A stretch of DNA of 64,000 nucleotides from an uncultured Pelagibacteraceae bacterium (lineage in GTDB: Bacteria; Pseudomonadota; Alphaproteobacteria; Pelagibacterales; Pelagibacteraceae). A program made the translations under genes and the position numbers. Of the stretch, positions 1-64,000 are shown in pieces. Within the stretch, counting starts at the first letter, position 1; each line of letters begins with the position of its first letter. The notes under the pieces are model-generated. The model worked only from the letters and a program-made list of their open reading frames with translations, did not search any database and had not been told where the DNA came from. The stretch lies in contig CACFGT010000005.1 in assembly GCA_902565935.1 (NCBI GenBank), forward strand, positions 1 through 64,000, given 5' to 3'.

Positions 1-2
1 CT

Positions 3-476
3 GGACACTTAGTATTTAGTACTTTGCACACTAACGATGCCCCAAGTACAATTACTAGATTACAAAACATGGGAACTCCAGATTATTTAATTAGTGCTGC
101 TTGTCAGTTGGTTGTTGCGCAAAGACTTGCAAGAAAAAATTGTAAGGAATGTAAAGTTCCAGACGATGACGTTAATCCAAAAGTTTTACAAGATTTAGGT
201 TTTTCTGCTGAACAAGCAACTAGAGTTAAAGCAGTTAAAGGAAAAGGTTGTGCAAAATGTAAAGACACTGGCTACAAAGGAAGACAAGGTATTTATGAAA
301 TTCTTGTTGTGTCTAAACCTTTGAAAGAAGCAATATTAAGAAAAGCAACTACACCTGAGTTAAGAGAAATTGCTATTAAGGAAGGTTTTCAAACAATGCA
401 AGATATGGGTAGACGTTTAATTGCTGCAGGTGAATTAAACTTTAGAGAGTACGAAAGGGTTCTCTCAGGCGAATAG
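3..476 (+). CDS. pilB: Type IV pilus assembly ATPase PilB, C-terminal part (5' end outside window)
   Basis: This is the C-terminal part of the hexameric ATPase that powers pilus extension at the inner membrane. The frame is open from base 3, so the TTG at 24 in the ORF track is not the true start; the gene enters from the left. The His-box segment GHLVFSTLHTNDA opens the fragment. It is followed by the tetra-cysteine zinc motif of PilB/GspE proteins (CKEC, then CAKC before DTGYKGRQGIYE). Walker A and B must lie upstream of the window. pilC follows 13 bases downstream and two prepilins lie nearby, which favours a pilus over a type II secretion role. The family call is firm; the PilB versus GspE distinction rests on context. 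Confidence 0.93.
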   Translation, partial: GHLVFSTLHTNDAPSTITRLQNMGTPDYLISAACQLVVAQRLARKNCKECKVPDDDVNPKVLQDLGFSAEQATRVKAVKGKGCAKCKDTGYKGRQGIYEILVVSKPLKEAILRKATTPELREIAIKEGFQTMQDMGRRLIAAGELNFREYERVLSGE

Positions 477-489
477 ATAACAAAATTTT

Positions 490-1728
490 ATGGAAGCTTT
501 CACTTATAAAGGTATTTCAGACGGAAAATATGTAGAAGGTGATATTGAAGCTTTAAATCTCGATGAAGCATCACATAAATTAAAAGAACAAAAAATAATC
601 ATTACTAACTTAGTCAGAACTTCAAAGAAAAAAAAAGATACAAAGGAAAAAAAAGAGAAAAAAGGCTCTTCTTTATTTGGTAAGAAAAAAGCAAAAGTTG
701 AGGATGTATTAATATTTTCAAAACAGTTTGCTACAATGGTAAAGGCTGGATTACCAATTTTGCAGGTTTTGGCGATGTTAAGAGATCAATTAGAAAGTCC
801 AGCAATGAAAGATGTTGTTGAAGACATCAGAAAAAGCTTAGAGGGTGGTGTTACTTTATCTACATGTTTCGGTAAGTATCCAGAACTCTTTGATAACGTT
901 TATATCAACTTAATTAAAGCTGGAGAAGCTAGTGGTAAGCTAGATGTTTTCCTACTTAAAATAGTTGAGTCTCTTGAAAAAAAAGAAGCAATTAAAAAGA
1001 AAATTAAATCAGCTTTAATGTATCCAAGCATCATGTTTTCTGTGGCAATAACAGTTAGTATTTTCATGCTTATAAAAGTTGTTCCAGTATTTGCTAAAAT
1101 GTATGATGGGATGGGGATTGAGCTACCAGCTGCAACAGCAACAATTATGGGTATGAGTGATTTCTTAAGAGGCACTGGTGGATTAGTATTGTTGTTAATT
1201 TTGATAGCAGGTTTTATAACTTTTAAAGTTTTAACAACTAAAAATGAAAAATTTAAATATCTGTGGCACAAGCAAATTTTGAAACTTCCGATCTTTGGAG
1301 ATATGATTTTAAAATCTATGCTAGCAAGAATTTCTTTGATCATGGGAAATTTAAGTGCAGCGGGTGTAAACTTGTTGGAGAGTTTAGAAATTGCAAAATC
1401 AGTTAGTACCAATGTTGTTGTTTTAGAGTCACTAGAAAATGTAAAAAAAGGAGTTTTTTCTGGAGATACATTAACTAAACTTTTTTTAAAAGATAAATTG
1501 TTTCCTCCAACTTTTAGTCAGCTAATATCAGTAGGTGAACAAACAGGTCAATTAGATGAAATGTTTGGATCAGTTGCTAAATATTATGAATCTGAGTTTG
1601 ATACTGTTGTAGAAAACTTATCAAGCTTAATTGAACCAATTATGATTGTCTTTATGGGAGTTATGATTGGTGGACTAATGATAGCGATGTATTCACCAAT
1701 CTTTAACGTTGGTGCACTGATTGGTTAA
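490..1728 (+). CDS. pilC: Type IV pilus inner-membrane platform protein PilC
   Basis: PilC is the polytopic platform protein that couples PilB to pilin polymerisation. The 412 residues fit the family. The N-terminal cytoplasmic part (about 1-70) contains a lysine-rich stretch. Two T2SSF repeats follow, each starting with the typical FSKQFATMVKAG-type or LARISLIMGNLSAAG-type helix, and hydrophobic segments lie near 170-200, 225-250 and 380-405. It follows pilB closely and is probably co-transcribed with it. Its 3' end is convergent with the RsbW-like gene, six bases away, with no obvious hairpin terminator between them. GspF is the alternative name, but the pilin genes nearby support PilC. Confidence 0.93.
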   Translation: MEAFTYKGISDGKYVEGDIEALNLDEASHKLKEQKIIITNLVRTSKKKKDTKEKKEKKGSSLFGKKKAKVEDVLIFSKQFATMVKAGLPILQVLAMLRDQLESPAMKDVVEDIRKSLEGGVTLSTCFGKYPELFDNVYINLIKAGEASGKLDVFLLKIVESLEKKEAIKKKIKSALMYPSIMFSVAITVSIFMLIKVVPVFAKMYDGMGIELPAATATIMGMSDFLRGTGGLVLLLILIAGFITFKVLTTKNEKFKYLWHKQILKLPIFGDMILKSMLARISLIMGNLSAAGVNLLESLEIAKSVSTNVVVLESLENVKKGVFSGDTLTKLFLKDKLFPPTFSQLISVGEQTGQLDEMFGSVAKYYESEFDTVVENLSSLIEPIMIVFMGVMIGGLMIAMYSPIFNVGALIG

Positions 1729-1733
1729 TTGAT

Positions 1734-2165
1734 TTACAGTTGTTTAGTTAAGACTAAATGGTTAATCCAAGGTTTTTTTCCATCTTTAAATTCGACAGCA
1801 TCCATTATTTCTTGAATAAAAAATGTACCTAATCCTCCTGGTTTAACATTATCAATTTCTCTATGCTTAACTTTTTTTGGATCAACAGGTGTACCTCTAT
1901 CATAAAAAGCAATTTGAAGTTTATTATTTTCACAACTTATTTGAACAACCATTAATTCAGTAGGACTTGCAGAATTTTTAAAAGCATGTTTAACAATGTT
2001 TTGTGCAGCCTCAGCTATAGCTAATACCAATTCATCTTTTAGATCTTCTTGAATTTGAAGCTTTTCAAAAACTTCTCTGCAAAAACTTCTAACATCTTTC
2101 AAACTAGAAGAATTTACTAAAAAAGCTTTTTTTTCTATATGATCTTGGTGAGCAGTTTCACTCAT
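1734..2165 (-). CDS. RsbW/SpoIIAB-like anti-sigma (serine kinase) ATPase
   Basis: This is a small GHKL-fold ATPase (HATPase_c_2, 143 aa). In partner-switching systems such a protein phosphorylates a STAS antagonist and otherwise binds a target, often a sigma factor. The N-box (LAIAEAAQNIVKHAF), the G1 box (DRGTPVD) and the G2 box (GGLGTFFIQEIMD) are all present, so the ATP site looks intact. It lies 4 bases downstream of two STAS genes on the same strand, forming a three-gene operon. No sigma factor gene is seen in the window, so its target is unknown. The kinase role is inferred from family and neighbours. Confidence 0.88.
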   Translation of the reverse strand: MSETAHQDHIEKKAFLVNSSSLKDVRSFCREVFEKLQIQEDLKDELVLAIAEAAQNIVKHAFKNSASPTELMVVQISCENNKLQIAFYDRGTPVDPKKVKHREIDNVKPGGLGTFFIQEIMDAVEFKDGKKPWINHLVLTKQL

Positions 2166-2169
2166 GAAT

Positions 2170-2469
2170 TTATTCCAAATTTAATATTTGTTCTAACTTA
2201 GCCATCATAATAACTTTTAGAACTGACTTACTCACATCTTTAATGATTACTTTTGTACCTTTTTCTAAACCTTTTTGATGACTTTCAATTAATACTGAAA
2301 TTCCAGATGAGTCCATGTATTGAACATTACTCAAGTTTAAATGAACTTCCTTTCCAGCATCTATATGAGGGAATATTACCTCTTTAGCTTTCTCAGTAAC
2401 ATCCATATCTATTTCACCATCAAGATGAATGGTTGCTATATTTCCTTCCTCAGTAACTTTGTAACTCAT
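2170..2469 (-). CDS. STAS-domain anti-anti-sigma factor (second of tandem pair)
   Basis: A single STAS domain of 99 residues, like SpoIIAA or RsbV. The conserved phospho-acceptor region MDSSGISVLIES is present, so the protein can be expected to be phosphorylated by the neighbouring RsbW-like kinase and dephosphorylated by a PP2C phosphatase. Its start codon overlaps the end of the upstream STAS gene by 4 bases, which indicates translational coupling. It is a clear paralogue of that gene: the N-terminal half (GEIDMDV, VHLNLS, YMDSSGIS) is near identical while the C-terminal half has diverged. It is probably controlled by one or both SpoIIE-type phosphatases encoded further along. Confidence 0.9.
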   Translation of the reverse strand: MSYKVTEEGNIATIHLDGEIDMDVTEKAKEVIFPHIDAGKEVHLNLSNVQYMDSSGISVLIESHQKGLEKGTKVIIKDVSKSVLKVIMMAKLEQILNLE

Positions 2470-2750
2470 AAAAATTTCCTCGCCATTGCTAAAACTTTTT
2501 CTACAGGTTTACTTACCTCTATTAATTCAAATTTAGTTTTTTTTTGTTCAGCTAGTTTTTTACTTTCAATTAAAACTGAAATTCCAGATGAGTCCATATA
2601 TTCGACTTTGCTTAGATTTAAATGAACCTCATGACCTGCATCTATTAAAGGTAATATAGTATTTCTAGCCTTATCTGAAACCTCCATATCAATTTCGCCA
2701 TTTAGGTGTACTATTCTTTTATTATCTATTTCATCTACTTTGTAAGTCAT
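2466..2750 (-). CDS. STAS-domain anti-anti-sigma factor (first of tandem pair)
   Basis: A 94-residue STAS domain protein, first gene of the STAS-STAS-RsbW operon. It carries the same MDSSGISVLIES phosphorylation segment as its neighbour and the HLNGEIDMEVSDKA strand-helix region typical of the family. It differs from the paralogue mainly after residue 65, where the partner-binding helix lies, so the pair may respond to different phosphatases or bind the kinase with different strength. The divergent 145-bp gap to the pilin gene must hold its promoter. An imperfect inverted repeat CTCAT-N-ATGAG lies at 2765-2775, 15 bases upstream of the start. Confidence 0.9.
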   Translation of the reverse strand: MTYKVDEIDNKRIVHLNGEIDMEVSDKARNTILPLIDAGHEVHLNLSKVEYMDSSGISVLIESKKLAEQKKTKFELIEVSKPVEKVLAMARKFL

Positions 2751-2813
2751 AAAAATATAAAAAACTCATTATGAGCAGATATATTTTATTTTCCACAAAA
2801 AAAGATGTGAATA

Positions 2814-2842
2814 TTGGCCTTCTTAATGTGTTTACATATATA
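2814..2842 (+). promoter_or_regulatory. Candidate sigma-70 promoter for the first prepilin
   Basis: TTGGCC, a 17-base spacer and TATATA lie about 54 bases before the prepilin start. This is a reasonable -35/-10 pair in the only space available between two divergent operons. It is inferred from sequence alone, and AT-rich DNA gives chance matches easily. Confidence 0.4.
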
Positions 2843-2895
2843 AAAAAAAACAATAAAAATTAGGTAATTTTTAAATTAATTTAAAAAAAAGAGGA

Positions 2896-3384
2896 ATGAT
2901 GAAAAATAATAAAGGTTTTACACTAATTGAATTGTTAGTTGTTGTTGCAATTATTGGTATTCTTGCTGCTGTTGGTACGGTTGCTTACCAAGGTTATACA
3001 GCTGGTGCTCAAAAAAATGCAGCTAAATCTAACCAAGCTTCTGTAGTTAAGTACATTGCTGCTGAGGATCAGAAATGTAACATTGGAGAGAGTAGTGCAA
3101 TGGGCGGAAATTTAACGTGTGAAGGTAGAACAGCATCTGATGTAATCACTGCTGCTGTTACAGCTCTTGCTGATTTTAAAAATCCATTTTCAAGCTCAAA
3201 TGCTGCTGTGACAAATGGTGGAACAGTAAACACTACTGATGACAAAGGCTACACGAGGTTAAGTTCTAGTGGATCAACTATTACAATAGAAACATGTATC
3301 GAAGATTCAACAGATGATGATACAGATAATGCTTGTGCAGCAGCTGCTGATAGAATTTCTAACGAAGTAGAAGTTGGTAGTTAG
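2896..3384 (+). CDS. pilA: Type IV prepilin (PilA-like), first copy
   Basis: A pilin precursor of 162 residues. The short leader ends in NNKG and is followed by FTLIELLVVVAIIGILAA, the class III signal cut by a prepilin peptidase, with Glu at mature position 5. The first 30 or so mature residues are the assembly helix; the rest is an Ala/Ser/Asp-rich globular head with cysteine pairs that could form a disulphide near the C-terminus (CIEDS to CAAA). A good ribosome-binding site (AGAGGA) precedes the ATG. It lies downstream of pilBC and just ahead of a second prepilin. Whether it is the major pilin cannot be told from sequence. No prepilin peptidase gene is in the window. Confidence 0.92.
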   Translation: MMKNNKGFTLIELLVVVAIIGILAAVGTVAYQGYTAGAQKNAAKSNQASVVKYIAAEDQKCNIGESSAMGGNLTCEGRTASDVITAAVTALADFKNPFSSSNAAVTNGGTVNTTDDKGYTRLSSSGSTITIETCIEDSTDDDTDNACAAAADRISNEVEVGS

Positions 3385-3403
3385 TTCTAAAAAAGATTAA
3401 AGT

Positions 3404-3826
3404 ATGATAACTAGGAGCTCTAAAGGTTTCACAATCGTAGAGCTCTTAGTTGTAGTCGCAATAATAGGTATTTTATCTGCCATTGGAGTTGTCAGTTATA
3501 ATGGTTATGTATCAGGTTCAAAAAAAACTGCTGCTGAAAATACTATTCAGCAAATTGCTTTAGCACAAACCGAATATTACTCTAATAACGGAGAGTATTT
3601 TTTAAGTGGTGCTGGTGATACTTGCACAGCTTCAGCTACTACTTCAGAAGATATTGAAGATGAGTTATTTGCAGGTGAGAATACGATTGCAGATGATATC
3701 GACTTTGAAATATGCGTTTTCGGTTCTGGAGCAACTTTTACAATTCGTGGTGAAGACCAAACAGCTGATTCAACATGTGTTATTACACTAGTAAGAAATG
3801 GTGCACCAACAAGAACCGGTTGTTAG
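3404..3826 (+). CDS. Type IV prepilin, second copy
   Basis: A second pilin precursor, 140 residues, 19 bases after the first. It has the cleavage site SKG before FTIVELLVVVAIIGIL, with the Glu5 equivalent present. The helix is nearly the same as in the first pilin but the head is different, with an acidic middle and cysteines near residues 69, 104, 123 and the C-terminus (TGC). A C-terminal disulphide loop is likely, as in many type IVa pilins. It may be a minor pilin or an alternative major subunit. The heads share almost nothing, which fits rapid surface diversification. Confidence 0.9.
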   Translation: MITRSSKGFTIVELLVVVAIIGILSAIGVVSYNGYVSGSKKTAAENTIQQIALAQTEYYSNNGEYFLSGAGDTCTASATTSEDIEDELFAGENTIADDIDFEICVFGSGATFTIRGEDQTADSTCVITLVRNGAPTRTGC

Positions 3827-3904
3827 TTTAATCTTGATAATTTTAGGCCCAAAATGGATGCTTTATCATTTTGAAAAAACATATAATTAAACTAGCATTT
3901 ACTT

Positions 3905-4195
3905 ATGAAAAAAATTTTATTGACCATTTTGTTATTACCTTTTTTGAGTAACTGCACCCAGTATTCAGCAATGGTTGGACCTACACTTACTTTAGCTGAG
4001 TCAGGTAGTTTTATACAAGCAACAACCTCTTTATCAAGATCTTTAGCAATGACAAATGTAAAACAAAGTTTGACAGATGAAATTAAAAGTGAAAATATTT
4101 GTCCTACATTTCACTCCTCAGAACTAAGTCAAATATTTTTTGAAACATTAGATCATATGGATTGTGAATATGATCCAATGAGTATTTATAGATAA
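3905..4195 (+). CDS. Small putative lipoprotein of unknown function
   Basis: A 96-residue exported protein, not recognised as a named family. The N-terminus (MKKILLTILLLPFLSNC) is a short signal peptide ending in a possible lipobox with Cys17, although Asn at the -1 position is unusual. The mature part contains a GPTLTLAESGSFIQA segment and two later cysteines. It ends 9 bases before the Amt-phosphatase gene on the same strand, so the two may be co-transcribed and the lipoprotein could be an outer partner of that sensor. That link is inference from spacing only. Confidence 0.72.
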   Translation: MKKILLTILLLPFLSNCTQYSAMVGPTLTLAESGSFIQATTSLSRSLAMTNVKQSLTDEIKSENICPTFHSSELSQIFFETLDHMDCEYDPMSIYR

Positions 4196-4204
4196 TCAAT
4201 TGAA

Positions 4205-6358
4205 ATGATGCCCCAAGAAGTAGTTGATATACTTACGAGTAATATTGATACTTTGTGGGTTATTGATTGTGCAATTTTAGTTTTCATCATGCAAGCTGGC
4301 TTTATGTGTATGGAAACTGGTTTATCAAGACATAAAAATAGTATCAATGTAGCTCTAAAAAATGCTGCAGATTTTGGTGTCTCAGTAGTTATCTTTTGGA
4401 TTTTTGGTTTTGGCTTAATGTTTGGTACTTCTTATAATGGATTTTTTGGTACCGATCTATTTTTCTTCAAAACAGATAAAGCTGAGTACATGACTTATTT
4501 TGTTTTCCAGGCAATGTTTGTAGCCACAGCAGCTACAATAATTTCTGGTGCGGTTGCAGAAAGAATGAAGTTTAATGGTTATTTAATAATGACAGTTTTA
4601 GCTACTGGAATTATTTATCCAATCGTAGGACACTGGGCATGGTCTTCGAGTTATCTTTCTAAATATGATACTGTGGATCAATTATTAACTGTAACAGGCT
4701 CAATTAAAACCACTGGTTGGCTTTCTGATTTAGGTTTTGTAGATTTTGCAGGTAGCACGATTGTTCATTCTGTTGGAGGATGGATTGCATTAACAGCAGT
4801 TCTAATTTTAGGTCCTAGAATTGGAAAATATTCAGATGCAAATAGAGGTAAATTTACTGGCTCTAGTTTTCCTTTAGCAGTTTTAGGTACATTAATTTTA
4901 TGGTTTGGTTGGTTTGGTTTTAATGGTGGCAGTAATGGTGCAATGGATGAAGTTGTTCCATTAATTTTAATAAATACATTTTTAGCTGCTGCATTTGGTT
5001 TATTAACTGGTTTAAGTATTTCATACTTTAGATTTAAAAAACCTGATCCTTTTTATATTATCCTGGGACCGCTTGCAGGATTAGTTGCAATCACAGCTGG
5101 ATGCAATTCAATGACTTCTGTGACATCTATCTTTGTTGGAATTATTGGAGCAATTATTGCAATTGTTGTAAATGAAATTTTGAACAAGTTTGAAATTGAT
5201 GATGTTGTTGGAGCTGTACCAGTTCATTTAGCTGCTGGTATTTGGGGAACTCTTGCAGTTGGATTTTTTAGTGATCTAAGTATTTTGGATACTGGGCTTG
5301 ATAGATTTTCACAAATTAAAGTTCAATTTTTAGGAGTATTATCAATTGGATTATTCACATTCGTTACTTCATTTTTTATTTTAAGTTTCTTTAATAAATT
5401 TTATCCTTTAAGAGTAAGTCCAGTTCAAGAAGAACTGGGTTTGAATATTGCAGAACATAATGCCGTTTCTATAGAGCATGATTTAATTTCAATTTTAGAT
5501 AAACAATCAGAGTCAGGTGATTTAAAGATAAGAGGTCCCCAAGATCCATTTACTGCAGGCGGAGTTATTGGTCTTTACTATAATAAATTAATGAGCAAAC
5601 TTGAAACTAGTGAAGATGAGAAAAATAAGTGGAGGGAAAGAATTTCAAAAGAAGTAAAACTTGCAGTCAAAGTTCAAGAAAATTTTTTACCTAAAAGAAA
5701 TTTAAAACATTATCCTGTTCATGGAATTAACATTGCGGCAAGAGAGGTATCAGGTGATTTTTTTAGCTTTTACCCTCATAATGATAGTATTTATTTTATA
5801 ATTGCAGATGTTGCTGGAAAAGGAATTCATGCAGGCATGGTGATGGCAAAGGCATCTACATTATTTGAGGTTCTATCTCAGTCAAAAGTAGATCCTGATG
5901 AGATGGTGTTTCATATGAATAATGATTTAAACAACACCAAAACAGGAGGAATGTTCGTTACTTCAATTGTTGGAGAATATAGTTTAATAACAGATGAAAT
6001 TAGATGGGTAAATGCAGGACATCAGCCAGCAGTTGTTAGAGATCATGATGGAAAATATAATCAGATTGAAAGTTTAGCACCACCTTTAGGAGTAATTAAA
6101 CAGAAAGATAAAAGTATTTATAAGATTAATAAAATGAAATTAAATGGTTCAAGATTTTATGCTTTTACTGATGGATTGTCTGAGAGTTTAAATAAAGAGG
6201 GAAAAGAAATTGGTATCGATGGTTCAATCGACATTATTGAGGAAACTTATAATAAAGACACCAACAAACAATTAGACGACATAACGAGATCTGTGATGGA
6301 TACAACAAAAAATCAAAAGTTAACTGATGATTTAACAGTAATAAGTATTGGGAAATAA
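4205..6358 (+). CDS. Ammonium transporter-SpoIIE/PP2C phosphatase fusion (Amt-PP2C sensor)
   Basis: A 717-residue fusion. Residues 1-400 are a complete Amt/Mep/Rh channel with the FVDFAGSTIVH segment (His188) and DDVVGAVPVH segment (His341) that supply the twin-His pore, and the ISGAVAER signature. A linker (about 400-480, including GLNIAEHNA) leads to a SpoIIE-type PP2C domain (about 480-717). Its metal-binding motifs are intact: VSGDFF (Asp518), IADVAGKG (Asp535), FTDGL (Asp656) and LTDDL (Asp708/709). Amt proteins fused to other signalling domains are known as ammonium sensors, so by analogy ammonium passage or binding may control dephosphorylation of the STAS proteins encoded 2 kb upstream. 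Domain calls are secure; the signalling direction is inferred. Confidence 0.93.
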   Translation: MMPQEVVDILTSNIDTLWVIDCAILVFIMQAGFMCMETGLSRHKNSINVALKNAADFGVSVVIFWIFGFGLMFGTSYNGFFGTDLFFFKTDKAEYMTYFVFQAMFVATAATIISGAVAERMKFNGYLIMTVLATGIIYPIVGHWAWSSSYLSKYDTVDQLLTVTGSIKTTGWLSDLGFVDFAGSTIVHSVGGWIALTAVLILGPRIGKYSDANRGKFTGSSFPLAVLGTLILWFGWFGFNGGSNGAMDEVVPLILINTFLAAAFGLLTGLSISYFRFKKPDPFYIILGPLAGLVAITAGCNSMTSVTSIFVGIIGAIIAIVVNEILNKFEIDDVVGAVPVHLAAGIWGTLAVGFFSDLSILDTGLDRFSQIKVQFLGVLSIGLFTFVTSFFILSFFNKFYPLRVSPVQEELGLNIAEHNAVSIEHDLISILDKQSESGDLKIRGPQDPFTAGGVIGLYYNKLMSKLETSEDEKNKWRERISKEVKLAVKVQENFLPKRNLKHYPVHGINIAAREVSGDFFSFYPHNDSIYFIIADVAGKGIHAGMVMAKASTLFEVLSQSKVDPDEMVFHMNNDLNNTKTGGMFVTSIVGEYSLITDEIRWVNAGHQPAVVRDHDGKYNQIESLAPPLGVIKQKDKSIYKINKMKLNGSRFYAFTDGLSESLNKEGKEIGIDGSIDIIEETYNKDTNKQLDDITRSVMDTTKNQKLTDDLTVISIGK

Positions 6359-6418
6359 TACTATTTTAATTAAATTATTAATTGAAAAAAATTATATACT
6401 TAATATCTTCCACTTTTT

Positions 6419-7723
6419 ATGTTTATTAAACTAAACAAACTAAAATTTATTTTTGTCACAATATTCTTGTTTGTGGCAACATCAGTATTTTCTTCGGAAA
6501 AAAATATTACTTACATGCAAATTTTACAAAAGCCAAATGATCTAGATTTGAATTTAAAATACGCTCAACAACAAGGAAAGATGGGTAACTTTAAACAAAC
6601 TATCTCAACACTTGAAAGATTGACAATGCTTTATCCTGATAATGTTGAAATCAAATTATATTTGTTATCTGTTTTAGTACAAGTGGACTCGCCTGAAAAA
6701 GCAAACACTATTATAGAAGACATGAAGCTTAGAAGAGATTTAGCCCCAGAAGATCTTGAAGCTCTATTAGAAATAGAAGAAGAACTAAAAGATAGAGAAC
6801 CTAGTTTATGGACTTTAGCAGCTGATATTTCGTGGGGTGGAATTTACACTGATAATGTTAATAGTGTATCAAGAACAAGATTAAAAGAAGAGTCTGATGA
6901 AGTTGTAGGTGTCAACTCCGCAAAATATGATAGTACAGCAAGTGGAGGAATTGGTTTATCAGCTACAAGACCTATAGGAGAAGAGTCATCTTTTTTAATA
7001 AATTTAGCTCATTCACAATCAGAACAACACCAAGAAGGAGATGATGACTATCAAAGTTATGGTCTTACATTAGCTTTAGACACTGTTTTAGGTGGTTTTA
7101 GTTTAAGTCCTTATTTGATGTTGAGTAAATCAGATTACCAAACTGATGCAGATAGTTTTTCAAAAATGTGGGGTATAGGAGGTTTTATACCTGTTGGTGA
7201 AAGAAATTCTTTTAGTTATGGGTATGCTTTTTCAGATTCTAAAGGGAATAGAAACTCAAGTGATACTACAGCAGACGAAACTAATACGATTGGACATAGT
7301 TTTACTTTAGGTCATGATTTTATATTAACAGAAATAATTTCAACAAGTATTGGTTTGGGATATAGCGACTCTGATGCAATAGTTGATGCAGGAAACGATT
7401 ATGAAACTTACGATGTAAGTTTTGGATTAAATTTTGCTTTCCCGTGGGCTTATATTGCAGTTGGAAATGCAATAAGTTTTAATGATTATAAAAGAGAAGA
7501 TACATCTGTGAGTTCTACTAAACTTCGATCAGATTACACCAATACTTTTGATATCATGTTAACAAAGGCTATAGGAGATATTTTTCCAACAATAGATCCA
7601 AATAGAAGTTTATTTATAAATTTATCATATGAAAAACTTATTTCTGAAGCGAATATGCTTAATTATGATTATATAGCCGATTCTTTTTCACTAAGTTTTT
7701 CTAAGTCTTTAAGACTAAATTAA
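6419..7723 (+). CDS. TPR-containing outer-membrane beta-barrel protein
   Basis: An exported protein of 434 residues. A signal peptide (about 1-25) is followed by a helical TPR-like region (about 35-125, with NLKYAQQQGKMGNFKQTISTLERL). The rest alternates polar and hydrophobic residues, with many Gly, Ser and aromatic residues, as expected for an outer-membrane barrel. The layout resembles the TPR-plus-barrel family that includes Slam-type lipoprotein translocators and DUF560, but no specific function is claimed. It sits between the Amt-PP2C sensor and a FecR-domain protein, a neighbourhood typical of envelope sensing clusters. Confidence 0.68.
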   Translation: MFIKLNKLKFIFVTIFLFVATSVFSSEKNITYMQILQKPNDLDLNLKYAQQQGKMGNFKQTISTLERLTMLYPDNVEIKLYLLSVLVQVDSPEKANTIIEDMKLRRDLAPEDLEALLEIEEELKDREPSLWTLAADISWGGIYTDNVNSVSRTRLKEESDEVVGVNSAKYDSTASGGIGLSATRPIGEESSFLINLAHSQSEQHQEGDDDYQSYGLTLALDTVLGGFSLSPYLMLSKSDYQTDADSFSKMWGIGGFIPVGERNSFSYGYAFSDSKGNRNSSDTTADETNTIGHSFTLGHDFILTEIISTSIGLGYSDSDAIVDAGNDYETYDVSFGLNFAFPWAYIAVGNAISFNDYKREDTSVSSTKLRSDYTNTFDIMLTKAIGDIFPTIDPNRSLFINLSYEKLISEANMLNYDYIADSFSLSFSKSLRLN

Positions 7724-7837
7724 TCAAAATTTATTAACAATTTTTCTCCATTTTTCCTTATAAAGACGCTTTTTTTAGCGCTCATTTTGAGTTTTTAAAT
7801 GTTTATTTTTTTCAATATTTTGATACGTTTTCAGAAA

Positions 7838-9094
7838 ATGAAAAAGTTATTGTCATTAATTTTTGGTTTAACATTCTTAATGAGTGTGAGTTCGCACTCT
7901 GAGGAAAAGCTAACAATTGAAAAACAGTTAGTTGGAATTGTTGGAGCAATTTCTGGAACAGTTAAAACCGAAACAAGAGAATTAAAAGCTGGAGACAAAA
8001 TTTATTTAAACGAAACAATTGTCGCTGGAGCTGGTTCAGGCACACAAATTTTACTTTTAGATCAATCTACATTTACTATTGGTGAAGATTCAGAAGTTGT
8101 AATGGACACATTTATTTTTGATCCAGCAACTAATGATGGAAAAATTGTTGCAAGTGTAAAACAAGGAAGTTTAAAAGTTATCTCAGGTCTTATTAGTAAA
8201 AAAAATCCTGACAGTTTAACAGTAGAAGTTCCAGAAGGAACACTGGGTTCAAGAGGAACTGAGTTTCAAACAATTGTCTCAAAAGGAAAAACAGATACTT
8301 TACTAATCGGTCCTGGAAAAAATAATACACTAGGAATGAGACCTGGTGCAGTTCTTGTTGGAAATAAACTTGGTTCAACTTTACTAGATAATCCATACAG
8401 CATGACTTCTATGACTAAAGGCAAAGCACCTGGTCAAGCAAAAAAGATAACAAAAAATCAGTTAAAGAAATTTAATAAAAAAATGAAAGCTTTAAGAGTT
8501 GCTAAACTTTCTCCAAGTGAAACAAAAACTGAGAGAAAAGCTTTAAAAAAACAATTAAAGAAAGAATTAAAATCTTTAGGTTTTGAAAAAGAAGAAATTA
8601 AATCAATCATCAAAGAAAATATTCAAAAAGATAAAGAGAAGAAAGTTGCAATCAAAAAAGACAGAGCTGAGAAAAAGAAAAAAGCTAAAGCTGAAAAGAA
8701 AAAAGCTAAAAAGAAAAAAGGTAAAGCTGAAAAGAAAAAAGGTAAAAAGAAAAAAGCTAAAGCTGAAAAGAAAAAAGGTAAAAAGAAAAAAGTTGTAAAG
8801 AAAAAAGAAACTAAAAAGAAAGCAACTAAGAAAAAAGCAACTAAAAAGAAAGCAACTAAGAAAAAAGCTACTAAAAAGAAAGCAGTGAAGAAAAAGCCAG
8901 CTAAGAAGAAAAAAGCTGTGAAGAAAAAACCTGCTAAGAAAAAGAAAAAAGCTGTTAAGAAAAAACCTAAGAAAAAGAAAAAAGTAGTTAAGAAAAAACC
9001 TAAAAAGAAAGTGGCTAAGAAGAAGAGAGTAGTTAAAAAGAAAAAAGCTGCTAAGAAAAGAAAAGCTAAGAAGAAGAGAAGAAAGAAGAAGTAG
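7838..9094 (+). CDS. Secreted FecR-domain protein with a long lysine-rich tail
   Basis: FecR-domain proteins sense or organise the periplasm and often sit beside CHASE2 receptors. I prefer the ATG at 7838 over the track start at 7799, because MKKLLSLIFGLTFLMSVSS is a normal signal peptide while the extension would bury it. The FecR fold runs over about residues 35-170 (IVGAISGTVKTET, LNETIVAGAGSGTQILLLDQ, EGTLGSRGTEF). From about residue 225 the protein becomes basic, and the last 150 residues or so are almost pure Lys with Ala, Val, Thr and Pro, resembling histone H1-like tails. Such a polycation on an exported protein is odd; it might bind surface polysaccharide, LPS or DNA. That role is speculation. 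Confidence 0.87.
   Translation: MKKLLSLIFGLTFLMSVSSHSEEKLTIEKQLVGIVGAISGTVKTETRELKAGDKIYLNETIVAGAGSGTQILLLDQSTFTIGEDSEVVMDTFIFDPATNDGKIVASVKQGSLKVISGLISKKNPDSLTVEVPEGTLGSRGTEFQTIVSKGKTDTLLIGPGKNNTLGMRPGAVLVGNKLGSTLLDNPYSMTSMTKGKAPGQAKKITKNQLKKFNKKMKALRVAKLSPSETKTERKALKKQLKKELKSLGFEKEEIKSIIKENIQKDKEKKVAIKKDRAEKKKKAKAEKKKAKKKKGKAEKKKGKKKKAKAEKKKGKKKKVVKKKETKKKATKKKATKKKATKKKATKKKAVKKKPAKKKKAVKKKPAKKKKKAVKKKPKKKKKVVKKKPKKKVAKKKRVVKKKKAAKKRKAKKKRRKKK
8640..9091 (+). repeat. Imperfect lysine-codon repeat tract (purine-rich)
   Basis: Within the FecR gene the coding strand is a mosaic of short repeats such as AAAAAGAAAAAAGCT and AAGAAAGCAACT, almost all A and G. It encodes KKKAK, KKKAT, KKKAV and KKKPAK units. 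Such tracts expand and shrink by slippage, so length variation between strains is expected. Several ORF-track lines here are only shadows of it. Confidence 0.85.
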
Positions 9095-9148
9095 TTAACA
9101 GTCCTTAACTCTTATTTACTTTATTAGAATTAAATATAAATTTGTTTT

Positions 9149-11203
9149 GTGAAAGCTTTTTTGCAAAAATATACAAATTATTTAATTTTTTTGTTGATCC
9201 TATTATTGTTAATTACTTTAAAAATTATTAATCCACCTTTTATCAAGTCAGTCTCGTATTTAAGTTTTGATTTATATCAAAAAATATTTGCAGAAAAAAA
9301 AGATAGTGAAGTTGTTATTATTGATATTGATGAAAAAAGTTTAGGTAAATTTGGACAGTTTCCATGGAACAGAAATGTTTTTGCAAAAATACTTGATCAA
9401 CTTAATACTTCCAATCCAAAGGCAATAGGTTTCGATATTTTTTTCACTGAAAAGGATAAACAATCTCCTGAGGAAATTATTAAATCATATAATTTGATAC
9501 CATCTGATGTAGCAGATCTTCAAAAATTAAAAGGACCTGATGATGTTTTTTCAGAAAAATTGAAAGAGTTAAAAACTGTAATTGCAGTTTTAGGAAGTAA
9601 TGTGCCCTCACATTCAAATTATGATCGTAAAGCAAAAGCAAGATTTTTGTCAAAAGGTGGGGATCCAAAACAATTTACATACTCTTATCCTTTTTCAATT
9701 GGGTCTCTTGAGAAATTAGAGAAGAATGTTACAGGATTAGGTTCAATATCTTTTTTAGATCAATTAGATGGGATCATAAGATCTTTACCATTAATTGTTC
9801 AATTTAATAAAAAAATATATCCAACTATGGGATTAGAAATGGTTCGTGTTGGATCTAAACAAAAAAATATTTATGTAGAACTCAATGAAGTTGGAATTAA
9901 AAGAATAAGCGCAAGACCATATAAAGTAGACTCAGATCCTAATGGAATTATTTGGATTAAATATAAACGGTCAAATAAAAATCAGTACATCTCTGCAGGT
10001 GATGTTTATGATGGAAAATTTCAATCTGATTTTTTTCAAGATAAGTATGTTTTAATTGGTGCTTCAGCACAAGGACTTTTCGATCTTGTTAAAACTCCAT
10101 TAGGAGTGACTATACCTGGAGTAGAAGTTCATGCTAATGTTATAGAAAATATTTTAGATCAGTCTTATTTAATAAGAAATCCGAACACTTATATTTTTGA
10201 ATTATTATTTTCTATAATTGTAGCCTTAATTACATTTATTTTGTCTCAAAAAATTAAACCAAAATATAGCTTGTCTATCTTTTTTGGAAATATTTTAGCA
10301 ATCATAATTATTGGATTTTCTATTTATAAATTTAGATCTGAATTAGTTGATATGAGTTATCCAATATTTATTGTCACTTTAACATTTTTAACAGGGCTTT
10401 ATTTTAGATTTATAGAAGAAAACAAAATTGCTTTAGCTAATTTACAAAAAGAAGCAAAATTATTAAAAGAAAGAGAATTAGCAGCTGGGGTTCAAAAAAG
10501 TTTGTTCCCAGATATCTCAAAATTTGAGAACTTTATTTTTGCAAAAAATGTACCTGCCAGAGATGTTTCAGGAGATTATTTTGATGTAGTGAGAGCTACA
10601 CCTGAAGAATATTTTTTCACTTTAGCCGATGTGTCTGGAAAAGGTGTCAAAGCAGGTATGTATATGGCAAAAGCATCCTCAATATTTAGAACGCTTACTA
10701 ATTTAAAATTTCCATTAGAAAAAGTTGTTTTTGGCGTTAATAATGAATTGGTTGAAGCTAAATTTAAAGGAATGTTTGTTACAGCTGTATTTGGAAAATT
10801 AAATATAAAAACTGGTGAATTAGTTTTTATAAATGCTGGTCATGAGAGCATTTTGACTTTTGATCAAAATAAAAACTATGAATACATTAAATCAGATATG
10901 CCACCCATTGGAATTGTAAAATATTTTACAGAGTCGATGGTAAAATCAAATACTATAAATTTAAAAGATAAAACTTTTGTAGTTTATACTGACGGTGTGA
11001 CAGAAGGTTATTTAAAGAATGGTGAAGAATTAGGTGCAGAAGGAGTACAAAAAATCATAGACGGTATGTCAGAAGTAACGCCAAAAACTATTGTAGAGTC
11101 TATTGAGAAGGAACTAAATTGGGGGGCCGAAAAGTTAAGAGATGATATTACTTGTATGGCAATAAATATCGCTAACACAGATCTGATAAAAAAGGCGAAA
11201 TAA
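9149..11203 (+). CDS. CHASE2 sensor-SpoIIE/PP2C phosphatase
   Basis: A membrane-bound phosphatase of 684 residues starting at GTG. One N-terminal helix (about 9-29) is followed by an extracytoplasmic CHASE2 domain (about 35-335, with VVIIDIDEKSL and FPWNR typical of the family). Three closely spaced transmembrane helices follow (about 345-420), then a short coil and a PP2C/SpoIIE domain (about 450-675). The metal-site motifs are intact: VSGDYFD, LADVSGKG, VYTDGV and RDDIT. CHASE2 is more often attached to cyclases or kinases. With the Amt-PP2C fusion this gives two sensors able to act on the two STAS proteins. The signal sensed is unknown. Confidence 0.92.
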   Translation: MKAFLQKYTNYLIFLLILLLLITLKIINPPFIKSVSYLSFDLYQKIFAEKKDSEVVIIDIDEKSLGKFGQFPWNRNVFAKILDQLNTSNPKAIGFDIFFTEKDKQSPEEIIKSYNLIPSDVADLQKLKGPDDVFSEKLKELKTVIAVLGSNVPSHSNYDRKAKARFLSKGGDPKQFTYSYPFSIGSLEKLEKNVTGLGSISFLDQLDGIIRSLPLIVQFNKKIYPTMGLEMVRVGSKQKNIYVELNEVGIKRISARPYKVDSDPNGIIWIKYKRSNKNQYISAGDVYDGKFQSDFFQDKYVLIGASAQGLFDLVKTPLGVTIPGVEVHANVIENILDQSYLIRNPNTYIFELLFSIIVALITFILSQKIKPKYSLSIFFGNILAIIIIGFSIYKFRSELVDMSYPIFIVTLTFLTGLYFRFIEENKIALANLQKEAKLLKERELAAGVQKSLFPDISKFENFIFAKNVPARDVSGDYFDVVRATPEEYFFTLADVSGKGVKAGMYMAKASSIFRTLTNLKFPLEKVVFGVNNELVEAKFKGMFVTAVFGKLNIKTGELVFINAGHESILTFDQNKNYEYIKSDMPPIGIVKYFTESMVKSNTINLKDKTFVVYTDGVTEGYLKNGEELGAEGVQKIIDGMSEVTPKTIVESIEKELNWGAEKLRDDITCMAINIANTDLIKKAK

Positions 11204-11276
11204 CTTATTCTTTTAAACCTATTTTGAGTACATATTTGTACTAATTAATTCATTTTTATGCGAAAAATATATTTTT

Positions 11277-13637
11277 ATGAAAAATTTTAATAAGATTATG
11301 CAAAGAATATTTAAAGGAGTAATTGAACCTAAAATATTTTTAATTTTATTTGCATTTCTCTTTTCATCTCTAGTTTTTGCGGCTTCTTTGACAGTTACAT
11401 TTTTAGATGGAAGAATACCTTCCCACAACAACAGTAACTGTTTTAGTTCAGATGGGTTCAATGATAATTTGGTAAGAGACTCAACAGAACAACCGCAAGA
11501 TGTTGTATTTAGTACTGATGGTCTAATAGTTTTTACAACAAATTTTAGTCAAAGGAGCAAAGGGCAAGGTAATCTTTCTATGAATAGGCTTAGTAGACCT
11601 TTTGATATGACATCAGTTAGAAGAGATAATGGAGATTTAAGTTGTGATGCTATTGACTCTTTTAGAGTTAATGAAAGCATTGGGTTTCTGCTTTTAAGAC
11701 ATCAATTAATAGGCATAAATATCGTAGATAATGGTACAAAATTTTTTATATCGGCTGATAACGGTAATATTGCTAGATTTGATTTAAGCGTAGCAAATGA
11801 ATTTTCAACAAGAACTTTTGTTAATGTTCTTTCTACCTCTGGAACTGAAGACAATTTTGCATTAAGTACAGATGGTACAAAACTTTTTACAATAAATGAT
11901 ACTAATAACGCTCCAGTCGTTACTACTTATAGTTTACCAGGACCTTTTGATATTTCTTCTAAAACACAAATACATCAAGTGGATTTAATGACAATTGGTG
12001 TAGAAGATGAAACTGGTAATGATAGGGGGGACGATATTGAGTTTACTAAAACAGGAAATGCCATGTTTGTTTTAATCTCAAATGATACAGAAAGTGGTGA
12101 CAGTGGTAGTCCAAGGCCTAACAGTTATATCTACCAATATAGTTTAGGAAAAAATTTTGACGTATCAACAGCTTCGCTTATTGGAAGGCACCAACTCAAC
12201 GGTTTTGGTAATGTACCGGCAGGTAGAGAAGGTACTGGTCAGCCAAGAGGATTTTCTTTTTCAGCTGATGGAATGAGAATTTATATAGTACAAGAACAAA
12301 ATGGTGCTGGTGTAGATCAAATCAATTCATTCCAATTAGAATGTCCTTATGGTCTGGTTGCTTGTGTGTCAGAACCAAATGCAATTATTGGTTCTCAAGT
12401 CGAATTAGCTAAACAAAATATTGCTTTAAATATTTCTACAATTTTTAAAAGATTTGAGTGGATTAAAAGAAATAGAGATCAAGAAGATCTTACGAGCCAT
12501 AACATAAATTTAAATTATCCTAACCCTTTATTAGAGGCTCTAGCAATGAACCTTGAACCAAAAGCAAAAAAAACTATAGCATCTCTAGTGAGTAAAAATC
12601 AAAAAAATAAGAAAAAATCTAAATGGTCCTCTTGGAGTTTAGGAGATATTTATATTGGTAACTTTGAAAAATTAGGATTTGAAAAAGCAAAAAGCATTAA
12701 GGCAAAAGGACTTACAGTAGGAGCAGATAGAAAGCTTGGAGAAAATAAATTTTTTGGCTGGGCTATACGATATGGAGATAATAAATCAAATATTTATACC
12801 TCTCAACAAAATACAGAAATGGAGTCGTTAACATTTAATTTATATGGAATTACGCCAACTAAAGATAACAAATATATAAATGCAGTGGTAGGTTTAAGTG
12901 CCTTAAGAATTGATAGTATTTATTTAGGAAAGATATCTGGACGTAGAAATGGAAAGCAAGCTTTTTCAACAATAAATTTCAGAACAAAAAATCATTATGG
13001 CAAATTAAATATTACCCCATCTGGAAAACTCACTTACGGGATTACAAGACTATCTGACTATACTGACTTTATAAGTATGACAATAAACCCATCTACAACT
13101 GATGTAATATATGACTCAGATACTTTTGAAAGTGGAGAGTTAGCAGCAGGTATATTATTTGAGTCAGAGGAATTTAAAACTGAGTGGGGTACTATCCGTC
13201 CAATGGGAGCAATAGATTTTATTTATGACTTTACTTCTGATATTCATTACAATTATTCCTATTCAGGTTCCAGTGAAGTGAATCAAGATACTATTACCGG
13301 TGCTTATTCTAAAAGAAACTTAAGAACTACCATTGGTTTTGAGGCTATATACATTGATGGTTATACTCTTTCTCCTATTTACGAAAAAGTTTCTAAAATA
13401 GAGGAAGGAAAGATTAGAGAAACTATTTCAGAGACATTTATAATAAAGCTTAGTCGGACAAAAGAGGAAAACAATAGTAGTTTTGCATTAAATTTCGATC
13501 CATTTTCAGATAAGCCTGCTAATTTAAGTTATACAAAAAAAATTAACAGTTTAGATATTAAATTAAATTCAAATTATTTTGGATTTAACAATAGTGTTGA
13601 TTATTTTACAAATTTTGAAATCTCAGGAACTTTTTAG
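11277..13637 (+). CDS. Autotransporter-like surface protein (propeller-like passenger, C-terminal barrel)
   Basis: An exported protein of 786 residues, family not recognised by name. The N-terminus has a signal sequence ending near FAASL. Residues about 60-370 carry at least five blade-like repeats built around a DG-x-x-x-F/I core (VVFSTDGLIVF, FALSTDGTKLF, IEFTKTGNAMF, FSFSADGMRIY), which suggests a beta-propeller or similar passenger. After a helical linker the last 330 residues look like a beta-barrel and end in Phe, as autotransporter barrels do. A 6-bp inverted repeat (AGTACA-tatt-TGTACT) lies at 11227-11242 upstream. Its last 15 bases overlap grxC on the other strand. It may be an adhesin or a target of the signalling cluster; this is inference. 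Confidence 0.7.
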   Translation: MKNFNKIMQRIFKGVIEPKIFLILFAFLFSSLVFAASLTVTFLDGRIPSHNNSNCFSSDGFNDNLVRDSTEQPQDVVFSTDGLIVFTTNFSQRSKGQGNLSMNRLSRPFDMTSVRRDNGDLSCDAIDSFRVNESIGFLLLRHQLIGINIVDNGTKFFISADNGNIARFDLSVANEFSTRTFVNVLSTSGTEDNFALSTDGTKLFTINDTNNAPVVTTYSLPGPFDISSKTQIHQVDLMTIGVEDETGNDRGDDIEFTKTGNAMFVLISNDTESGDSGSPRPNSYIYQYSLGKNFDVSTASLIGRHQLNGFGNVPAGREGTGQPRGFSFSADGMRIYIVQEQNGAGVDQINSFQLECPYGLVACVSEPNAIIGSQVELAKQNIALNISTIFKRFEWIKRNRDQEDLTSHNINLNYPNPLLEALAMNLEPKAKKTIASLVSKNQKNKKKSKWSSWSLGDIYIGNFEKLGFEKAKSIKAKGLTVGADRKLGENKFFGWAIRYGDNKSNIYTSQQNTEMESLTFNLYGITPTKDNKYINAVVGLSALRIDSIYLGKISGRRNGKQAFSTINFRTKNHYGKLNITPSGKLTYGITRLSDYTDFISMTINPSTTDVIYDSDTFESGELAAGILFESEEFKTEWGTIRPMGAIDFIYDFTSDIHYNYSYSGSSEVNQDTITGAYSKRNLRTTIGFEAIYIDGYTLSPIYEKVSKIEEGKIRETISETFIIKLSRTKEENNSSFALNFDPFSDKPANLSYTKKINSLDIKLNSNYFGFNNSVDYFTNFEISGTF

Positions 13638-13883
13638 TAAATCTTGAAGTTTATTTTCTTTTTCTAAAGCTCTAACTTCATCATAACCACCAATGTGTTG
13701 ATCATCAAAAAATATTTGTGGAATAGTTCTTTTACCGTTTGCTTTTTTAATCATTTCATCCATAGCCCCATCAACTGTTGCAATATTGATTTCATTGTAA
13801 CTAGCGTTGTTTCTAGTTAATAATCTTTTTGCAGCATCACAATAATTACATAATGGACCTGTGTAGATAGTAATTTTTTTCAT
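13623..13883 (-). CDS. grxC: Glutaredoxin 3
   Basis: A small thiol-disulphide oxidoreductase (86 aa) that uses glutathione in the cytoplasm. The active-site motif CNYC lies at residues 12-15, the TIPQIFF cis-proline segment in the middle and the GGYDEV glutathione-binding loop after it, all as in GrxC. The usual family motif is CPYC; Asn replaces Pro here. It overlaps the 3' end of the convergent autotransporter-like gene by 15 bases and follows the DUF2805 gene by 3 bases on the same strand. Confidence 0.94.
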   Translation of the reverse strand: MKKITIYTGPLCNYCDAAKRLLTRNNASYNEINIATVDGAMDEMIKKANGKRTIPQIFFDDQHIGGYDEVRALEKENKLQDLLKSS

Positions 13884-13886
13884 ACT

Positions 13887-14183
13887 TTATAAGTAATCAC
13901 TTTTTTTTAATTTACTAGATAATTGTTTTCGAGAATACTCAAATTTTTTTCTGTGTTTAATACTTTTTTCATGAACTCTTTTTCTCCATAATCTAAATGA
14001 TGAGGGTTTAAGAGTTCGTCTCATAATTTTTATAACAGCAGATTCTGAGTAGCCGGTCTTTTTTTTGATTTCCTCAAAAGTAATCCTGTCTGCCCAAGCT
14101 GCCCATATGACCCAATCTGGACTTTCCAGATTTGGCTCTGGATTCTTGACTTTGGTAATTGGCCTGTGACCTTTTTTTTTCAT
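13887..14183 (-). CDS. DUF2805 / TIGR03643 family protein
   Basis: A conserved small protein of unknown function. The track start at 14210 is a TTG; the ATG at 14183 is better because it has an AAGGA ribosome-binding site and gives MKKKGHRPI, the usual beginning. The core (DWVIWAAWADRITFEEIKKKTGYSE) resembles a helix-turn-helix, followed by the basic segment MRRTLKPSSFRLWRKRV that marks the family. Nucleic-acid binding is plausible but not shown. It forms a likely two-gene unit with grxC. Confidence 0.82.
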   Translation of the reverse strand: MKKKGHRPITKVKNPEPNLESPDWVIWAAWADRITFEEIKKKTGYSESAVIKIMRRTLKPSSFRLWRKRVHEKSIKHRKKFEYSRKQLSSKLKKSDYL

Positions 14184-14206
14184 AAATCCTTTATATTTGA
14201 AAAAAA

Positions 14207-14266
14207 TCAATAATGCATTTTTTTTAGGATCTGATATATTAGAATCTGATAGTCCTTCTTAGCCAT
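14207..14266 (-). CDS. Possible 19-codon leader ORF ahead of the DUF2805 gene
   Basis: A very short ORF beginning MAKKDYQIL, with a good Shine-Dalgarno (GGGAG, six bases before ATG), ends 24 bases before the DUF2805 start. Its ribosome site and start codon lie in the loop of an inverted repeat, so folding could affect translation. It could equally be chance or a gene remnant. Confidence 0.3.
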   Translation of the reverse strand: MAKKDYQILIYQILKKMHY

Positions 14267-14303
14267 CTTTAGCTCCCGGTTTTTAAGGACTATCTTTTTT
14301 TTT
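14248..14303 (+). promoter_or_regulatory. Stem-loop with T-run in the leader of the lysE-family gene
   Basis: GATAGTCCTT (14248-14257) and AAGGACTATC (14285-14294) form a perfect 10-bp stem with a 27-base loop. A nine-T run follows directly and the ATG of the exporter comes next. A TATATT at 14235-14240 would start a transcript close to the first arm, so this looks like an attenuator or leader element rather than the terminator of an upstream gene. A direct repeat ATCTGATA (14229 and 14244) overlaps it. I cannot match it to a riboswitch class. Confidence 0.5.
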
Positions 14304-14918
14304 ATGCTCCCCTTAGATTTTTTCCTTTTTTTGCAGATTATAATCTTTTTATTTATCACACCCGGAACACCTCGAGTTGTTATTGTATCTTACTCAATGA
14401 ATTATGGTGTTAAAAATTGTATTTGGACTGCTTTAGGAGACATTACTGCAAATTTATTTCAAGCAACTTTAGTAATCTTTGTTATTGGAACTTTTTTGTC
14501 AGATAATCCTGGATTTTTAAATTTATTTAAATGGTTAGGAGTGTTGTACTTAGTTTATTTAGCTTATGACGTGTACAAATCTTCACCTAAAGATGTAAAT
14601 TCAAAAAAAATTACAACAAAAAGTATTTTTTCTTTTTTTAAAGATGGTTTCTTAGTTGCAGGTACAAGTCCAAAGGCATGGTTGTTTTTTCCGTTAATAT
14701 TTCCTCAATTTATTGACTTTAATGCCAACTATGTTGTGCAATTTTTTATTTTGATTACAACGTATGTTGTTTTAGATTTTATTTCTTTAATTGGTTATGC
14801 ATTACTCGCACAAAAACTAATAACTTGGATAAAAGCAAATCCTAAAACAATTAATACAATCTCAGCGAGTGTTTTAGTAATAATAGCTTTAATTATTATT
14901 GTAACACAACAATATTAA
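14304..14918 (+). CDS. LysE/RhtB-family amino acid exporter
   Basis: An inner-membrane protein of 204 residues with about six hydrophobic segments, fitting the LysE/RhtB exporters for amino acids and related metabolites. The N-terminal segment FITPGTPRVVIVSYSMNYG matches the family's TPGPN-type motif (here TPGTP), and a second conserved part lies at GFLVAGTSPKAWLFFPLIFPQF. The substrate is not deducible. Its start codon directly follows a stem-loop with a T-run, so expression may be controlled by attenuation. A second LysE-type gene occurs at 42.5 kb. Confidence 0.88.
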   Translation: MLPLDFFLFLQIIIFLFITPGTPRVVIVSYSMNYGVKNCIWTALGDITANLFQATLVIFVIGTFLSDNPGFLNLFKWLGVLYLVYLAYDVYKSSPKDVNSKKITTKSIFSFFKDGFLVAGTSPKAWLFFPLIFPQFIDFNANYVVQFFILITTYVVLDFISLIGYALLAQKLITWIKANPKTINTISASVLVIIALIIIVTQQY

Positions 14919-14944
14919 TGCATGCCCAAAGTAGTTTTTGCCTC

Positions 14945-14973
14945 TTGCAATGTTTCTAAATTATTTATTTAAT
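14945..14973 (+). promoter_or_regulatory. Promoter of the first branched-chain amino acid-type ABC operon
   Basis: TTGCAA, a 17-base spacer and TTTAAT lie 35 bases before the binding-protein start. The spacing is ideal and the same -10 (TTTAAT) recurs before the potD-like gene. The predicted start site falls inside a perfect palindrome at 14976-14995. Confidence 0.55.
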
Positions 14974-14975
14974 TA

Positions 14976-14995
14976 GTTATTAATTAATTAATAAC
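14976..14995. promoter_or_regulatory. 20-bp perfect palindrome at the predicted transcription start
   Basis: GTTATTAATTAATTAATAAC reads the same on both strands and sits between the predicted -10 box and the AGAAGGA ribosome site of the substrate-binding protein gene. Its position suits a repressor operator or a 5' mRNA hairpin. Pure A/T content in the centre makes chance less surprising, but the GTTAT ends are exact. Confidence 0.5.
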
Positions 14996-15008
14996 AGAAG
15001 GAAATAAA

Positions 15009-16247
15009 ATGAAAATCAATAAGATAATCTTGAGTTTTATTTCTGCAGTAGCAATTTTACTTTCAACTTCAGTTGTATCTTTTGCAAAAGTAGTTGGTGA
15101 TAAGATTGTTTTAGGTGCTGCTATTTCATTAACTGGAAAATATTCATCTAATGGTGTTCATACACAAAACGGTTATAACATGGCTGTTGATAGAATTAAC
15201 AGCATGGGTGGTGTGAAAGTTGGTGGAAAAACTTATAAGTTTGAAATCATTTATTATGATGATGAATCAAACCCAAAAAGAGCAGCTCAGTTAGCAGAAA
15301 GATTAATCTCACAAGATGGTGTTGAGTTTATGCTTGGACCATACAGTTCAGGTTTAACTAAAGCAATTGCACCTGTTACAGAAAAATATGGTGTACCAAT
15401 GGTGGAAGCAAATGGTGCTTCTAGATCTTTGTTTACAAAAGGTTACAAATATCTATTTGCAGTTTTAGCTCCAGCTAACTTATACCTTGATGTCGCTATT
15501 AGAACGGCAGTAGAGTTAAATGGTGGAAAAGGTGTAAGAATTGCACAAGCATTTGAACAAGATGCATTTTCACAAGACGTTAGATTAGGTATTTTAGATG
15601 CAGCTAAAGAAACTGGATCTGAAATTATAATCGACGATAAGCTTCCAAAAGAGCTTAACGATATGGCTGCTACATTAGTTAAAGTAAAACAAATGAAGCC
15701 AGATGTTCTTGTGGTATCAGGACACACAAAAGGTGCATTAACTGCAATTAGACAAATTGCGGAAATGAAAGTTGATGTTCCAATGTTAGCAATGACACAC
15801 TGTGATGCTGCGAAATTATCAAAACAACATGGTAAAAATTCTCAGTATGCTTTATGTGCTTCTCAATGGCATAAAACACTAACATATAAAGATAACTTCT
15901 TTAAAGATGGTATGACGTATGCGGCAGATTTCCAAAAAGAATTTGGATATGATCCGCCGTACCAATCAGCAGAGTCTTCTGCAGCCTTGTTAGTATTCAA
16001 AGATGCTTTTGAAAGAGCAAATTCTTTCGATCAAAAGAAAGTAAGAGATGCTCTTGCAGCTACTAACATGCAAACATTCTATGGAAATATTAAATTTGCC
16101 CCTGGTGGTCAAAATGTTGACAAGCCAATGGTACTTTTCCAAGTAATGTGTGATGGCGCTGGGAAGTGTGAAAACAAAGTTGTGGCTCCACTTAAGTGGG
16201 CTTCAGCTAAGTTGATTCACCCAATTCCTAAGTGGTCTGAAAGATAA
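15009..16247 (+). CDS. livJ: Branched-chain amino acid-type ABC transporter substrate-binding protein
   Basis: A periplasmic binding protein of 412 residues in the LivJ/LivK (peripla_BP_6) family. The signal peptide covers about residues 1-27 (ending SFAKVV). The mature start KIVLGAAISLTGKYSSNG and the core YYDDESNPKRAAQLAERLI are typical. A strong ribosome site (AGAAGGA) precedes the ATG. A rho-independent terminator follows, so this gene is probably made in excess over the permease genes downstream. The ligand is likely an amino acid or other small carboxylate; sequence alone does not tell which. Confidence 0.93.
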   Translation: MKINKIILSFISAVAILLSTSVVSFAKVVGDKIVLGAAISLTGKYSSNGVHTQNGYNMAVDRINSMGGVKVGGKTYKFEIIYYDDESNPKRAAQLAERLISQDGVEFMLGPYSSGLTKAIAPVTEKYGVPMVEANGASRSLFTKGYKYLFAVLAPANLYLDVAIRTAVELNGGKGVRIAQAFEQDAFSQDVRLGILDAAKETGSEIIIDDKLPKELNDMAATLVKVKQMKPDVLVVSGHTKGALTAIRQIAEMKVDVPMLAMTHCDAAKLSKQHGKNSQYALCASQWHKTLTYKDNFFKDGMTYAADFQKEFGYDPPYQSAESSAALLVFKDAFERANSFDQKKVRDALAATNMQTFYGNIKFAPGGQNVDKPMVLFQVMCDGAGKCENKVVAPLKWASAKLIHPIPKWSER

Positions 16248-16260
16248 TTACAAATCTATA

Positions 16261-16295
16261 AATACCCCCTAAACTCTAGGGGGTATTTTTTTTTT
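16261..16295 (+). terminator. Intrinsic terminator after the binding-protein gene
   Basis: AATACCCCCTA and TAGGGGGTATT form an 11-bp stem with a 5-base loop, followed by a run of T. It lies between the binding-protein gene and the permease gene, a common place for partial termination that keeps binding protein in excess. Confidence 0.9.
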
Positions 16296-16306
16296 AAAAG
16301 GCATTT

Positions 16307-17200
16307 ATGGATTTCATGGTTTTTCAATATCCGATGATAACTGTTCAAGCTTGTTTGGACGGAATACTACTTGGAATTTTATTTGCATTAATTGCTTATG
16401 GAATGGCTTTGCAATGGGGAGTCATGAATATCATAAATATTGCTCAAGGTGATTTGGTTATTCTTGGAGGATACATTGCTTACTTTATGTATCTTTATGG
16501 AATTCATCCTGCTTGGGGGGTGATTGTATCACCGATCATAATGTACTTTGTTGGAGTAGGGATTTACAAATTAGTAATTAATAAAGTTGTTGATAGAGAT
16601 TTATTTATCTCAATTCTTGCTACATTTGGAATAAGTATACTTTTTATGCAATTAATGAACTTTGCATTTGGTGCTGATGTTGTTTTAGCTAACTCAGGTT
16701 ATGGAACTACATTTTTATTTGATAGCGCTGTAGTTTTACCAAATTCAAAAATATTTTCTGCATTTGTAAGTATTGTTTTTGCTATTTGTTTAGTAATTTA
16801 CATGAAGAAATCAAAACTTGGTCGAGCAATCAGAGCAACAGCTCAAAATGCAAGAGCTGCAAAGATTTTAGGTGTAGACACTGAAAAAGTTTATGCAGCT
16901 ACTTTTGGATTAAATGCTGCTCTTTGCGGTGTTGCGGGTGCACTAATTTCAATTACTTTTACAATTCATCCTTATATGGGATTACCTTACACAATAAGAT
17001 CATTCATGATTGTTATCGTTGCTGGTCTTGGTAACTTACCTGGTGTTGCAATGTCAGGCATGGGCCTTGGTGTATTTGAAGAGTTTGCTGATTACATATT
17101 AGGTACAGAATTTAGAATAGGTTCAGTATTTTTATTATTGGTTTTAATTCTTGTTTATAGAAGATTTAAACTTTCAAGAAAAAGAGAGTATTTAAAATGA
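16307..17200 (+). CDS. livH: Branched-chain amino acid-type ABC permease (LivH)
   Basis: One of the two inner-membrane permeases, 297 residues with about eight hydrophobic segments. The N-terminal ALQWGVMNIINIAQGDLVILGGYIAYF region and the GRAIRATAQNARAAKILGVD loop (the contact with the ATPase) are hallmarks of LivH. The final 4 bases overlap the next gene. It works with the LivM, LivG and LivF homologues encoded downstream. Confidence 0.93.
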   Translation: MDFMVFQYPMITVQACLDGILLGILFALIAYGMALQWGVMNIINIAQGDLVILGGYIAYFMYLYGIHPAWGVIVSPIIMYFVGVGIYKLVINKVVDRDLFISILATFGISILFMQLMNFAFGADVVLANSGYGTTFLFDSAVVLPNSKIFSAFVSIVFAICLVIYMKKSKLGRAIRATAQNARAAKILGVDTEKVYAATFGLNAALCGVAGALISITFTIHPYMGLPYTIRSFMIVIVAGLGNLPGVAMSGMGLGVFEEFADYILGTEFRIGSVFLLLVLILVYRRFKLSRKREYLK

Positions 17201-17817
17201 AAAAAATATTCTTTTTAATATTCATATTTACTTTTACTAATTCTTCATATGCTAAAGAGAGATTTATTCCTATTGAATTATGGCTTGGAATACCATCAAC
17301 AGGATCAAATGAACTTAAATTTTATGACGTAAATAACAAACAACATGGTGGTAAATTAAAGGTTTCAGGACCTATTGATTGGAAGAATAAAGTAACAGGA
17401 AAGACAATAAAAGTTTATGAAAGAAAAAGAGGTTCTAAAGTACAGCTTTTTACAATAACCAATAATGGTCAATGTTTGGGAAGAGTATGGGATAGCAGAA
17501 AAAGAAAAAGAGGAGTTGTTGTTGCAATAGATAATGGCTGTAAATTCCCTCTAGGAAACTGGAAAGAGGGAGAAACTCGTGACTTTTTTTCAGCTTATAA
17601 CTGGCCCAAAAAAAAATCAGGCGGCAGCTCTACCAGCAAAAGAACTGGGATGAAAAAAACACTTACTATTAAGAAATTAGGTGATGAAAAAGAATGTCTT
17701 ACTTTTAGATGGCAACTTACTGTTATAGGTGGAAAAAGATCAGGAAAAATAATAGATGATAATGATTACACTTACTGTCCAAATAAAGGATTTACAAAAC
17801 TGGTATCTAGAAAATAA
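17197..17817 (+). CDS. Secreted protein of unknown function inside the liv-type operon
   Basis: A 206-residue protein, family not recognised. A signal peptide (MKKIFFLIFIFTFTNSSYA) indicates export. The mature part is basic, predicted mostly beta, with four cysteines (in NNGQCLGR, NGCKFPLG, ECLTFRW and YTYCPNKG) that could pair as disulphides in the periplasm. It overlaps livH by 4 bases and livM by 1, so it is translationally coupled into the transporter operon. Such an insertion is not part of standard Liv systems. It may be an accessory periplasmic component or a passenger; no function is asserted. Confidence 0.8.
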   Translation: MKKIFFLIFIFTFTNSSYAKERFIPIELWLGIPSTGSNELKFYDVNNKQHGGKLKVSGPIDWKNKVTGKTIKVYERKRGSKVQLFTITNNGQCLGRVWDSRKRKRGVVVAIDNGCKFPLGNWKEGETRDFFSAYNWPKKKSGGSSTSKRTGMKKTLTIKKLGDEKECLTFRWQLTVIGGKRSGKIIDDNDYTYCPNKGFTKLVSRK

Positions 17818-18866
17818 TGAATAAAAATATAATATTATACGCTGCAATTTTAATATTTGGATTGGCTGCTCCATTTATTTTCCCAGCATTTAAAGTTCAA
17901 TTATCAATTCTTTGTGTACTAATTGTTTTAGCTACCACTTGGAATATTCAGGGTGGTGAAATGGGATACAACACGTTTGGAAATATTTTATTCTATGGTT
18001 TAGGAATGTATTTATGTGCCTCTGTACAAGTTGGGATGTTTTTTCCACTAGCAGAATGGACGGAAAGTGGTGGAGAAAAAACTTTTGTTCATACACCTTC
18101 ACAATTCTTTCAAGGAATGGCAGCCGGACTTGTAGTCGCTGCCGTTGTTCCAACTATTGTTGCAGGATTAATTGGCTATGCCATTTTAGGATTAAGAGGA
18201 CATTACTTTGCAATTTGCACTTTAGGTTTAGGTGTTGCTGCGGGAGAAATTTCTGGAGGAATAGAAATTATTGGAGCAGGACAAGGTTTTACCACTCCAC
18301 CTTTTCCAAACGTTGGTGGATTAGAGGCAAGAGGAGAATTCTTTTATTTTTTAAGTTTTGGTGCACTCGTCCTTACTTTCATAGCAGTGAGAGCGATTTA
18401 CTCAACAAGATTTAGATTAATTCTTAATGCGATCAGAGATAATGAAGATAAAGCTGAGGCGATGGGAATTGAAACAATGAAATATAAAATAATTGGCTGG
18501 ATGGTGTCAGCATTTTTCTGTGGTTTAGCCGGAGGTATAATGGGTGGACTTGTAGGTTACATTGACTCAACCGATGTAGCATTTGATGGAAGAGAGATGG
18601 GAGTATTTATGGTCTTGATGGCAATCTTAGGTGGTAAGGGAACTTTGTGGGGACCAGTAATTGGAGCAACTGTATTCCATATTTTCAAAGAAGGATTTTG
18701 GACATTCTTTTTAGGTTGGCAGTATGTGGCTTTAGGAGTTTTGATCGTTGTGATTGTTATTTATTTCCCAGAGGGAATAATGGGATGGTTAAGAGAAAAA
18801 TACCCAGAGAGATTTGGTGAAGTAGTAGATGAAAAAGATCGAAAAGCACAGGTAGAATTAAAATGA
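17817..18866 (+). CDS. livM: Branched-chain amino acid-type ABC permease (LivM)
   Basis: The second permease, 349 residues with about eight to ten membrane helices. The LGLRGHYFAICTLGLGVAAGE and RFRLILNAIRDNEDKAEAMGIE segments are diagnostic of LivM; the latter is the EAA-like loop that docks on the ATPase. It overlaps the unknown secreted-protein gene by one base and livG by 4. Confidence 0.93.
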   Translation: MNKNIILYAAILIFGLAAPFIFPAFKVQLSILCVLIVLATTWNIQGGEMGYNTFGNILFYGLGMYLCASVQVGMFFPLAEWTESGGEKTFVHTPSQFFQGMAAGLVVAAVVPTIVAGLIGYAILGLRGHYFAICTLGLGVAAGEISGGIEIIGAGQGFTTPPFPNVGGLEARGEFFYFLSFGALVLTFIAVRAIYSTRFRLILNAIRDNEDKAEAMGIETMKYKIIGWMVSAFFCGLAGGIMGGLVGYIDSTDVAFDGREMGVFMVLMAILGGKGTLWGPVIGATVFHIFKEGFWTFFLGWQYVALGVLIVVIVIYFPEGIMGWLREKYPERFGEVVDEKDRKAQVELK

Positions 18867-19603
18867 GTATTTTAGAAGTTAATAATGTTAGTAAATCTTT
18901 TGGTGGTGTTAAAGCTAATGTCGACATATCTATGTCTGTAGAAAAAGGAAAAATATTTGGTTTGATTGGACCTAATGGTTCAGGAAAAACTACTTTGTTT
19001 AATTCAATTGTTGGAACTTATCCTATAGATAATGGTTCTATCAAATTTAATGGCAAAGAGGTTTCTGAATTACCAGTGCCAGTAATTGCCAAATTAGGTT
19101 TGCTTAGAACTTTCCAACAAACAAGAATTTACGGTAAATTAAATTGTGTAGATAATATGCTTATTAGTCACAAAGGAAGCGATGAAAGTATATTAAAAAT
19201 ATTTTCTAAAATTCCAAAAGACTTAACAGAAAAAGCAGAAAACCTATTGAACTTTGTTGGACTTTATCAAAAAAGAAAATTAAGAGCTGGTGATTTATCC
19301 TTTGGTCAACAGAAACTTTTAGAATTAGCAATGGCTTTAATGAACGAACCAGAAATGCTTCTATTAGATGAACCAACTGCTGGTATCAATCCAACATTAA
19401 TCAATGGAATTATTGATCGATTGATTAAAGTAAATCAAGATTTTGGAATAACTCTTTTAGTTATCGAACATAATATGAGAGTTATTATGCAATTAGCAGA
19501 AAGTATTTACTGTTTAGCTCATGGAAAAATGCTTGCTAATGGCACACCTGATGAAATTAAAAACGACAAACGTGTTATCGATGCGTATTTGGGAGCTCAA
19601 TAA
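18863..19603 (+). CDS. livG: Branched-chain amino acid-type ABC ATPase (LivG)
   Basis: An ABC nucleotide-binding subunit of 246 residues. Walker A (GPNGSGKTT), signature (LSFGQQ), Walker B (MLLLDEPTAG) and the switch His (VIEHNM) are complete. The signature begins LSFGQ instead of LSGGQ, as in many LivG proteins. It overlaps livM by 4 bases and livF by 1. Confidence 0.93.
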   Translation: MSILEVNNVSKSFGGVKANVDISMSVEKGKIFGLIGPNGSGKTTLFNSIVGTYPIDNGSIKFNGKEVSELPVPVIAKLGLLRTFQQTRIYGKLNCVDNMLISHKGSDESILKIFSKIPKDLTEKAENLLNFVGLYQKRKLRAGDLSFGQQKLLELAMALMNEPEMLLLDEPTAGINPTLINGIIDRLIKVNQDFGITLLVIEHNMRVIMQLAESIYCLAHGKMLANGTPDEIKNDKRVIDAYLGAQ

Positions 19604-20388
19604 TGTCTAATCAATATGAAGTTTTAGGAAAAGCCCCAGGTGCAGAAGATTTAAAGAAACTTTCACCTGATAATATTCACTTAACAATTAAGAATATGAA
19701 TGCTGGTTATGGAAAAATGGAGATATTACATAACTTTGATCTTTTCGTAAGCAAAGCTCAATCTCTATGTTTAATAGGTCCTAATGGTGCTGGTAAGTCA
19801 ACAATACTGCACTCTATTTATGGTTTTACAAATATATTTTCTGGTCAGATAGAAATAGATGGTAAAGAAATTACAAATCTTTCACCAGCTGAAAAGCTTA
19901 AATCAGTTGGGATAGCATATATTCTTCAAGATAATTCGGTATTTCCAGATATGACAGTAGAGGAAAATTTATTAATGGGCGGTTTTATTAAAGATAAAAC
20001 TCAAGATTCTTACGAAGAAGCTGAAAGAATTTTTGAAAAGTATGAAAGATTAAGAAATAGAAGAAACCAGCCAGCTAAAGTTTTATCAGGTGGTGAAAGA
20101 AGGTTATTAGAAATTTCTAGAGCATTAGTAATGAAGCCTTCGGTTTTACTTGTTGATGAACCATCAATTGGGTTGGAACCAAGATATATTGATATGGTAT
20201 TTGAAATTTTAAGAGATCTTCAGGAAAATGAAAAAAAAACAATCATCTTAGTTGAACAGAATGCAAAAAAAGGACTTGAGTTTGCTGATATTGGATATGT
20301 TTTAGTTTCAGGTCAAACAGCAATTGCGGGTAAAGGTGACGACCTTTTGAGCAATCCAGATGTGGGCCGCCTGTTCTTAGGTGGTTAA
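19603..20388 (+). CDS. livF: Branched-chain amino acid-type ABC ATPase (LivF)
   Basis: The second nucleotide-binding subunit, 261 residues. Walker A (GPNGAGKST), signature (VLSGGERR), Walker B (VLLVDEPSIG) and switch segment (LVEQNAKKGLEFADIGYVLV) are all seen. A roughly 25-residue N-terminal extension precedes the usual start. It shares single bases with livG and azlC, so the operon continues into azlCD. Confidence 0.93.
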   Translation: MSNQYEVLGKAPGAEDLKKLSPDNIHLTIKNMNAGYGKMEILHNFDLFVSKAQSLCLIGPNGAGKSTILHSIYGFTNIFSGQIEIDGKEITNLSPAEKLKSVGIAYILQDNSVFPDMTVEENLLMGGFIKDKTQDSYEEAERIFEKYERLRNRRNQPAKVLSGGERRLLEISRALVMKPSVLLVDEPSIGLEPRYIDMVFEILRDLQENEKKTIILVEQNAKKGLEFADIGYVLVSGQTAIAGKGDDLLSNPDVGRLFLGG

Positions 20389-21092
20389 TGATCAACTCAA
20401 AATTTTTCTTTAAGGGCTTTAAATCTATCAAAGGGGTAGGAAGCCCTGCGATTGCTCTTGGGGCAAGTTTTATTGCAATTGGTGCACTATTAAAAAATTT
20501 AGGTTTTTCAGTACAAGAAAGTATTTTTTCTACTTTTATGATTTATGCATTACCAGGTTCACTTGTAATGGCTGAGTCAATGTTGATAGGCGCATCACTG
20601 GTAAATATTTTTCTAGCCGTCTGGTTAGTTAATGCCAGATTATATCCTATGACTGTAGCCTTAATGCCATTATTAATGCATAAAGATCAACCAAGGTGGA
20701 AGTATTATTTGTCGTGTCATTTCATTGCAGTTTCATCTTGGCTGATTGTCAAAGATAATTACGAGTTAATCGAAAAAGAAAATAGAATAGATTTTTGGAT
20801 AGGTATTGGAACTGCGACTTGGTCAGTTGCAATTTTCTCTACAGTTATTGGTTATATTGCATCCGATTTTCTCAATAAAGATATTCTTATTGGTTTAGCA
20901 ATTATCAATCCAATTTATTTTACATGTATGATGTTGGGGGCAATGAAAACTATTCAAATAAGTTTATCAGTTGTATTTGGAGCTATCTTGGGTCCAGCAT
21001 TTTATTTTTTTTCACCTGAATGGTGCATTTTATTTGGAGGTTTTATTGCAGGCACTGTTGCGTTTTTGATAGGAGAAAGAAATGGCCAATAA
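20388..21092 (+). CDS. azlC: AzlC-family amino acid exporter large subunit
   Basis: An inner-membrane protein of 234 residues with several hydrophobic helices. It matches the AzlC family: an early Gly/Ala-rich helix (GSPAIALGASFIAIGALLKNLGF) and the conserved NARLYPMTVALMPLL segment. AzlC pairs with the small AzlD to export branched-chain or related amino acids. It is fused by one-base overlap to the end of the liv-type operon, and azlD overlaps its end by 11 bases. An exporter beside an importer may relieve amino acid excess. Confidence 0.87.
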   Translation: MINSKFFFKGFKSIKGVGSPAIALGASFIAIGALLKNLGFSVQESIFSTFMIYALPGSLVMAESMLIGASLVNIFLAVWLVNARLYPMTVALMPLLMHKDQPRWKYYLSCHFIAVSSWLIVKDNYELIEKENRIDFWIGIGTATWSVAIFSTVIGYIASDFLNKDILIGLAIINPIYFTCMMLGAMKTIQISLSVVFGAILGPAFYFFSPEWCILFGGFIAGTVAFLIGERNGQ

Positions 21093-21405
21093 TATTTTAA
21101 TTGTAATTTTAGTCACTTCTTTTGCAACATATCTCTCAAGGTTTTTAGGAGTTGTGAGTGCAGAAAAAATTAAAGAAACTTCTAAAATGTTTAGATGGTT
21201 TAATTGTCTCGCTTACTCTACTTTAGCTGCTCTAATTACAAGAATTGTGATTTTTCCATCAGGATCTTTAAACGAAATAGACTATTCAATAAGATTCACA
21301 GTGGTTGTTTTATCTATAGCTATCTTTTTTATTACAAAAAAAAATTTAGTTTACCCAACTCTTTTCTCTGCTATCATACTGTCAGTTTTTAGTAGTTACT
21401 TATGA
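21082..21405 (+). CDS. azlD: AzlD-family amino acid exporter small subunit
   Basis: A 107-residue membrane protein with about four helices, the usual size for AzlD. The FATYLSRFLGV segment and LAYSTLAALITRIVIFP match the family. It overlaps azlC by 11 bases and glaH by 4, so it is translationally coupled to both. Confidence 0.85.
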   Translation: MANNILIVILVTSFATYLSRFLGVVSAEKIKETSKMFRWFNCLAYSTLAALITRIVIFPSGSLNEIDYSIRFTVVVLSIAIFFITKKNLVYPTLFSAIILSVFSSYL

Positions 21406-22316
21406 TAGAAAAAATTGAAGGGTTTGACATTAATATAAATGATCAATCTTCACGGATAATTAATATAGATATAAGCGATGAAGTTTTAAATAAACTTATT
21501 TTTCCATTTAATAAGTTTGATCTTACAGCTCTAGAATATAAACCATTTACTAGGTTTACAATTGCTAAAAGTTTAGATGATTTAAGTAAAAATAAATTGT
21601 CTAAATTAGTAAATAAGATTGTTCGAGATAGAAACACAGGTTGTTTTATAATTAAGCCAAAAAATTTAATTTCTAAAATTGATAATAATTTTTTAGTAAA
21701 ACTTTCTACGGCAGTGGCTCATTTAATTGGTATACCAAACCATGATGCAATGGCTGGAAAATATTATGCAAGATTTCATGTCAAACATGAGGATAAAAGC
21801 GACTCTTATTTAAGAAAAGCTTATACAAATATGGATCTACATACAGATGGAACTTATGTAAAAGAAAAAACGGATTGGTTATTAATGTCGAAGTTAGAGG
21901 AAAAGAATGTTGAAGGTGGAGAAACAGCAATGTTACATCTTGATGATTGGGAACATTGTGATGAATTATTTAATGACCCGACAGCTAAAGAAGATTTTAC
22001 TTGGGGGTCTCCAAAAAGTAAAAATATAGATTATAAAGTTGAACATCCTGTATTTTCATCTGATGAAAAAGGCAAACCTCAAATTTCATATATAGATCAA
22101 TTTCCAGAGCCTAAAAATATGAAGCAAGGAGCATTTTTACAAAAATTATCCGATAGTCTGGAGGAGAGTAAAAATAAGATTATAACTAAGCTTCCAGTTG
22201 GTTCAGCGGTTGTTGCAAACAATTATTTTTGGCTGCATGGAAGAAAACCTTTTAAGGAAAATAAAGATTTAAGTAGAGAGTTATTAAGAATAAGAGGTTC
22301 TTTTTTTATTAATTGA
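21402..22316 (+). CDS. glaH: Glutarate 2-hydroxylase (CsiD/GlaH), Fe(II)/2-oxoglutarate dioxygenase
   Basis: GlaH converts glutarate and 2-oxoglutarate to L-2-hydroxyglutarate and succinate, a step of lysine/glutarate breakdown. The 304 residues match E. coli CsiD along their length: LEYKPFTRF, KLSTAVAHLIG, HDAMAGKYYARF, SDSYLRKAYTNMDLHTDGTYV and LHLDDWEH. The iron ligands are His147, Asp149 and His279 (in FWLHGR). In E. coli it is followed by an L-2-hydroxyglutarate oxidase, which is absent here. Its coupling to azlCD suggests the amino acid handled upstream may be degraded through glutarate. Confidence 0.92.
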   Translation: MIEKIEGFDININDQSSRIINIDISDEVLNKLIFPFNKFDLTALEYKPFTRFTIAKSLDDLSKNKLSKLVNKIVRDRNTGCFIIKPKNLISKIDNNFLVKLSTAVAHLIGIPNHDAMAGKYYARFHVKHEDKSDSYLRKAYTNMDLHTDGTYVKEKTDWLLMSKLEEKNVEGGETAMLHLDDWEHCDELFNDPTAKEDFTWGSPKSKNIDYKVEHPVFSSDEKGKPQISYIDQFPEPKNMKQGAFLQKLSDSLEESKNKIITKLPVGSAVVANNYFWLHGRKPFKENKDLSRELLRIRGSFFIN

Positions 22317-22345
22317 TATAAATTATCCTTTATAAAGTATTAATT

Positions 22346-23113
22346 ATGAAATTAGGTTTTATAGGAACAGGAAAAATAGCTTCTTCAGTTATAACTGGAA
22401 TATGTAGATCATCTATCAAATATAGCAAAATATATATATCTTCCCGAAACAGTAAAATTGCCAAAAATTTAAAAAAAAAATTTAAAAGAATTTATATTGA
22501 AAAGGATAATCAAAGAATAATTGATAATTGCAATTGGATTTTTTTAGCTGTTACACCATCTGTTGGTGAAAGAATAATCAAAAATTTAAGATTTAAATCT
22601 AATCAAACAATTATTAGTTTCATTTCAACAATTACAATTCCTCAATTAAAAAAAACTATAAAAGTAAAAGCAGATATCGTTAGAGCAATTCCTTTACCTC
22701 CTATTTCACTTAAAAAAGGACCAGTTCCAATTTGTCCACCAAATAAGAAGGTAAAAAAATTTTTTGATAAAATTGGTTCCACTGTTGAAATAAGAAATGA
22801 AAAATTGTCTATTAATTTTTGGTCTACATCAGGCATGATGGCTTCTTATTATGAAATATTAAATGTAATGAGTGGTTGGTTAGTTAAAAGAGGTATTAAA
22901 AGACCGGACGCCCAAAAATATATTACTTCTTTATTTTTAGCTTTATCTGAAGATGCTGTTGTTAATTCTAAAAAAGATTTGAAATATTTAGTAAAAGAGT
23001 CTCAAACACCTAGAGGATTAAATGAGCAAGGCTTAAAAGAAATGAGTAAAAAAGGTGCTTACAAATCTGTAATTAAAACACTAGATAGTATTCATAAAAG
23101 ATTAAATAAATAA
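22346..23113 (+). CDS. Pyrroline-5-carboxylate reductase-like protein
   Basis: A 255-residue protein with an N-terminal Rossmann domain (MKLGFIGTGKIASSVITGI) and a helical dimerisation domain (about 155-255), as in ProC. The dinucleotide motif is GxGxxA-like. The C-terminal region is divergent: the usual ProC motif near SPGG is replaced by TPRGLNEQGLKEM. It may therefore act on another imine substrate rather than make proline. It follows glaH by 29 bases and precedes the second ABC cluster by 3. Confidence 0.82.
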   Translation: MKLGFIGTGKIASSVITGICRSSIKYSKIYISSRNSKIAKNLKKKFKRIYIEKDNQRIIDNCNWIFLAVTPSVGERIIKNLRFKSNQTIISFISTITIPQLKKTIKVKADIVRAIPLPPISLKKGPVPICPPNKKVKKFFDKIGSTVEIRNEKLSINFWSTSGMMASYYEILNVMSGWLVKRGIKRPDAQKYITSLFLALSEDAVVNSKKDLKYLVKESQTPRGLNEQGLKEMSKKGAYKSVIKTLDSIHKRLNK

Positions 23114-23116
23114 TTA

Positions 23117-23901
23117 ATGTCTGAAAATATTTTAGAAATTAATAATTTATCAAAATATTTTGGGGGGCTAGCAGCAGTTTCTGATTGTTCGCTTAAAGTT
23201 AAAAAAGGAACTATAACAGGCATCATTGGTCCTAATGGTTCTGGTAAAACAACTTTATTTAATTTAATTGCTGGTAATTTAAAATCTTCATCTGGTAACG
23301 TTGTCTTTAATAATGAGAATATTACCGATACTCCATCCTATGAATTGTTTTCTAAAGGGTTGCTTAGAACTTTTCAAATAGCCCATGAATTTACAAATCT
23401 ATCTGTATTAGAAAACTTAATGATGGTGCCAGGTAATCAATCTGGTGAAAAATTAATGAACGCTTTATTTAAACCCTCGTTAATAGCTAAAGAAGAGAAT
23501 TTAATAAAAGAAAAAGCAATGGAAGTAGTTGAGTTTTAAACTTAAGTCATTTAAAAAATGAATTAGCTGGAAATCTATCAGGAGGACAAAAAAAACTCTT
23601 AGAACTAGGAAGGACTATGATGGTGGATGCTAAATTAGTTTTATTAGATGAGGTTGGTGCAGGTGTTAATAGAACTTTGTTGAAAGATCTTGGAACTGCA
23701 ATTGAGAAGTTAAATAAAGAAAAAGGTTATACTTTTTGTATGATTGAGCATGATATGGATTTTATTGGAAGATTATGTGATCCAGTAATTGTTATGGCTG
23801 AGGGTTCAGTTCTTTTTGAGGGCACAGCAGAGGATGCAAAAAAAGATGAAAAAGTAATCGAAAGCTATCTAGGTCGTGGTTCAAAATTAAAGGATAATTA
23901 A
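23117..23901 (+). pseudogene. livG: LivG-type ABC ATPase interrupted by a one-base frameshift
   Basis: Two ORFs (23117-23539 and 23617-23901) are halves of one ATPase. The first holds Walker A (GPNGSGKTT). The second holds Walker B (LVLLDEVGAG) and the switch His (MIEHDMDF). The signature LSGGQ lies between them (about 23577) in the second frame. Reading TTTTT instead of TTTT at 23534-23537 would restore EFLNLSHLKNELAGNLSGGQ without a break. The homopolymer makes a sequencing error likely; a real inactivating mutation is the alternative. The rest of the operon looks intact and would need this subunit. Confidence 0.87.
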
Positions 23902-23903
23902 TA

Positions 23904-24611
23904 ATGGCATTTTTTGAGGGGAATAACATGACTGGTGGATATGGAAACGGTCCTGACATTATTAATTCTTGTTCTGTTAATGTTGAGAGAGGAGAAATAG
24001 TTTCAATACTTGGACCCAATGGTGCTGGAAAATCAACTGCAATGAAAGCTATGCTGGGATTGTTAGATTTAAAATCAGGATCTGTAATTATTAATGGAAA
24101 AGATATTTCAAATCTTTCACCTCAAGATCGAGTGAAGGAGGGTATTTCATTTGTGCCCCAAACTAAAAATGTTTTTGCAGGCATGACTGTTGAAGAAAAT
24201 TTAGAGATGGGAGCTTTTTTAATTAATAACGAATATAGTGCAGTGATAGATGAGATTTATAATTTGTTTCCAATATTAAAAGAAAAAAGAACACAGTTAG
24301 TTGGTGAATTATCAGGTGGACAAAGACAACAAGTGGCTCTTGGAAGAGCATTAATGATCAAACCATCTGTTTTAATGTTAGACGAACCGACAGCTGGTGT
24401 ATCACCTTTAGTGATGGATGAATTATTTGATCACATACTTAAAGTAAAGCGAACTAATGTTGCAATTTTGATGGTTGAACAAAATGCAAAACAAGCATTA
24501 AGTATTTCTGATAGAGGTTATGTTTTGGTAACAGGTGAGAATCGGCACTCTGGTACAGGAAAAGAATTATTAGAGGATCCAACAGTAAGAAGTTCTTTTC
24601 TAGGTGGTTGA
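23904..24611 (+). CDS. livF: Branched-chain amino acid-type ABC ATPase (LivF), second cluster
   Basis: A 235-residue ABC ATPase with Walker A (GPNGAGKST), signature (ELSGGQRQQ), Walker B (VLMLDEPTAG) and switch region (LMVEQNAKQAL). It is the LivF partner of the frameshifted LivG and starts 2 bases after it. Similarity to the first-cluster LivF is at family level only, so the clusters probably serve different ligands. Confidence 0.93.
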   Translation: MAFFEGNNMTGGYGNGPDIINSCSVNVERGEIVSILGPNGAGKSTAMKAMLGLLDLKSGSVIINGKDISNLSPQDRVKEGISFVPQTKNVFAGMTVEENLEMGAFLINNEYSAVIDEIYNLFPILKEKRTQLVGELSGGQRQQVALGRALMIKPSVLMLDEPTAGVSPLVMDELFDHILKVKRTNVAILMVEQNAKQALSISDRGYVLVTGENRHSGTGKELLEDPTVRSSFLGG

Positions 24612-24612
24612 T

Positions 24613-25623
24613 ATGGATTTTATAAATGCATTAATACTTTTATTAAATTATATTTTCGTACCAGCTTTAGCATATGGATCTCAATTAGCACTTGGTGCAA
24701 TTTTTGTAACATTAATTTATGGAATTTTAAGATTTGCCAACTTTGCTACAGGAGACATGATGGCTTTTGGAACAATGTTTACAGTTTTATTCACGTGGTA
24801 CTTTCAGTCTGTCGGAATTAGCTTTGGAGTTCTACCTACAGCTCTTTTAGCTATTCCTTTTGCAATTGTTTTTATGATTGGTTACATGCTTGTGATTGAT
24901 AAATTTGTTTTCAAATATTATAGAGTAAAAAAAAGTCCTCCTGTACAATTAGCAATGGTAAGTATTGGAGTAATGTTTGTTACCCAGGCAGTGGTTCGAA
25001 TAATTATTGGTCCATCAGATAGAAGATTTTTTGATGGAGAGAAATTTTTAATTAAAGCAGGTGAATTTAAAGAAATGACAGGATTAAATGAAGGTCTTGC
25101 AATTAAATCTACTCAAGTAATTACAATTATTGTTACATTAATTTTAGTTTCAAGTTTGTTCTGGTTCTTAAATAAAACTAAAACAGGAAAAAGTATGAGA
25201 GCATATTCTGATAACGAAGATTTGGCATTGTTATCAGGCATCGATCCAAAAAAAATTGTCATGATCACTTGGATTATAGCAGCTATTCTTGCTACAATTG
25301 GTGGTACTTTATATGGCTTAGACAAAAGTTTTAAACCATTTACATATTTTAACAACATGCTGCCAATATTTGCAGCAGCTATTGTTGGTGGAATAGGTAA
25401 TCCATTTGGAGCCTTTTTAGGAGGATATGTGATTGCTTTTTCAGAAATATTATTAACTTATGCTTATAGAAAATTTTTTATGTATGTATTACCTGAAAGT
25501 ATGGAACCAGATGGTTTAGTTCAATTGCTTTCTACTGATTATAAATTTGCAGTATCTTTTTCAATACTAGTCATTGTGTTGCTATATCGACCATCGGGGA
25601 TATTTAAAGGGAAGGTATTATGA
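24613..25623 (+). CDS. livH: Branched-chain amino acid-type ABC permease (LivH), second cluster
   Basis: A permease of about 336 residues with eight or more hydrophobic segments. The track uses a GTG at 24604; the ATG at 24613, directly after the upstream TGA, is simpler. The GILRFANFATGDMMAFGTM segment and GKSMRAYSDNEDLALLSGID loop identify LivH. It is longer than the first-cluster LivH by about 40 residues, mostly in loops. It overlaps livM by 4 bases. Confidence 0.9.
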   Translation: MDFINALILLLNYIFVPALAYGSQLALGAIFVTLIYGILRFANFATGDMMAFGTMFTVLFTWYFQSVGISFGVLPTALLAIPFAIVFMIGYMLVIDKFVFKYYRVKKSPPVQLAMVSIGVMFVTQAVVRIIIGPSDRRFFDGEKFLIKAGEFKEMTGLNEGLAIKSTQVITIIVTLILVSSLFWFLNKTKTGKSMRAYSDNEDLALLSGIDPKKIVMITWIIAAILATIGGTLYGLDKSFKPFTYFNNMLPIFAAAIVGGIGNPFGAFLGGYVIAFSEILLTYAYRKFFMYVLPESMEPDGLVQLLSTDYKFAVSFSILVIVLLYRPSGIFKGKVL

Positions 25624-26990
25624 GAAAATATTTAAATGTAATTGCAGCCTACAGTATAATGATGGGCTTAATCATTCTGGTAGGTATATTTCAGTCTTGG
25701 AATATTGCTCTATCAATATTTAATCTTTGTTTAATTTCAGCTGTAATGACGATGGGTGCTAATATTCAATGGGGTTATGCAGGTCTTATAAATTTTGGAA
25801 TAATGGGTTTTACGGCTTTAGGTGGTTTAGCAGCAGTTTTAATTTCAGTCGATCCAGTACAAGAAGCCTGGAGTGCAGGTGGACCTAATATCTTATTAAG
25901 TCTTTTTCTTTTAATAGGAGTAATTTTGGCTGTTAAATATATTTTAAAAAATTATAAGAAATCAAAAAGTAGATTCTATATTGTTGCCGCAATTATAATT
26001 TTAGGGATTATTATCATAAGATTTATTTCAGAGCCTGGAATAGAGGCAATTGAGGAGGTAAATCCAGCTAAAACTGGTTTTCTTGGCGGCTTAGGTCTGC
26101 CAATTATTTTTTCTTGGATTGTTGGTGCTTTGTTTGCTGGTGGGTTAGCTTTTGTTATTGGAAAAGTAGCACTAGGTTTAAGAGCTGATTATTTAGCAAT
26201 AGCAACTTTACTAATATCAGAAATTGTTATTGCAATTATAAAACATGAAGATTGGTTAACAAGAGGTGTAAAGAATGTTATTGGATTAAAAAGACCAGCA
26301 CCTTATGAGGTAAATTTACAACAAACAGATTGGTTTATAAATATTGTTGAAAAATTTAATTTTAGTAAATTAAATTTGATTACTGATTTAACTGAAAGAC
26401 AAGCTGCTTTAAATCAATTTGTTATTGAAGGATCTTCGATTTTTGTAAAACTCTGTTACTCTGGATTATTTTTAATTGTTGTAATAATTTTATTAATATT
26501 AACTCAAAAAGCACTTTATTCTCCTTGGGGAAGAATGATGAGAGCAATTAGGGATAATGAAGAAGCAGCAAATGCAATGGGAAAAAATGTTGTCAAACAA
26601 CATCTATTAATCTTTGTTTTGGGATCAGCTATAGTGGGTATCGCAGGTGCAATGTTAGTTACACAAGATGGACTATTTACTCCAGGAAGTTATAGACCTT
26701 TGAGATATACTTTTTTAATCTGGGTAATGGTAATTGTAGGTGGTAGTGGAAATAATTTTGGTGCAATTCTAGGAGGCTTTGTAGTTTGGTTCTTATGGAT
26801 CGAGGCAGCACCGATAGGATTATATCTAGTCAATTTAACAACCGCAGGTTTAGATGATACTCATTTTTTAAAAGTTCATTTAATTGAAAGTGTACCATAT
26901 TTTAGATTCTTGATGATGGGAATAGGCTTGTTATTAATTATGAGATATAGACCAAAGGGTATACTTCCAGAAAAAATAGAAATAAAATAG
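25620..26990 (+). CDS. livM: Branched-chain amino acid-type ABC permease (LivM), second cluster
   Basis: A long LivM-type permease of 456 residues. GLRADYLAIATLLISEIVIAI and WGRMMRAIRDNEEAANAMGK are diagnostic. Compared with the usual 350 or so residues there is an extra hydrophobic segment and loop near residues 95-145 and a longer loop near 215-270. The binding protein is encoded just downstream on the other strand. Confidence 0.92.
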   Translation: MRKYLNVIAAYSIMMGLIILVGIFQSWNIALSIFNLCLISAVMTMGANIQWGYAGLINFGIMGFTALGGLAAVLISVDPVQEAWSAGGPNILLSLFLLIGVILAVKYILKNYKKSKSRFYIVAAIIILGIIIIRFISEPGIEAIEEVNPAKTGFLGGLGLPIIFSWIVGALFAGGLAFVIGKVALGLRADYLAIATLLISEIVIAIIKHEDWLTRGVKNVIGLKRPAPYEVNLQQTDWFINIVEKFNFSKLNLITDLTERQAALNQFVIEGSSIFVKLCYSGLFLIVVIILLILTQKALYSPWGRMMRAIRDNEEAANAMGKNVVKQHLLIFVLGSAIVGIAGAMLVTQDGLFTPGSYRPLRYTFLIWVMVIVGGSGNNFGAILGGFVVWFLWIEAAPIGLYLVNLTTAGLDDTHFLKVHLIESVPYFRFLMMGIGLLLIMRYRPKGILPEKIEIK

Positions 26991-26994
26991 AACT

Positions 26995-27066
26995 ATGAAA
27001 TATATTATTACAGGTGCTGCAATAGCTTGGGCTTTGTATATGGCTGATAAATATTTGTTCTTTTAA
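26995..27066 (+). CDS. 23-residue hydrophobic micro-ORF after livM
   Basis: ATG at 26995, four bases after the livM stop, opens a short frame starting MKYIITGAAIAWALYMAD and ending before a terminator. The product would be a single membrane helix with a charged middle (MADK). The position, between a permease and a terminator and on the same transcript, is what a small accessory subunit would have. Below 30 codons chance ORFs are common. Confidence 0.4.
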   Translation: MKYIITGAAIAWALYMADKYLFF

Positions 27067-27068
27067 AA

Positions 27069-27098
27069 AAACCCCCAACAAGTTAATGCCGGGGGTTT
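27069..27098. terminator. Bidirectional intrinsic terminator between convergent genes
   Basis: AAACCCCC and GGGGGTTT form an 8-bp stem with a 14-base loop. The minus-strand side is followed by TTTTTTAAAA, so it suits the binding-protein gene best, while also separating the livM transcript coming from the other side. Confidence 0.82.
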
Positions 27099-27111
27099 AA
27101 TTTATTAAATA

Positions 27112-28302
27112 TTATCTTTGTTTTTTAGTTTTAAATTTTCCGCCTTTAACTTCTTGTTCTAAGAAAGAACCTTCAGCTTCACCGACGCTAGTAAAAGTAA
27201 CTCCAGTTGCACCTTCGTAGTCAACTTTTTTACCTTTAGCTAATAAATCTAAACCTTTTTTAAGTTCACCTGGGTAAATTTTTGTTCCAGGGCCATTAGC
27301 AACATCCATTACATTTTTTGCAATTGATGCTCTATCAGCTGATCCACCTGCTTGCATTGCTAAAACAATTAATGCAGCAGCATCATAAGACTCTCCAGTG
27401 TAAGGTCCTGAGCTATCTATTCCACCATCACTTGCAACTTTAGCAAAAACTCCAGCACCTTTTCCAGTTGATCCTGGCATTGAACCAAAAGATTTTCTTA
27501 AGTCTTTACCAAACGCATCAACTAAAGACTGACCAATCATACCATCAGATAAAATAAATTTATCAAATGCGCCAGAGTCTAAAGACGCTTGGATAATTCC
27601 TTTTCCACCTTGGTCTAAATAACCAATTACAGCTACTGCATCACCACCTGCTGAAGCAAGAGTGGCTACCTCAGAAGAATAGTCTGCTTTTCCATCTTCG
27701 TGAGCTGTGACTGCTGTAACTTTAATGCCGTGAGCCTCTACAGCTGCTTTGTAAACATCTGCTAAACCTTTTCCATAGTCATTGTTTGTATAAGTGATTG
27801 CAACGCTTTTAACTTTTCTGTCCTTAGTAATATCTGCTAAAATTTGACCACCTCTAGCGTCTGACGGAGCTGTTCTAAAGAAATATCCTTTATCGTCTAA
27901 AGTAGTTAATCCAGGAGATGTTGCTGATGGTGAAATCATCACCACACCATTTGGAACTGCAACGTTAGATGCAATTGCACCTGTAACACCAGAACAATCA
28001 GCACCCATTATTGCTGCAACACCTTGTGAAATAACTCCTTCTGCAGCAGCAGTTGCAGCAGCTGAGTCAACACATGTTGAGTCTGCTCTAATTACAGTTA
28101 TTTTTTTTCCATTAAGCAATGAACCAGAGTCTGATGCCTCTTTAAAAGCAAGTTCTGCTGAAGCAGCCATCGCTGGTGTAAGAGATTCAATCGGACCTGT
28201 AAATCCCAAAATGATTCCCATTTTAATCCCATGTCCATCTGCAGATACATTTGATGTAAACCCAAATACAAATGCTAATGCAGCGATAAGTAATCTTTTC
28301 AT
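27112..28302 (-). CDS. Branched-chain amino acid-type ABC substrate-binding protein, second cluster
   Basis: A periplasmic binding protein of 396 residues. The signal peptide (MKRLLIAALAFVFGFTSNVSA) and mature start (IKMGIILGFTGPIESLTP) are typical of peripla_BP_6 proteins. Two cysteines (STCVDS and ADCSGV) likely form a disulphide. It is convergent with the LivFHM genes and shares a terminator with them, so it is probably their binding protein although separately transcribed. It is divergent from the EutA-like gene. The ligand is unknown. Confidence 0.92.
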   Translation of the reverse strand: MKRLLIAALAFVFGFTSNVSADGHGIKMGIILGFTGPIESLTPAMAASAELAFKEASDSGSLLNGKKITVIRADSTCVDSAAATAAAEGVISQGVAAIMGADCSGVTGAIASNVAVPNGVVMISPSATSPGLTTLDDKGYFFRTAPSDARGGQILADITKDRKVKSVAITYTNNDYGKGLADVYKAAVEAHGIKVTAVTAHEDGKADYSSEVATLASAGGDAVAVIGYLDQGGKGIIQASLDSGAFDKFILSDGMIGQSLVDAFGKDLRKSFGSMPGSTGKGAGVFAKVASDGGIDSSGPYTGESYDAAALIVLAMQAGGSADRASIAKNVMDVANGPGTKIYPGELKKGLDLLAKGKKVDYEGATGVTFTSVGEAEGSFLEQEVKGGKFKTKKQR

Positions 28303-28416
28303 TATGTTCCTTTTTCTTGTTTAAATTAATTTATATAAGTGGAAATTAAATATAATTTAAAAAAATTTTCAACAAGCAAATTAACTAAATTTGTAGTAGC
28401 TTTGGTTAATTTAATT

Positions 28417-29163
28417 ATGAAATCAAATAAAATAGAGCCAAAATTTATTACAAAGCATAATCCTAGAGTTGGATTAATCGCTTTAGCAACCGACTTTATC
28501 ATCGAAAAGGATTTCATCAATGTGATTAAAGATAAAGAAATAGATTTTTTTGTAAATAGAATTGAATGTTTCAATCCACTTACAAAAGAAAATTTAATAA
28601 AGATGTCTGAAAAAGTTACAGAGGTGACCAATAATATTTTACCTAATGAAGAGATTGATTGTGTCGTATATGGCTGCACATCTGGAACAATAGCAGCAGG
28701 TTTTGAATCAATTGAAAAGAAAGTTAAAGCAGCAAAACCAAAAGCAAAACTTACAACACCTAGCTCTGCAGCAATCAAGGCATTAAAAAAATTCAATGTT
28801 AAAAAATTAGCAATTTTTACCCCGTATAGTAAAAAATTAAATGATCAAATTATAAATCATTTTTCCGAAGAAAAATTTGATATTGTATCGAACTCGTATT
28901 TAGACATTGCAGCAGATTACGATATTGGAAAAGTTGACCAAAATTTTTTATTTGAAATATTATCAAACATGAATATTGCTGATGCAGATGCATTGTTTAT
29001 TTCTTGCACAGCTTTACCTGTGTTACATATAATTGAAAAGTTAGAAAAAAAAATTAACAAACCTGTTCTATCCAGCAATCAAACTTTAATTTGGAACACT
29101 TTAGAGGAAATTGGTAAAAATACAGATATCAAAGGATTTGGGAAACTATTTCTTAAAAATTAA
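28417..29163 (+). CDS. Maleate isomerase / EutA-like Asp/Glu racemase-fold enzyme
   Basis: An Asp/Glu/hydantoin-racemase-fold protein. I prefer the ATG at 28417 (248 aa) over the track start, whose extra 26 residues lack similarity to the family. The two catalytic cysteines expected of the fold are present in VVYGCTSGTIAAG and FISCTALPVLH. EutA proteins of ectoine-use operons belong to this group, and the next gene is DoeA-like, so an EutA-type role is likely; maleate isomerase is the main alternative. It lies 2 bases before the DoeA-like gene. Confidence 0.78.
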   Translation: MKSNKIEPKFITKHNPRVGLIALATDFIIEKDFINVIKDKEIDFFVNRIECFNPLTKENLIKMSEKVTEVTNNILPNEEIDCVVYGCTSGTIAAGFESIEKKVKAAKPKAKLTTPSSAAIKALKKFNVKKLAIFTPYSKKLNDQIINHFSEEKFDIVSNSYLDIAADYDIGKVDQNFLFEILSNMNIADADALFISCTALPVLHIIEKLEKKINKPVLSSNQTLIWNTLEEIGKNTDIKGFGKLFLKN

Positions 29164-29165
29164 TT

Positions 29166-30335
29166 ATGCATTTTGCAAAAGAAGAATACAAGCAAAGACT
29201 TTTAAAAGTTCAAAAAATGATGCAAGAGAAAGGTATTGAACTTTTAATTTCACACGACACTAACAATATAAACTATTTAACAGGTTATGATGCATGGTCT
29301 TTTTATTATGCACAATGTGCAATAGTTCATATTAATGCTGATGAACCTATATGTTTTGTAAGAGATCAAGATGCTGGAGGGGCTTATATAAAAACTTATC
29401 TCAAAAAAGAAAATATAATTGTTTATGATGAACATTATATTCATACATGGCCTAAACATCCTTACGATTATCTTGTCAAAGTAATAAAAGAAAAAAAGTG
29501 GGATAAACTTTCTATAGGTTTAGAAATGGATGCACATTATTTTACAGCATTCTGTTATGAAAAAATTAAAAACGGCTTACCTGATGCAAAGATAAAAGAT
29601 TCAGATAGATTGGTTAATTGGGCAAGATTAGTAAAGTCTAATGCTGAGATAAATTTAATGAAATCTGCAGCAAAGATTTCAGAATTAGGGATGAAAAAAG
29701 CCTTTGAAGTAATTAATCCAGGTGTAAGACAATGTGATGCTGTAGGTGAAATTCAAAAAGCATTATTTTATGGAACACCTGAGTTTGGTGGTGAATATTC
29801 AAGTATTGCAACACTATTACCAACAGGTAAAGGTACATCAGCTTCACATTTAACAGCAACACAAGATGAATTTGTTGAGGGTGAAGCAACAATTGTTGAG
29901 CTGTCTGGAGTATATAAAAGATATCATGCACCAATGGCTCGAACAGTACTACTTGGAAAACCTGACAAATTAAAGATAGAGACGATGAAAAAAACTATCG
30001 AAGCATTACAAGCTGGAATAGATGTAACAAAACCTGGCAATACTGTTGATGATGTTGCGCAAGCATTTTGGAAAGTACTGGATAAATATGGAATTCAAAA
30101 AAATTCAAGAACTGGTTACTCAATAGGTATAGGTTATCCACCTGATTGGGGTGAACATACTTTAAATATTTACAAAGGTGATATGACTCTTTTAGAACCT
30201 AACATATGTTTTCATATGATTGCTGTAATGCAATTTGGAGATTGGGGAGTGGAAGCCTCTGAAGCAATTAGAGTAACTGATAAAGGAGCAGAACTTTTTT
30301 GCAATTTATCAAAAGAACTTCACGTTAAAAGCTAA
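29166..30335 (+). CDS. doeA: M24-family hydrolase, DoeA (ectoine hydrolase)-like
   Basis: A 389-residue creatinase/aminopeptidase-fold enzyme. It matches DoeA/EutD, which opens the ectoine ring, in several places: NYLTGYDAWSFY, RLVNWARLVKS, ELSGVYKRYHAPMART and GYPPDWGEHT. As in creatinase and DoeA, the first metal-binding Asp region of M24 aminopeptidases is replaced (ELSGVYKRYH), which argues against an ordinary peptidase. The pairing with an EutA-like gene supports a role in ectoine or a related cyclic amidine. No ectoine-type importer or DoeB-D is adjacent, so the substrate could differ. Confidence 0.82.
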   Translation: MHFAKEEYKQRLLKVQKMMQEKGIELLISHDTNNINYLTGYDAWSFYYAQCAIVHINADEPICFVRDQDAGGAYIKTYLKKENIIVYDEHYIHTWPKHPYDYLVKVIKEKKWDKLSIGLEMDAHYFTAFCYEKIKNGLPDAKIKDSDRLVNWARLVKSNAEINLMKSAAKISELGMKKAFEVINPGVRQCDAVGEIQKALFYGTPEFGGEYSSIATLLPTGKGTSASHLTATQDEFVEGEATIVELSGVYKRYHAPMARTVLLGKPDKLKIETMKKTIEALQAGIDVTKPGNTVDDVAQAFWKVLDKYGIQKNSRTGYSIGIGYPPDWGEHTLNIYKGDMTLLEPNICFHMIAVMQFGDWGVEASEAIRVTDKGAELFCNLSKELHVKS

Positions 30336-30387
30336 TTATTAATGGTTGATATTTGTTTATACAAATGTTTTAAATTCATTTTAATTT

Positions 30388-31473
30388 ATGTCAGTTAATA
30401 AAGAATTCGTTAAATTTGAAAATGTAGATAAAAGCTACGACGGTAAAGTCTTAGTTGTAAAAAATCTTCAATTAGATATCGCTGAAGGTGAATTTATAAC
30501 AATGTTAGGGCCATCGGGTTCTGGAAAAACAACTTGTTTAATGATGTTAGCAGGATTTGAAACTCCAACAAATGGTGAAATTTATTTAGGAGGAAAAGCT
30601 ATTTCAAGTATACCTCCTCATAAAAGAGGAATTGGTATGGTATTTCAAAATTACGCCTTGTTCCCTCATATGACAGTTTATGAAAATTTAGCATTCCCTT
30701 TAAGAGTTAGAAAAATTCCAAAAGATGAAGCAGATAAAAAAATTGATAAGGCGTTATCTATGGTATCACTTCAAGGATTTGCATCTAGAATGCCAGGCCA
30801 ATTATCAGGAGGTCAACAACAAAGAGTAGCTGTGGCACGATCTCTGGTATTTGACCCACAATTAGTTTTAATGGATGAACCATTAGGAGCTTTAGATAAA
30901 AATTTAAGAGAAAGTATGCAGTATGAAATTAAACATATTCACGAAAGCATTGGTGTGACAGTTGTTTATGTTACTCACGATCAGAGTGAGGCTTTAACGA
31001 TGTCAAATCGTATCGCAGTATTCAATGATGGTAAAGTTCAACAGCTATCAAGTCCTGATGAATTATATGAGAAACCTGTAAATTCATTTGTCGCCGAGTT
31101 TATAGGAGAGAATAATACTTTTGGTGGTGAAGTTTCAGATATTTCTGATGGAAAGTGTAAAGTTAAATTAGCAAATGCAGAAATAATTGCTAATCCAATT
31201 TCAGTAAAAGGTAAAGGAGAAAGGACTACTGTATCTTTAAGACCTGAGCGAGCATTAATCAATCCAAGTACAAAAATGGATAATCTTCATAAAGGAAAAA
31301 TAGAGGAAGTTATTTATCATGGGGACCATACAAGAGTAAGAATAAATCTTTTAGGCAACCCAGAGTTTATTTTAAAAGTTCCAAATAGTTCGTCTAACCT
31401 AGATATTAAACTTGGAAACGAGATTAACATCGGATGGAATAGTGATGACGCCCGGGCACTTGACCCAAAATAG
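30388..31473 (+). CDS. potA: Spermidine/putrescine-type ABC ATPase (PotA-like)
   Basis: An ATPase of 361 residues. Walker A (GPSGSGKTT), signature (QLSGGQQQR), Walker B (LVLMDEPLGALD) and switch (VYVTHDQSEA) are complete. The C-terminal TOBE regulatory domain (about 280-360, SLRPERALINP) is present. It starts the potA-potD-potB-potC order. The PotA class also serves thiamine, Fe3+, and taurine-like solutes, so the substrate is inferred. Confidence 0.92.
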   Translation: MSVNKEFVKFENVDKSYDGKVLVVKNLQLDIAEGEFITMLGPSGSGKTTCLMMLAGFETPTNGEIYLGGKAISSIPPHKRGIGMVFQNYALFPHMTVYENLAFPLRVRKIPKDEADKKIDKALSMVSLQGFASRMPGQLSGGQQQRVAVARSLVFDPQLVLMDEPLGALDKNLRESMQYEIKHIHESIGVTVVYVTHDQSEALTMSNRIAVFNDGKVQQLSSPDELYEKPVNSFVAEFIGENNTFGGEVSDISDGKCKVKLANAEIIANPISVKGKGERTTVSLRPERALINPSTKMDNLHKGKIEEVIYHGDHTRVRINLLGNPEFILKVPNSSSNLDIKLGNEINIGWNSDDARALDPK

Positions 31474-31512
31474 ACATTCTACAATTATTGTATAAGTAGA
31501 TAAAAAGGGTTG

Positions 31513-31541
31513 TTGACTCTCTTCTCTGAAGTTGTTTTAAT
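31513..31541 (+). promoter_or_regulatory. Promoter of the PotD-like binding-protein gene
   Basis: TTGACT, a 17-base spacer and TTTAAT lie 32 bases upstream of the start codon. This gives the binding-protein gene its own transcript. It supports the ATG at 31573 because the track start at 31510 would lie upstream of the promoter. Confidence 0.6.
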
Positions 31542-31548
31542 TAGCTTT

Positions 31549-31562
31549 TTTAAACGTTTAAA
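31549..31562. promoter_or_regulatory. Palindrome between promoter and ribosome site of the potD-like gene
   Basis: TTTAAACGTTTAAA is a perfect 14-bp palindrome placed around the expected transcription start and directly before the GGAGG ribosome site. Its position matches that of the palindrome ahead of the first Liv binding-protein gene, though the sequences differ. Confidence 0.42.
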
Positions 31563-31572
31563 CGGAGGAAAA

Positions 31573-32700
31573 ATGAAAAAACTAAGTAAAATATTACTAG
31601 CTATTTCTTTTGTACTTTCACTAACTACTTCAGCATTTGCAACAACAGTAACTGCAGTGTCTTGGGGTGGGGCTTATACTGAGTCTCAAAAGTTAGGTTA
31701 TGGTGATCCAACTGCTAAAAAACTAGGCATTAACATTGCTTGGGTTGATTATTCAGGTGGTTTATCAGAAATCAAAGCACAAAAAGAAGCTGGAAAGATC
31801 ACGTGGGATATAATGGACGTGTTCGCGATGGATACTATTACTGGATGTGATGAAGGATTATTTGTTGAATTTGATTTTGACAAAGACTTCCCACCAGCTC
31901 CAGATGGAACTCCAGCAAGTAAAGATTTCTTTACTGCAATGCCAAGTAAATGTGCTGTAGGAAATATTTTATATTCTTGGAACTACGCTTATAACACTGA
32001 AAACGTTAAAGGCACTCCAAAGACTATCAAAGATTTCTTTAACACAAAGAAATTCCCTGGAAAAAGAGCTATCTACAAAAGCGCTTTAACTAATTTAGAG
32101 ATCGCTTTAGCTGCAGATGGTATCAAGCCAGGTAAAGGCGGAGCAAAAATCTACAAAGCTTTAGAAACAGAAAAAGGTGTTGAAAGAGCAATGAACAAGA
32201 TCAAAAAACTTTGCACAGACCCTAACGGTGGATGTGTATTTTGGTCTGCAGGTGCTCAACCACCAGAACTGTTAGTATCAGGTGAAGTAGTAATGGCTAC
32301 TGGTTGGAATGGTAGATTCTTCAATGCAGAAATTGGAGAAGGTGCGCCAATCAAACAAGTTTGGGATGGCCAAGGTCTTGACTACGAATATTTCGTACAA
32401 GTTAAAGGTGGACCAAACGATGCTAATGGTATGGCTAAAAAAGCTTTAGCTATGATGACTAGTTCTGAAATGTTAGCAGGAAGTGCTAAATACATTGCAT
32501 ATGCTCCTTGGAGAAAATCTTCAATTGGTATTATGGAAAAAGGTGAGCCTTGGTATAAAGATGGTAAGACTAACATGGTACCACAAATGCCAACTGCACC
32601 AGCTAACACTAAAAACTACTTCCTAGTAGATCCAATTTTCTGGGCTGATAACGGTACAGAGCTTGGTGAAAAATGGGAAGCTATGAAAGCTGGTCTATAA
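31573..32700 (+). CDS. potD: Spermidine/putrescine-type ABC substrate-binding protein (PotD-like)
   Basis: A periplasmic binding protein of 375 residues from the ATG at 31573, which has a perfect GGAGG site and opens the signal peptide MKKLSKILLAISFVLSLTTSAFA. The track start adds 21 residues lying over the promoter and is rejected. The mature start VTAVSWGGAYTESQKLG and KAQKEAGKITWDIMDV are typical of the PotD/AfuA-like family. A polyamine or polyamine-like cation is the most likely ligand given PotA/B/C and the agmatinase gene nearby. Confidence 0.92.
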   Translation: MKKLSKILLAISFVLSLTTSAFATTVTAVSWGGAYTESQKLGYGDPTAKKLGINIAWVDYSGGLSEIKAQKEAGKITWDIMDVFAMDTITGCDEGLFVEFDFDKDFPPAPDGTPASKDFFTAMPSKCAVGNILYSWNYAYNTENVKGTPKTIKDFFNTKKFPGKRAIYKSALTNLEIALAADGIKPGKGGAKIYKALETEKGVERAMNKIKKLCTDPNGGCVFWSAGAQPPELLVSGEVVMATGWNGRFFNAEIGEGAPIKQVWDGQGLDYEYFVQVKGGPNDANGMAKKALAMMTSSEMLAGSAKYIAYAPWRKSSIGIMEKGEPWYKDGKTNMVPQMPTAPANTKNYFLVDPIFWADNGTELGEKWEAMKAGL

Positions 32701-32737
32701 TTTAAGTTTTAAAGAACTTAATTATATATTATAATTT

Positions 32738-32769
32738 AAGGGCGGTTATTTATAACCGCCCTTTTTTAT
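32738..32769 (+). terminator. Intrinsic terminator after the PotD-like gene
   Basis: AAGGGCGGTTA and TAACCGCCCTT form a perfect 11-bp stem with a TTTA loop and a T-run. Like the hairpin after the first Liv binding protein, it lies between binding-protein and permease genes and likely sets their ratio. Confidence 0.93.
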
Positions 32770-32771
32770 TT

Positions 32772-34025
32772 ATGAGCTCAGAAACAAAACAGATTTTAAC
32801 TACAGACGGAATACCCTTAGAGGTTAGTCTTAAAAAAGCAGAAAGAAAGAATAAGATCAAAGCTTTCTTGCTTGTTGCTCCTTTATTATTTTTCTTAATA
32901 ATTACGTATGTCTTTCCAATAGGGGATATGTTGTTCAGAAGTGTTGATGATAAAATGGTAACTCAAATGCTTCCAAAAACTTTTAAAGCAATGGAAACCT
33001 GGGATGGTCAAGAGTTACCTGAGGAAGAGGTTTTTGCAGCTTTTCATGAAGATTTTATTAAATTAGTTGAAGATAAACGTGAAGGTAAATTATCTACTCA
33101 GTTAAATTATACAAAAAATGGATTTAAAAGTATTATTAAAAAATTAAGAAGAAAATCAAAATCATTTGAAGAAGGAAACTATAAGGAACAAATAATGTCA
33201 GTTCATAAAAGATGGGCTGATGTTGAGTACTGGAGAGCAATCAAAAGAAGAGCCCCTGAATTTACAAGTCAAAAATATCTAAAAGGAATGGATATGTATG
33301 TAAATGAAGAGGGAAAAATAGTAAGTGTTGAGGAGGACAGAAGAATTCATAGAGTGTTGTGGTTAAGGACTTTGGAAATTGCATTTTTTGTAACGGTCTT
33401 TTGTTTTTTGATGGCTTATCCAATAGCTCATTTGTTAGCTACTCTGCCAATGAAATATAGTAACTTATTAATGATCTGCGTACTGCTCCCGTTTTGGACT
33501 TCATTACTTGTAAGAACTGCCAGTTGGATGATTTTGTTACAACAACAAGGTATCGTAAATGATTTCTTTGTTGGAATAGGATTAGTAGCAGATGATAATA
33601 GGCCTGAGATGATGTACAACAAGACAGGAAGTTACGTAGCAATGACACAAATCTTGCTGCCATTCATGGTGCTGCCATTATACAGTGTAATGAAAACTAT
33701 CTCACCAAGCTTAATGAGAGCTGGAAAATCATTAGGTGGAACACCATTTGTAGCATTTTGGAAGGTTTACTTCCCACTAACAATCCCTGGAATAGGCGCA
33801 GGTTGCTTACTAGTATTCATTTTAGCGATTGGTTATTACATTACACCAGCCTTAGTTGGTGGTGCATCTGGGACTTTAATTAGTAACCAGATTGCCTTTC
33901 ACATGAAAAGCACCCTAGACTGGAGTTTTGCATCTGCAATGGGATTAATGTTGTTAAGTGGAGTGTTGGTGATTTATTGGCTTTATAACAAAATAGTAGG
34001 AATAGATAATATCAAGTTAGGATAA
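32772..34025 (+). CDS. potB: Spermidine/putrescine-type ABC permease (PotB-like) with large insert
   Basis: A permease of 417 residues, longer than the usual 280 or so. The first helix (about 31-52, FLLVAPLLFFLIITYVFPIG) is followed by a 145-residue charged, helical insert before the second helix near residue 200. The conserved core (PFWTSLLVRTASWMILLQQQG and the EAA-like segment SLMRAGKSLGGTPFVAFWKVYFPL) is intact. The insert should face the periplasm. Alphaproteobacterial PotB-type proteins with such loops exist, but its role is unknown. Confidence 0.9.
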   Translation: MSSETKQILTTDGIPLEVSLKKAERKNKIKAFLLVAPLLFFLIITYVFPIGDMLFRSVDDKMVTQMLPKTFKAMETWDGQELPEEEVFAAFHEDFIKLVEDKREGKLSTQLNYTKNGFKSIIKKLRRKSKSFEEGNYKEQIMSVHKRWADVEYWRAIKRRAPEFTSQKYLKGMDMYVNEEGKIVSVEEDRRIHRVLWLRTLEIAFFVTVFCFLMAYPIAHLLATLPMKYSNLLMICVLLPFWTSLLVRTASWMILLQQQGIVNDFFVGIGLVADDNRPEMMYNKTGSYVAMTQILLPFMVLPLYSVMKTISPSLMRAGKSLGGTPFVAFWKVYFPLTIPGIGAGCLLVFILAIGYYITPALVGGASGTLISNQIAFHMKSTLDWSFASAMGLMLLSGVLVIYWLYNKIVGIDNIKLG

Positions 34026-34030
34026 TTAGG

Positions 34031-34885
34031 ATGGCATTACCAAAATATACAGAACCACATTATAGAATTTGGCATTATATCTATTTAACAATTTGTGGTG
34101 CAGTTTTCTTTTTTCTTATTGCACCTTTATTTGTAATCTTTCCATTATCATTTAACGCGGAGGAATTTTTAAGTTTCTCTGATGGGATGAAAAGACTTGA
34201 TCCAGATGCTTTTTCTTTAAGATGGTATAAAGATATGATCTATGGAACTAAAAATCCTTGGGGATTAGCTGCTAAGAATAGTTTTATTATCGCAATTTTT
34301 GCAACAATAGGTTCAGTGATACTTGGAACTGTTGCTGCTCTTGGATTGAGTAGCAGACATATGCCATACAAAGGTTTGATAATGGCTGTTTTAATTTCAC
34401 CAATGATAGTACCTTTAATTATTTCAGGTGTTGCAATATTTTTCTTTATGGCAAAGGCTGGTTTGGCAGCAACCCATACAGGTATTGTTCTTGCTCATAT
34501 AATTTTAGGAACACCATTTGTTGTAATCACAGTTACAGCTACACTTTCAGGATTTGACCATAGTGTAACTAGAGCTGCTGCAAGTTTGGGTAGTGATCCA
34601 GTAAATACCTTTATGAAAATTACTTTACCACTAATTTTACCTGGAGTTATTTCAGGTGGATTATTTGCTTTTGTGACTTCATTTGACGAAGTTGTAGTTG
34701 TTTTATTTTTAGCAGGATTAGAAAATACAACTATTCCTATTCAAATGTGGACAGGTTTAAGAGAGCAATTAAGTCCAACAATTCTAGCTGTTGCGACTTG
34801 TTTAATTATACTATCAACATTAATATTAGTAACCGCTGAGCTTTTGAGAAGACGATCAGAGAGGCTTAGAGGAATTAATCGATAG
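34031..34885 (+). CDS. potC: Spermidine/putrescine-type ABC permease (PotC-like)
   Basis: The second permease, 284 residues, with six predicted helices. The EAA-like loop VTRAAASLGSDPVNTFMKITLPLILPG is conserved and marks the contact with the ATPase. It starts 5 bases after the PotB-like gene. The next gene, a FadN-type enzyme, follows after 12 bases and may be co-transcribed. Confidence 0.92.
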   Translation: MALPKYTEPHYRIWHYIYLTICGAVFFFLIAPLFVIFPLSFNAEEFLSFSDGMKRLDPDAFSLRWYKDMIYGTKNPWGLAAKNSFIIAIFATIGSVILGTVAALGLSSRHMPYKGLIMAVLISPMIVPLIISGVAIFFFMAKAGLAATHTGIVLAHIILGTPFVVITVTATLSGFDHSVTRAAASLGSDPVNTFMKITLPLILPGVISGGLFAFVTSFDEVVVVLFLAGLENTTIPIQMWTGLREQLSPTILAVATCLIILSTLILVTAELLRRRSERLRGINR

Positions 34886-34897
34886 TAAAATAATCAA

Positions 34898-37120
34898 ATG
34901 AAAATTAAGAATGTAGTAGTTATTGGATCAGGTACAATGGGTAGTGGTATAGCTGCACATCTCTGTAATGCCAATATCCCTGTCACGCTTTTAGATTTAA
35001 AAACTGAAATAAGTCAAAATGCTAGAGAACGAATTCATAAATCAAGACCGCCTTTATTAATTGATAAAACTAAAATTGATAATATTAAAGTTGGAAATAT
35101 ATCTGATGATTTCGATGTAGTTAAAGATGCTGACTGGATTGTCGAGGCAGTGGTAGAGAGAATTGATATTAAACATCAAATTTATGATAGAATTTTTGAA
35201 AGTAGAAAAGATGGAGCAATAGTTTCATCAAACACTTCTTCAATCCCAATTAAAGTTTTATCTCAAAATTTAAATAAAGATCAAAAAAAAGATTTTTGCA
35301 TCACTCATTTTTTTAATCCTGTTAGATACATGGGTCTTCTAGAGATAGTTAAGAATGAAGACAATGATTTAAATAAAATAAATCAATTAAAAGAATTTTG
35401 TGAAGTTGAGTTAGGTAAAGGTGCAATTGTTTGTAATGATACACCAGGTTTTCTAGGAAATAGGGTAGGTGTGTATGCAATGCAAATTGCAATGACTGAA
35501 GCATTTAAGATGAAACTTTCTGTTGAGGAGGCAGATGCAATCTTTGGAAGACCTATGGGTATACCTAAAACAGGAGTTTTTGGATTATATGATTTGATTG
35601 GAATAGATTTAATGGCAGATGTTTTAAAAAGTTTTATTAAAGAACTTCCAAAATCTGATGAGTTCCATGAGGTTGCTAAAGAAATTCCTTTAGTTAAAAA
35701 ATTAATCGAAACTGGATATACTGGGAGAAAAGGCAAAGGCGGATTCTATAGAATGAAGAAGACTGATAGTGGAAAAATTATGGAAGCTATTAATCTTGAA
35801 ACTGGCGAGTATTCAACAAGTCAAAAAATAGATATTAAGTCTGATAAAGTAGATTTAAAGGCTTTAATTAATAGAAAAGATAAGTATGGAGACTATGCTT
35901 GGTCAGTACTATCCAAGATAATAAAGTATGCTTCATCTCTAGTTCCTGGGATTACCAAAGAATTTAATGACATAGACGAGGCAATGAGACTTGGATTTAA
36001 TTGGGCGAAAGGACCTTTTGAGATGTTAGAAGAAATTGGTGTTAAAAATTTCTTTGATAAAGTTGATGAATATAAAGGTAATAATTTTTTAGAAAATTTG
36101 TCGAATTCTAAAGATGAAAATTTTTATGGTGAAAGGCAAAAATATACATCAATTGAAACTTTAGGTAAGATTAAGAAAACTGCCTCAAGTGTTGATGGCA
36201 ATAGTTCAGCTGCAATTTATAGATTTAATGATTTTAATATTGTTGAGTTTACGACTAAAGCTAATGCACTCGATTATGACTCAATGGATGCACTCAAGAA
36301 AGCAACTGATAAACCATTAATAATAATTAATGAAAGTATGCAATTTTCTGCTGGTGTTAACCTGACTTATACAATGGAATTTGCAAATAAAAATGATTTT
36401 AAATCGATAGAAAAATTTATTAAATATTTTCAAGAAACTTGCAAACATCTAAAGTATTCTAAATACCCAGTTATATCTGCTCCATCAGGTTTAACTTTGG
36501 GTGGAGGTTTTGAAGTTTTAGTACAAAGTAATTTCGTAGCCTCACATACAAATATTGTGATCGGATTAGTAGAAACTATTGTTGGATTAATTCCAGCTGG
36601 AGGCGGATGTAAAGAAATGCTAGCTAGATGGTTGAATACTGAAGAGGCTAAGAAAGATCCAAAATATGCACCTTTAAAAGTATTTGATATAATTGGCTAT
36701 GGTAGAACAGCTACGTCTCCAGTTGAGGCAGAACCTTTGAAATACTTATTACCTGAAAATAAAAGAATTATGAATAGAAATAGTTTGCTTGAAGTATCGA
36801 AAAAAATCTTAAATGAAAACAAGGACTTTAAAGCACCAAATGAGCTTACATTTAATTTACCGGGTAAGTCAGTTATTAATGATATGAACAAAATTTTAGA
36901 AAAACTTTACAATGATAAAGTTATATTGGATCATGGTTTGACTGTAGCAAAAGAATTAGCTCATGTATTAAGTGGTGGTGAAACTACAAAAGATAAAACT
37001 CTTACAGAGGATGATTTGTTTAAATTGGAACTTGATGCTTTTATGAGATTAATTGAGACCAAACAAACTCAAGATAGAATTAAACATACTCTTGCTACTG
37101 GTAAACCTTTAGTTAATTAA
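34898..37120 (+). CDS. 3-hydroxyacyl-CoA dehydrogenase / enoyl-CoA hydratase, FadN-type
   Basis: A 740-residue bifunctional beta-oxidation type enzyme. The NAD-binding domain comes first (VIGSGTMGSGIAAHLCNANIPV), then the dehydrogenase C-terminal domains (about 185-400, with NDTPGFLGNRVG and GRKGKGGFY), and the crotonase-like part last (about 440-620, with LGGGFEVLVQSNF). This is the reverse of FadB/FadJ and matches FadN/YusL proteins. Its neighbours suggest that it processes a CoA-linked intermediate from imported amines or amino acids rather than long fatty acids; that is inference. Its end overlaps the convergent cyclophilin gene by 8 bases. Confidence 0.88.
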   Translation: MKIKNVVVIGSGTMGSGIAAHLCNANIPVTLLDLKTEISQNARERIHKSRPPLLIDKTKIDNIKVGNISDDFDVVKDADWIVEAVVERIDIKHQIYDRIFESRKDGAIVSSNTSSIPIKVLSQNLNKDQKKDFCITHFFNPVRYMGLLEIVKNEDNDLNKINQLKEFCEVELGKGAIVCNDTPGFLGNRVGVYAMQIAMTEAFKMKLSVEEADAIFGRPMGIPKTGVFGLYDLIGIDLMADVLKSFIKELPKSDEFHEVAKEIPLVKKLIETGYTGRKGKGGFYRMKKTDSGKIMEAINLETGEYSTSQKIDIKSDKVDLKALINRKDKYGDYAWSVLSKIIKYASSLVPGITKEFNDIDEAMRLGFNWAKGPFEMLEEIGVKNFFDKVDEYKGNNFLENLSNSKDENFYGERQKYTSIETLGKIKKTASSVDGNSSAAIYRFNDFNIVEFTTKANALDYDSMDALKKATDKPLIIINESMQFSAGVNLTYTMEFANKNDFKSIEKFIKYFQETCKHLKYSKYPVISAPSGLTLGGGFEVLVQSNFVASHTNIVIGLVETIVGLIPAGGGCKEMLARWLNTEEAKKDPKYAPLKVFDIIGYGRTATSPVEAEPLKYLLPENKRIMNRNSLLEVSKKILNENKDFKAPNELTFNLPGKSVINDMNKILEKLYNDKVILDHGLTVAKELAHVLSGGETTKDKTLTEDDLFKLELDAFMRLIETKQTQDRIKHTLATGKPLVN

Positions 37121-37757
37121 ACAATCTAAGAGTATTTATAAAGTCAGGCCTTAAAACATATTCAGATTTATTTAAGTGTTTAATTTTTTTTAAAGCCTCT
37201 AAGCCAAATATTACTTTTCCAATGGGTGTGTATTCTCCTTCATACAAAGGTTCATCCTGAAGAATTATAAAAAATTGGCTGTCTTCAGTATCATATTTTA
37301 AAGATCTAGCTAATCCAACACTTCCTTTGGTGTAGTTAAAATCTTTATCAACTTCAGATTTGATTGTACCTAAACCAGATTTTCCAGTTCCAATTTTTCC
37401 ATAATCAATGTTTCCTTTTTTTCCAAATTCTACATCACCAGCTTGTACAAGTTTATCTTTAATGACTCTATGAAATGCTACATCATCATAGGCATAAGAT
37501 TTAATTAATGTTTTAAATCTTTCTACTCCATTTGGAGATATTTCTGGATATAATTCTATAATTACATTTCCACATTCAACGTTTAGAATTGCTATGTTAT
37601 TTGGATTTTTAAAATTAATTTTATTTGGGTCATAATTTTTAACAAACAAACATTTATTTTTAAGCAAAACAAAAGAAGTAATTGAAAATAAACCTAAAAT
37701 TAGAACAAATAAAAATATTATTTTTTCAGATTTTGAAGGTTTTATCTTTTCAATCAT
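37113..37757 (-). CDS. Membrane-anchored cyclophilin-type peptidyl-prolyl isomerase
   Basis: A 214-residue protein with one N-terminal helix (about 16-34) that anchors or exports it and a cyclophilin domain from about residue 48. FHRVIKDKLVQAGD and the GSVGLARS/SQFFIIL segments match bacterial cyclophilins. It should act on protein folding in the periplasm. It overlaps the HExxH-protein gene by 4 bases, so the two are translationally coupled. Confidence 0.88.
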   Translation of the reverse strand: MIEKIKPSKSEKIIFLFVLILGLFSITSFVLLKNKCLFVKNYDPNKINFKNPNNIAILNVECGNVIIELYPEISPNGVERFKTLIKSYAYDDVAFHRVIKDKLVQAGDVEFGKKGNIDYGKIGTGKSGLGTIKSEVDKDFNYTKGSVGLARSLKYDTEDSQFFIILQDEPLYEGEYTPIGKVIFGLEALKKIKHLNKSEYVLRPDFINTLRLFN

Positions 37758-38476
37758 AAAATAAAATTTTCATCAATTTTTAGGAGTCCTTTTTTGATGA
37801 ATTCAATTTTTTTTTGAAGAATAGGATCAACCGTTTCAGGTAAATTTCCATACATTAAATGAGAAAATACCTCAGCCATATCCTCAGATGCGGTAGATTG
37901 TGAATATTCAGTGATAAAACCAGCTGTTTTAGAATATGTTTCTAAATCTATTTTTTTAGTACATGTCGAACATTCTGCATAATTGAACTCTTTAGGATTA
38001 AAACTAGACCAAATTTGTTGGTTAAATATGTCTTTGAAACTATCATTTATTATGTGGAACACTTCATGATGTAACACTCTTTCAAAATATCTATCATTAA
38101 ATTTAATATCTACAATTAAAGTTTTCATTACGTTATCAGGTATCCCAGCAGTATTGATACCTGAGATCGATAAGTCTTCACACATAACAATGTATTTTAA
38201 ATTTATTTTTTTTAAAAAATTTTGAGAATATCTATTAAGATTTTTTTCAATAATCTTATATTTTTTATCTAGGTCTTGTTTTGATGATTTGAAACAATTG
38301 ATATTATTATCAACACCTATTGTAAATGCTTGTTTAGCATTCAAGTATCTTAATTTGTTTTCAGTTTTAAGATTATAAATCTCCAGGTTTGGAATTTTTA
38401 TTAATTCGTAAATTGTATCTGCTTGAGCTGAAGAAATTAAAAATAAATACAACAAAATGAGCTTTAATAATTTCAT
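37754..38476 (-). CDS. Secreted HExxH-motif putative zinc metallopeptidase
   Basis: A 240-residue exported protein with signal peptide MKLLKLILLYLFLISSAQA. The segment VLHHEVFHIINDSF contains an HEXXH motif (HEVFH), the usual zinc-binding signature of metallopeptidases. A later acidic stretch (SEDMAEVFSHLM) could give the third ligand. A CSTC pair may bind metal or form a disulphide. It is divergent from the agmatinase gene by about 54 bases and coupled to a cyclophilin, which suggests periplasmic protein handling. I do not recognise a named family. Confidence 0.75.
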   Translation of the reverse strand: MKLLKLILLYLFLISSAQADTIYELIKIPNLEIYNLKTENKLRYLNAKQAFTIGVDNNINCFKSSKQDLDKKYKIIEKNLNRYSQNFLKKINLKYIVMCEDLSISGINTAGIPDNVMKTLIVDIKFNDRYFERVLHHEVFHIINDSFKDIFNQQIWSSFNPKEFNYAECSTCTKKIDLETYSKTAGFITEYSQSTASEDMAEVFSHLMYGNLPETVDPILQKKIEFIKKGLLKIDENFIL

Positions 38477-38530
38477 AATTAGTATTATTGAAGATATTCC
38501 AATTTGTTAGAATGTGATAGAGTTTTTGTG

Positions 38531-39490
38531 ATGAAAAAAAAAAGAAGCAAAGAACCCATTCAACCAGTAAGTGGTACCAAGGTTCCAAGATTTGCTGGCC
38601 CATCAACTTTTGCTAGACTACCAGAATTAAGAGATGTTGAATACTGTGATGTTGCAATTGTGGGAATACCATTTGATGCAGGCACGAGTTATAGACCTGG
38701 AGCAAGATTTGGTCCACAAAGTATTAGACAAGCTTCAAGACATTTAAGAACAAATTATCATCCAAATTATGATGTTGAACCTTTTAAAGTTCAACAAGTT
38801 GCTGATGCGGGTGATATTACTTGCAATCCATTTAATATAGATGAAGCAATTAAGCAAATTGAGGAGGGAGCCTTGGATCTTCTTAAAAAAACTGGTGGTA
38901 TAATTAGCTTAGGTGGAGATCATACAATTGCTTTTCCTTTATTAAAAGCAGTAAATAAAATTAATAATGGTCCTGTTGCTTTAGTACATTTTGATGCACA
39001 TCTTGATACTTGGGATACTTATTTCGGTGCACCTTACACTCACGGAACTCCTTTTAGAAGAGCAAGAGAAGAAAATTTATTTATGGACGATGCCTCAATG
39101 CATGTCGGTATTAGAGGGCCTCTGTATAGTAGAAATGATATTAAAAATGATGAAAGTTTTGGATTTAAAATAATTCATTGTGATGAGTTTCAAACTGAAG
39201 GCACAAATAAAATTGCTGAAAGGATAAAAAAAAGAGTAGGAGATAATCCATTATACTTATCAATTGATATTGATGTTTTAGATCCTGCTTTTGCACCTGG
39301 CACTGGTACACCTGAAATAGCTGGCATGACTACGAGAGAAATGGTTAATGTCATTAGAGGTTTATCAGGTATGAATTTAATCTCTGCAGATGTTGTTGAA
39401 GTATCACCTGCTTATGATCATGCCGAGGTAACATCACTCGCGGCTGCTACTATAGTTTATGAATTAACAAATCTATTTGCAAAAAAATAA
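38531..39490 (+). CDS. speB: Agmatinase/ureohydrolase-family enzyme
   Basis: A Mn-dependent ureohydrolase of 319 residues from the ATG at 38531; the TTG at 38504 in the track is not needed. Metal-binding motifs SLGGDHTIAFP, HFDAHLDTWD and SIDIDVLDPAFAPGTGTPE are complete. Agmatine is hydrolysed to putrescine and urea by SpeB, but close relatives act on guanidinobutyrate, guanidinopropionate or guanidine, so the substrate is open. The aldehyde dehydrogenase gene follows by 20 bases, which suits degradation of a guanidino or amino aldehyde. Confidence 0.9.
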   Translation: MKKKRSKEPIQPVSGTKVPRFAGPSTFARLPELRDVEYCDVAIVGIPFDAGTSYRPGARFGPQSIRQASRHLRTNYHPNYDVEPFKVQQVADAGDITCNPFNIDEAIKQIEEGALDLLKKTGGIISLGGDHTIAFPLLKAVNKINNGPVALVHFDAHLDTWDTYFGAPYTHGTPFRRAREENLFMDDASMHVGIRGPLYSRNDIKNDESFGFKIIHCDEFQTEGTNKIAERIKKRVGDNPLYLSIDIDVLDPAFAPGTGTPEIAGMTTREMVNVIRGLSGMNLISADVVEVSPAYDHAEVTSLAAATIVYELTNLFAKK

Positions 39491-39510
39491 AGAAAGGTTA
39501 GTAATCTTAA

Positions 39511-40944
39511 ATGGAAAATAAAAAAAACTTTTATATCAATGGTAAATGGGTAACTCCAAAAAGCAAAGAAGAGATTAAAGTAATTGATCCAGCGACTGAA
39601 GAAAATTGTGCTGTTATAACATTGGGTAATAAAGATGATGTAAATGATGCTGTTAATGCTGCTAAAAATGCTTACAGTTCTTGGGCATTTTCATCAAAAG
39701 ATGAAAGGATAAAATTATTAGAAAAACTTTACGAGAATTATAAAAAAAGATGGGCTGATATTGCAAGTGCGATCACTACAGAAATGGGAGCACCAAAAGA
39801 TTTTGCAACGAAACTTCAAGCTGGCACAGGTGCTGCCCATTTAAAATCATTTATAAGATATTTAAAAAATTTCGAATTTGAAAAACCACTAGGAGAACAT
39901 GCGCCTAATCAAAGACTTATTTATGAACCTAAAGGTGTATGTGCACTAATCACCCCATGGAATTGGCCAATGAACCAGGTTTGTTTAAAAGTAATGCCTG
40001 CAATAGCATCTGGTTGTACTATGGTTTTAAAACCATCTGAATTAGCACCATTATCATCAATGATACTAGCTGAACTTATTGATGAGACTAAAGTACCAGC
40101 AGGTGTATTTAATTTAGTTAATGGTGACGGGGCAACAACAGGGGATGCATTAACAAGTCATCCTGATGTAAATATGATTTCATTTACTGGATCAACTAGA
40201 GCAGGAGCATTAATTTCTCAAAATGCTGCCAAAGATTTTAAAAGAGTCAGTTTAGAGTTAGGTGGTAAAGGTGCAAATATAATATTTAAAGATGCTGACC
40301 CAGATGCAATAGAAAGAGGTGCTTTAAGATGTTTTCGAAATTCAGGTCAGTCATGTAATGCACCTACAAGAATGTTAGTTGAAAAATCAATGTATAAAGA
40401 TGCAGTTGAAAGATTAAAGAAGTACACAGAAAATTTTGAGGTTGGTGATCCAAAAAAAGAGGGAGAGCATATAGGCCCAGTTATTTCTGAAACTCAATAT
40501 AACAAGATACAAACTTTAATTAAGAAGGGTATTGATGAGGGAGCTAAATTAGTAGCTGGAGGACCAGGCAAGCCAGATGGATTAGAAAAAGGTTATTTTG
40601 TAAAGCCGACTGTATTTGCTGATGTTAATAACAAAATGGAAATAGCAAGAACAGAAATATTTGGTCCAGTTTTATCCGTAATGCCTTTTGAAACGGAGGA
40701 AGAAGCTATTGAAATTGCAAACGATACTCCCTATGGATTAACTAACTATATTCAAACCAAAGATAAAGAAAAAGTAAAGAGAGTTGCTAGAAAACTTAGA
40801 TCGGGAATGGTTGATGTTAATGGTGCTGGTATTGCTGTTGATGCACCTTTTGGTGGATTTAAACATTCGGGGATTGGTAGAGAAGCTGGCGAACATGGTC
40901 TAGAAGAGTTTCTAGAGGTTAAATCTGTAGGTGGATGGAGTTAA
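39511..40944 (+). CDS. NAD(P)-dependent aldehyde dehydrogenase
   Basis: A 477-residue ALDH superfamily enzyme. The NAD-binding FTGSTRAGALIS, catalytic Glu in VSLELGGKGANI and catalytic Cys in NSGQSCNAPTR are all present, and the C-terminal GGFKHSGIGREAG is typical. With the preceding ureohydrolase and the PotABCD-like importer it is likely to oxidise an amine-derived aldehyde such as 4-aminobutyraldehyde or 4-guanidinobutyraldehyde. This assignment is inferred from neighbours. It is convergent with argE, overlapping by 4 bases. Confidence 0.88.
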   Translation: MENKKNFYINGKWVTPKSKEEIKVIDPATEENCAVITLGNKDDVNDAVNAAKNAYSSWAFSSKDERIKLLEKLYENYKKRWADIASAITTEMGAPKDFATKLQAGTGAAHLKSFIRYLKNFEFEKPLGEHAPNQRLIYEPKGVCALITPWNWPMNQVCLKVMPAIASGCTMVLKPSELAPLSSMILAELIDETKVPAGVFNLVNGDGATTGDALTSHPDVNMISFTGSTRAGALISQNAAKDFKRVSLELGGKGANIIFKDADPDAIERGALRCFRNSGQSCNAPTRMLVEKSMYKDAVERLKKYTENFEVGDPKKEGEHIGPVISETQYNKIQTLIKKGIDEGAKLVAGGPGKPDGLEKGYFVKPTVFADVNNKMEIARTEIFGPVLSVMPFETEEEAIEIANDTPYGLTNYIQTKDKEKVKRVARKLRSGMVDVNGAGIAVDAPFGGFKHSGIGREAGEHGLEEFLEVKSVGGWS

Positions 40945-42131
40945 TTAAGAGTAGATTTTTTCTTAATTCCTTCAAGAAATTTTAAACATTTTTTAAGTTC
41001 ATTAAGTTCAATGAACTCATCAACTTTGTGAGCTTGTTCAATAGAGCCTGGGCCACAAACAACTGTACTGATCCCAATTTCTTGAAACAATCCAGCTTCA
41101 GTTCCAAAAGATACTACTTCTCTAGAATTATCACCGGTCAAACTTGAGACTAATTCACATGCTTCTGAATTATCTACACGATCGAAACCTGTAACTTCAC
41201 CTATTATCTTCTTTATTATTTTTGAACTAGGAAAAACTTTTCTCATCTCTGGTAATAAAACTTCATTTGCATATTCATCTATTTTTTGATTTAGAAAGAC
41301 ACCATCTTCTTTGACAACCGGTCTTGTCTCCCATTCAACCCGACATTTGTCAGCTATTACATTGTGAGCTATACCTCCAAATATTCCTCCAACTTGTAAT
41401 GTTGAAAAAGGAGGATCAAATATTGAGTCCTTTGGAGCTCTTTTCTTTAATTCTTCCCTAAGCTCGATTAACTTATTTGCATATTTTGATGCAAATTCAA
41501 CGGCACTTACACCTTTGTGAGGCATCGAGCTATGTCCAGCTAATCCCTCAAAGTAAGTTGTATATTCATAACAACCTTTATGTGCATCTATGATTTTCAT
41601 TTTTGTAGGTTCACCCACAATACAAATTCCATCTTGAATATTTCTTTTTTTAAGTTCTTTAATTAATATTGGAGCACCCAAGCATGCTGTTTCTTCATCA
41701 AATGTAAAAGAAAAATGAATATCTCTATTTAAATCAACTTTAGAAAAAACTGGAGCAAACGCTAAAGTACATGCAATAAATCCCTTCATATCACAGGAAC
41801 CTCTTCCATAAAGTTTATCTTCTTTTATTATTGCTTTGAAAGGGTCTGTACTCCAACTCTTTGAAACAGGGACTGTATCAGTATGACCAGATAAAATTAT
41901 TGGTTTAACCCCATTTGATTTTTTTGCTTTTATTGTTGCAAAAAGATTTACTCTTTTTTTTTCATCATCATATGTTTTAAATGAAGTTGCACCTAAATCA
42001 TTTAGATATTTCTCACAATAATTAATTAAATCATTGTTATCCTCTCCAGAAATAGTTTTAAATCCAATTAAATCAGATAAAATCTTAATAGAATTTTCAT
42101 ATAATTTATCTAAATTTACTTCTGTACTCAT
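40941..42131 (-). CDS. argE: M20-family deacetylase, acetylornithine deacetylase (ArgE)-like
   Basis: A 396-residue zinc metallohydrolase. LSGHTDTVP, the metal-bridging Asp in GRGSCDMKGFIA and the catalytic Glu region TFDEETACLGAP are intact. Along its length it follows ArgE, which makes ornithine from N-acetylornithine. DoeB, a related deacetylase of ectoine breakdown, is an alternative worth noting because of the DoeA-like gene 11 kb away, but the ArgE reading is better supported. Confidence 0.85.
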   Translation of the reverse strand: MSTEVNLDKLYENSIKILSDLIGFKTISGEDNNDLINYCEKYLNDLGATSFKTYDDEKKRVNLFATIKAKKSNGVKPIILSGHTDTVPVSKSWSTDPFKAIIKEDKLYGRGSCDMKGFIACTLAFAPVFSKVDLNRDIHFSFTFDEETACLGAPILIKELKKRNIQDGICIVGEPTKMKIIDAHKGCYEYTTYFEGLAGHSSMPHKGVSAVEFASKYANKLIELREELKKRAPKDSIFDPPFSTLQVGGIFGGIAHNVIADKCRVEWETRPVVKEDGVFLNQKIDEYANEVLLPEMRKVFPSSKIIKKIIGEVTGFDRVDNSEACELVSSLTGDNSREVVSFGTEAGLFQEIGISTVVCGPGSIEQAHKVDEFIELNELKKCLKFLEGIKKKSTLN

Positions 42132-42160
42132 TAGTAATAATTAATATAAATATCTCATTT

Positions 42161-42502
42161 ATGAAAGAACAAATTACTTACGACATATTTGAGAAAATAG
42201 ATATTAGACTTGGGACAGTACTTTCAGTCAAAAAAAATGAAAAAGCTAAAAAACCATCTTTAGTTGTTGAAGTCGATTTTGGAAAAGAAATAGGTGTTAA
42301 AACATCTTCAGCCCAAATCACTCATTTTTACAATGAGGAAAATTTAGTTGGCAAACAAGTGATTGGTGTTTGTAATTTTCCAGAAAAAAATATTGCAGGT
42401 GTAAAATCCCAATTTTTACTTTTAGGATCGATAGACTCTGAAGGAAAGGTAACATTAGTACATCCCTCACAAAAAGCAGAGAATGGTTTACCTATAGCAT
42501 AA
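42161..42502 (+). CDS. csaA: CsaA-type tRNA-binding domain protein
   Basis: A 113-residue stand-alone OB-fold domain of the CsaA/Trbp111 kind. The IRLGTVLSVKKNEKAKKPSLVVEVDFG start and VCNFPEKNIAGVKSQFLLLG core match CsaA. Such proteins bind tRNA and have been described as secretion chaperones; the role here is undetermined. It lies 29 bases from argE and 2 bases before the LysE-type gene. Confidence 0.9.
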   Translation: MKEQITYDIFEKIDIRLGTVLSVKKNEKAKKPSLVVEVDFGKEIGVKTSSAQITHFYNEENLVGKQVIGVCNFPEKNIAGVKSQFLLLGSIDSEGKVTLVHPSQKAENGLPIA

Positions 42503-42504
42503 GT

Positions 42505-43095
42505 ATGCATCCTGAATTTTTATCTATGGCACTATTTTGGATTGTAGCTGCTTATACACCAGGACCAAATAACGTGGTCGCATCTTACTCTGGTTTTAAT
42601 TTTGGAATAAGAAAAACAATCCCACACATTTTTGGAGTTACATTTGGATTTACTTCAGTGGTATTTGCTTTGACAATTGGTTTAGTAAATGTTTTTAAAT
42701 TATTTCCGATTATTCAAACTATTTTGAAATATCTGGGAAGTTTATTTTTAATATACCTAGCTTATAAAATTAGTTTCTCAAAATCTTCTAACGAGAGTAA
42801 AAACGAAAATCCAATTTCTTTTTTAGATACTTTCATCTTTCAATTTTTGAATCCAAAAGGCGTTTTGATTGGAATTATTATTGTCTCAACATATGTTGAA
42901 TATGGAGAAAATTATCTAAATTATGCGACTCAAGTTGTTTTATTTGCTTTTATAGTGTCTTTATCAAGCATTACCTTTTGGACATTTGTTGGTAAATATC
43001 TTAGAAAATTTGCGACAAATGAGAAATTTATTAAATACTTTAATTATGTTATGTCAGTGCTTCTTCTTTTGAGCATAATTACATTTTATATATAA
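42505..43095 (+). CDS. LysE/RhtB-family amino acid exporter, second copy
   Basis: A 196-residue membrane protein with about six helices. AAYTPGPNNVVASYSGFNFG is a textbook LysE-family motif and FQFLNPKGVLIGII matches the conserved centre. The exported substrate is unknown. It keeps the TPGPN motif that the copy at 14.3 kb lacks. It precedes acnA by 3 bases. Confidence 0.9.
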   Translation: MHPEFLSMALFWIVAAYTPGPNNVVASYSGFNFGIRKTIPHIFGVTFGFTSVVFALTIGLVNVFKLFPIIQTILKYLGSLFLIYLAYKISFSKSSNESKNENPISFLDTFIFQFLNPKGVLIGIIIVSTYVEYGENYLNYATQVVLFAFIVSLSSITFWTFVGKYLRKFATNEKFIKYFNYVMSVLLLLSIITFYI

Positions 43096-43098
43096 AAT

Positions 43099-45768
43099 AT
43101 GAAACCAGGAAATAAAAATTCTTACAAATCATTATCTGAACTAGAGGTTAACGGTAAAAATTATAAATATTATTCATTAAAAAAAGCTGAATTAAATGGT
43201 TTAGAAGGTATTTCAAAATTACCAAAGTCATTAAAAGTTTTATTGGAAAATTTACTTAGGTATGAGGATGATATATTAGTTAATAAAAAACAAATAGAAG
43301 CAGTAAAAAACTGGGTTGATACAAAAAAATCAAAAACCGAAATAGCTTACAGACCAGCCAGAGTTTTACTCCAAGATTATACAGGGATACCAGCAGTGGC
43401 TGATTTAGCTGCTATGAGAGAAGCTGTAAAAGAAAAAAATAAAGATCCAAATAAGATTAACCCACTATCTGCAGTTGATTTAGTTATTGATCACTCTGTT
43501 CAAGTTGATCAATCAGCCAAAAAAGATTCATTTGAAAAGAATGTAGATATCGAATTTAAAAGAAATGGTGAAAGATATTCCTTTTTAAAATGGGGTCAAA
43601 GCGCTTTCAACAATTTTAGAATTGTTCCTCCAGGAACTGGTATCTGTCACCAGGTTAATTTAGAGTATTTATCAAAAGTAGTTTGGTCAGAAGAATACAA
43701 AGGAGAAAAATATTTATTCCCTGATACTCTTGTTGGAACAGACAGTCATACAACTATGGTCAATGGCTTATCAGTTTTAGGCTGGGGTGTTGGTGGAATT
43801 GAAGCTGAGGCGGGCATGTTGGGACAACCTATTTCAATGTTAATCCCTGAAGTCATTGGATTTGAGGTAACAAAAAAAATGCCAGAGGGCACAACTGCTA
43901 CAGACTTAGTTTTAACAGTTGTTAAAATGCTTAGAGACAAAGGAGTAGTTGGGAAATTTGTCGAGTTCTACGGTGAGGGATTAAAAAATTTAACTTTAGC
44001 AGATAGAGCAACAATTGCTAACATGGCACCTGAGTATGGAGCTACATGTGGATTCTTTCCAATAGATGAAGAAACTTTAAAATATTTAGAATTTTCTGGA
44101 AGAGATAAAGAAACAGTCACGATTGTTGAAAAGTATGCAAAGGAACAAGGTTTGTGGGCAAGTGATGAAATTGAATTTACTGACAAAATCTCTTTAGATA
44201 TGTCCACCGTAGTTCCAACAATTTCAGGCCCTAAAAGACCACAAGATAAAGTTCTTTTAACTTATGCATCAAGCAATTTTAAAAAAGTTTTTAAAGAAGC
44301 TACAGATAAAAATGATTATAAAATTTCTAAGGTAAAAGATACAGATTATGAAATTAAAGATGGTTCAATACTAATTGCAGCAATTACATCATGTACGAAC
44401 ACTTCTAATCCAAATGTTCTTATTGGAGCTGGACTATTAGCTAAAAAAGCTGTTGAGTTAGGATTAAACGTTAAACCATGGGTTAAAACATCTCTAGCTC
44501 CTGGGTCTCAAGTAGTAACTGATTACTTAGAGAAAGCTGGTCTTAATACTTACTTAGATCAACTGGGATTTAATTTGGTTGGATATGGTTGTACAACTTG
44601 TATTGGTAATTCAGGTCCATTAGCAGAAAATATAGTAGATGCTATTCAAAAAGAAAATTTATATGCAGTCTCTGTTTTGTCTGGAAACAGAAACTTTGAA
44701 GGAAGAATTTCTCCTCATATTAAAGCAAATTATCTAGCATCTCCTCCACTTGTTGTAGCTTACGCACTTGCAGGTCATATGGAATTCGACTTATTCAAAG
44801 ACTCATTTGGAAAAGATAAAAATGGTAAAGATGTATTTTTAAAAGATATCTGGCCTTCAAATAAAGAAATAGAGGATACTTTGAAGGACTCTCTTAATGC
44901 AGATATGTTTGTTAAAAGATATTCAAATGTTTCAGAGGGACCAAAACAATGGCAAGAAATCAAAACAGAAAAAAGCAGTATTTATAACTGGGACGAAGGC
45001 TCAACATATGTAAAAAAACCTCCATTTTTTGATAATTTACCTGACAAGCCAGAAGGATTTAAATCAATTAAAGATGCAAGACCACTTTTAATATTAGGAG
45101 ATATGGTTACTACAGATCACATATCTCCAGCTGGAAATATTCAAAAAAATAGTCCAACCGGGGATTATTTTATGAAAAATCAAATTCAGCAGAAAGATTT
45201 TAATTCTTATGGATCTAGGAGAGGAAATCATGAGGTAATGATGAGAGGAACATTCGCTAATATTAGAATTAGAAATGAAATGGCTCCTGGTACTGAGGGA
45301 GGATATACTAAATTATATCCTGAAGGAAAAGTGATGACAGTTTATGATGCTGTTGTTGAATATAAAAAAAGAGGAACAGATTTGATTGTGGTTGGTGGTA
45401 AAGAATATGGAACTGGCTCCTCAAGAGATTGGGCAGCAAAGGGCACAAAATTATTAGGTATAAAAGTTGTTTTGGCAGAAAGCTTTGAGAGAATACACAG
45501 ATCTAATTTGATAGGAATGGGAATTTTGCCTTTACAATTTTTAGGAGATATGAATAGGAAAAATTTAGATTTAAGTGGCTCTGAATTATTAAGTGTTATT
45601 GATATAGAAAAAGGAATAAATCCCTCAGACAAAGTTAAGTTGGAAATTAAATACTCATCAGGCGATATAAAAATAATAGAAACTTTATGCAGAATAGATA
45701 CAAAAAATGAATTAGAGTATTATAAAAACGGGGGCATATTACAATATGTACTTAGAAATATGATCTAA
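43099..45768 (+). CDS. acnA: Aconitate hydratase A
   Basis: Aconitase interconverts citrate and isocitrate in the TCA cycle. The 889-residue length fits AcnA. The three iron-sulphur cysteines are in AITSCTNTSNP and YGCTTCIGNSGP, and the swivel domain carries LGDMVTTDHISPAG and YGTGSSRDWAAKG. The order is that of the AcnA/IRP class rather than AcnB. Its downstream gene starts one base after its stop, so it may be co-transcribed with yfgM and bamB homologues. Confidence 0.96.
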   Translation: MKPGNKNSYKSLSELEVNGKNYKYYSLKKAELNGLEGISKLPKSLKVLLENLLRYEDDILVNKKQIEAVKNWVDTKKSKTEIAYRPARVLLQDYTGIPAVADLAAMREAVKEKNKDPNKINPLSAVDLVIDHSVQVDQSAKKDSFEKNVDIEFKRNGERYSFLKWGQSAFNNFRIVPPGTGICHQVNLEYLSKVVWSEEYKGEKYLFPDTLVGTDSHTTMVNGLSVLGWGVGGIEAEAGMLGQPISMLIPEVIGFEVTKKMPEGTTATDLVLTVVKMLRDKGVVGKFVEFYGEGLKNLTLADRATIANMAPEYGATCGFFPIDEETLKYLEFSGRDKETVTIVEKYAKEQGLWASDEIEFTDKISLDMSTVVPTISGPKRPQDKVLLTYASSNFKKVFKEATDKNDYKISKVKDTDYEIKDGSILIAAITSCTNTSNPNVLIGAGLLAKKAVELGLNVKPWVKTSLAPGSQVVTDYLEKAGLNTYLDQLGFNLVGYGCTTCIGNSGPLAENIVDAIQKENLYAVSVLSGNRNFEGRISPHIKANYLASPPLVVAYALAGHMEFDLFKDSFGKDKNGKDVFLKDIWPSNKEIEDTLKDSLNADMFVKRYSNVSEGPKQWQEIKTEKSSIYNWDEGSTYVKKPPFFDNLPDKPEGFKSIKDARPLLILGDMVTTDHISPAGNIQKNSPTGDYFMKNQIQQKDFNSYGSRRGNHEVMMRGTFANIRIRNEMAPGTEGGYTKLYPEGKVMTVYDAVVEYKKRGTDLIVVGGKEYGTGSSRDWAAKGTKLLGIKVVLAESFERIHRSNLIGMGILPLQFLGDMNRKNLDLSGSELLSVIDIEKGINPSDKVKLEIKYSSGDIKIIETLCRIDTKNELEYYKNGGILQYVLRNMI

Positions 45769-45769
45769 A

Positions 45770-46414
45770 ATGGATGAAGATTTAACGATAATAAATTCAA
45801 ATACTAGAAAAGAAAAAATTAAAAATTTTTTAGTTACAAATAAAAAAATAATATCGTATTTTTTAACCTTTATATTAATTTTGATATTTATCTTTTTTGG
45901 ATATCAAAGTTATAGCAAGTCAAAAATAAAAAAAATATCTGATGAATACAATTCTGCTATTATCGAATATTCTCAAAGTAATAAAGATAAAACAAAGAAC
46001 ATATTAGTTAATATTGTAAATAAAAAAAATCCAACTTATTCTCCACTCTCATTATATTTTATTATAGATAATAAATTAATTGAAAACAAAAAGGATATTA
46101 ATGACTTATTTGATATTCTAATTGATAAAACGTCACTTGATGATGAAATAAGATATTTAATTATTTATAAAAAAAGCCTTTTTAATGCTGATAGTAGTTC
46201 TGAAAATGAATTGTTAAAAATGTTAGATCCAATAATAAAATCAAATAGTATTTGGAAATCTCATGCTTTATACTTAATGGCTGAGTTTTTTTATAATAAG
46301 AAACAGAATCAAAAAGCAAAAGAATTTTTTGAAAAAATAATAGTTCTTGAAAATTCAAATATAGACATATTAAGAGAAACTCAAGTAAGACTTAATAGAG
46401 ATTTAAGTGATTAA
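45770..46414 (+). CDS. YfgM-like membrane-anchored TPR protein
   Basis: A 214-residue protein. One helix (about 30-48, IISYFLTFILILIFIFFGY) is followed by a long helical periplasmic part with TPR-like repeats (YLMAEFFYNKKQNQKAKEFFEK). This is the layout of YfgM/DUF2133 proteins, which assist envelope protein folding with SecYEG. The next gene is bamB-like with an 8-base overlap, the same order as yfgM-bamB in other proteobacteria. Sequence similarity itself is low, so context carries much of the call. Confidence 0.75.
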   Translation: MDEDLTIINSNTRKEKIKNFLVTNKKIISYFLTFILILIFIFFGYQSYSKSKIKKISDEYNSAIIEYSQSNKDKTKNILVNIVNKKNPTYSPLSLYFIIDNKLIENKKDINDLFDILIDKTSLDDEIRYLIIYKKSLFNADSSSENELLKMLDPIIKSNSIWKSHALYLMAEFFYNKKQNQKAKEFFEKIIVLENSNIDILRETQVRLNRDLSD

Positions 46415-47699
46415 GTATATTTTTTTAATTTTATTAGTATTTATTAATAATTGTTCATTCAATTCAAATTCAAAATTTTGGACAAAAGAAAAAAAAGTGG
46501 AACAGTTGTCTAAAAATGTTAAAAAAATATTTGAGGATGAAAAAGTAATTAGTAAAGAATTTAATGAGAATATAACTGTAAAGATACCCAAAAATATTTC
46601 AAATAATTTTAATCAATTATCTAATAATCTAGAAATTAAAAATTTAAATTTTAATATAAAAAAAACATCAAAATTTAAATTTTCAAAAATTGAAAATTTC
46701 AATTATTTTGAACCAGAGTTAGTTTTTGATGGAAACAATTTTATTTATTTTGATGATAAGGGAAATATACTCAAATTTGGTAGAGATTTTCAAATTATTT
46801 GGAAAAAGAATTTTTATTCTAAACAAGAAAAAAAGAACAAACCAATTTTATCTTTTGCTGTTGCAAATAATACTTTGATTATTTTTGACAATCTCTCAAA
46901 ACTTTATGCAGTAGATTTAGTTACTGGTAATTTGATTTGGTCAAAAAAAAATAAAAATCCTTTTAATTCTCAAATAAAAGTTTTTGATAATAAAATTTAT
47001 GCAATTGATATGAGCAATATTTTAAGATGTTATTCATTGTTAGATGGATCTGAAATATGGCAATTTAAAAGTGAGGATACTTTTTTAAAATCAACAAAAA
47101 GAAACTCTTTAATAATTAGAAATGAAAAAGTCTTCTTTAATAACTCAATGGGAGATATAACTGCAGTTGATGCAAAAAATGGTTCATTATTATGGCAAAT
47201 TCCAACTCAAAGTAGTCTTATTTACGAAAATGCATTTAGTTTAGTAATGTCTGATTTGGTCTCAGATAATAAAAATATTATATTTTCAAACAATCGAAAT
47301 GAGTTTTATTCTTTAAATTTGGTTAACGGTTTTTTGAATTGGAAACAAAAGATAAACTCGAGTGTTAGACCAATTTTTTATGATCAATTTATATTTACAA
47401 TCTCTGATGAAGGATATTTTTTTGTAATAGATGGTAGAAGTGGAAATGTGATAAGAATTACAGATATATTTAATATTTTTGGAAAAAATAAAAGAGAAAA
47501 TATTAAACCAATTGGTTTTGTTGCAACATTAAATAAGTTAATATTATCCACAAGTAATGGTCGAGTTATCGTGATAGATATTAAAAGTGGCAAAGTAGAC
47601 TCAATTTTCAAAATAGATAATGAAAAGATTTCTAGACCTTTTATCTTTGATAATAAGATTATCTTAGTTAAAAATGACTCAATTATTAGATTAAATTAA
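46407..47699 (+). CDS. bamB: Outer membrane assembly lipoprotein BamB-like
   Basis: A 430-residue beta-propeller protein starting at GTG. The N-terminal hydrophobic run ends in INNC, a possible but non-canonical lipobox (Asn at -1). PQQ-like blades recur, for example LYAVDLVTGNLIWSKKN, ITAVDAKNGSLLWQIP and GRVIVIDIKSGKVDSIF, as in BamB of the Bam complex that inserts outer-membrane proteins. The position after a YfgM-like gene supports this. In many proteobacteria der follows; here a cupin gene does. Confidence 0.82.
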   Translation: MIKYIFLILLVFINNCSFNSNSKFWTKEKKVEQLSKNVKKIFEDEKVISKEFNENITVKIPKNISNNFNQLSNNLEIKNLNFNIKKTSKFKFSKIENFNYFEPELVFDGNNFIYFDDKGNILKFGRDFQIIWKKNFYSKQEKKNKPILSFAVANNTLIIFDNLSKLYAVDLVTGNLIWSKKNKNPFNSQIKVFDNKIYAIDMSNILRCYSLLDGSEIWQFKSEDTFLKSTKRNSLIIRNEKVFFNNSMGDITAVDAKNGSLLWQIPTQSSLIYENAFSLVMSDLVSDNKNIIFSNNRNEFYSLNLVNGFLNWKQKINSSVRPIFYDQFIFTISDEGYFFVIDGRSGNVIRITDIFNIFGKNKRENIKPIGFVATLNKLILSTSNGRVIVIDIKSGKVDSIFKIDNEKISRPFIFDNKIILVKNDSIIRLN

Positions 47700-48131
47700 A
47701 TGATACTCAAATTTTTGGAAAAAATGGGACGAAAAAAGGTTGTTTTAGATAGAGGTCCTTCACACCCAAAGTTTGATCAAGCAAAACCTTGGATGAATCG
47801 TTACTATGTTTTGTTTAGACATAGACCAAAGTGGTTTCCTTTTAATATCTTAATACATGAAATGTTAGCTGACGATCATGGAGAAGGAGTTCATAATCAT
47901 ACATTTCCTTATATGACTATAATTTTAAGAGGAGGATACTGGGAAACTTTAAGTTCAGGTAAATATTGGCGAGCGCCAGGATATATAGGATTTAGATCAG
48001 CAAATAATCTACATAGAGTTGATCTCAAACCAGGCACTAAGCCTTTGACACTTTTTATAGCTGGCCCATTTGGTCTTAGAAAAGGCCCAAGATCAGAATA
48101 TGGTATTGATTTTAAAACAAAAAAGAATTGA
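47700..48131 (+). CDS. Cupin-like protein of unknown function
   Basis: A 143-residue single cupin-like domain. Histidines in DDHGEGVHNHTFPYMTIILRGGYWETL, with a later His in NNLHRVDLKPG, form a plausible metal site. It resembles small cupin proteins found in marine bacteria and phages, with no assigned reaction. It begins one base after bamB and its end meets zapE. Confidence 0.75.
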   Translation: MILKFLEKMGRKKVVLDRGPSHPKFDQAKPWMNRYYVLFRHRPKWFPFNILIHEMLADDHGEGVHNHTFPYMTIILRGGYWETLSSGKYWRAPGYIGFRSANNLHRVDLKPGTKPLTLFIAGPFGLRKGPRSEYGIDFKTKKN

Positions 48132-49189
48132 TGGCCAAAAATCTTGAAGAAAAATTCAAACTTTATTGCAATAGTGAAAATCTAGAAATTAATCAAAATC
48201 AAATAATAGTTATTAAAAAATTACAAGATTATTTTAATAAAAATTTTAAAAAACCTTTTTTTAATTTCCTTTCAAAACAAGACTCTAAAAAAGCTTTTTA
48301 TATATTTGGTGATGTAGGAGTTGGAAAAACAATGATTTTAGATTTTTTTTATAATTCTTTAAATGAAAAAAAAAAGAGAAATCATTTCAATGAATTTATG
48401 TTAAATTTTCATAATTTTGCTCACGATAAAAAAGATAAAGGTAATGAAAATATAATAGATTTATTTGTAAAAAACATAAAATCAAAATTTTCATTAATTT
48501 ACTTTGATGAGTTTCAAGTAACAAATATTGTTGATGCCATGATATTGGGAAAATTGTTTCAAAAAATATTTGATGAAAACTTAAAGATTATTGTTACTTC
48601 TAACACTAAAATATCAGAGTTATATAAAGATGGTCTTCAAAGAGATCAATTTAAACCTTTTATAAAAATTATGGAAAAAAATTCAATTGAACATGAACTT
48701 ATAATTAGTGATGATTATCGCAAAACTTCAGAAAATAAGCAACAAAGATATTTTTTTCCTTTAAATCAAGAAACTAATTTTAGAATTAATAAATTTTCAA
48801 GAATTATTACAAAAAATAAAAATTTATCCTCTGAAAGTTTAGAAATTAAGGGCAGAATATTTGAGATTAAGAAATTTTATGAAGGAATTTCAAGATTTAA
48901 TTTTCAAGAATTATGTAACAAAAATTTAGGAGCTGAAGATTATTTAGAAATTTCAAAAAAATCAAAGTTTATTATTATTGAAGAAATTCCATCGTTTAAT
49001 GATATAAATTCTAATCAACAGCAAAGATTTATTACTCTAATAGATATTATATACGATAGAAGCATCAGTATTGCGGTGACTGCAGAAAAAAGTTTAGAAA
49101 AGTTAACCAGTTCGAGTTCATTAGAAAAACCATTTAAACGTACAATTAGTCGTTTATATGAGTTAACCTCAAAAGATTACCGACTATGA
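48131..49189 (+). CDS. zapE: Cell division ATPase ZapE (AFG1-like)
   Basis: A 352-residue AFG1/ZapE-family ATPase that associates with division or membrane-protein quality control. Walker A (FGDVGVGKTM) and Walker B (LIYFDEFQVTNIVDAMILG) are present. The track's TTG at 48128 gives an MM start; the ATG at 48131 overlapping the previous stop (TGATG) is preferred. It overlaps the next gene by 4 bases. Confidence 0.9.
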   Translation: MAKNLEEKFKLYCNSENLEINQNQIIVIKKLQDYFNKNFKKPFFNFLSKQDSKKAFYIFGDVGVGKTMILDFFYNSLNEKKKRNHFNEFMLNFHNFAHDKKDKGNENIIDLFVKNIKSKFSLIYFDEFQVTNIVDAMILGKLFQKIFDENLKIIVTSNTKISELYKDGLQRDQFKPFIKIMEKNSIEHELIISDDYRKTSENKQQRYFFPLNQETNFRINKFSRIITKNKNLSSESLEIKGRIFEIKKFYEGISRFNFQELCNKNLGAEDYLEISKKSKFIIIEEIPSFNDINSNQQQRFITLIDIIYDRSISIAVTAEKSLEKLTSSSSLEKPFKRTISRLYELTSKDYRL

Positions 49190-49608
49190 AACAAAAATTT
49201 TTAGATCTTCAAATAAATACCAAAGGTCAAAAGTTATACGAGTTTACCGATAAAACAATTGAATGGATAGAAAAAAACAACTTACAAAATGGTGTCTTAA
49301 ACTTAAGCATTCAACATACAAGTGCATCTTTGATTGTTCAAGAAAATGCAGATCCTGATGTTCAAACTGATTTGATTAATTATTTTGATAGATTAGCTCC
49401 AATGGATAATAATTTATACACTCACACTACTGAAGGTAAAGACGATATGCCTGCACATATTAAATCCTCATTAACAAATAATCAAATCTCGTTAAGCATT
49501 AGAGGTGGCAAACTTCTATTGGGAACATGGCAAGGAATATATTTATTTGAACACAGGTTAGAGCCACAAAAAAGAATTGTAATTCATCATTTTTTAGGCG
49601 AGATTTAA
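49186..49608 (+). CDS. YjbQ / UPF0047 family protein
   Basis: A 140-residue member of the YjbQ family. LNLSIQHTSASLIVQENADPDVQTDL and the C-terminal LGTWQGIYLFEHR are the family signature. Some members show weak thiamine-phosphate synthase activity, but the physiological role is unclear. It is convergent with the photolyase gene, overlapping by 4 bases. Confidence 0.92.
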   Translation: MKQKFLDLQINTKGQKLYEFTDKTIEWIEKNNLQNGVLNLSIQHTSASLIVQENADPDVQTDLINYFDRLAPMDNNLYTHTTEGKDDMPAHIKSSLTNNQISLSIRGGKLLLGTWQGIYLFEHRLEPQKRIVIHHFLGEI

Positions 49609-51026
49609 TTTTTTTTTAAACTTTGAAAAGCTTTAAGAGCAGCAGCACGAGCCTCTTCATGTATTACAATTGGTTTAGGATAATCTTTTCCTACAATTGT
49701 TTTAATTGCTTCTTGGTATTTAGTTTCCATCTCCCAAGGTTTATGTATAAATTTTTTTGGGACTTTTTCTAATTCTGGAACCCATCTTTTGACATACAAG
49801 CCTTCTTTATCAAACTTTTCACCTTGAAGAATAGGATTAAATATCCTGAAATAAGGTGCAGCATCTGCTCCACAGCCAGCAACCCATTGCCACTGAGCAA
49901 CATTATTTGCTTTATTAAAATCAAGTAAACAATTTCTAAAATGTTTTTCTCCTTCAGTCCAATTTATTCTTAAATGTTTTACTAAAAAAGATCCAACAAC
50001 CATTCTTATTCTATTATGCATCCATCCTGTTTCGTAGAGCTCTCTCATGCCAGCATCCACAATTGGATAACCTGTCATACCTGTTTTCCATGCTTTTAAA
50101 AACCCCTCATTTTTGACCCAGGGAAATTTATCAAATTCTTTTCTGTAGTTTCCTTTTAAGAATTCTGGGAAATAATTGATTAGGCTATGTGAAAATTCTC
50201 GCCATCCTAATTCATTAATATACTTTCTATAACCAATCCCTTTAGATTTTATTTCGCTACATTTTTTCCAAATTGTTACAACATGAATTTGTCCATGTTT
50301 AATATATGGAGATAATCTAGATGTACCTTTAACCGATGGATAATCTCTTGCAGTTCCATAATCTTTTATTCTGTTTTCAATCAAATTATTAAGAGTTTTT
50401 TTAGACTCCTTTTCAGAAACATTCCAATAATTTTCAAATTTTTTGTACCAATTTTTCTTAGGTAAAATTTTTTTTGGTTCTATGCAATTTTTAAATAGAG
50501 ATATCATTTTTGATTTTTTTTTAACTGTATAATTTTTACTTGGAGGTAGACCTAAAAATTTTTGTTCTGCATTTCTCCAAAAAGGAGTAAATACTTTAAA
50601 GGGGGTTCCGTCATTTTTGGTTATTTCTTGAAATTCATTTAAAATATTTCCTTTGAAATATTTAAATTCAATCTCATTTTTAATAAAGATATCTCTTATT
50701 TTTTTTCCTTTTGCAATTACATCGGGTTCATAAATCTTATTCCAATATATAGAAACATCATCACTTTTTTTTATTTTTGAAAAAACTTCTAGTTCATCAC
50801 CCTCTAATATTTGAAGATTAATTTTATATTTTGTTAACTCTAATTTGAACCCTGCTAAAGATTGAGAAAGCCACCATTTTTGTGCCTCTCTTTTATTATC
50901 ATAATCTTTTTTGTTATAGATATATAAAGCAATTACATTGTCATGATTTTGAGTAGCATATGAAAGAGCAGGATTATGTTCTATCCTAAAATCTTCTCTT
51001 ATCCATGTAATTGCATTTTTTGTCAT
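49605..51026 (-). CDS. phrB: Deoxyribodipyrimidine photolyase
   Basis: A 473-residue class I CPD photolyase that repairs UV pyrimidine dimers in light. The N-terminal antenna domain begins ITWIREDFRIEHNPAL. The FAD-binding C-terminal half has LGWREFSHSLINYFP, GMTGYPIVDAGMRELYETGWMHNRIRM and WQWVAGCGADAAPYFRIFNP, all typical of photolyase rather than cryptochrome-DASH. It fits life in sunlit surface water. Confidence 0.95.
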   Translation of the reverse strand: MTKNAITWIREDFRIEHNPALSYATQNHDNVIALYIYNKKDYDNKREAQKWWLSQSLAGFKLELTKYKINLQILEGDELEVFSKIKKSDDVSIYWNKIYEPDVIAKGKKIRDIFIKNEIEFKYFKGNILNEFQEITKNDGTPFKVFTPFWRNAEQKFLGLPPSKNYTVKKKSKMISLFKNCIEPKKILPKKNWYKKFENYWNVSEKESKKTLNNLIENRIKDYGTARDYPSVKGTSRLSPYIKHGQIHVVTIWKKCSEIKSKGIGYRKYINELGWREFSHSLINYFPEFLKGNYRKEFDKFPWVKNEGFLKAWKTGMTGYPIVDAGMRELYETGWMHNRIRMVVGSFLVKHLRINWTEGEKHFRNCLLDFNKANNVAQWQWVAGCGADAAPYFRIFNPILQGEKFDKEGLYVKRWVPELEKVPKKFIHKPWEMETKYQEAIKTIVGKDYPKPIVIHEEARAAALKAFQSLKKN

Positions 51027-51033
51027 TGAAAAT

Positions 51034-52167
51034 TTATTTTCTACCTTTAGATAGCAGTTGTTTGTAAAGTTTTACATCTGCATTTCCTTCGCATCCAATT
51101 ACTAAAATATTTGAATTTTTGTTAAGATTGAGGAGTTTTTTTGCTTTATTACTGTTGCATATTCCAATCAAAGCAATAACTCCTGGAGCAGCACATTCAC
51201 CACCTATGATAGAAGTTTTACTAAATTTTTTATCTTTTAGTCCAGCTACAGTTTTAGCTATATTTTTATCAGAAATTGAAACACAACAATTAGATGTTTT
51301 TTTAAGCACTTGCCATGGAACAAGAGACATTTCATTGCATGACATTCCTCCCATAATACTTTCTTTTTTAATCTTAATTTTTTTTAACTTGTTACCCTTT
51401 ATACTTTGAAGCACACAATCTGCTCTATCTGGTTCAACTATGATTATTTTAGGTATTCTTTTGAAATATTTTGCCACACCAGAGACCACACCAGCCGCTA
51501 AACCCCCAACACCAGCTTGAAGAAATATATGAGTTATAAATTGATTTGTTTGTTTAGAAATTTCTTTTATCATAATTGAATATCCTGCCATGGTTAGTTG
51601 AGGTATATATTTATAATTTTTTGTTGAAACGTCTTGAACAATTTTCCAATCATTTTTTTTTGATAATTTTTGACATTTTTTTAGAGAGTCTTCATAATTT
51701 CCTTTAACTCTTATTACCTCAGCACCAAATTTTTTTATTTCACTTACTCTAGTTTCACTTACAAATTGACTAACAAAAATTTTACATCTTAATTTTAATC
51801 TTTGCGCTCCCCATGCAACTGACCTTCCATGATTACCAGCTGTTGCTGAAGAGATAGTAATATTTTTTTTCCCTTTAGATATTTTTTCTACAGCGTAAGC
51901 ACCACCCAAAGCTTTAAAAGATTTTAAATGAAATCTTTTTGACTCATCTTTGTAAAAAATATTATTAAGTTTTAAATTTTTTTTTAATCTATTTAGTTTT
52001 AGTAACGGGGTAACTTTATAATTTTTCCAATTTGAAATTGTTTTATAAGCATCTGTAAGCATAATTGATGGGACATATTTTAAAACATAGTTTCTTTTAA
52101 ATTTAAAATTTTTGTTGATTAAAAATTTTGAAAATTTCCAATTCTTAATCTTTTTTGAATAATTCAC
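51034..52167 (-). CDS. PLP-dependent diaminopropionate ammonia-lyase-like enzyme
   Basis: A 377-residue fold-type II PLP enzyme. The lysine for PLP is in SFKALGGAYAVEK, followed by SATAGNHGRSVAWGAQRL and FLQAGVGGLAAGVV (phosphate-binding glycines) and EPDRADCVLQS. These match diaminopropionate ammonia-lyase (DpaL/YgeX) more than threonine dehydratase. EutB-type threonine dehydratases of ectoine clusters are a second possibility. It starts one base after the type III glutamine synthetase gene on the same strand, so the two may act in one route of amine breakdown. Confidence 0.84.
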   Translation of the reverse strand: MNYSKKIKNWKFSKFLINKNFKFKRNYVLKYVPSIMLTDAYKTISNWKNYKVTPLLKLNRLKKNLKLNNIFYKDESKRFHLKSFKALGGAYAVEKISKGKKNITISSATAGNHGRSVAWGAQRLKLRCKIFVSQFVSETRVSEIKKFGAEVIRVKGNYEDSLKKCQKLSKKNDWKIVQDVSTKNYKYIPQLTMAGYSIMIKEISKQTNQFITHIFLQAGVGGLAAGVVSGVAKYFKRIPKIIIVEPDRADCVLQSIKGNKLKKIKIKKESIMGGMSCNEMSLVPWQVLKKTSNCCVSISDKNIAKTVAGLKDKKFSKTSIIGGECAAPGVIALIGICNSNKAKKLLNLNKNSNILVIGCEGNADVKLYKQLLSKGRK

Positions 52168-52168
52168 T

Positions 52169-53494
52169 TTAGCAGTCTAAAGTATTTTTACTTTCCCATT
52201 CAGTGATGGGTTTTGATTTATCAAATTTTTCTTTATTATTAAATTCTTTGATTTCTAAATTTTTAAGTCTTATAAAACTATTTACAACATCTTTTCCAAA
52301 TCTTTTATTCATCTCTTTGTTATTTTCTAATTGCTCTAATGATTGTTTTAACTCATTAGGAAGTTTTGGTAGTTTAGGATATTTTTTATAGTCAGTGTAC
52401 ATATTGCAATTAAGAGGTTTACCTGGATTAATTTTGTTTCTTAAACCATGCAAGCCTGCAGCCAAAACTCCAGCTTGTAGTAAATATGGATTAGCAGATC
52501 CATCCATTAATCTTAATTCAAATCTTCCAGGATCTGGTATTCTTATCATGTGAGTTCTGTTATTTCCGGTATATGAAATACTACTCGGAGACCATGATGC
52601 TCCTGATTTTGTTGGTGGAGCATTTATTCTCCTATAACTATTTATAGTTGGATTGAAAAAAGCAGATAATGAGGAAGCATTCTTAATCACACCTCCTAAA
52701 AAATTATATGCCGTCTTACTTAAACCAAGTTTATCTTTTTTATCAAAAAATTTATTCTTTTTACCTTGCCAAACGGAAATGTGTGCATGACAACCATTAC
52801 CTGTTAAATTGTGAAATGGTTTAGGCATAAAAGTAGCTCTCAATCCATGTTTCTCAGAAATTGTTTTTACCATATACTTAAAGAAGGTATGTCTATCAGC
52901 TGTTGTTAAACAATCAGAATAATCCCAATTCATTTCAAATTGGCCATTAGCATCTTCGTGATCATTTTGATAGGGACCCCATCCCATTTCTATCATACAA
53001 TCACAAATTTCTTTTATTAGTTCATACCTTCTCATTAACGCGGATTGGTCGTAGCAGGGTTTTGATTGAGTATCTCTTGGATCTGCTATGGTCTCACCGT
53101 TTGGAGAAATTAAAAAATATTCGCACTCCACACCAGATTTCATTATCAAACCTTGTTTTGCAAGCTCTTTTATTTGTCTCTTAAGCATTACTCGTGGTGA
53201 AGCCTCTACTGGTTTTCCATTCATCCAAAGATCAGATGCTAACCAACCAACTTCTTTGTTCCAGGGTAATTGAATCAGACTATCTGGATCAGGGATACCA
53301 AACATGTCAGAGTCTGCTGGTGTCATATCTAACCATGCAGCAAAACCAGCAAATCCTGCTCCGGTAACTTGCATTTCTTTTATTGCATGCATTGGAACTA
53401 ATTTTGATCTTAAAACTCCAAACAGATCAACAAAACTTATTAAAAAATATTTAATTTTTTTTTGTTTAGCAATTTTAAATAAATCTTTTTTCAT
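52169..53494 (-). CDS. Type III glutamine synthetase-like ligase (GMAS-like)
   Basis: A 441-residue glutamine-synthetase fold protein. LISFVDLFGVLRSKLVP and GAGFAGFAAWLDMTPADSDMFGIPDPDS are characteristic of the type III / gamma-glutamylmethylamide synthetase group. The ATP/metal motifs (EDANGQFEMNW, NGCHAHISVW) are in place. It likely joins glutamate to an amine (ammonia, methylamine or another) using ATP. A second such ligase, glnT, lies at 59.1 kb, so they probably have different acceptors. The gene is followed by the PLP lyase with one base between. Confidence 0.86.
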   Translation of the reverse strand: MKKDLFKIAKQKKIKYFLISFVDLFGVLRSKLVPMHAIKEMQVTGAGFAGFAAWLDMTPADSDMFGIPDPDSLIQLPWNKEVGWLASDLWMNGKPVEASPRVMLKRQIKELAKQGLIMKSGVECEYFLISPNGETIADPRDTQSKPCYDQSALMRRYELIKEICDCMIEMGWGPYQNDHEDANGQFEMNWDYSDCLTTADRHTFFKYMVKTISEKHGLRATFMPKPFHNLTGNGCHAHISVWQGKKNKFFDKKDKLGLSKTAYNFLGGVIKNASSLSAFFNPTINSYRRINAPPTKSGASWSPSSISYTGNNRTHMIRIPDPGRFELRLMDGSANPYLLQAGVLAAGLHGLRNKINPGKPLNCNMYTDYKKYPKLPKLPNELKQSLEQLENNKEMNKRFGKDVVNSFIRLKNLEIKEFNNKEKFDKSKPITEWESKNTLDC

Positions 53495-53511
53495 TAATTA
53501 GATTATAATAG

Positions 53512-53667
53512 TCATTTAAAAAAAGAGATAATAGTTTCTTTATAAAAAATTAGATTTACAACAATAATTATAATTACTGCTAATATTGCACCGTACTTTG
53601 CTTTTGGAAAAGCAACACCTCTCATTTTACTTGGTCTTAATTCTTCGTGATTATTTTCTTCAGACAT
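53512..53667 (-). CDS. 51-residue small membrane protein (below ORF-track cutoff)
   Basis: An ORF absent from the track because of its length. The product starts MSEENNHEELRPSKMRG, has one strong transmembrane stretch (AILAVIIIIVVNLIFY) and ends with a short polar tail. It lies 17 bases upstream of the type III ligase gene on the same strand, just past a hairpin terminator from the Amt unit. The charged N-terminus and single helix are coding-like. Unknown function. Confidence 0.62.
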   Translation of the reverse strand: MSEENNHEELRPSKMRGVAFPKAKYGAILAVIIIIVVNLIFYKETIISFFK

Positions 53668-53687
53668 TTTAGGATTAAGAGATTAAA

Positions 53688-53713
53688 TGGGCGCTATTAT
53701 TTTATAGCGCCCA
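53688..53713 (-). terminator. Hairpin terminator after the Amt/76-aa unit
   Basis: TGGGCGCTAT and ATAGCGCCCA form a perfect 10-bp stem with a 6-base loop, 14 bases after the stop of the 76-residue gene. The T-run on the minus strand is short (ATTTAATC), so termination may be partial. Confidence 0.75.
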
Positions 53714-53727
53714 AATTTTATATTAAA

Positions 53728-53958
53728 TTACCACTCAGCCATATTGCTTCTATGGTCATTAGCTCCATGTCTTTTCCTCGCTAATCTTTCAAGTTCTTCA
53801 CTTTCAGATTTTGAAGTTAAAACATGCCAACCAATCCATATAATGATAGCAAGTATTACTAGCAGACCTTCACTAGATCCAGCACCAGGATAAACAGCAC
53901 CTGCAACTTGATCTGCAGGTTTATTTAGGTGATCGATCCAATTTGTAACTGTAGCCAT
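53728..53958 (-). CDS. 76-residue membrane protein downstream of amt
   Basis: A small protein not recognised by name. It has a polar N-terminus (MATVTNWIDHLNKP), one transmembrane helix (about 30-47, EGLLVILAIIIWIGWHVL) and a charged C-terminal tail ending in NMAEW. It begins 12 bases after the Amt stop, behind a good ribosome site (GGAGAAACAAT), and ends before a terminator. It is thus made with the transporter and could be a subunit or regulator of it. No GlnK gene is adjacent. Confidence 0.78.
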   Translation of the reverse strand: MATVTNWIDHLNKPADQVAGAVYPGAGSSEGLLVILAIIIWIGWHVLTSKSESEELERLARKRHGANDHRSNMAEW

Positions 53959-53970
53959 ATTGTTTCTCCT

Positions 53971-55371
53971 TTACCTGGTTGCAGACGAAACAGCTCTTTC
54001 GTCTTTTTTAGCAGTTTCCATTATTTCATAGTCTAATCCAGCTATCTCTACTTCACGTGGGATTCTTAATTTACCCATTCCATGAAGTACTTTAGCTATG
54101 ACATAACCTGGTATTAGTCCAAGAACAACAAACATTATGATTGCACCCAAGAACATTCCTAATGGATTTATAGCTGCATAAGTTGTTCCATCCCACATAG
54201 CTCCAACACTGTATCCAGATGATGGATAACCATTTAAGACAAAACCACAAATAACTAAACCAATAAATCCTGCATAACCATGAACTGCTACTGCACCAAC
54301 TGCATCATCAATTTTGAACTTACGTTCAACCCAATAATGTAGTTTGTACGATAGTACAACTCCGATCATACCTATGATCATAGATTGAATTGGATGATAT
54401 AAATCATTTCCAGCTGAAGCACATATGATACCCGCTAGTCCACTAGAGTATGTCCAGAATGGATCACCTTTTGCAATCCAGTATCCAGCTAATAATCCTC
54501 CTGATAGTGACATCAAGAAGTTAAAAGTTATACCACTAAGTGTTGTAGGAGTTACATAAATGTTTGTAGCCGTCCAATAAGATATACCTTCCATGCCATA
54601 CTCTGGGCCAAGATCAAATATTGGAATGTTACATGCCGCATAAAATCCCCAGAAACCAGTATAAATTAGAAATAATCCAATTGTTACAAGCCAAGGATTT
54701 CTAGGTCCAATATTTCTTGGTTCACCACTTGATGAGAATTTTCCAATTCTTGGACCTAAAACCATTAGTACACCTAAAGCAAATCCACCCGCTATCGCAT
54801 GGATTACTCCTGATGCATAAGCATCATGGTATCCTAAAATTTTAAGCATCCAACCATCAAAATGCCATCCCCAAGCAGCATCAATTGTCCAGAAAACCGA
54901 GCCGATTGCTATTGCTAAAATTCCAAAAGCAAAAGTAGTTATTCTTTCAATTATTGCTCCCGAAACGATAGATGCAGCAGTCCAAGAAAATAATAAAAAA
55001 GCAGCCCAGAAAACACCATTAATGTGATCTCCAAGGTTAACTGCCATTATACTACTTGTTGCCACCTGAAATTTTGCACTAAACAAACTATCATCGGTGA
55101 TTAAAGCTGTACTTTCGTTCATTATTGAAGGTGCTAATCCCGGTCCTGTTGGGAAAGCCCAGTAAATCCACCAACCAAATAAAAACCAAGTCACTGTTAC
55201 CAGTGGTATCAGCATTGTATTTTTCATTAGAGTGTGTTGGTGATGTTTGTATCGAGAAGCTCCAACTTCATACATACAGAAACCGACGTGAATTAAAAAC
55301 ATCAGAACCACTGTTACCCAGTAGTAAAACTCTGTAAATATGGTTGTTAGAGCCGCTAACTGATCAGTCAT
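53971..55371 (-). CDS. amt: Ammonium transporter (Amt family)
   Basis: A 466-residue Amt/Mep/Rh channel for ammonium uptake. The twin-His positions occur in HDAYASGVIHAIAGGFALG and DDAVGAVAVHGYAGFIGLV, and the family motif AAFLLFSWTAASIVSGAIIERI is present. The rest has eleven or so helices. It is only distantly related to the Amt half of the Amt-PP2C fusion at 4.2 kb and lacks any signalling extension. It has its own upstream gap (125 bases) and probably its own promoter, next to glutamate-synthase-like genes. Confidence 0.95.
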   Translation of the reverse strand: MTDQLAALTTIFTEFYYWVTVVLMFLIHVGFCMYEVGASRYKHHQHTLMKNTMLIPLVTVTWFLFGWWIYWAFPTGPGLAPSIMNESTALITDDSLFSAKFQVATSSIMAVNLGDHINGVFWAAFLLFSWTAASIVSGAIIERITTFAFGILAIAIGSVFWTIDAAWGWHFDGWMLKILGYHDAYASGVIHAIAGGFALGVLMVLGPRIGKFSSSGEPRNIGPRNPWLVTIGLFLIYTGFWGFYAACNIPIFDLGPEYGMEGISYWTATNIYVTPTTLSGITFNFLMSLSGGLLAGYWIAKGDPFWTYSSGLAGIICASAGNDLYHPIQSMIIGMIGVVLSYKLHYWVERKFKIDDAVGAVAVHGYAGFIGLVICGFVLNGYPSSGYSVGAMWDGTTYAAINPLGMFLGAIIMFVVLGLIPGYVIAKVLHGMGKLRIPREVEIAGLDYEIMETAKKDERAVSSATR

Positions 55372-55496
55372 ATCCTCTCTCCATATTAGTTTTTTAAAAC
55401 CCTATAAAATTTATGAAGTTGTGACAAACGAAACAGTTAAACAAAACCTAGTATTGACACTAAGTTTAAAAATAAAATCAACTTAAGATTGTGTGA

Positions 55497-55913
55497 TTAA
55501 AATTTTAAATAAGCTTTTTTCAAATCAACAAGTGGATGCTTAGGAGACATTTGAAATTTAACTAATAGTTCTCTAGCGATCATATCTCTATCTTGTTGAT
55601 TATTTGGCAATTTAATTGATTTTGGAATTGTTACCCAACCATTAGCATTTCTACAAAATACAGCAGGTCTACCTTCTTCATAACCCATATGAACATCTTC
55701 TAACCAGTTCAAGTCATCCCAACCCATTGCTTCAATATATTTTTTTAAAAAAGGCGTAATTTTTTTGTAATCTGGAAGAAGATTCACGTCATATCGATAA
55801 CCAATTGATTGACCAATCATTTTCTCTCTAGCTGTTTCTTTTTTCTTTCCTAATTGATGATCTTTAACAGCCAATGATTTTGTAGTTTTCTTTTTATTTT
55901 TTTTTTTAGCCAT
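55497..55913 (-). CDS. Unknown 138-residue protein at the end of the glx cluster
   Basis: A conserved-looking cytoplasmic protein, family not recognised. The first 30 residues are lysine-rich and probably disordered. A folded part follows (about 40-138) with YIEAMGWDDLNWLEDVHMGYEEG and GWVTIPKSIKLP. It begins 3 bases after the GlxD-like gene, so it is the last gene of the glxB-C-D unit. Its function may be tied to that complex, but nothing in the sequence says how. Confidence 0.72.
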   Translation of the reverse strand: MAKKKNKKKTTKSLAVKDHQLGKKKETAREKMIGQSIGYRYDVNLLPDYKKITPFLKKYIEAMGWDDLNWLEDVHMGYEEGRPAVFCRNANGWVTIPKSIKLPNNQQDRDMIARELLVKFQMSPKHPLVDLKKAYLKF

Positions 55914-55916
55914 TAT

Positions 55917-57335
55917 TTAAATCTTATGAAAGTTATCTACCCCAACTGTATAATTTGTACCTGCTAAGGGCACTTTTGCTAAAGCTGATGCTTCAGAAGT
56001 AAGCGCTGCTAAATCTTCAGGCTCTAAAGAATGTATATTTGTTTTTCCGCATGCTCTAGCTAACAACTGTGCTTCTAGAGTCATTGAATGTAAATAATTA
56101 TAAACTCTTAAAGCCGCATCATCAGGATTTAATCTTGCTCTTAATTTTGGATCTTGTGTGGCAACTCCCACAGGACATCTTCCAGTATGACAGTGATAGC
56201 ATTCACCAGCTTTTACTCCCATTTCTTTTTCAAAATTTGCCTCTGGAATATCTTTGTTGCAGTTAAGTGCAATCATAGATCCAGTACCTATTGCAATCGC
56301 ATCAGCACCTAAAGCTAAAGCTTTTGCCATGTCAGCACCATCTCTTACACCACCGGCATAAATTAAAGTTACCTTTCCAGTTTTACCAACATCGTCTAAA
56401 GCTCTTCTAGCTTCTCTTATAGCTGCGATACCAGGGATACCTGTATTCGCTGCTGCGATGTGTGGTCCAGCTCCTGTTGATCCTTCCATACCATCTAGAT
56501 AAATAGAATCAGGATCACATTTTGCTGCCATACGCACATCATCATAAACTTTTGATGCACCTAATTTTAACTGAATTGGAACTTTATTTTTTGTTAATTG
56601 TCTTAACTCTTCAACTTTTAAAGCTAAATCATCTGGACCTAACCAGTCAGGATGTCTTGCAGGAGATCTTTGATCAATACCCGAAGGTAATGATCTCATT
56701 TCAGCAACTTGGTCAGTTACTTTTTGACCCATTAAGTGACCGCCCATACCAACTTTTTGCCCTTGTCCAATAAATACTTCTATACCATCAGCTAACTGTG
56801 CATGGTGTGGGTTAAATCCATATCTTGATTGAATACATTGATAAAACCATTTTTCAGAATATCTTCTTTCATCAGGTATCATCCCACCTTCACCTGAACA
56901 TGTTGCGCTACCTGCCATTGTAGCACCTCTTGCCAAAGCGGTTTTTGCTTCATAGGATAGGGCTCCAAAACTCATACCAGTAATATAAACTGGAATATCT
57001 AGTTCAATTGGGTTTTCACATCTAGGTCCAATAACTGTTTTTGTCTCACATTTTTCTCTATATCCCTCAATAACAAATCTTGTAAGTGTGCCTGGTAAGA
57101 AAACTAAGTCATCAAAAGTTGGAATTTTTTTCATCAATGCCATTCCACGCATTCTATATCTACCTAATTGAGATTTTATGTGAATATCATCTATTACTTC
57201 AGGAGTGAATATTGCGTTATGACCAAGCAAACTTTTATTTCTTGATCCGTTGCTGCTTAGATGGACATCTGCTTTTCCACCAACATTTCCATTAGTTTTT
57301 AATTTACCATTTTTTTTCTTTTTCTTTTTTGGCAT
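55917..57335 (-). CDS. glxD: Glutamate synthase FMN-domain protein (GlxD / MgsC-like)
   Basis: A 472-residue stand-alone version of the FMN-binding central domain of glutamate synthase. PVYITGMSFGALSYEAKTALARGA, IYAGGVRDGADMAKALALGADAIAIGTG and the 3Fe-4S motif CYHCHTGRCPVG are clear. In glutamate synthase this domain reduces 2-iminoglutarate; in N-methylglutamate synthase it adds methylamine. It overlaps the GXGXG gene by one base. The basic N-terminal tail is shared in style with the neighbouring unknown protein. Confidence 0.92.
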   Translation of the reverse strand: MPKKKKKKNGKLKTNGNVGGKADVHLSSNGSRNKSLLGHNAIFTPEVIDDIHIKSQLGRYRMRGMALMKKIPTFDDLVFLPGTLTRFVIEGYREKCETKTVIGPRCENPIELDIPVYITGMSFGALSYEAKTALARGATMAGSATCSGEGGMIPDERRYSEKWFYQCIQSRYGFNPHHAQLADGIEVFIGQGQKVGMGGHLMGQKVTDQVAEMRSLPSGIDQRSPARHPDWLGPDDLALKVEELRQLTKNKVPIQLKLGASKVYDDVRMAAKCDPDSIYLDGMEGSTGAGPHIAAANTGIPGIAAIREARRALDDVGKTGKVTLIYAGGVRDGADMAKALALGADAIAIGTGSMIALNCNKDIPEANFEKEMGVKAGECYHCHTGRCPVGVATQDPKLRARLNPDDAALRVYNYLHSMTLEAQLLARACGKTNIHSLEPEDLAALTSEASALAKVPLAGTNYTVGVDNFHKI

Positions 57336-58189
57336 TAAATTGCTCCTTTTTTCTCAGTAGGCTCTAAATTATCATAGTTCCAAAGTTTTTTACCAGCTAC
57401 TATTTTTTTCATTTTACTTACATCAAAATTCTCACCAATCTCAGCAACCTTTAATTTTCTCTTTAACCAATCTTGGTCACTTTTTGTGAGTTCAGCGTCT
57501 ACAGCATCACTACCATAAGAGCCAATTTCTCCACCTACGAAAATTGTCCCATCGTACATAGAGTCCCCTAAATTAATTCCAACATTGCCTAATATGATTA
57601 TTCTACCTCTTTGCATCATAAAACCTGTAAAAGCACCAGCATCTCCACCAATAATGATGGTTCCGCCTTTCATATCAATACCTGTTCTAGCACCAACACT
57701 ACCTTTACAAATTAAATCTCCACCTCTGATTGCTGCCCCAAAACATGATCCAGCATTTTTCTCAATCACTACTTTGCCAGCCATCAAATTTTCAGCACAA
57801 GACCAACCAACTCTTCCATTGATTCGAACTATTGGTCCGTCACATGAACCTATACCAAAGTAACCTAAGCTACCCTCAAAAATTAGATTTAATTTATTCA
57901 AAATTCCTACTCCAATACTATGTTTACCTTGAGGATTTTTAATAACTATTGTTCCATAACCCTGACTCATCAAATTATCGATTTCTTTATTTGCTTGAGC
58001 AGCAGTCATATCCATAACATCTAAATCTGTTCTTTTATTAAAGTCAACGTCATAAGTTCCATAATAATAAAAGTTTTCCGCTTCATCAGGATTAAAAAAC
58101 TTCTGTTGAGTTCTGCCTGTTAAAACTTCAGTATGCATACCCATAGCTTGAGCTTTTGTTTTTTTTGTAACGTTTTTTAAATTTGCCAT
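57335..58189 (-). CDS. glxC: GXGXG-domain protein (GlxC / MgsB-like)
   Basis: A 284-residue protein equivalent to the C-terminal beta-helix of glutamate synthase. Successive glycine-rich turns recur, for example IGVGILNKLN, GGDLICKGSVGARTG and GTIIIGGDAGAFTGFM. It has no catalytic residues of its own and should bind the GlxB and GlxD partners. It overlaps glxB by 13 bases and glxD by one, indicating tight coupling. Confidence 0.9.
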   Translation of the reverse strand: MANLKNVTKKTKAQAMGMHTEVLTGRTQQKFFNPDEAENFYYYGTYDVDFNKRTDLDVMDMTAAQANKEIDNLMSQGYGTIVIKNPQGKHSIGVGILNKLNLIFEGSLGYFGIGSCDGPIVRINGRVGWSCAENLMAGKVVIEKNAGSCFGAAIRGGDLICKGSVGARTGIDMKGGTIIIGGDAGAFTGFMMQRGRIIILGNVGINLGDSMYDGTIFVGGEIGSYGSDAVDAELTKSDQDWLKRKLKVAEIGENFDVSKMKKIVAGKKLWNYDNLEPTEKKGAI

Positions 58190-59121
58190 ACCTTAACCTC
58201 TCCATCGAATGGATCATAAGTATCAATTTCTTGTGGTAAAATTGATCTAATTGCTATTTCTTCTGATCCCATAGCAACCAAATCATCTGACTCATACAAA
58301 ACCAAAGGTTTCGCAGCCATAGTATCTTTAGCCATACCTAAAGAGTCTTTTGTTGCTACAAAATAAGTAAACACTCCATCTAAACCAGTCAATGATTCTT
58401 TCATTCCTTCTTCAAGAGATGCGCCATCTCTCATTTTTTCTGCTAAATAAACTGCAATAAGCTCTGAATCACACTCAGACATAAATCTCATACCTTTATT
58501 TTCTAAAGCTCTTCTATTATTCCAATAATTTGTCAGTTGACCATTATGAACAACAGAAACGTCACTAAAAGGATATCCCCAAAAAGGATGAGCAGACTTA
58601 ATATCTACACCAGACTCCGTCGCCATTCTTGCATGTCCAATTGCGTGTGTGCCTACAAGTTTGTCAAGATTATATCTGTCACAAACCATTTTGGCATTTC
58701 CAAGATCTTTTATTACCTCTAAAGACTTACCCATTGAAAGTATTTCAACTCCAGGAATACTTTCTATTTTTTGTGAAAATTCTAATAAATCTTTTTTGTT
58801 ATATTCAATTTCATATCTTAATGAATACGGCAATATTCTTTCCTCTTTAACTATTTTTGCTCCCATTTCTGATAGATAGTTATCAACAATTTTTTTTCTT
58901 TCATCATAAACGGAAACATCTTCAGCTACGGAAGTACTTCCTTCACCTACATTTTCTCCAACTTTAAATCGCATGATAAAATTTTTTCCATCAGTATCAC
59001 CATACAATGCATAACCAGTAGAATCTTCCCCTCTATGTTTTAGAGCTTGCAACATACCTTGAAGTTCATGTCCTACATTTGAAGATTTTCCTCTATGAAT
59101 TAATCCTGCAATTCCGCACAT
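58177..59121 (-). CDS. glxB: Class II glutamine amidotransferase (GlxB / MgsA-like)
   Basis: A 314-residue Ntn-hydrolase domain that releases ammonia from glutamine or a gamma-glutamyl amide. Cys2 is the nucleophile (MCGIAGLIHRG). Supporting motifs are ALKHRGEDSTGYALY, IGHARMATES and VVHNGQLTN. Together with GlxC and GlxD it forms a split glutamate synthase or N-methylglutamate synthase. The latter is attractive because GlnT, a GMAS relative, is encoded 24 bases upstream, but the true substrate cannot be read from sequence. Confidence 0.92.
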   Translation of the reverse strand: MCGIAGLIHRGKSSNVGHELQGMLQALKHRGEDSTGYALYGDTDGKNFIMRFKVGENVGEGSTSVAEDVSVYDERKKIVDNYLSEMGAKIVKEERILPYSLRYEIEYNKKDLLEFSQKIESIPGVEILSMGKSLEVIKDLGNAKMVCDRYNLDKLVGTHAIGHARMATESGVDIKSAHPFWGYPFSDVSVVHNGQLTNYWNNRRALENKGMRFMSECDSELIAVYLAEKMRDGASLEEGMKESLTGLDGVFTYFVATKDSLGMAKDTMAAKPLVLYESDDLVAMGSEEIAIRSILPQEIDTYDPFDGEVKVWQI

Positions 59122-59145
59122 ATATTTTCCTTTTTCTAAAATTAA

Positions 59146-60615
59146 TTATGGTAAACAATCTAGATAAGTATCCAGATCCCATTGGGTTGTAGCTCCTAAA
59201 AATCTTTCCCACTCATCATTTTTGTACCAATGAAAAACTTTGTACATTTCATCAGGCATAGCTGATTTAATAACTTCATCTTCTGACAATCTTTCCAAAG
59301 CTTCACCTAAGCTTAAAGGAAGTTTCTTAACATCTTTTCCAGCTTTTTGAGCTTCATAAATGTTTCTAGACTCTGGATCAGCAGGTTTCATTTTATTACT
59401 TATTCCATGATCACAAGCTTTTAATAAAGCAGCACCCAACAAATAAGGATTGTGCATAGAGTCAACTGATCTGTACTCAAATCTTCCTGGCGCAGAAACT
59501 CTTAGCCCACAAGTTCTATTTTGGTATCCCCAATCAGCATATACAGGCGCCCAAAAACCTTGGTCCCATAGTCTTCGATAAGAATTTACTGTTGATGAAC
59601 CTAATGCAGTTAAAGCTGGAAGATGTTCCATGATACCAGCAATTGATTGTAAACCTATCTTACCAGGTAATTGCATATCTTTAGTATCTGGCATAAAAGT
59701 ATTTGTTCCACCTTCAACATAACCAAAAACTTCTTCAACTGCCGGTAAAGATTTGTGTCCAAGTTTATTTGTTTTAACTTTTCCACCCTTCCACAAAGAC
59801 ATATTAGTATGACAACCACTTGCAGAAACTCCCATAAAAGGTTTTGTCATAAAGCACGCAATTAGATTATGTTCTCTTGCAACTTGTGCACAAATTTGTC
59901 TATAAGTTGATAATCTATCTGCATTTCTAAGTACGTTATCATAAGTCCAATTTAATTCTAATTGACCTGGGGCATCTTCATGATCTCCTTGAATCATGTC
60001 TAGACCCATCGCTTTTGCATATTCTATAACTTTCATGAATACAGGTCTTAAAGACTCAAATTGATCTATGTGGTAGCAAAATGGTTTTGAAAATCCCTTA
60101 CCTGTTGGAGTGCCGTCCTCGTTTCTTGTAAGCCACATCATTTCAGGCTCAGTACCAACTCTTAATTCAAGACCATGTTTTTTTTCAAATTCTTCCATAA
60201 AAATTCTTAAATTTCCTCTACAATCAGAAGTCAAATGTCCACCTGGGTTGTTTCTTTCCTCTCGGTTTCTAAAACATGTTACGAAAACTCTTCCAACTCT
60301 TTTATCCCAAGGCAATTGACAGAAAGTTTCGGGGTCAGGGATGCCAACTAATTCCATTGCTTCTGGTCCGTAGCCAATATAATTATTATGACGATCCAAA
60401 AATAAATTAGCTGTTGCTCCATATACTAATTGAAACCCTTTTTCAGCTGTTCTTTCCCAATGATCAGCAGGTATACCTTTACCAACAACTCTTCCTGTTA
60501 CAGAAATAAATTGATAGTAAATATAAGTTATTCCTAACTCATTAATTTTTTCTCTTACTTTTTTTACTTGTTTATCTCTACCTGGTCGGTTTACGTGTTT
60601 TTCTAAATCCGTCAT
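59146..60615 (-). CDS. glnT: Type III glutamine synthetase GlnT
   Basis: A 489-residue glutamine-synthetase family ligase. TYIYYQFISVTGRVVGKGIPADHWERTAEKG, the metal/glutamate motif QGDHEDAPGQLELNW, SASGCHTNMSLW and APGRFEYRS identify the GlnT type. It heads the glnT-glxB-glxC-glxD order known from rhizobia, which argues for a shared pathway of gamma-glutamyl amide formation and re-use. The leader contains a TATAAT and an inverted repeat, so it likely has its own promoter. Confidence 0.92.
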   Translation of the reverse strand: MTDLEKHVNRPGRDKQVKKVREKINELGITYIYYQFISVTGRVVGKGIPADHWERTAEKGFQLVYGATANLFLDRHNNYIGYGPEAMELVGIPDPETFCQLPWDKRVGRVFVTCFRNREERNNPGGHLTSDCRGNLRIFMEEFEKKHGLELRVGTEPEMMWLTRNEDGTPTGKGFSKPFCYHIDQFESLRPVFMKVIEYAKAMGLDMIQGDHEDAPGQLELNWTYDNVLRNADRLSTYRQICAQVAREHNLIACFMTKPFMGVSASGCHTNMSLWKGGKVKTNKLGHKSLPAVEEVFGYVEGGTNTFMPDTKDMQLPGKIGLQSIAGIMEHLPALTALGSSTVNSYRRLWDQGFWAPVYADWGYQNRTCGLRVSAPGRFEYRSVDSMHNPYLLGAALLKACDHGISNKMKPADPESRNIYEAQKAGKDVKKLPLSLGEALERLSEDEVIKSAMPDEMYKVFHWYKNDEWERFLGATTQWDLDTYLDCLP

Positions 60616-60629
60616 TTTCCCCTCAATGA

Positions 60630-60658
60630 ATTATATTTTTTCAAGCGTAGCTGAAAAA
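60630..60658 (-). promoter_or_regulatory. Candidate glnT promoter with overlapping inverted repeat
   Basis: On the minus strand TATAAT (60630-60635) lies 15 bases before the glnT start. TTTTTCA-N8-TGAAAAA (60637-60658) lies immediately upstream, covering the spacer and -35 area where a dimeric regulator could bind. No good -35 box is seen, which would fit activator-dependent control. Low GC makes this uncertain. Confidence 0.4.
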
Positions 60659-60682
60659 TTTATTAGTGTCTAGGCTAAGAGT

Positions 60683-62029
60683 TTAGCTCCAAGGAAACGG
60701 ACTGTTCGAAGTAGGGTGAAGTTCTCCCTTCTCGTAACGGTTGAATCTAAATGGTTTTAATAAATCACTTTCAGTACCAAGAATTTCTTTAGCAACAAGT
60801 TCTCCAACACCAATCATTTTATATCCGTGATTAGCATCAGCAATCATATATACATTTTCAAAAAACCTATCGAAGATTGGAAAAGAGTCTGGCGTCATGC
60901 ATCCAAGTCCTCCCGAAGGACCTTTTCTATATAAATCAGATTTTCCTTCAAATCTTTTTTGGCAATGTGCTAATGCTGAACACCACATTTCACTAAATGC
61001 ATCTGTTGTTTGATACTCTGTAGACTCTATTCCGTATGGATCAACATTCACTTTATCAAAATGTTTTTTAACAATGTAAGGAGATGTTCCACCTTGAACA
61101 CCAAGACCTTCAATATCTGGTTTATAATAAATTCCCCAAATTTTATCTGTAATTAATTTTTTTGTCTTATCAGAGTATAAAGGAGCTGTTGAGTCAACAT
61201 GAACCACAGGGGGTTGTTTTCCATCATTTGTTTTTAAAAAATCTGGCTCAACTCCAATCACACCCTCTTGTAACATCCAGTATGTCCACATATCAGTGAC
61301 ATGCATTTTTCCATCTTTGCCTTTTACATTTGCAGTTTTAGGTAATTCTAACATGTTCCAGAAATCTCTTGCCCATGGACCAGCACCAATGACCACTTGC
61401 TCACAATCAATTGTTCCTTTATCAGTTTCTACTCCTGTTACCGCTTTACTATTACTTCCTCTTTTAAAGCCTGTAACTTTTACACCTTTCATAACTTGAA
61501 CACCATTTGAAGTAGATTTCTTTTCAAGAGCTTTTATTGAGTCTTTGTTAAAAGCATATCCACCTTTTTTTTCATGAAGAATAGAAGTAATTCCTTGAGC
61601 TTGCCAATCATCAAAAATACCTTTCATATAATTCATGCAATCTTTTTCACCTTCTATAAAAGTAGATTCATATCCTATTGCTTTTTGTTGTTTATAAATA
61701 CTTGCTACATCCTCATGCATTACTTCTGGTGAGATCTGTAAATAACCAACTGGATTGTACTTAAATGCTTTTGGATCACTTTCCCATACAGAAACTGAGT
61801 GTGCCATCAATTCTCTCATTGCTGGTTGGAAGTAATTATTTCTTACTACTCCACAAGCTATTCCACTCGCACCTGCTGCAGTATCTTTCTTTTCTAAAAC
61901 TATTATTTCACCTGGATTTTTATAAGTTTCTGATAATTTCCATGCAGTACTTAAACCGTGAATTCCTCCACCAATTATAACTACTTTTGCTTTTGTCGGT
62001 AATGACATACCAACATCTTTATTTTTCAT
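60683..62029 (-). CDS. FAD-dependent oxidoreductase, sarcosine oxidase beta-subunit-like
   Basis: A 448-residue DAO-family flavoprotein. The dinucleotide motif VVIIGGGIHGLSTAWKLSE is at the N-terminus, and the conserved GAGPWARDF and C-terminal YMIADANHGYKMIGVGELVAKEIL close the FAD site. It resembles SoxB-type and related dehydrogenases that demethylate sarcosine, dimethylglycine or N-methylglutamate. The neighbouring GcvT-like fusion could take the methylene group onto folate. The precise substrate is not known. It lies 60 bases downstream of a small regulator and follows an A/T palindrome. Confidence 0.87.
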   Translation of the reverse strand: MKNKDVGMSLPTKAKVVIIGGGIHGLSTAWKLSETYKNPGEIIVLEKKDTAAGASGIACGVVRNNYFQPAMRELMAHSVSVWESDPKAFKYNPVGYLQISPEVMHEDVASIYKQQKAIGYESTFIEGEKDCMNYMKGIFDDWQAQGITSILHEKKGGYAFNKDSIKALEKKSTSNGVQVMKGVKVTGFKRGSNSKAVTGVETDKGTIDCEQVVIGAGPWARDFWNMLELPKTANVKGKDGKMHVTDMWTYWMLQEGVIGVEPDFLKTNDGKQPPVVHVDSTAPLYSDKTKKLITDKIWGIYYKPDIEGLGVQGGTSPYIVKKHFDKVNVDPYGIESTEYQTTDAFSEMWCSALAHCQKRFEGKSDLYRKGPSGGLGCMTPDSFPIFDRFFENVYMIADANHGYKMIGVGELVAKEILGTESDLLKPFRFNRYEKGELHPTSNSPFPWS

Positions 62030-62046
62030 GCGACTTAAATATATAG

Positions 62047-62066
62047 TTTTTTATATATATAAAAAA
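62047..62066. promoter_or_regulatory. 20-bp A/T palindrome upstream of the flavoprotein gene
   Basis: TTTTTTATATATATAAAAAA is a perfect palindrome 18 bases before the flavoprotein start. It could be a weak terminator for the regulator gene upstream, part of a promoter, or simply low-complexity DNA. Confidence 0.3.
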
Positions 62067-62089
62067 TATAAGTAAAAATTATAGAACTG

Positions 62090-62440
62090 TTAAAAGCTTA
62101 GATTTTTTAAAGTTTCTAAATAACTGTTAAATTCACTTATGAAACTTTCACTCGGTTTTATGTGTTTTTTTCTTTGATCATTTGATGTTTTTTCAAGATA
62201 GAAGAAACCTTTTTCACAAGCTTCATTAATCATTAGTGCAGATTTTGGGCGCGAAGTTTTAAACAATTTTGTTTTAAGTTCCTCAACTGTAAGATTTTCT
62301 TTATATTTGTAAGCATGCATTACCAGTAACATCATATGATAATGTGAAGGTGATTTTCTAAAAAAATAATTACTCGAAGTATGAGATAGTTTCATCTGAT
62401 CTTCCCAAAATTCTAGTAAATCTTTTGTAGTTTTAGGCAT
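62090..62440 (-). CDS. Small winged-helix (MarR-like) regulator
   Basis: A 116-residue protein with a predicted winged helix: LTVEELKTKLFKTSRPKSALMINEACEKGFFYLEKTSNDQRKKHIKP reads as recognition helix followed by a basic wing, as in MarR/Rrf2-like domains. It starts at the last base of the DUF1989-GcvT gene, so it is made with it. It is the only DNA-binding candidate in region 4 and may control the amine genes. It is shorter than a full MarR (about 140 aa). Confidence 0.7.
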   Translation of the reverse strand: MPKTTKDLLEFWEDQMKLSHTSSNYFFRKSPSHYHMMLLVMHAYKYKENLTVEELKTKLFKTSRPKSALMINEACEKGFFYLEKTSNDQRKKHIKPSESFISEFNSYLETLKNLSF

Positions 62441-64000
62441 TAAGATCTTACTCTTGTCTTTTTAGGATCAAAGTGTGGAAAGGCGACAACTTTTGCAGAA
62501 ATTCTTTTCTGATGACCGTCAATTTTACCAACTTCAACTTCAGTACCTGGTTCTGAATATTTTAAATCAATTCTACATAAAGCTATATTCTTGTTGAGCG
62601 TCGTCGATAAACAGCCGCTTGTTATAACTCCCACTTGCGATCTTCCAACATGAACACAATCCCCGTGTCCTGAAGCTTCTTTGCCTATAAGTTCCAAACC
62701 AACAAGTTTTTTTTGGGGATTTGCTTTTCTTTCTTTTAAAACACTTTTACCAACGAAATCCTCCTCTTTAGTTTTTAGTGGTACTGTAAAACCAACCCCT
62801 GACTCAAAAGGATCTTGTTGACCGTCAAATTCATTTCCAAATAGGATCAATCCTGCTTCAATTCTTAATTTATCTAAAGCAGCAAATCCTGCAGGAATCA
62901 AACCATGTTCTTTTCCAGCTTCCATAAGTTTATCCCAAACTTCAGAGGCATGTTTTGGATGGCACCAAACTTCATATCCAAGTTCACCTGTATAACCTGT
63001 TCTAGAAACAATTAATGGAATACCTTGAAGTTCTTCAATTCTACAAATTGTAAATCTAAACCATTCTAATTCATCAATAGAGGGTTGGGTTGGAGGAGTA
63101 AAAATTAATTTTTTTAGAATCTCTCTACTTTTTGGTCCTTGGATTGAAACATTGCTTATTTGATCTGTAGAATTTTTAATAGTTACTTTATAATTTTTCT
63201 TTTTTGCAAGTTCTTTTAACCATTCTCCAGCATATTCATCTCCACAAATCCATCTAAATCCAGTTTCACTTAATCTTAATAAAGTACCATCATCAAACAT
63301 CATTCCATTTTCATAACACATTGCTGAATACACTACCTGACCCACAGAAAGTTTTTTTATATTTCTAGTTAGTGCAAAATTCATTAACTCCTCTGCATCT
63401 GGTCCTATAATTTCAAATTTTCTTAATGAAGATAAATCAATTAATACTGCTTTTTCTCTACAAGCATTGTATTCTTCAACAACACCATGCTTCGTGTAAT
63501 CATTGGGTAACCAAAAGCCTCTAGCATCAATAAAGTTTCTTGTTAATTTTGAAGTTTTGTCATAAAAACCAGAGTTTCTAGTTAGTTTTTTTTCAGAGTC
63601 AGTTTTCATTCTAAAAGCAAATGATTTTGAAAATTCTTTATTTTTGTCATAAGTTCTAACAAAAATATCAGTAGGATTCCATGAATTACATGCATCGATA
63701 TCACTAGGACAAGCAGTAGTTCCTATGGTCAAATCTTTGAGAGCTCTGAACATTACATAGTCACCAGGTCTTGCAAATGACTCATCTGAAATAACAGAAT
63801 TTAAACCAGAGGCTGATGTATTAAAAAATAAGTTAATAGCATGCCACCCTTTTTGTTTTTGAACACCATATTTAGCCATAGAATTTGTTAAATTATCAGA
63901 ACAATTTGGATGACCAAAATAACCAGCATCTTCATAATACTTTGAAGTGCAAGCTAAATTAAATGTATCATGCTTTCCAACTGTATCTCTTATCACTTCT
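62440..64000 (-). CDS. DUF1989-GcvT fusion, aminomethyltransferase-like (5' end outside window)
   Basis: A protein of at least 519 residues. The frame is open to the right edge, so the GTG at 63996 in the track is probably internal. Residues about 1-130 match DUF1989 (urea carboxylase-associated): SKYYEDAGYFGHPNCSDNL, GDYVMFRALKDL and ACPSDIDACNSWNPT, with conserved Cys. Residues about 140-510 are a GcvT/aminomethyltransferase domain (ARGFWLPNDYTKHGVVEEY, SIQGPKSREIL, SRTGYTGELGYEVW, AGLILFGNEFD). GcvT domains move one-carbon units onto tetrahydrofolate. The fused pair suggests a methylated or carbamoylated amine substrate, which is inference. Confidence 0.88.
   Translation of the reverse strand, partial: EVIRDTVGKHDTFNLACTSKYYEDAGYFGHPNCSDNLTNSMAKYGVQKQKGWHAINLFFNTSASGLNSVISDESFARPGDYVMFRALKDLTIGTTACPSDIDACNSWNPTDIFVRTYDKNKEFSKSFAFRMKTDSEKKLTRNSGFYDKTSKLTRNFIDARGFWLPNDYTKHGVVEEYNACREKAVLIDLSSLRKFEIIGPDAEELMNFALTRNIKKLSVGQVVYSAMCYENGMMFDDGTLLRLSETGFRWICGDEYAGEWLKELAKKKNYKVTIKNSTDQISNVSIQGPKSREILKKLIFTPPTQPSIDELEWFRFTICRIEELQGIPLIVSRTGYTGELGYEVWCHPKHASEVWDKLMEAGKEHGLIPAGFAALDKLRIEAGLILFGNEFDGQQDPFESGVGFTVPLKTKEEDFVGKSVLKERKANPQKKLVGLELIGKEASGHGDCVHVGRSQVGVITSGCLSTTLNKNIALCRIDLKYSEPGTEVEVGKIDGHQKRISAKVVAFPHFDPKKTRVRS

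Follow-up and report, generated by a model that had tools for sequence, protein, structure and literature searches.

What does a SAR11 bacterium do with an ammonium transporter whose polypeptide runs on, in frame, into a protein phosphatase? The question is raised by an open reading frame of an uncultured Pelagibacteraceae bacterium (assembly GCA_902565935.1, contig CACFGT010000005.1), from which a stretch of 64,000 nucleotides (positions 1 to 64,000, called the window below) was analyzed. The gene, its domains and its neighbors are as follows (coordinates in the window, strand, description and basis of the assignment).

24-476: end of pilB
490..1728, + strand: type IV pilus inner-membrane gene, pilC-like (sequence, synteny)
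1734..2165, - strand: RsbW-like serine kinase (HATPase_c_2) with N-box EAAQN (Pfam, homologs)
2170..2469, - strand: STAS protein 1, RsbV-like, with DSSG serine (Pfam, alignment with RsbV)
2466..2750, - strand: STAS protein 2, RsbV-like, with DSSG serine (Pfam)
2896-3384 and 3404-3826: pilins
4205..6358, + strand: Amt-PP2C fusion gene, 717 aa (single unbroken ORF, Pfam, orthologs)
4256..5464, + strand: Amt domain, residues 18-420, with Q30, E37, N53, D56, T111, S114 and pore histidines H188/H341 (Pfam, alignment)
5465..5782, + strand: conserved Amt tail and helical linker, residues ~421-526, with motif GDL.IRGPQDPFTAGGVIGLYYN, then helix 470-494
5783..6349, + strand: SpoIIE/PP2C phosphatase domain, with D518 (SGDF), D535, D656 and D709 (Pfam, fold)
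9149..11203, + strand: CHASE2-PP2C (Pfam)

Pfam places Ammonium_transp at residues 18-420 of the fusion protein (E 2.8e-112) and SpoIIE (PF07228) at residues 527-715 (E 7.4e-35), the first PP2C motif (D518, SGDF) starting slightly upstream of the latter envelope. The Phe gate (F105/F239), the W146/S243 pair and the twin histidines (H188/H341) are all intact in the primary copy, and the PP2C metal aspartates (D518, D535, D656 and D708/D709) are invariant in 81 primary sequences and five paralogs. Reading frame, Pfam and residues hence agree with an earlier note on this DNA, which had described a full Amt channel with both pore histidines joined in frame to a PP2C domain with all of its metal-binding aspartates.

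Many of the source genomes were obtained by single-cell amplification, in which chimeras are possible, and the earlier note had named a frameshift or assembly join at about 5400-5640 as a finding that would refute it; we looked for one and found no positive evidence. The boundary is open in relatives, 77 of the 80 fusion copies fetched are full length (the remaining three are shortened by contig ends alone), and the fusion is intact in 101 genomes that include closed chromosomes. Strong purifying selection spans the join, with median pN/pS values (80 comparisons) of 0.04 at the Amt/PP2C junction, 0.07 in Amt and 0.14 in PP2C, such that constraint peaks at the junction. Because relatives are intact, the junction is so constrained and closed genomes also carry the fusion, we exclude a frameshift or assembly join, and the probability that the gene is a chimera, a frameshifted frame or a decaying relic is practically nil.

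When one genome per species was scanned (84,980 species), the best 80 matches to the fusion all belonged to Pelagibacteraceae (SAR11). The fusion is found in 101 of 399 Pelagibacter genomes and in 20 of the 58 that are near-complete (at least 90%). It lies at differing chromosomal positions between strains and is missing from others (six loci compared). Given these differing loci and its presence in about one third of near-complete genomes, we regard it as an accessory sensor and not a core one. A second fusion gene, ~50% identical to the first, is present in 29 of the 101 carriers; it encodes ~745 aa with a longer N-terminus (L145:17323-19560, L148:8723-10960, L149:10027-12258), and alanine replaces the S1-site serine (S243) in five of five copies checked. 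From these residues, the second paralog may cover a different ammonium range or sense a different ligand. A viral or phage origin of the fusion was considered and rejected, as a scan of viral contigs yielded no relative.

The Amt half resembles solved sensors more closely than solved transporters: its E-values are 2.7e-116 to 8qj3 (the closest solved Amt sequence) and 1.2e-86 to Ks-Amt5 (6eu6), compared with 1.8e-42 to AfAmt1 and about 4e-28 to Escherichia coli AmtB. We take 8qj3, along with 8qj4 and 8qpf (all titled "Ammonium transporter"), to be probably Shewanella Sd-Amt1, an Amt of the diguanylate-cyclase type. The ammonium ligands of Ks-Amt5 (Q24, E31, N47, D50, T51, T109 and T112; PMC5764959) align to Q30, E37, N53, D56, F57, T111 and S114 of the fusion, which are invariant in the sequences checked; the Q, E, N, D and T109 positions are identical, whereas T112 is exchanged for S and T51 for F. 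All seven positions are identical between the fusion and 8qj3, and the Q, E, N, D, T, S set is kept in Amt-HK and Amt-GGDEF proteins, whereas the two other Amts of this genome have Ala/His in place of Q30 and Leu in place of D56. Amt proteins of other alphaproteobacteria and proteobacteria also share with the fusion the tail and linker motif GDF..R.PV.PFTE.G.IA..YN, and the outputs borne on that same Amt-linker unit elsewhere are HisKA-HATPase or PAS-GGDEF-EAL. Since this ligand set and linker are common to Amt-HK and Amt-GGDEF proteins and differ in the two other Amts of the genome, the Amt half is, as judged from sequence, of the sensor kind, and it groups with Ks-Amt5, Amt-HK and Amt-GGDEF proteins, the class of Amt-effector ammonium sensors that the earlier note had called established. 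Plant AMT1 transporters carry some of the Ks-Amt5-type ammonium-site residues, and site residues alone are no proof of sensing. The length of the loop 5 segment was tried as a sensor marker and dropped, as the values (21 residues in the fusion, 20-22 in other fusions, 22 and 25 in the other Amts of the genome) do not discriminate. The window also encodes a divergent third Amt-family protein (53971-55371), 26% identical in the Amt core and carrying Cys in place of the S1 serine.

Whether such a sensor would still transport is a separate matter. The pore-blocking residues F27, Y30 and F34 of Ks-Amt5 correspond to F33, M36 and L40 in the fusion, the same bulky residue being present at only one of the three positions; because two are unmatched, the pore of the fusion may still conduct. 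At these positions, relatives of the Amt-HK and Amt-GGDEF types carry F, L and L, from which it follows that the bulky block marks Ks-Amt5 and not the group. Together with the intact Phe gate, W/S site and twin histidines of the primary copy, these residues lend some weight to a transceptor, in which the Amt half would go on importing ammonium and the PP2C domain would report flux through the channel instead of occupancy of a blocked pore. However, the same genome encodes two separate Amt proteins as well, and Ks-Amt5, the characterized relative of this architecture, lost transport (PMC5764959); we therefore think a transceptor unlikely, if worth keeping in view, and prefer a sensor that is gated by ammonium binding.

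The full-length AlphaFold2 model of the fusion (mean pLDDT 59, shallow alignment) is unusable for the Amt part, and the PP2C part was folded alone; in the resulting model (residues 470-717, pLDDT 87.8), a helix precedes the PP2C core, and the best PDB matches are Pseudomonas aeruginosa RssB, SiaA (SiaA-PP2C), the RsbU domain of Rv1364c and SpoIIE. Sequence and model thus identify the output half as a SpoIIE/RsbU-type PP2C, with predicted phosphatase activity. In RsbU, the signal reaches the PP2C domain by way of such a helical linker, and linkers of this helical kind have been proposed to let sensors swap between HK, GGDEF and PP2C outputs (PMC12143880). An Amt-PP2C protein would be expected under this proposal; with it, phosphatases join kinases and cyclases as a third output of the sensor-Amt module. 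Among sampled genomes of Pseudomonadota (385 at class level and 399 at phylum level, partly overlapping; matches passing 1e-10 or 1e-12), no SpoIIE output on an Amt was found outside Pelagibacter.

The candidate targets of this phosphatase lie just upstream of the fusion on the opposite strand, where two STAS genes are accompanied by the RsbW-like gene. The Glu and Asn of the RsbW N-box are invariant in 60 homologs, as are the DSSG serines of the STAS proteins in 86. A search across genomes for co-occurrence of the Amt-SpoIIE architecture with STAS and RsbW genes, which the earlier note had proposed, returned a strong association: RsbW is present in 92 of 101 genomes with the fusion versus 38 of 298 without it (Fisher 4e-48, a value that ignores shared ancestry) and in 20 of 20 near-complete fusion genomes, and the nine fusion genomes without detected RsbW are each at most 87% complete. 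Some SpoIIE protein is likewise found in 128 of the 130 RsbW genomes. The fusion and RsbW lie within 10 kb of one another in 71 genomes, 12-30 kb apart in 7 and on different contigs in 14, some of which may merely reflect contig breaks; because of these last two groups, linkage is not the whole explanation of the co-occurrence.

The only other SpoIIE protein of the genome, CHASE2-PP2C, is probably a second input to the same RsbW/STAS switch. Two genes precede it: one (6419-7723) encodes a TPR-like protein, and the other (7799-9094) a FecR protein with a very long lysine-rich C-terminal tail that is unusual for FecR. These three genes stay with RsbW/STAS even in L050, which lacks the Amt fusion, and are arranged in another order in L051. 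A search for Sigma70_r2 returned only two proteins in the genome, with open frames of 615 and 300 aa that are by size RpoD- and RpoH-like, and hence no alternative sigma factor; a classical SigB output is therefore unavailable and we do not file the switch as a SigB system. An RNA element search found none near the fusion gene. Further along the window, an rhtB RNA element (RF01814, 79.3 bits) at 14230-14312 overlaps the start of an ORF at 14304.

The fusion can be traced to a cultured strain. A closed genome with two tandem fusions (60069-62219 and 62323-64560) is that of HTCC1062: its gene order agrees, and it has ORFs that end at 1164238 and begin at 1164385, matching the HTCC1062 intergenic region printed as 1164239-1164384 (PMC2704228). 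The two fusions are SAR11_0049 and SAR11_0050, and both score for Amt and SpoIIE; they lie in hypervariable region 1, their products are filed as "ammonium transporter" (11 TM helices), and one of the two genes was lost in strain HTCC1002 (PMC2217521). The STAS proteins of this strain are SAR11_0055 and SAR11_0056 and its RsbW is SAR11_0057; the nearer fusion is 2.5 kb from rsbW. We found four SpoIIE/PP2C proteins in HTCC1062 (three loci), namely SAR11_0049, SAR11_0050, a GAF-SpoIIE protein (77115-78461) and the product of an ORF at 1164826-1165692 that matches SAR11_1218. These run contrary to the 2025 phosphoproteome of this strain (PMC13198564), according to which there is no Ser/Thr kinase besides RsbW and none of the annotated phosphatases is predicted to have protein substrates.

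The same phosphoproteome reports 1014 Ser/Thr/Tyr phosphosites, including sites in RpoD, RpoH and NtrX, with no phosphatase recognized (PMC13198564), and so offers other substrates on which a PP2C domain could act. The Amt half might then be mainly a transporter or anchor, and the PP2C domain constitutive or otherwise regulated, with no link to ammonium sensing. This is difficult to reconcile with sensor-type residues, with a linker under tighter constraint (pN/pS 0.04) than the two domains it joins, with the kinase and GGDEF outputs that the same Amt-linker unit bears elsewhere and with the tight co-occurrence of the fusion with RsbW/STAS, and we consider it distinctly improbable.

We hypothesize, with somewhat more conviction than doubt, that Amt-PP2C is a phosphatase gated by ammonium and that it feeds a partner switch of the RsbV/RsbW kind. 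Ammonium would enter the Amt vestibule and fill an intramembrane site of the Ks-Amt5 type, and the resulting change would travel along the conserved tail and the helical linker until it reached the PP2C domain, which would take the phosphate off the DSSG serine in either or both of the RsbV-like STAS proteins. STAS without its phosphate would then capture the RsbW-like kinase and free whatever RsbW holds, with CHASE2-PP2C (GAF-PP2C in other strains) as a parallel input; as its output, the switch might set how much RpoD or RpoH is available, or act on the type IV pilus system encoded beside it. Phosphosites have been reported on both of these sigma factors in HTCC1062 (PMC13198564). Gating by ammonium (its sign included), STAS as the substrate and the output of the switch are what we infer here. 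The earlier note had suggested that the protein could report ammonium status straight to a STAS partner with no phosphorelay; our results support this in part, through the architecture and its conservation, its place among known Amt-effector sensors and its co-occurrence with RsbW/STAS. A point against this mechanism is that Amt proteins are trimers whereas RsbU-type PP2C proteins are thought to act as dimers (PMC12143880). A bolder extension, which we put forward tentatively and think rather doubtful, is that ammonium outside the cell would drive protein dephosphorylation directly, with Amt-PP2C and its sister phosphatases opposing the single Ser/Thr kinase RsbW, setting RpoD/RpoH availability and substituting for PII/NtrBC in carrier strains.

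We know of no ammonium sensor described for SAR11, and a search of 11 marine Pelagibacter genomes (the source genome and ten others) found no PII gene. Smith et al. 2013, as cited in PMC5069961, call the nitrogen response of SAR11 PII-independent in their title, and a paper on freshwater SAR11 (LD12) mentions a "PII nitrogen response system" yet cites the PII-independent paper (PMC6018831). The fusion bears on two SAR11 questions, namely how nitrogen is sensed without PII and whether protein phosphatases are missing, as has been reported. Through it, external ammonium could reach the one Ser/Thr kinase switch known in these bacteria, the most abundant in the ocean. Its distribution is patchy (20 of the 58 near-complete genomes), which rules it out as the universal nitrogen sensor of SAR11.

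Each half of the fusion has counterparts among known systems. Ks-Amt5, the Amt-histidine kinase of Candidatus Kuenenia stuttgartiensis (PDB 6eu6, PMC5764959), shares an N-terminal Amt, intact pore motifs, an extended tail, a cytoplasmic output and most of the ammonium ligands (identical at five positions, with Ser for T112 and Phe for T51); however, its output is a kinase and not a PP2C, and it belongs to a different phylum with different partners. Amt-diguanylate cyclase proteins (two loci) have the same tail and YN-containing linker with GGDEF/EAL in place of a phosphatase. The AmtB-GlnK (PII) pair likewise places an Amt in the reporting of nitrogen status, yet the PII partner is absent from the 11 genomes searched. 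On the output side, the RsbU, SpoIIE, RssB and SiaA PP2Cs have in common with the fusion PF07228, the metal aspartates, the fold, a preceding helical linker and RsbV-/RsbW-like neighbors, and differ in that the input of the fusion is an Amt domain and its genome has no alternative sigma factor. The Rsb switch of Chlamydia is similar to that of SAR11 in having one RsbW, two RsbV-like proteins, several PP2C proteins and few sigma factors, with different sensor domains; there, the target of RsbW is the primary sigma factor (PMC4552016), a precedent for such a switch without an alternative sigma factor. We found no characterized Amt-PP2C protein in the literature searched, and the earlier note, too, had known of none. 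Amt sensors are known and PP2C sensors are known, and the gene itself was already listed as SAR11_0049/0050; it is the combination of the two for which we found no description in that literature.
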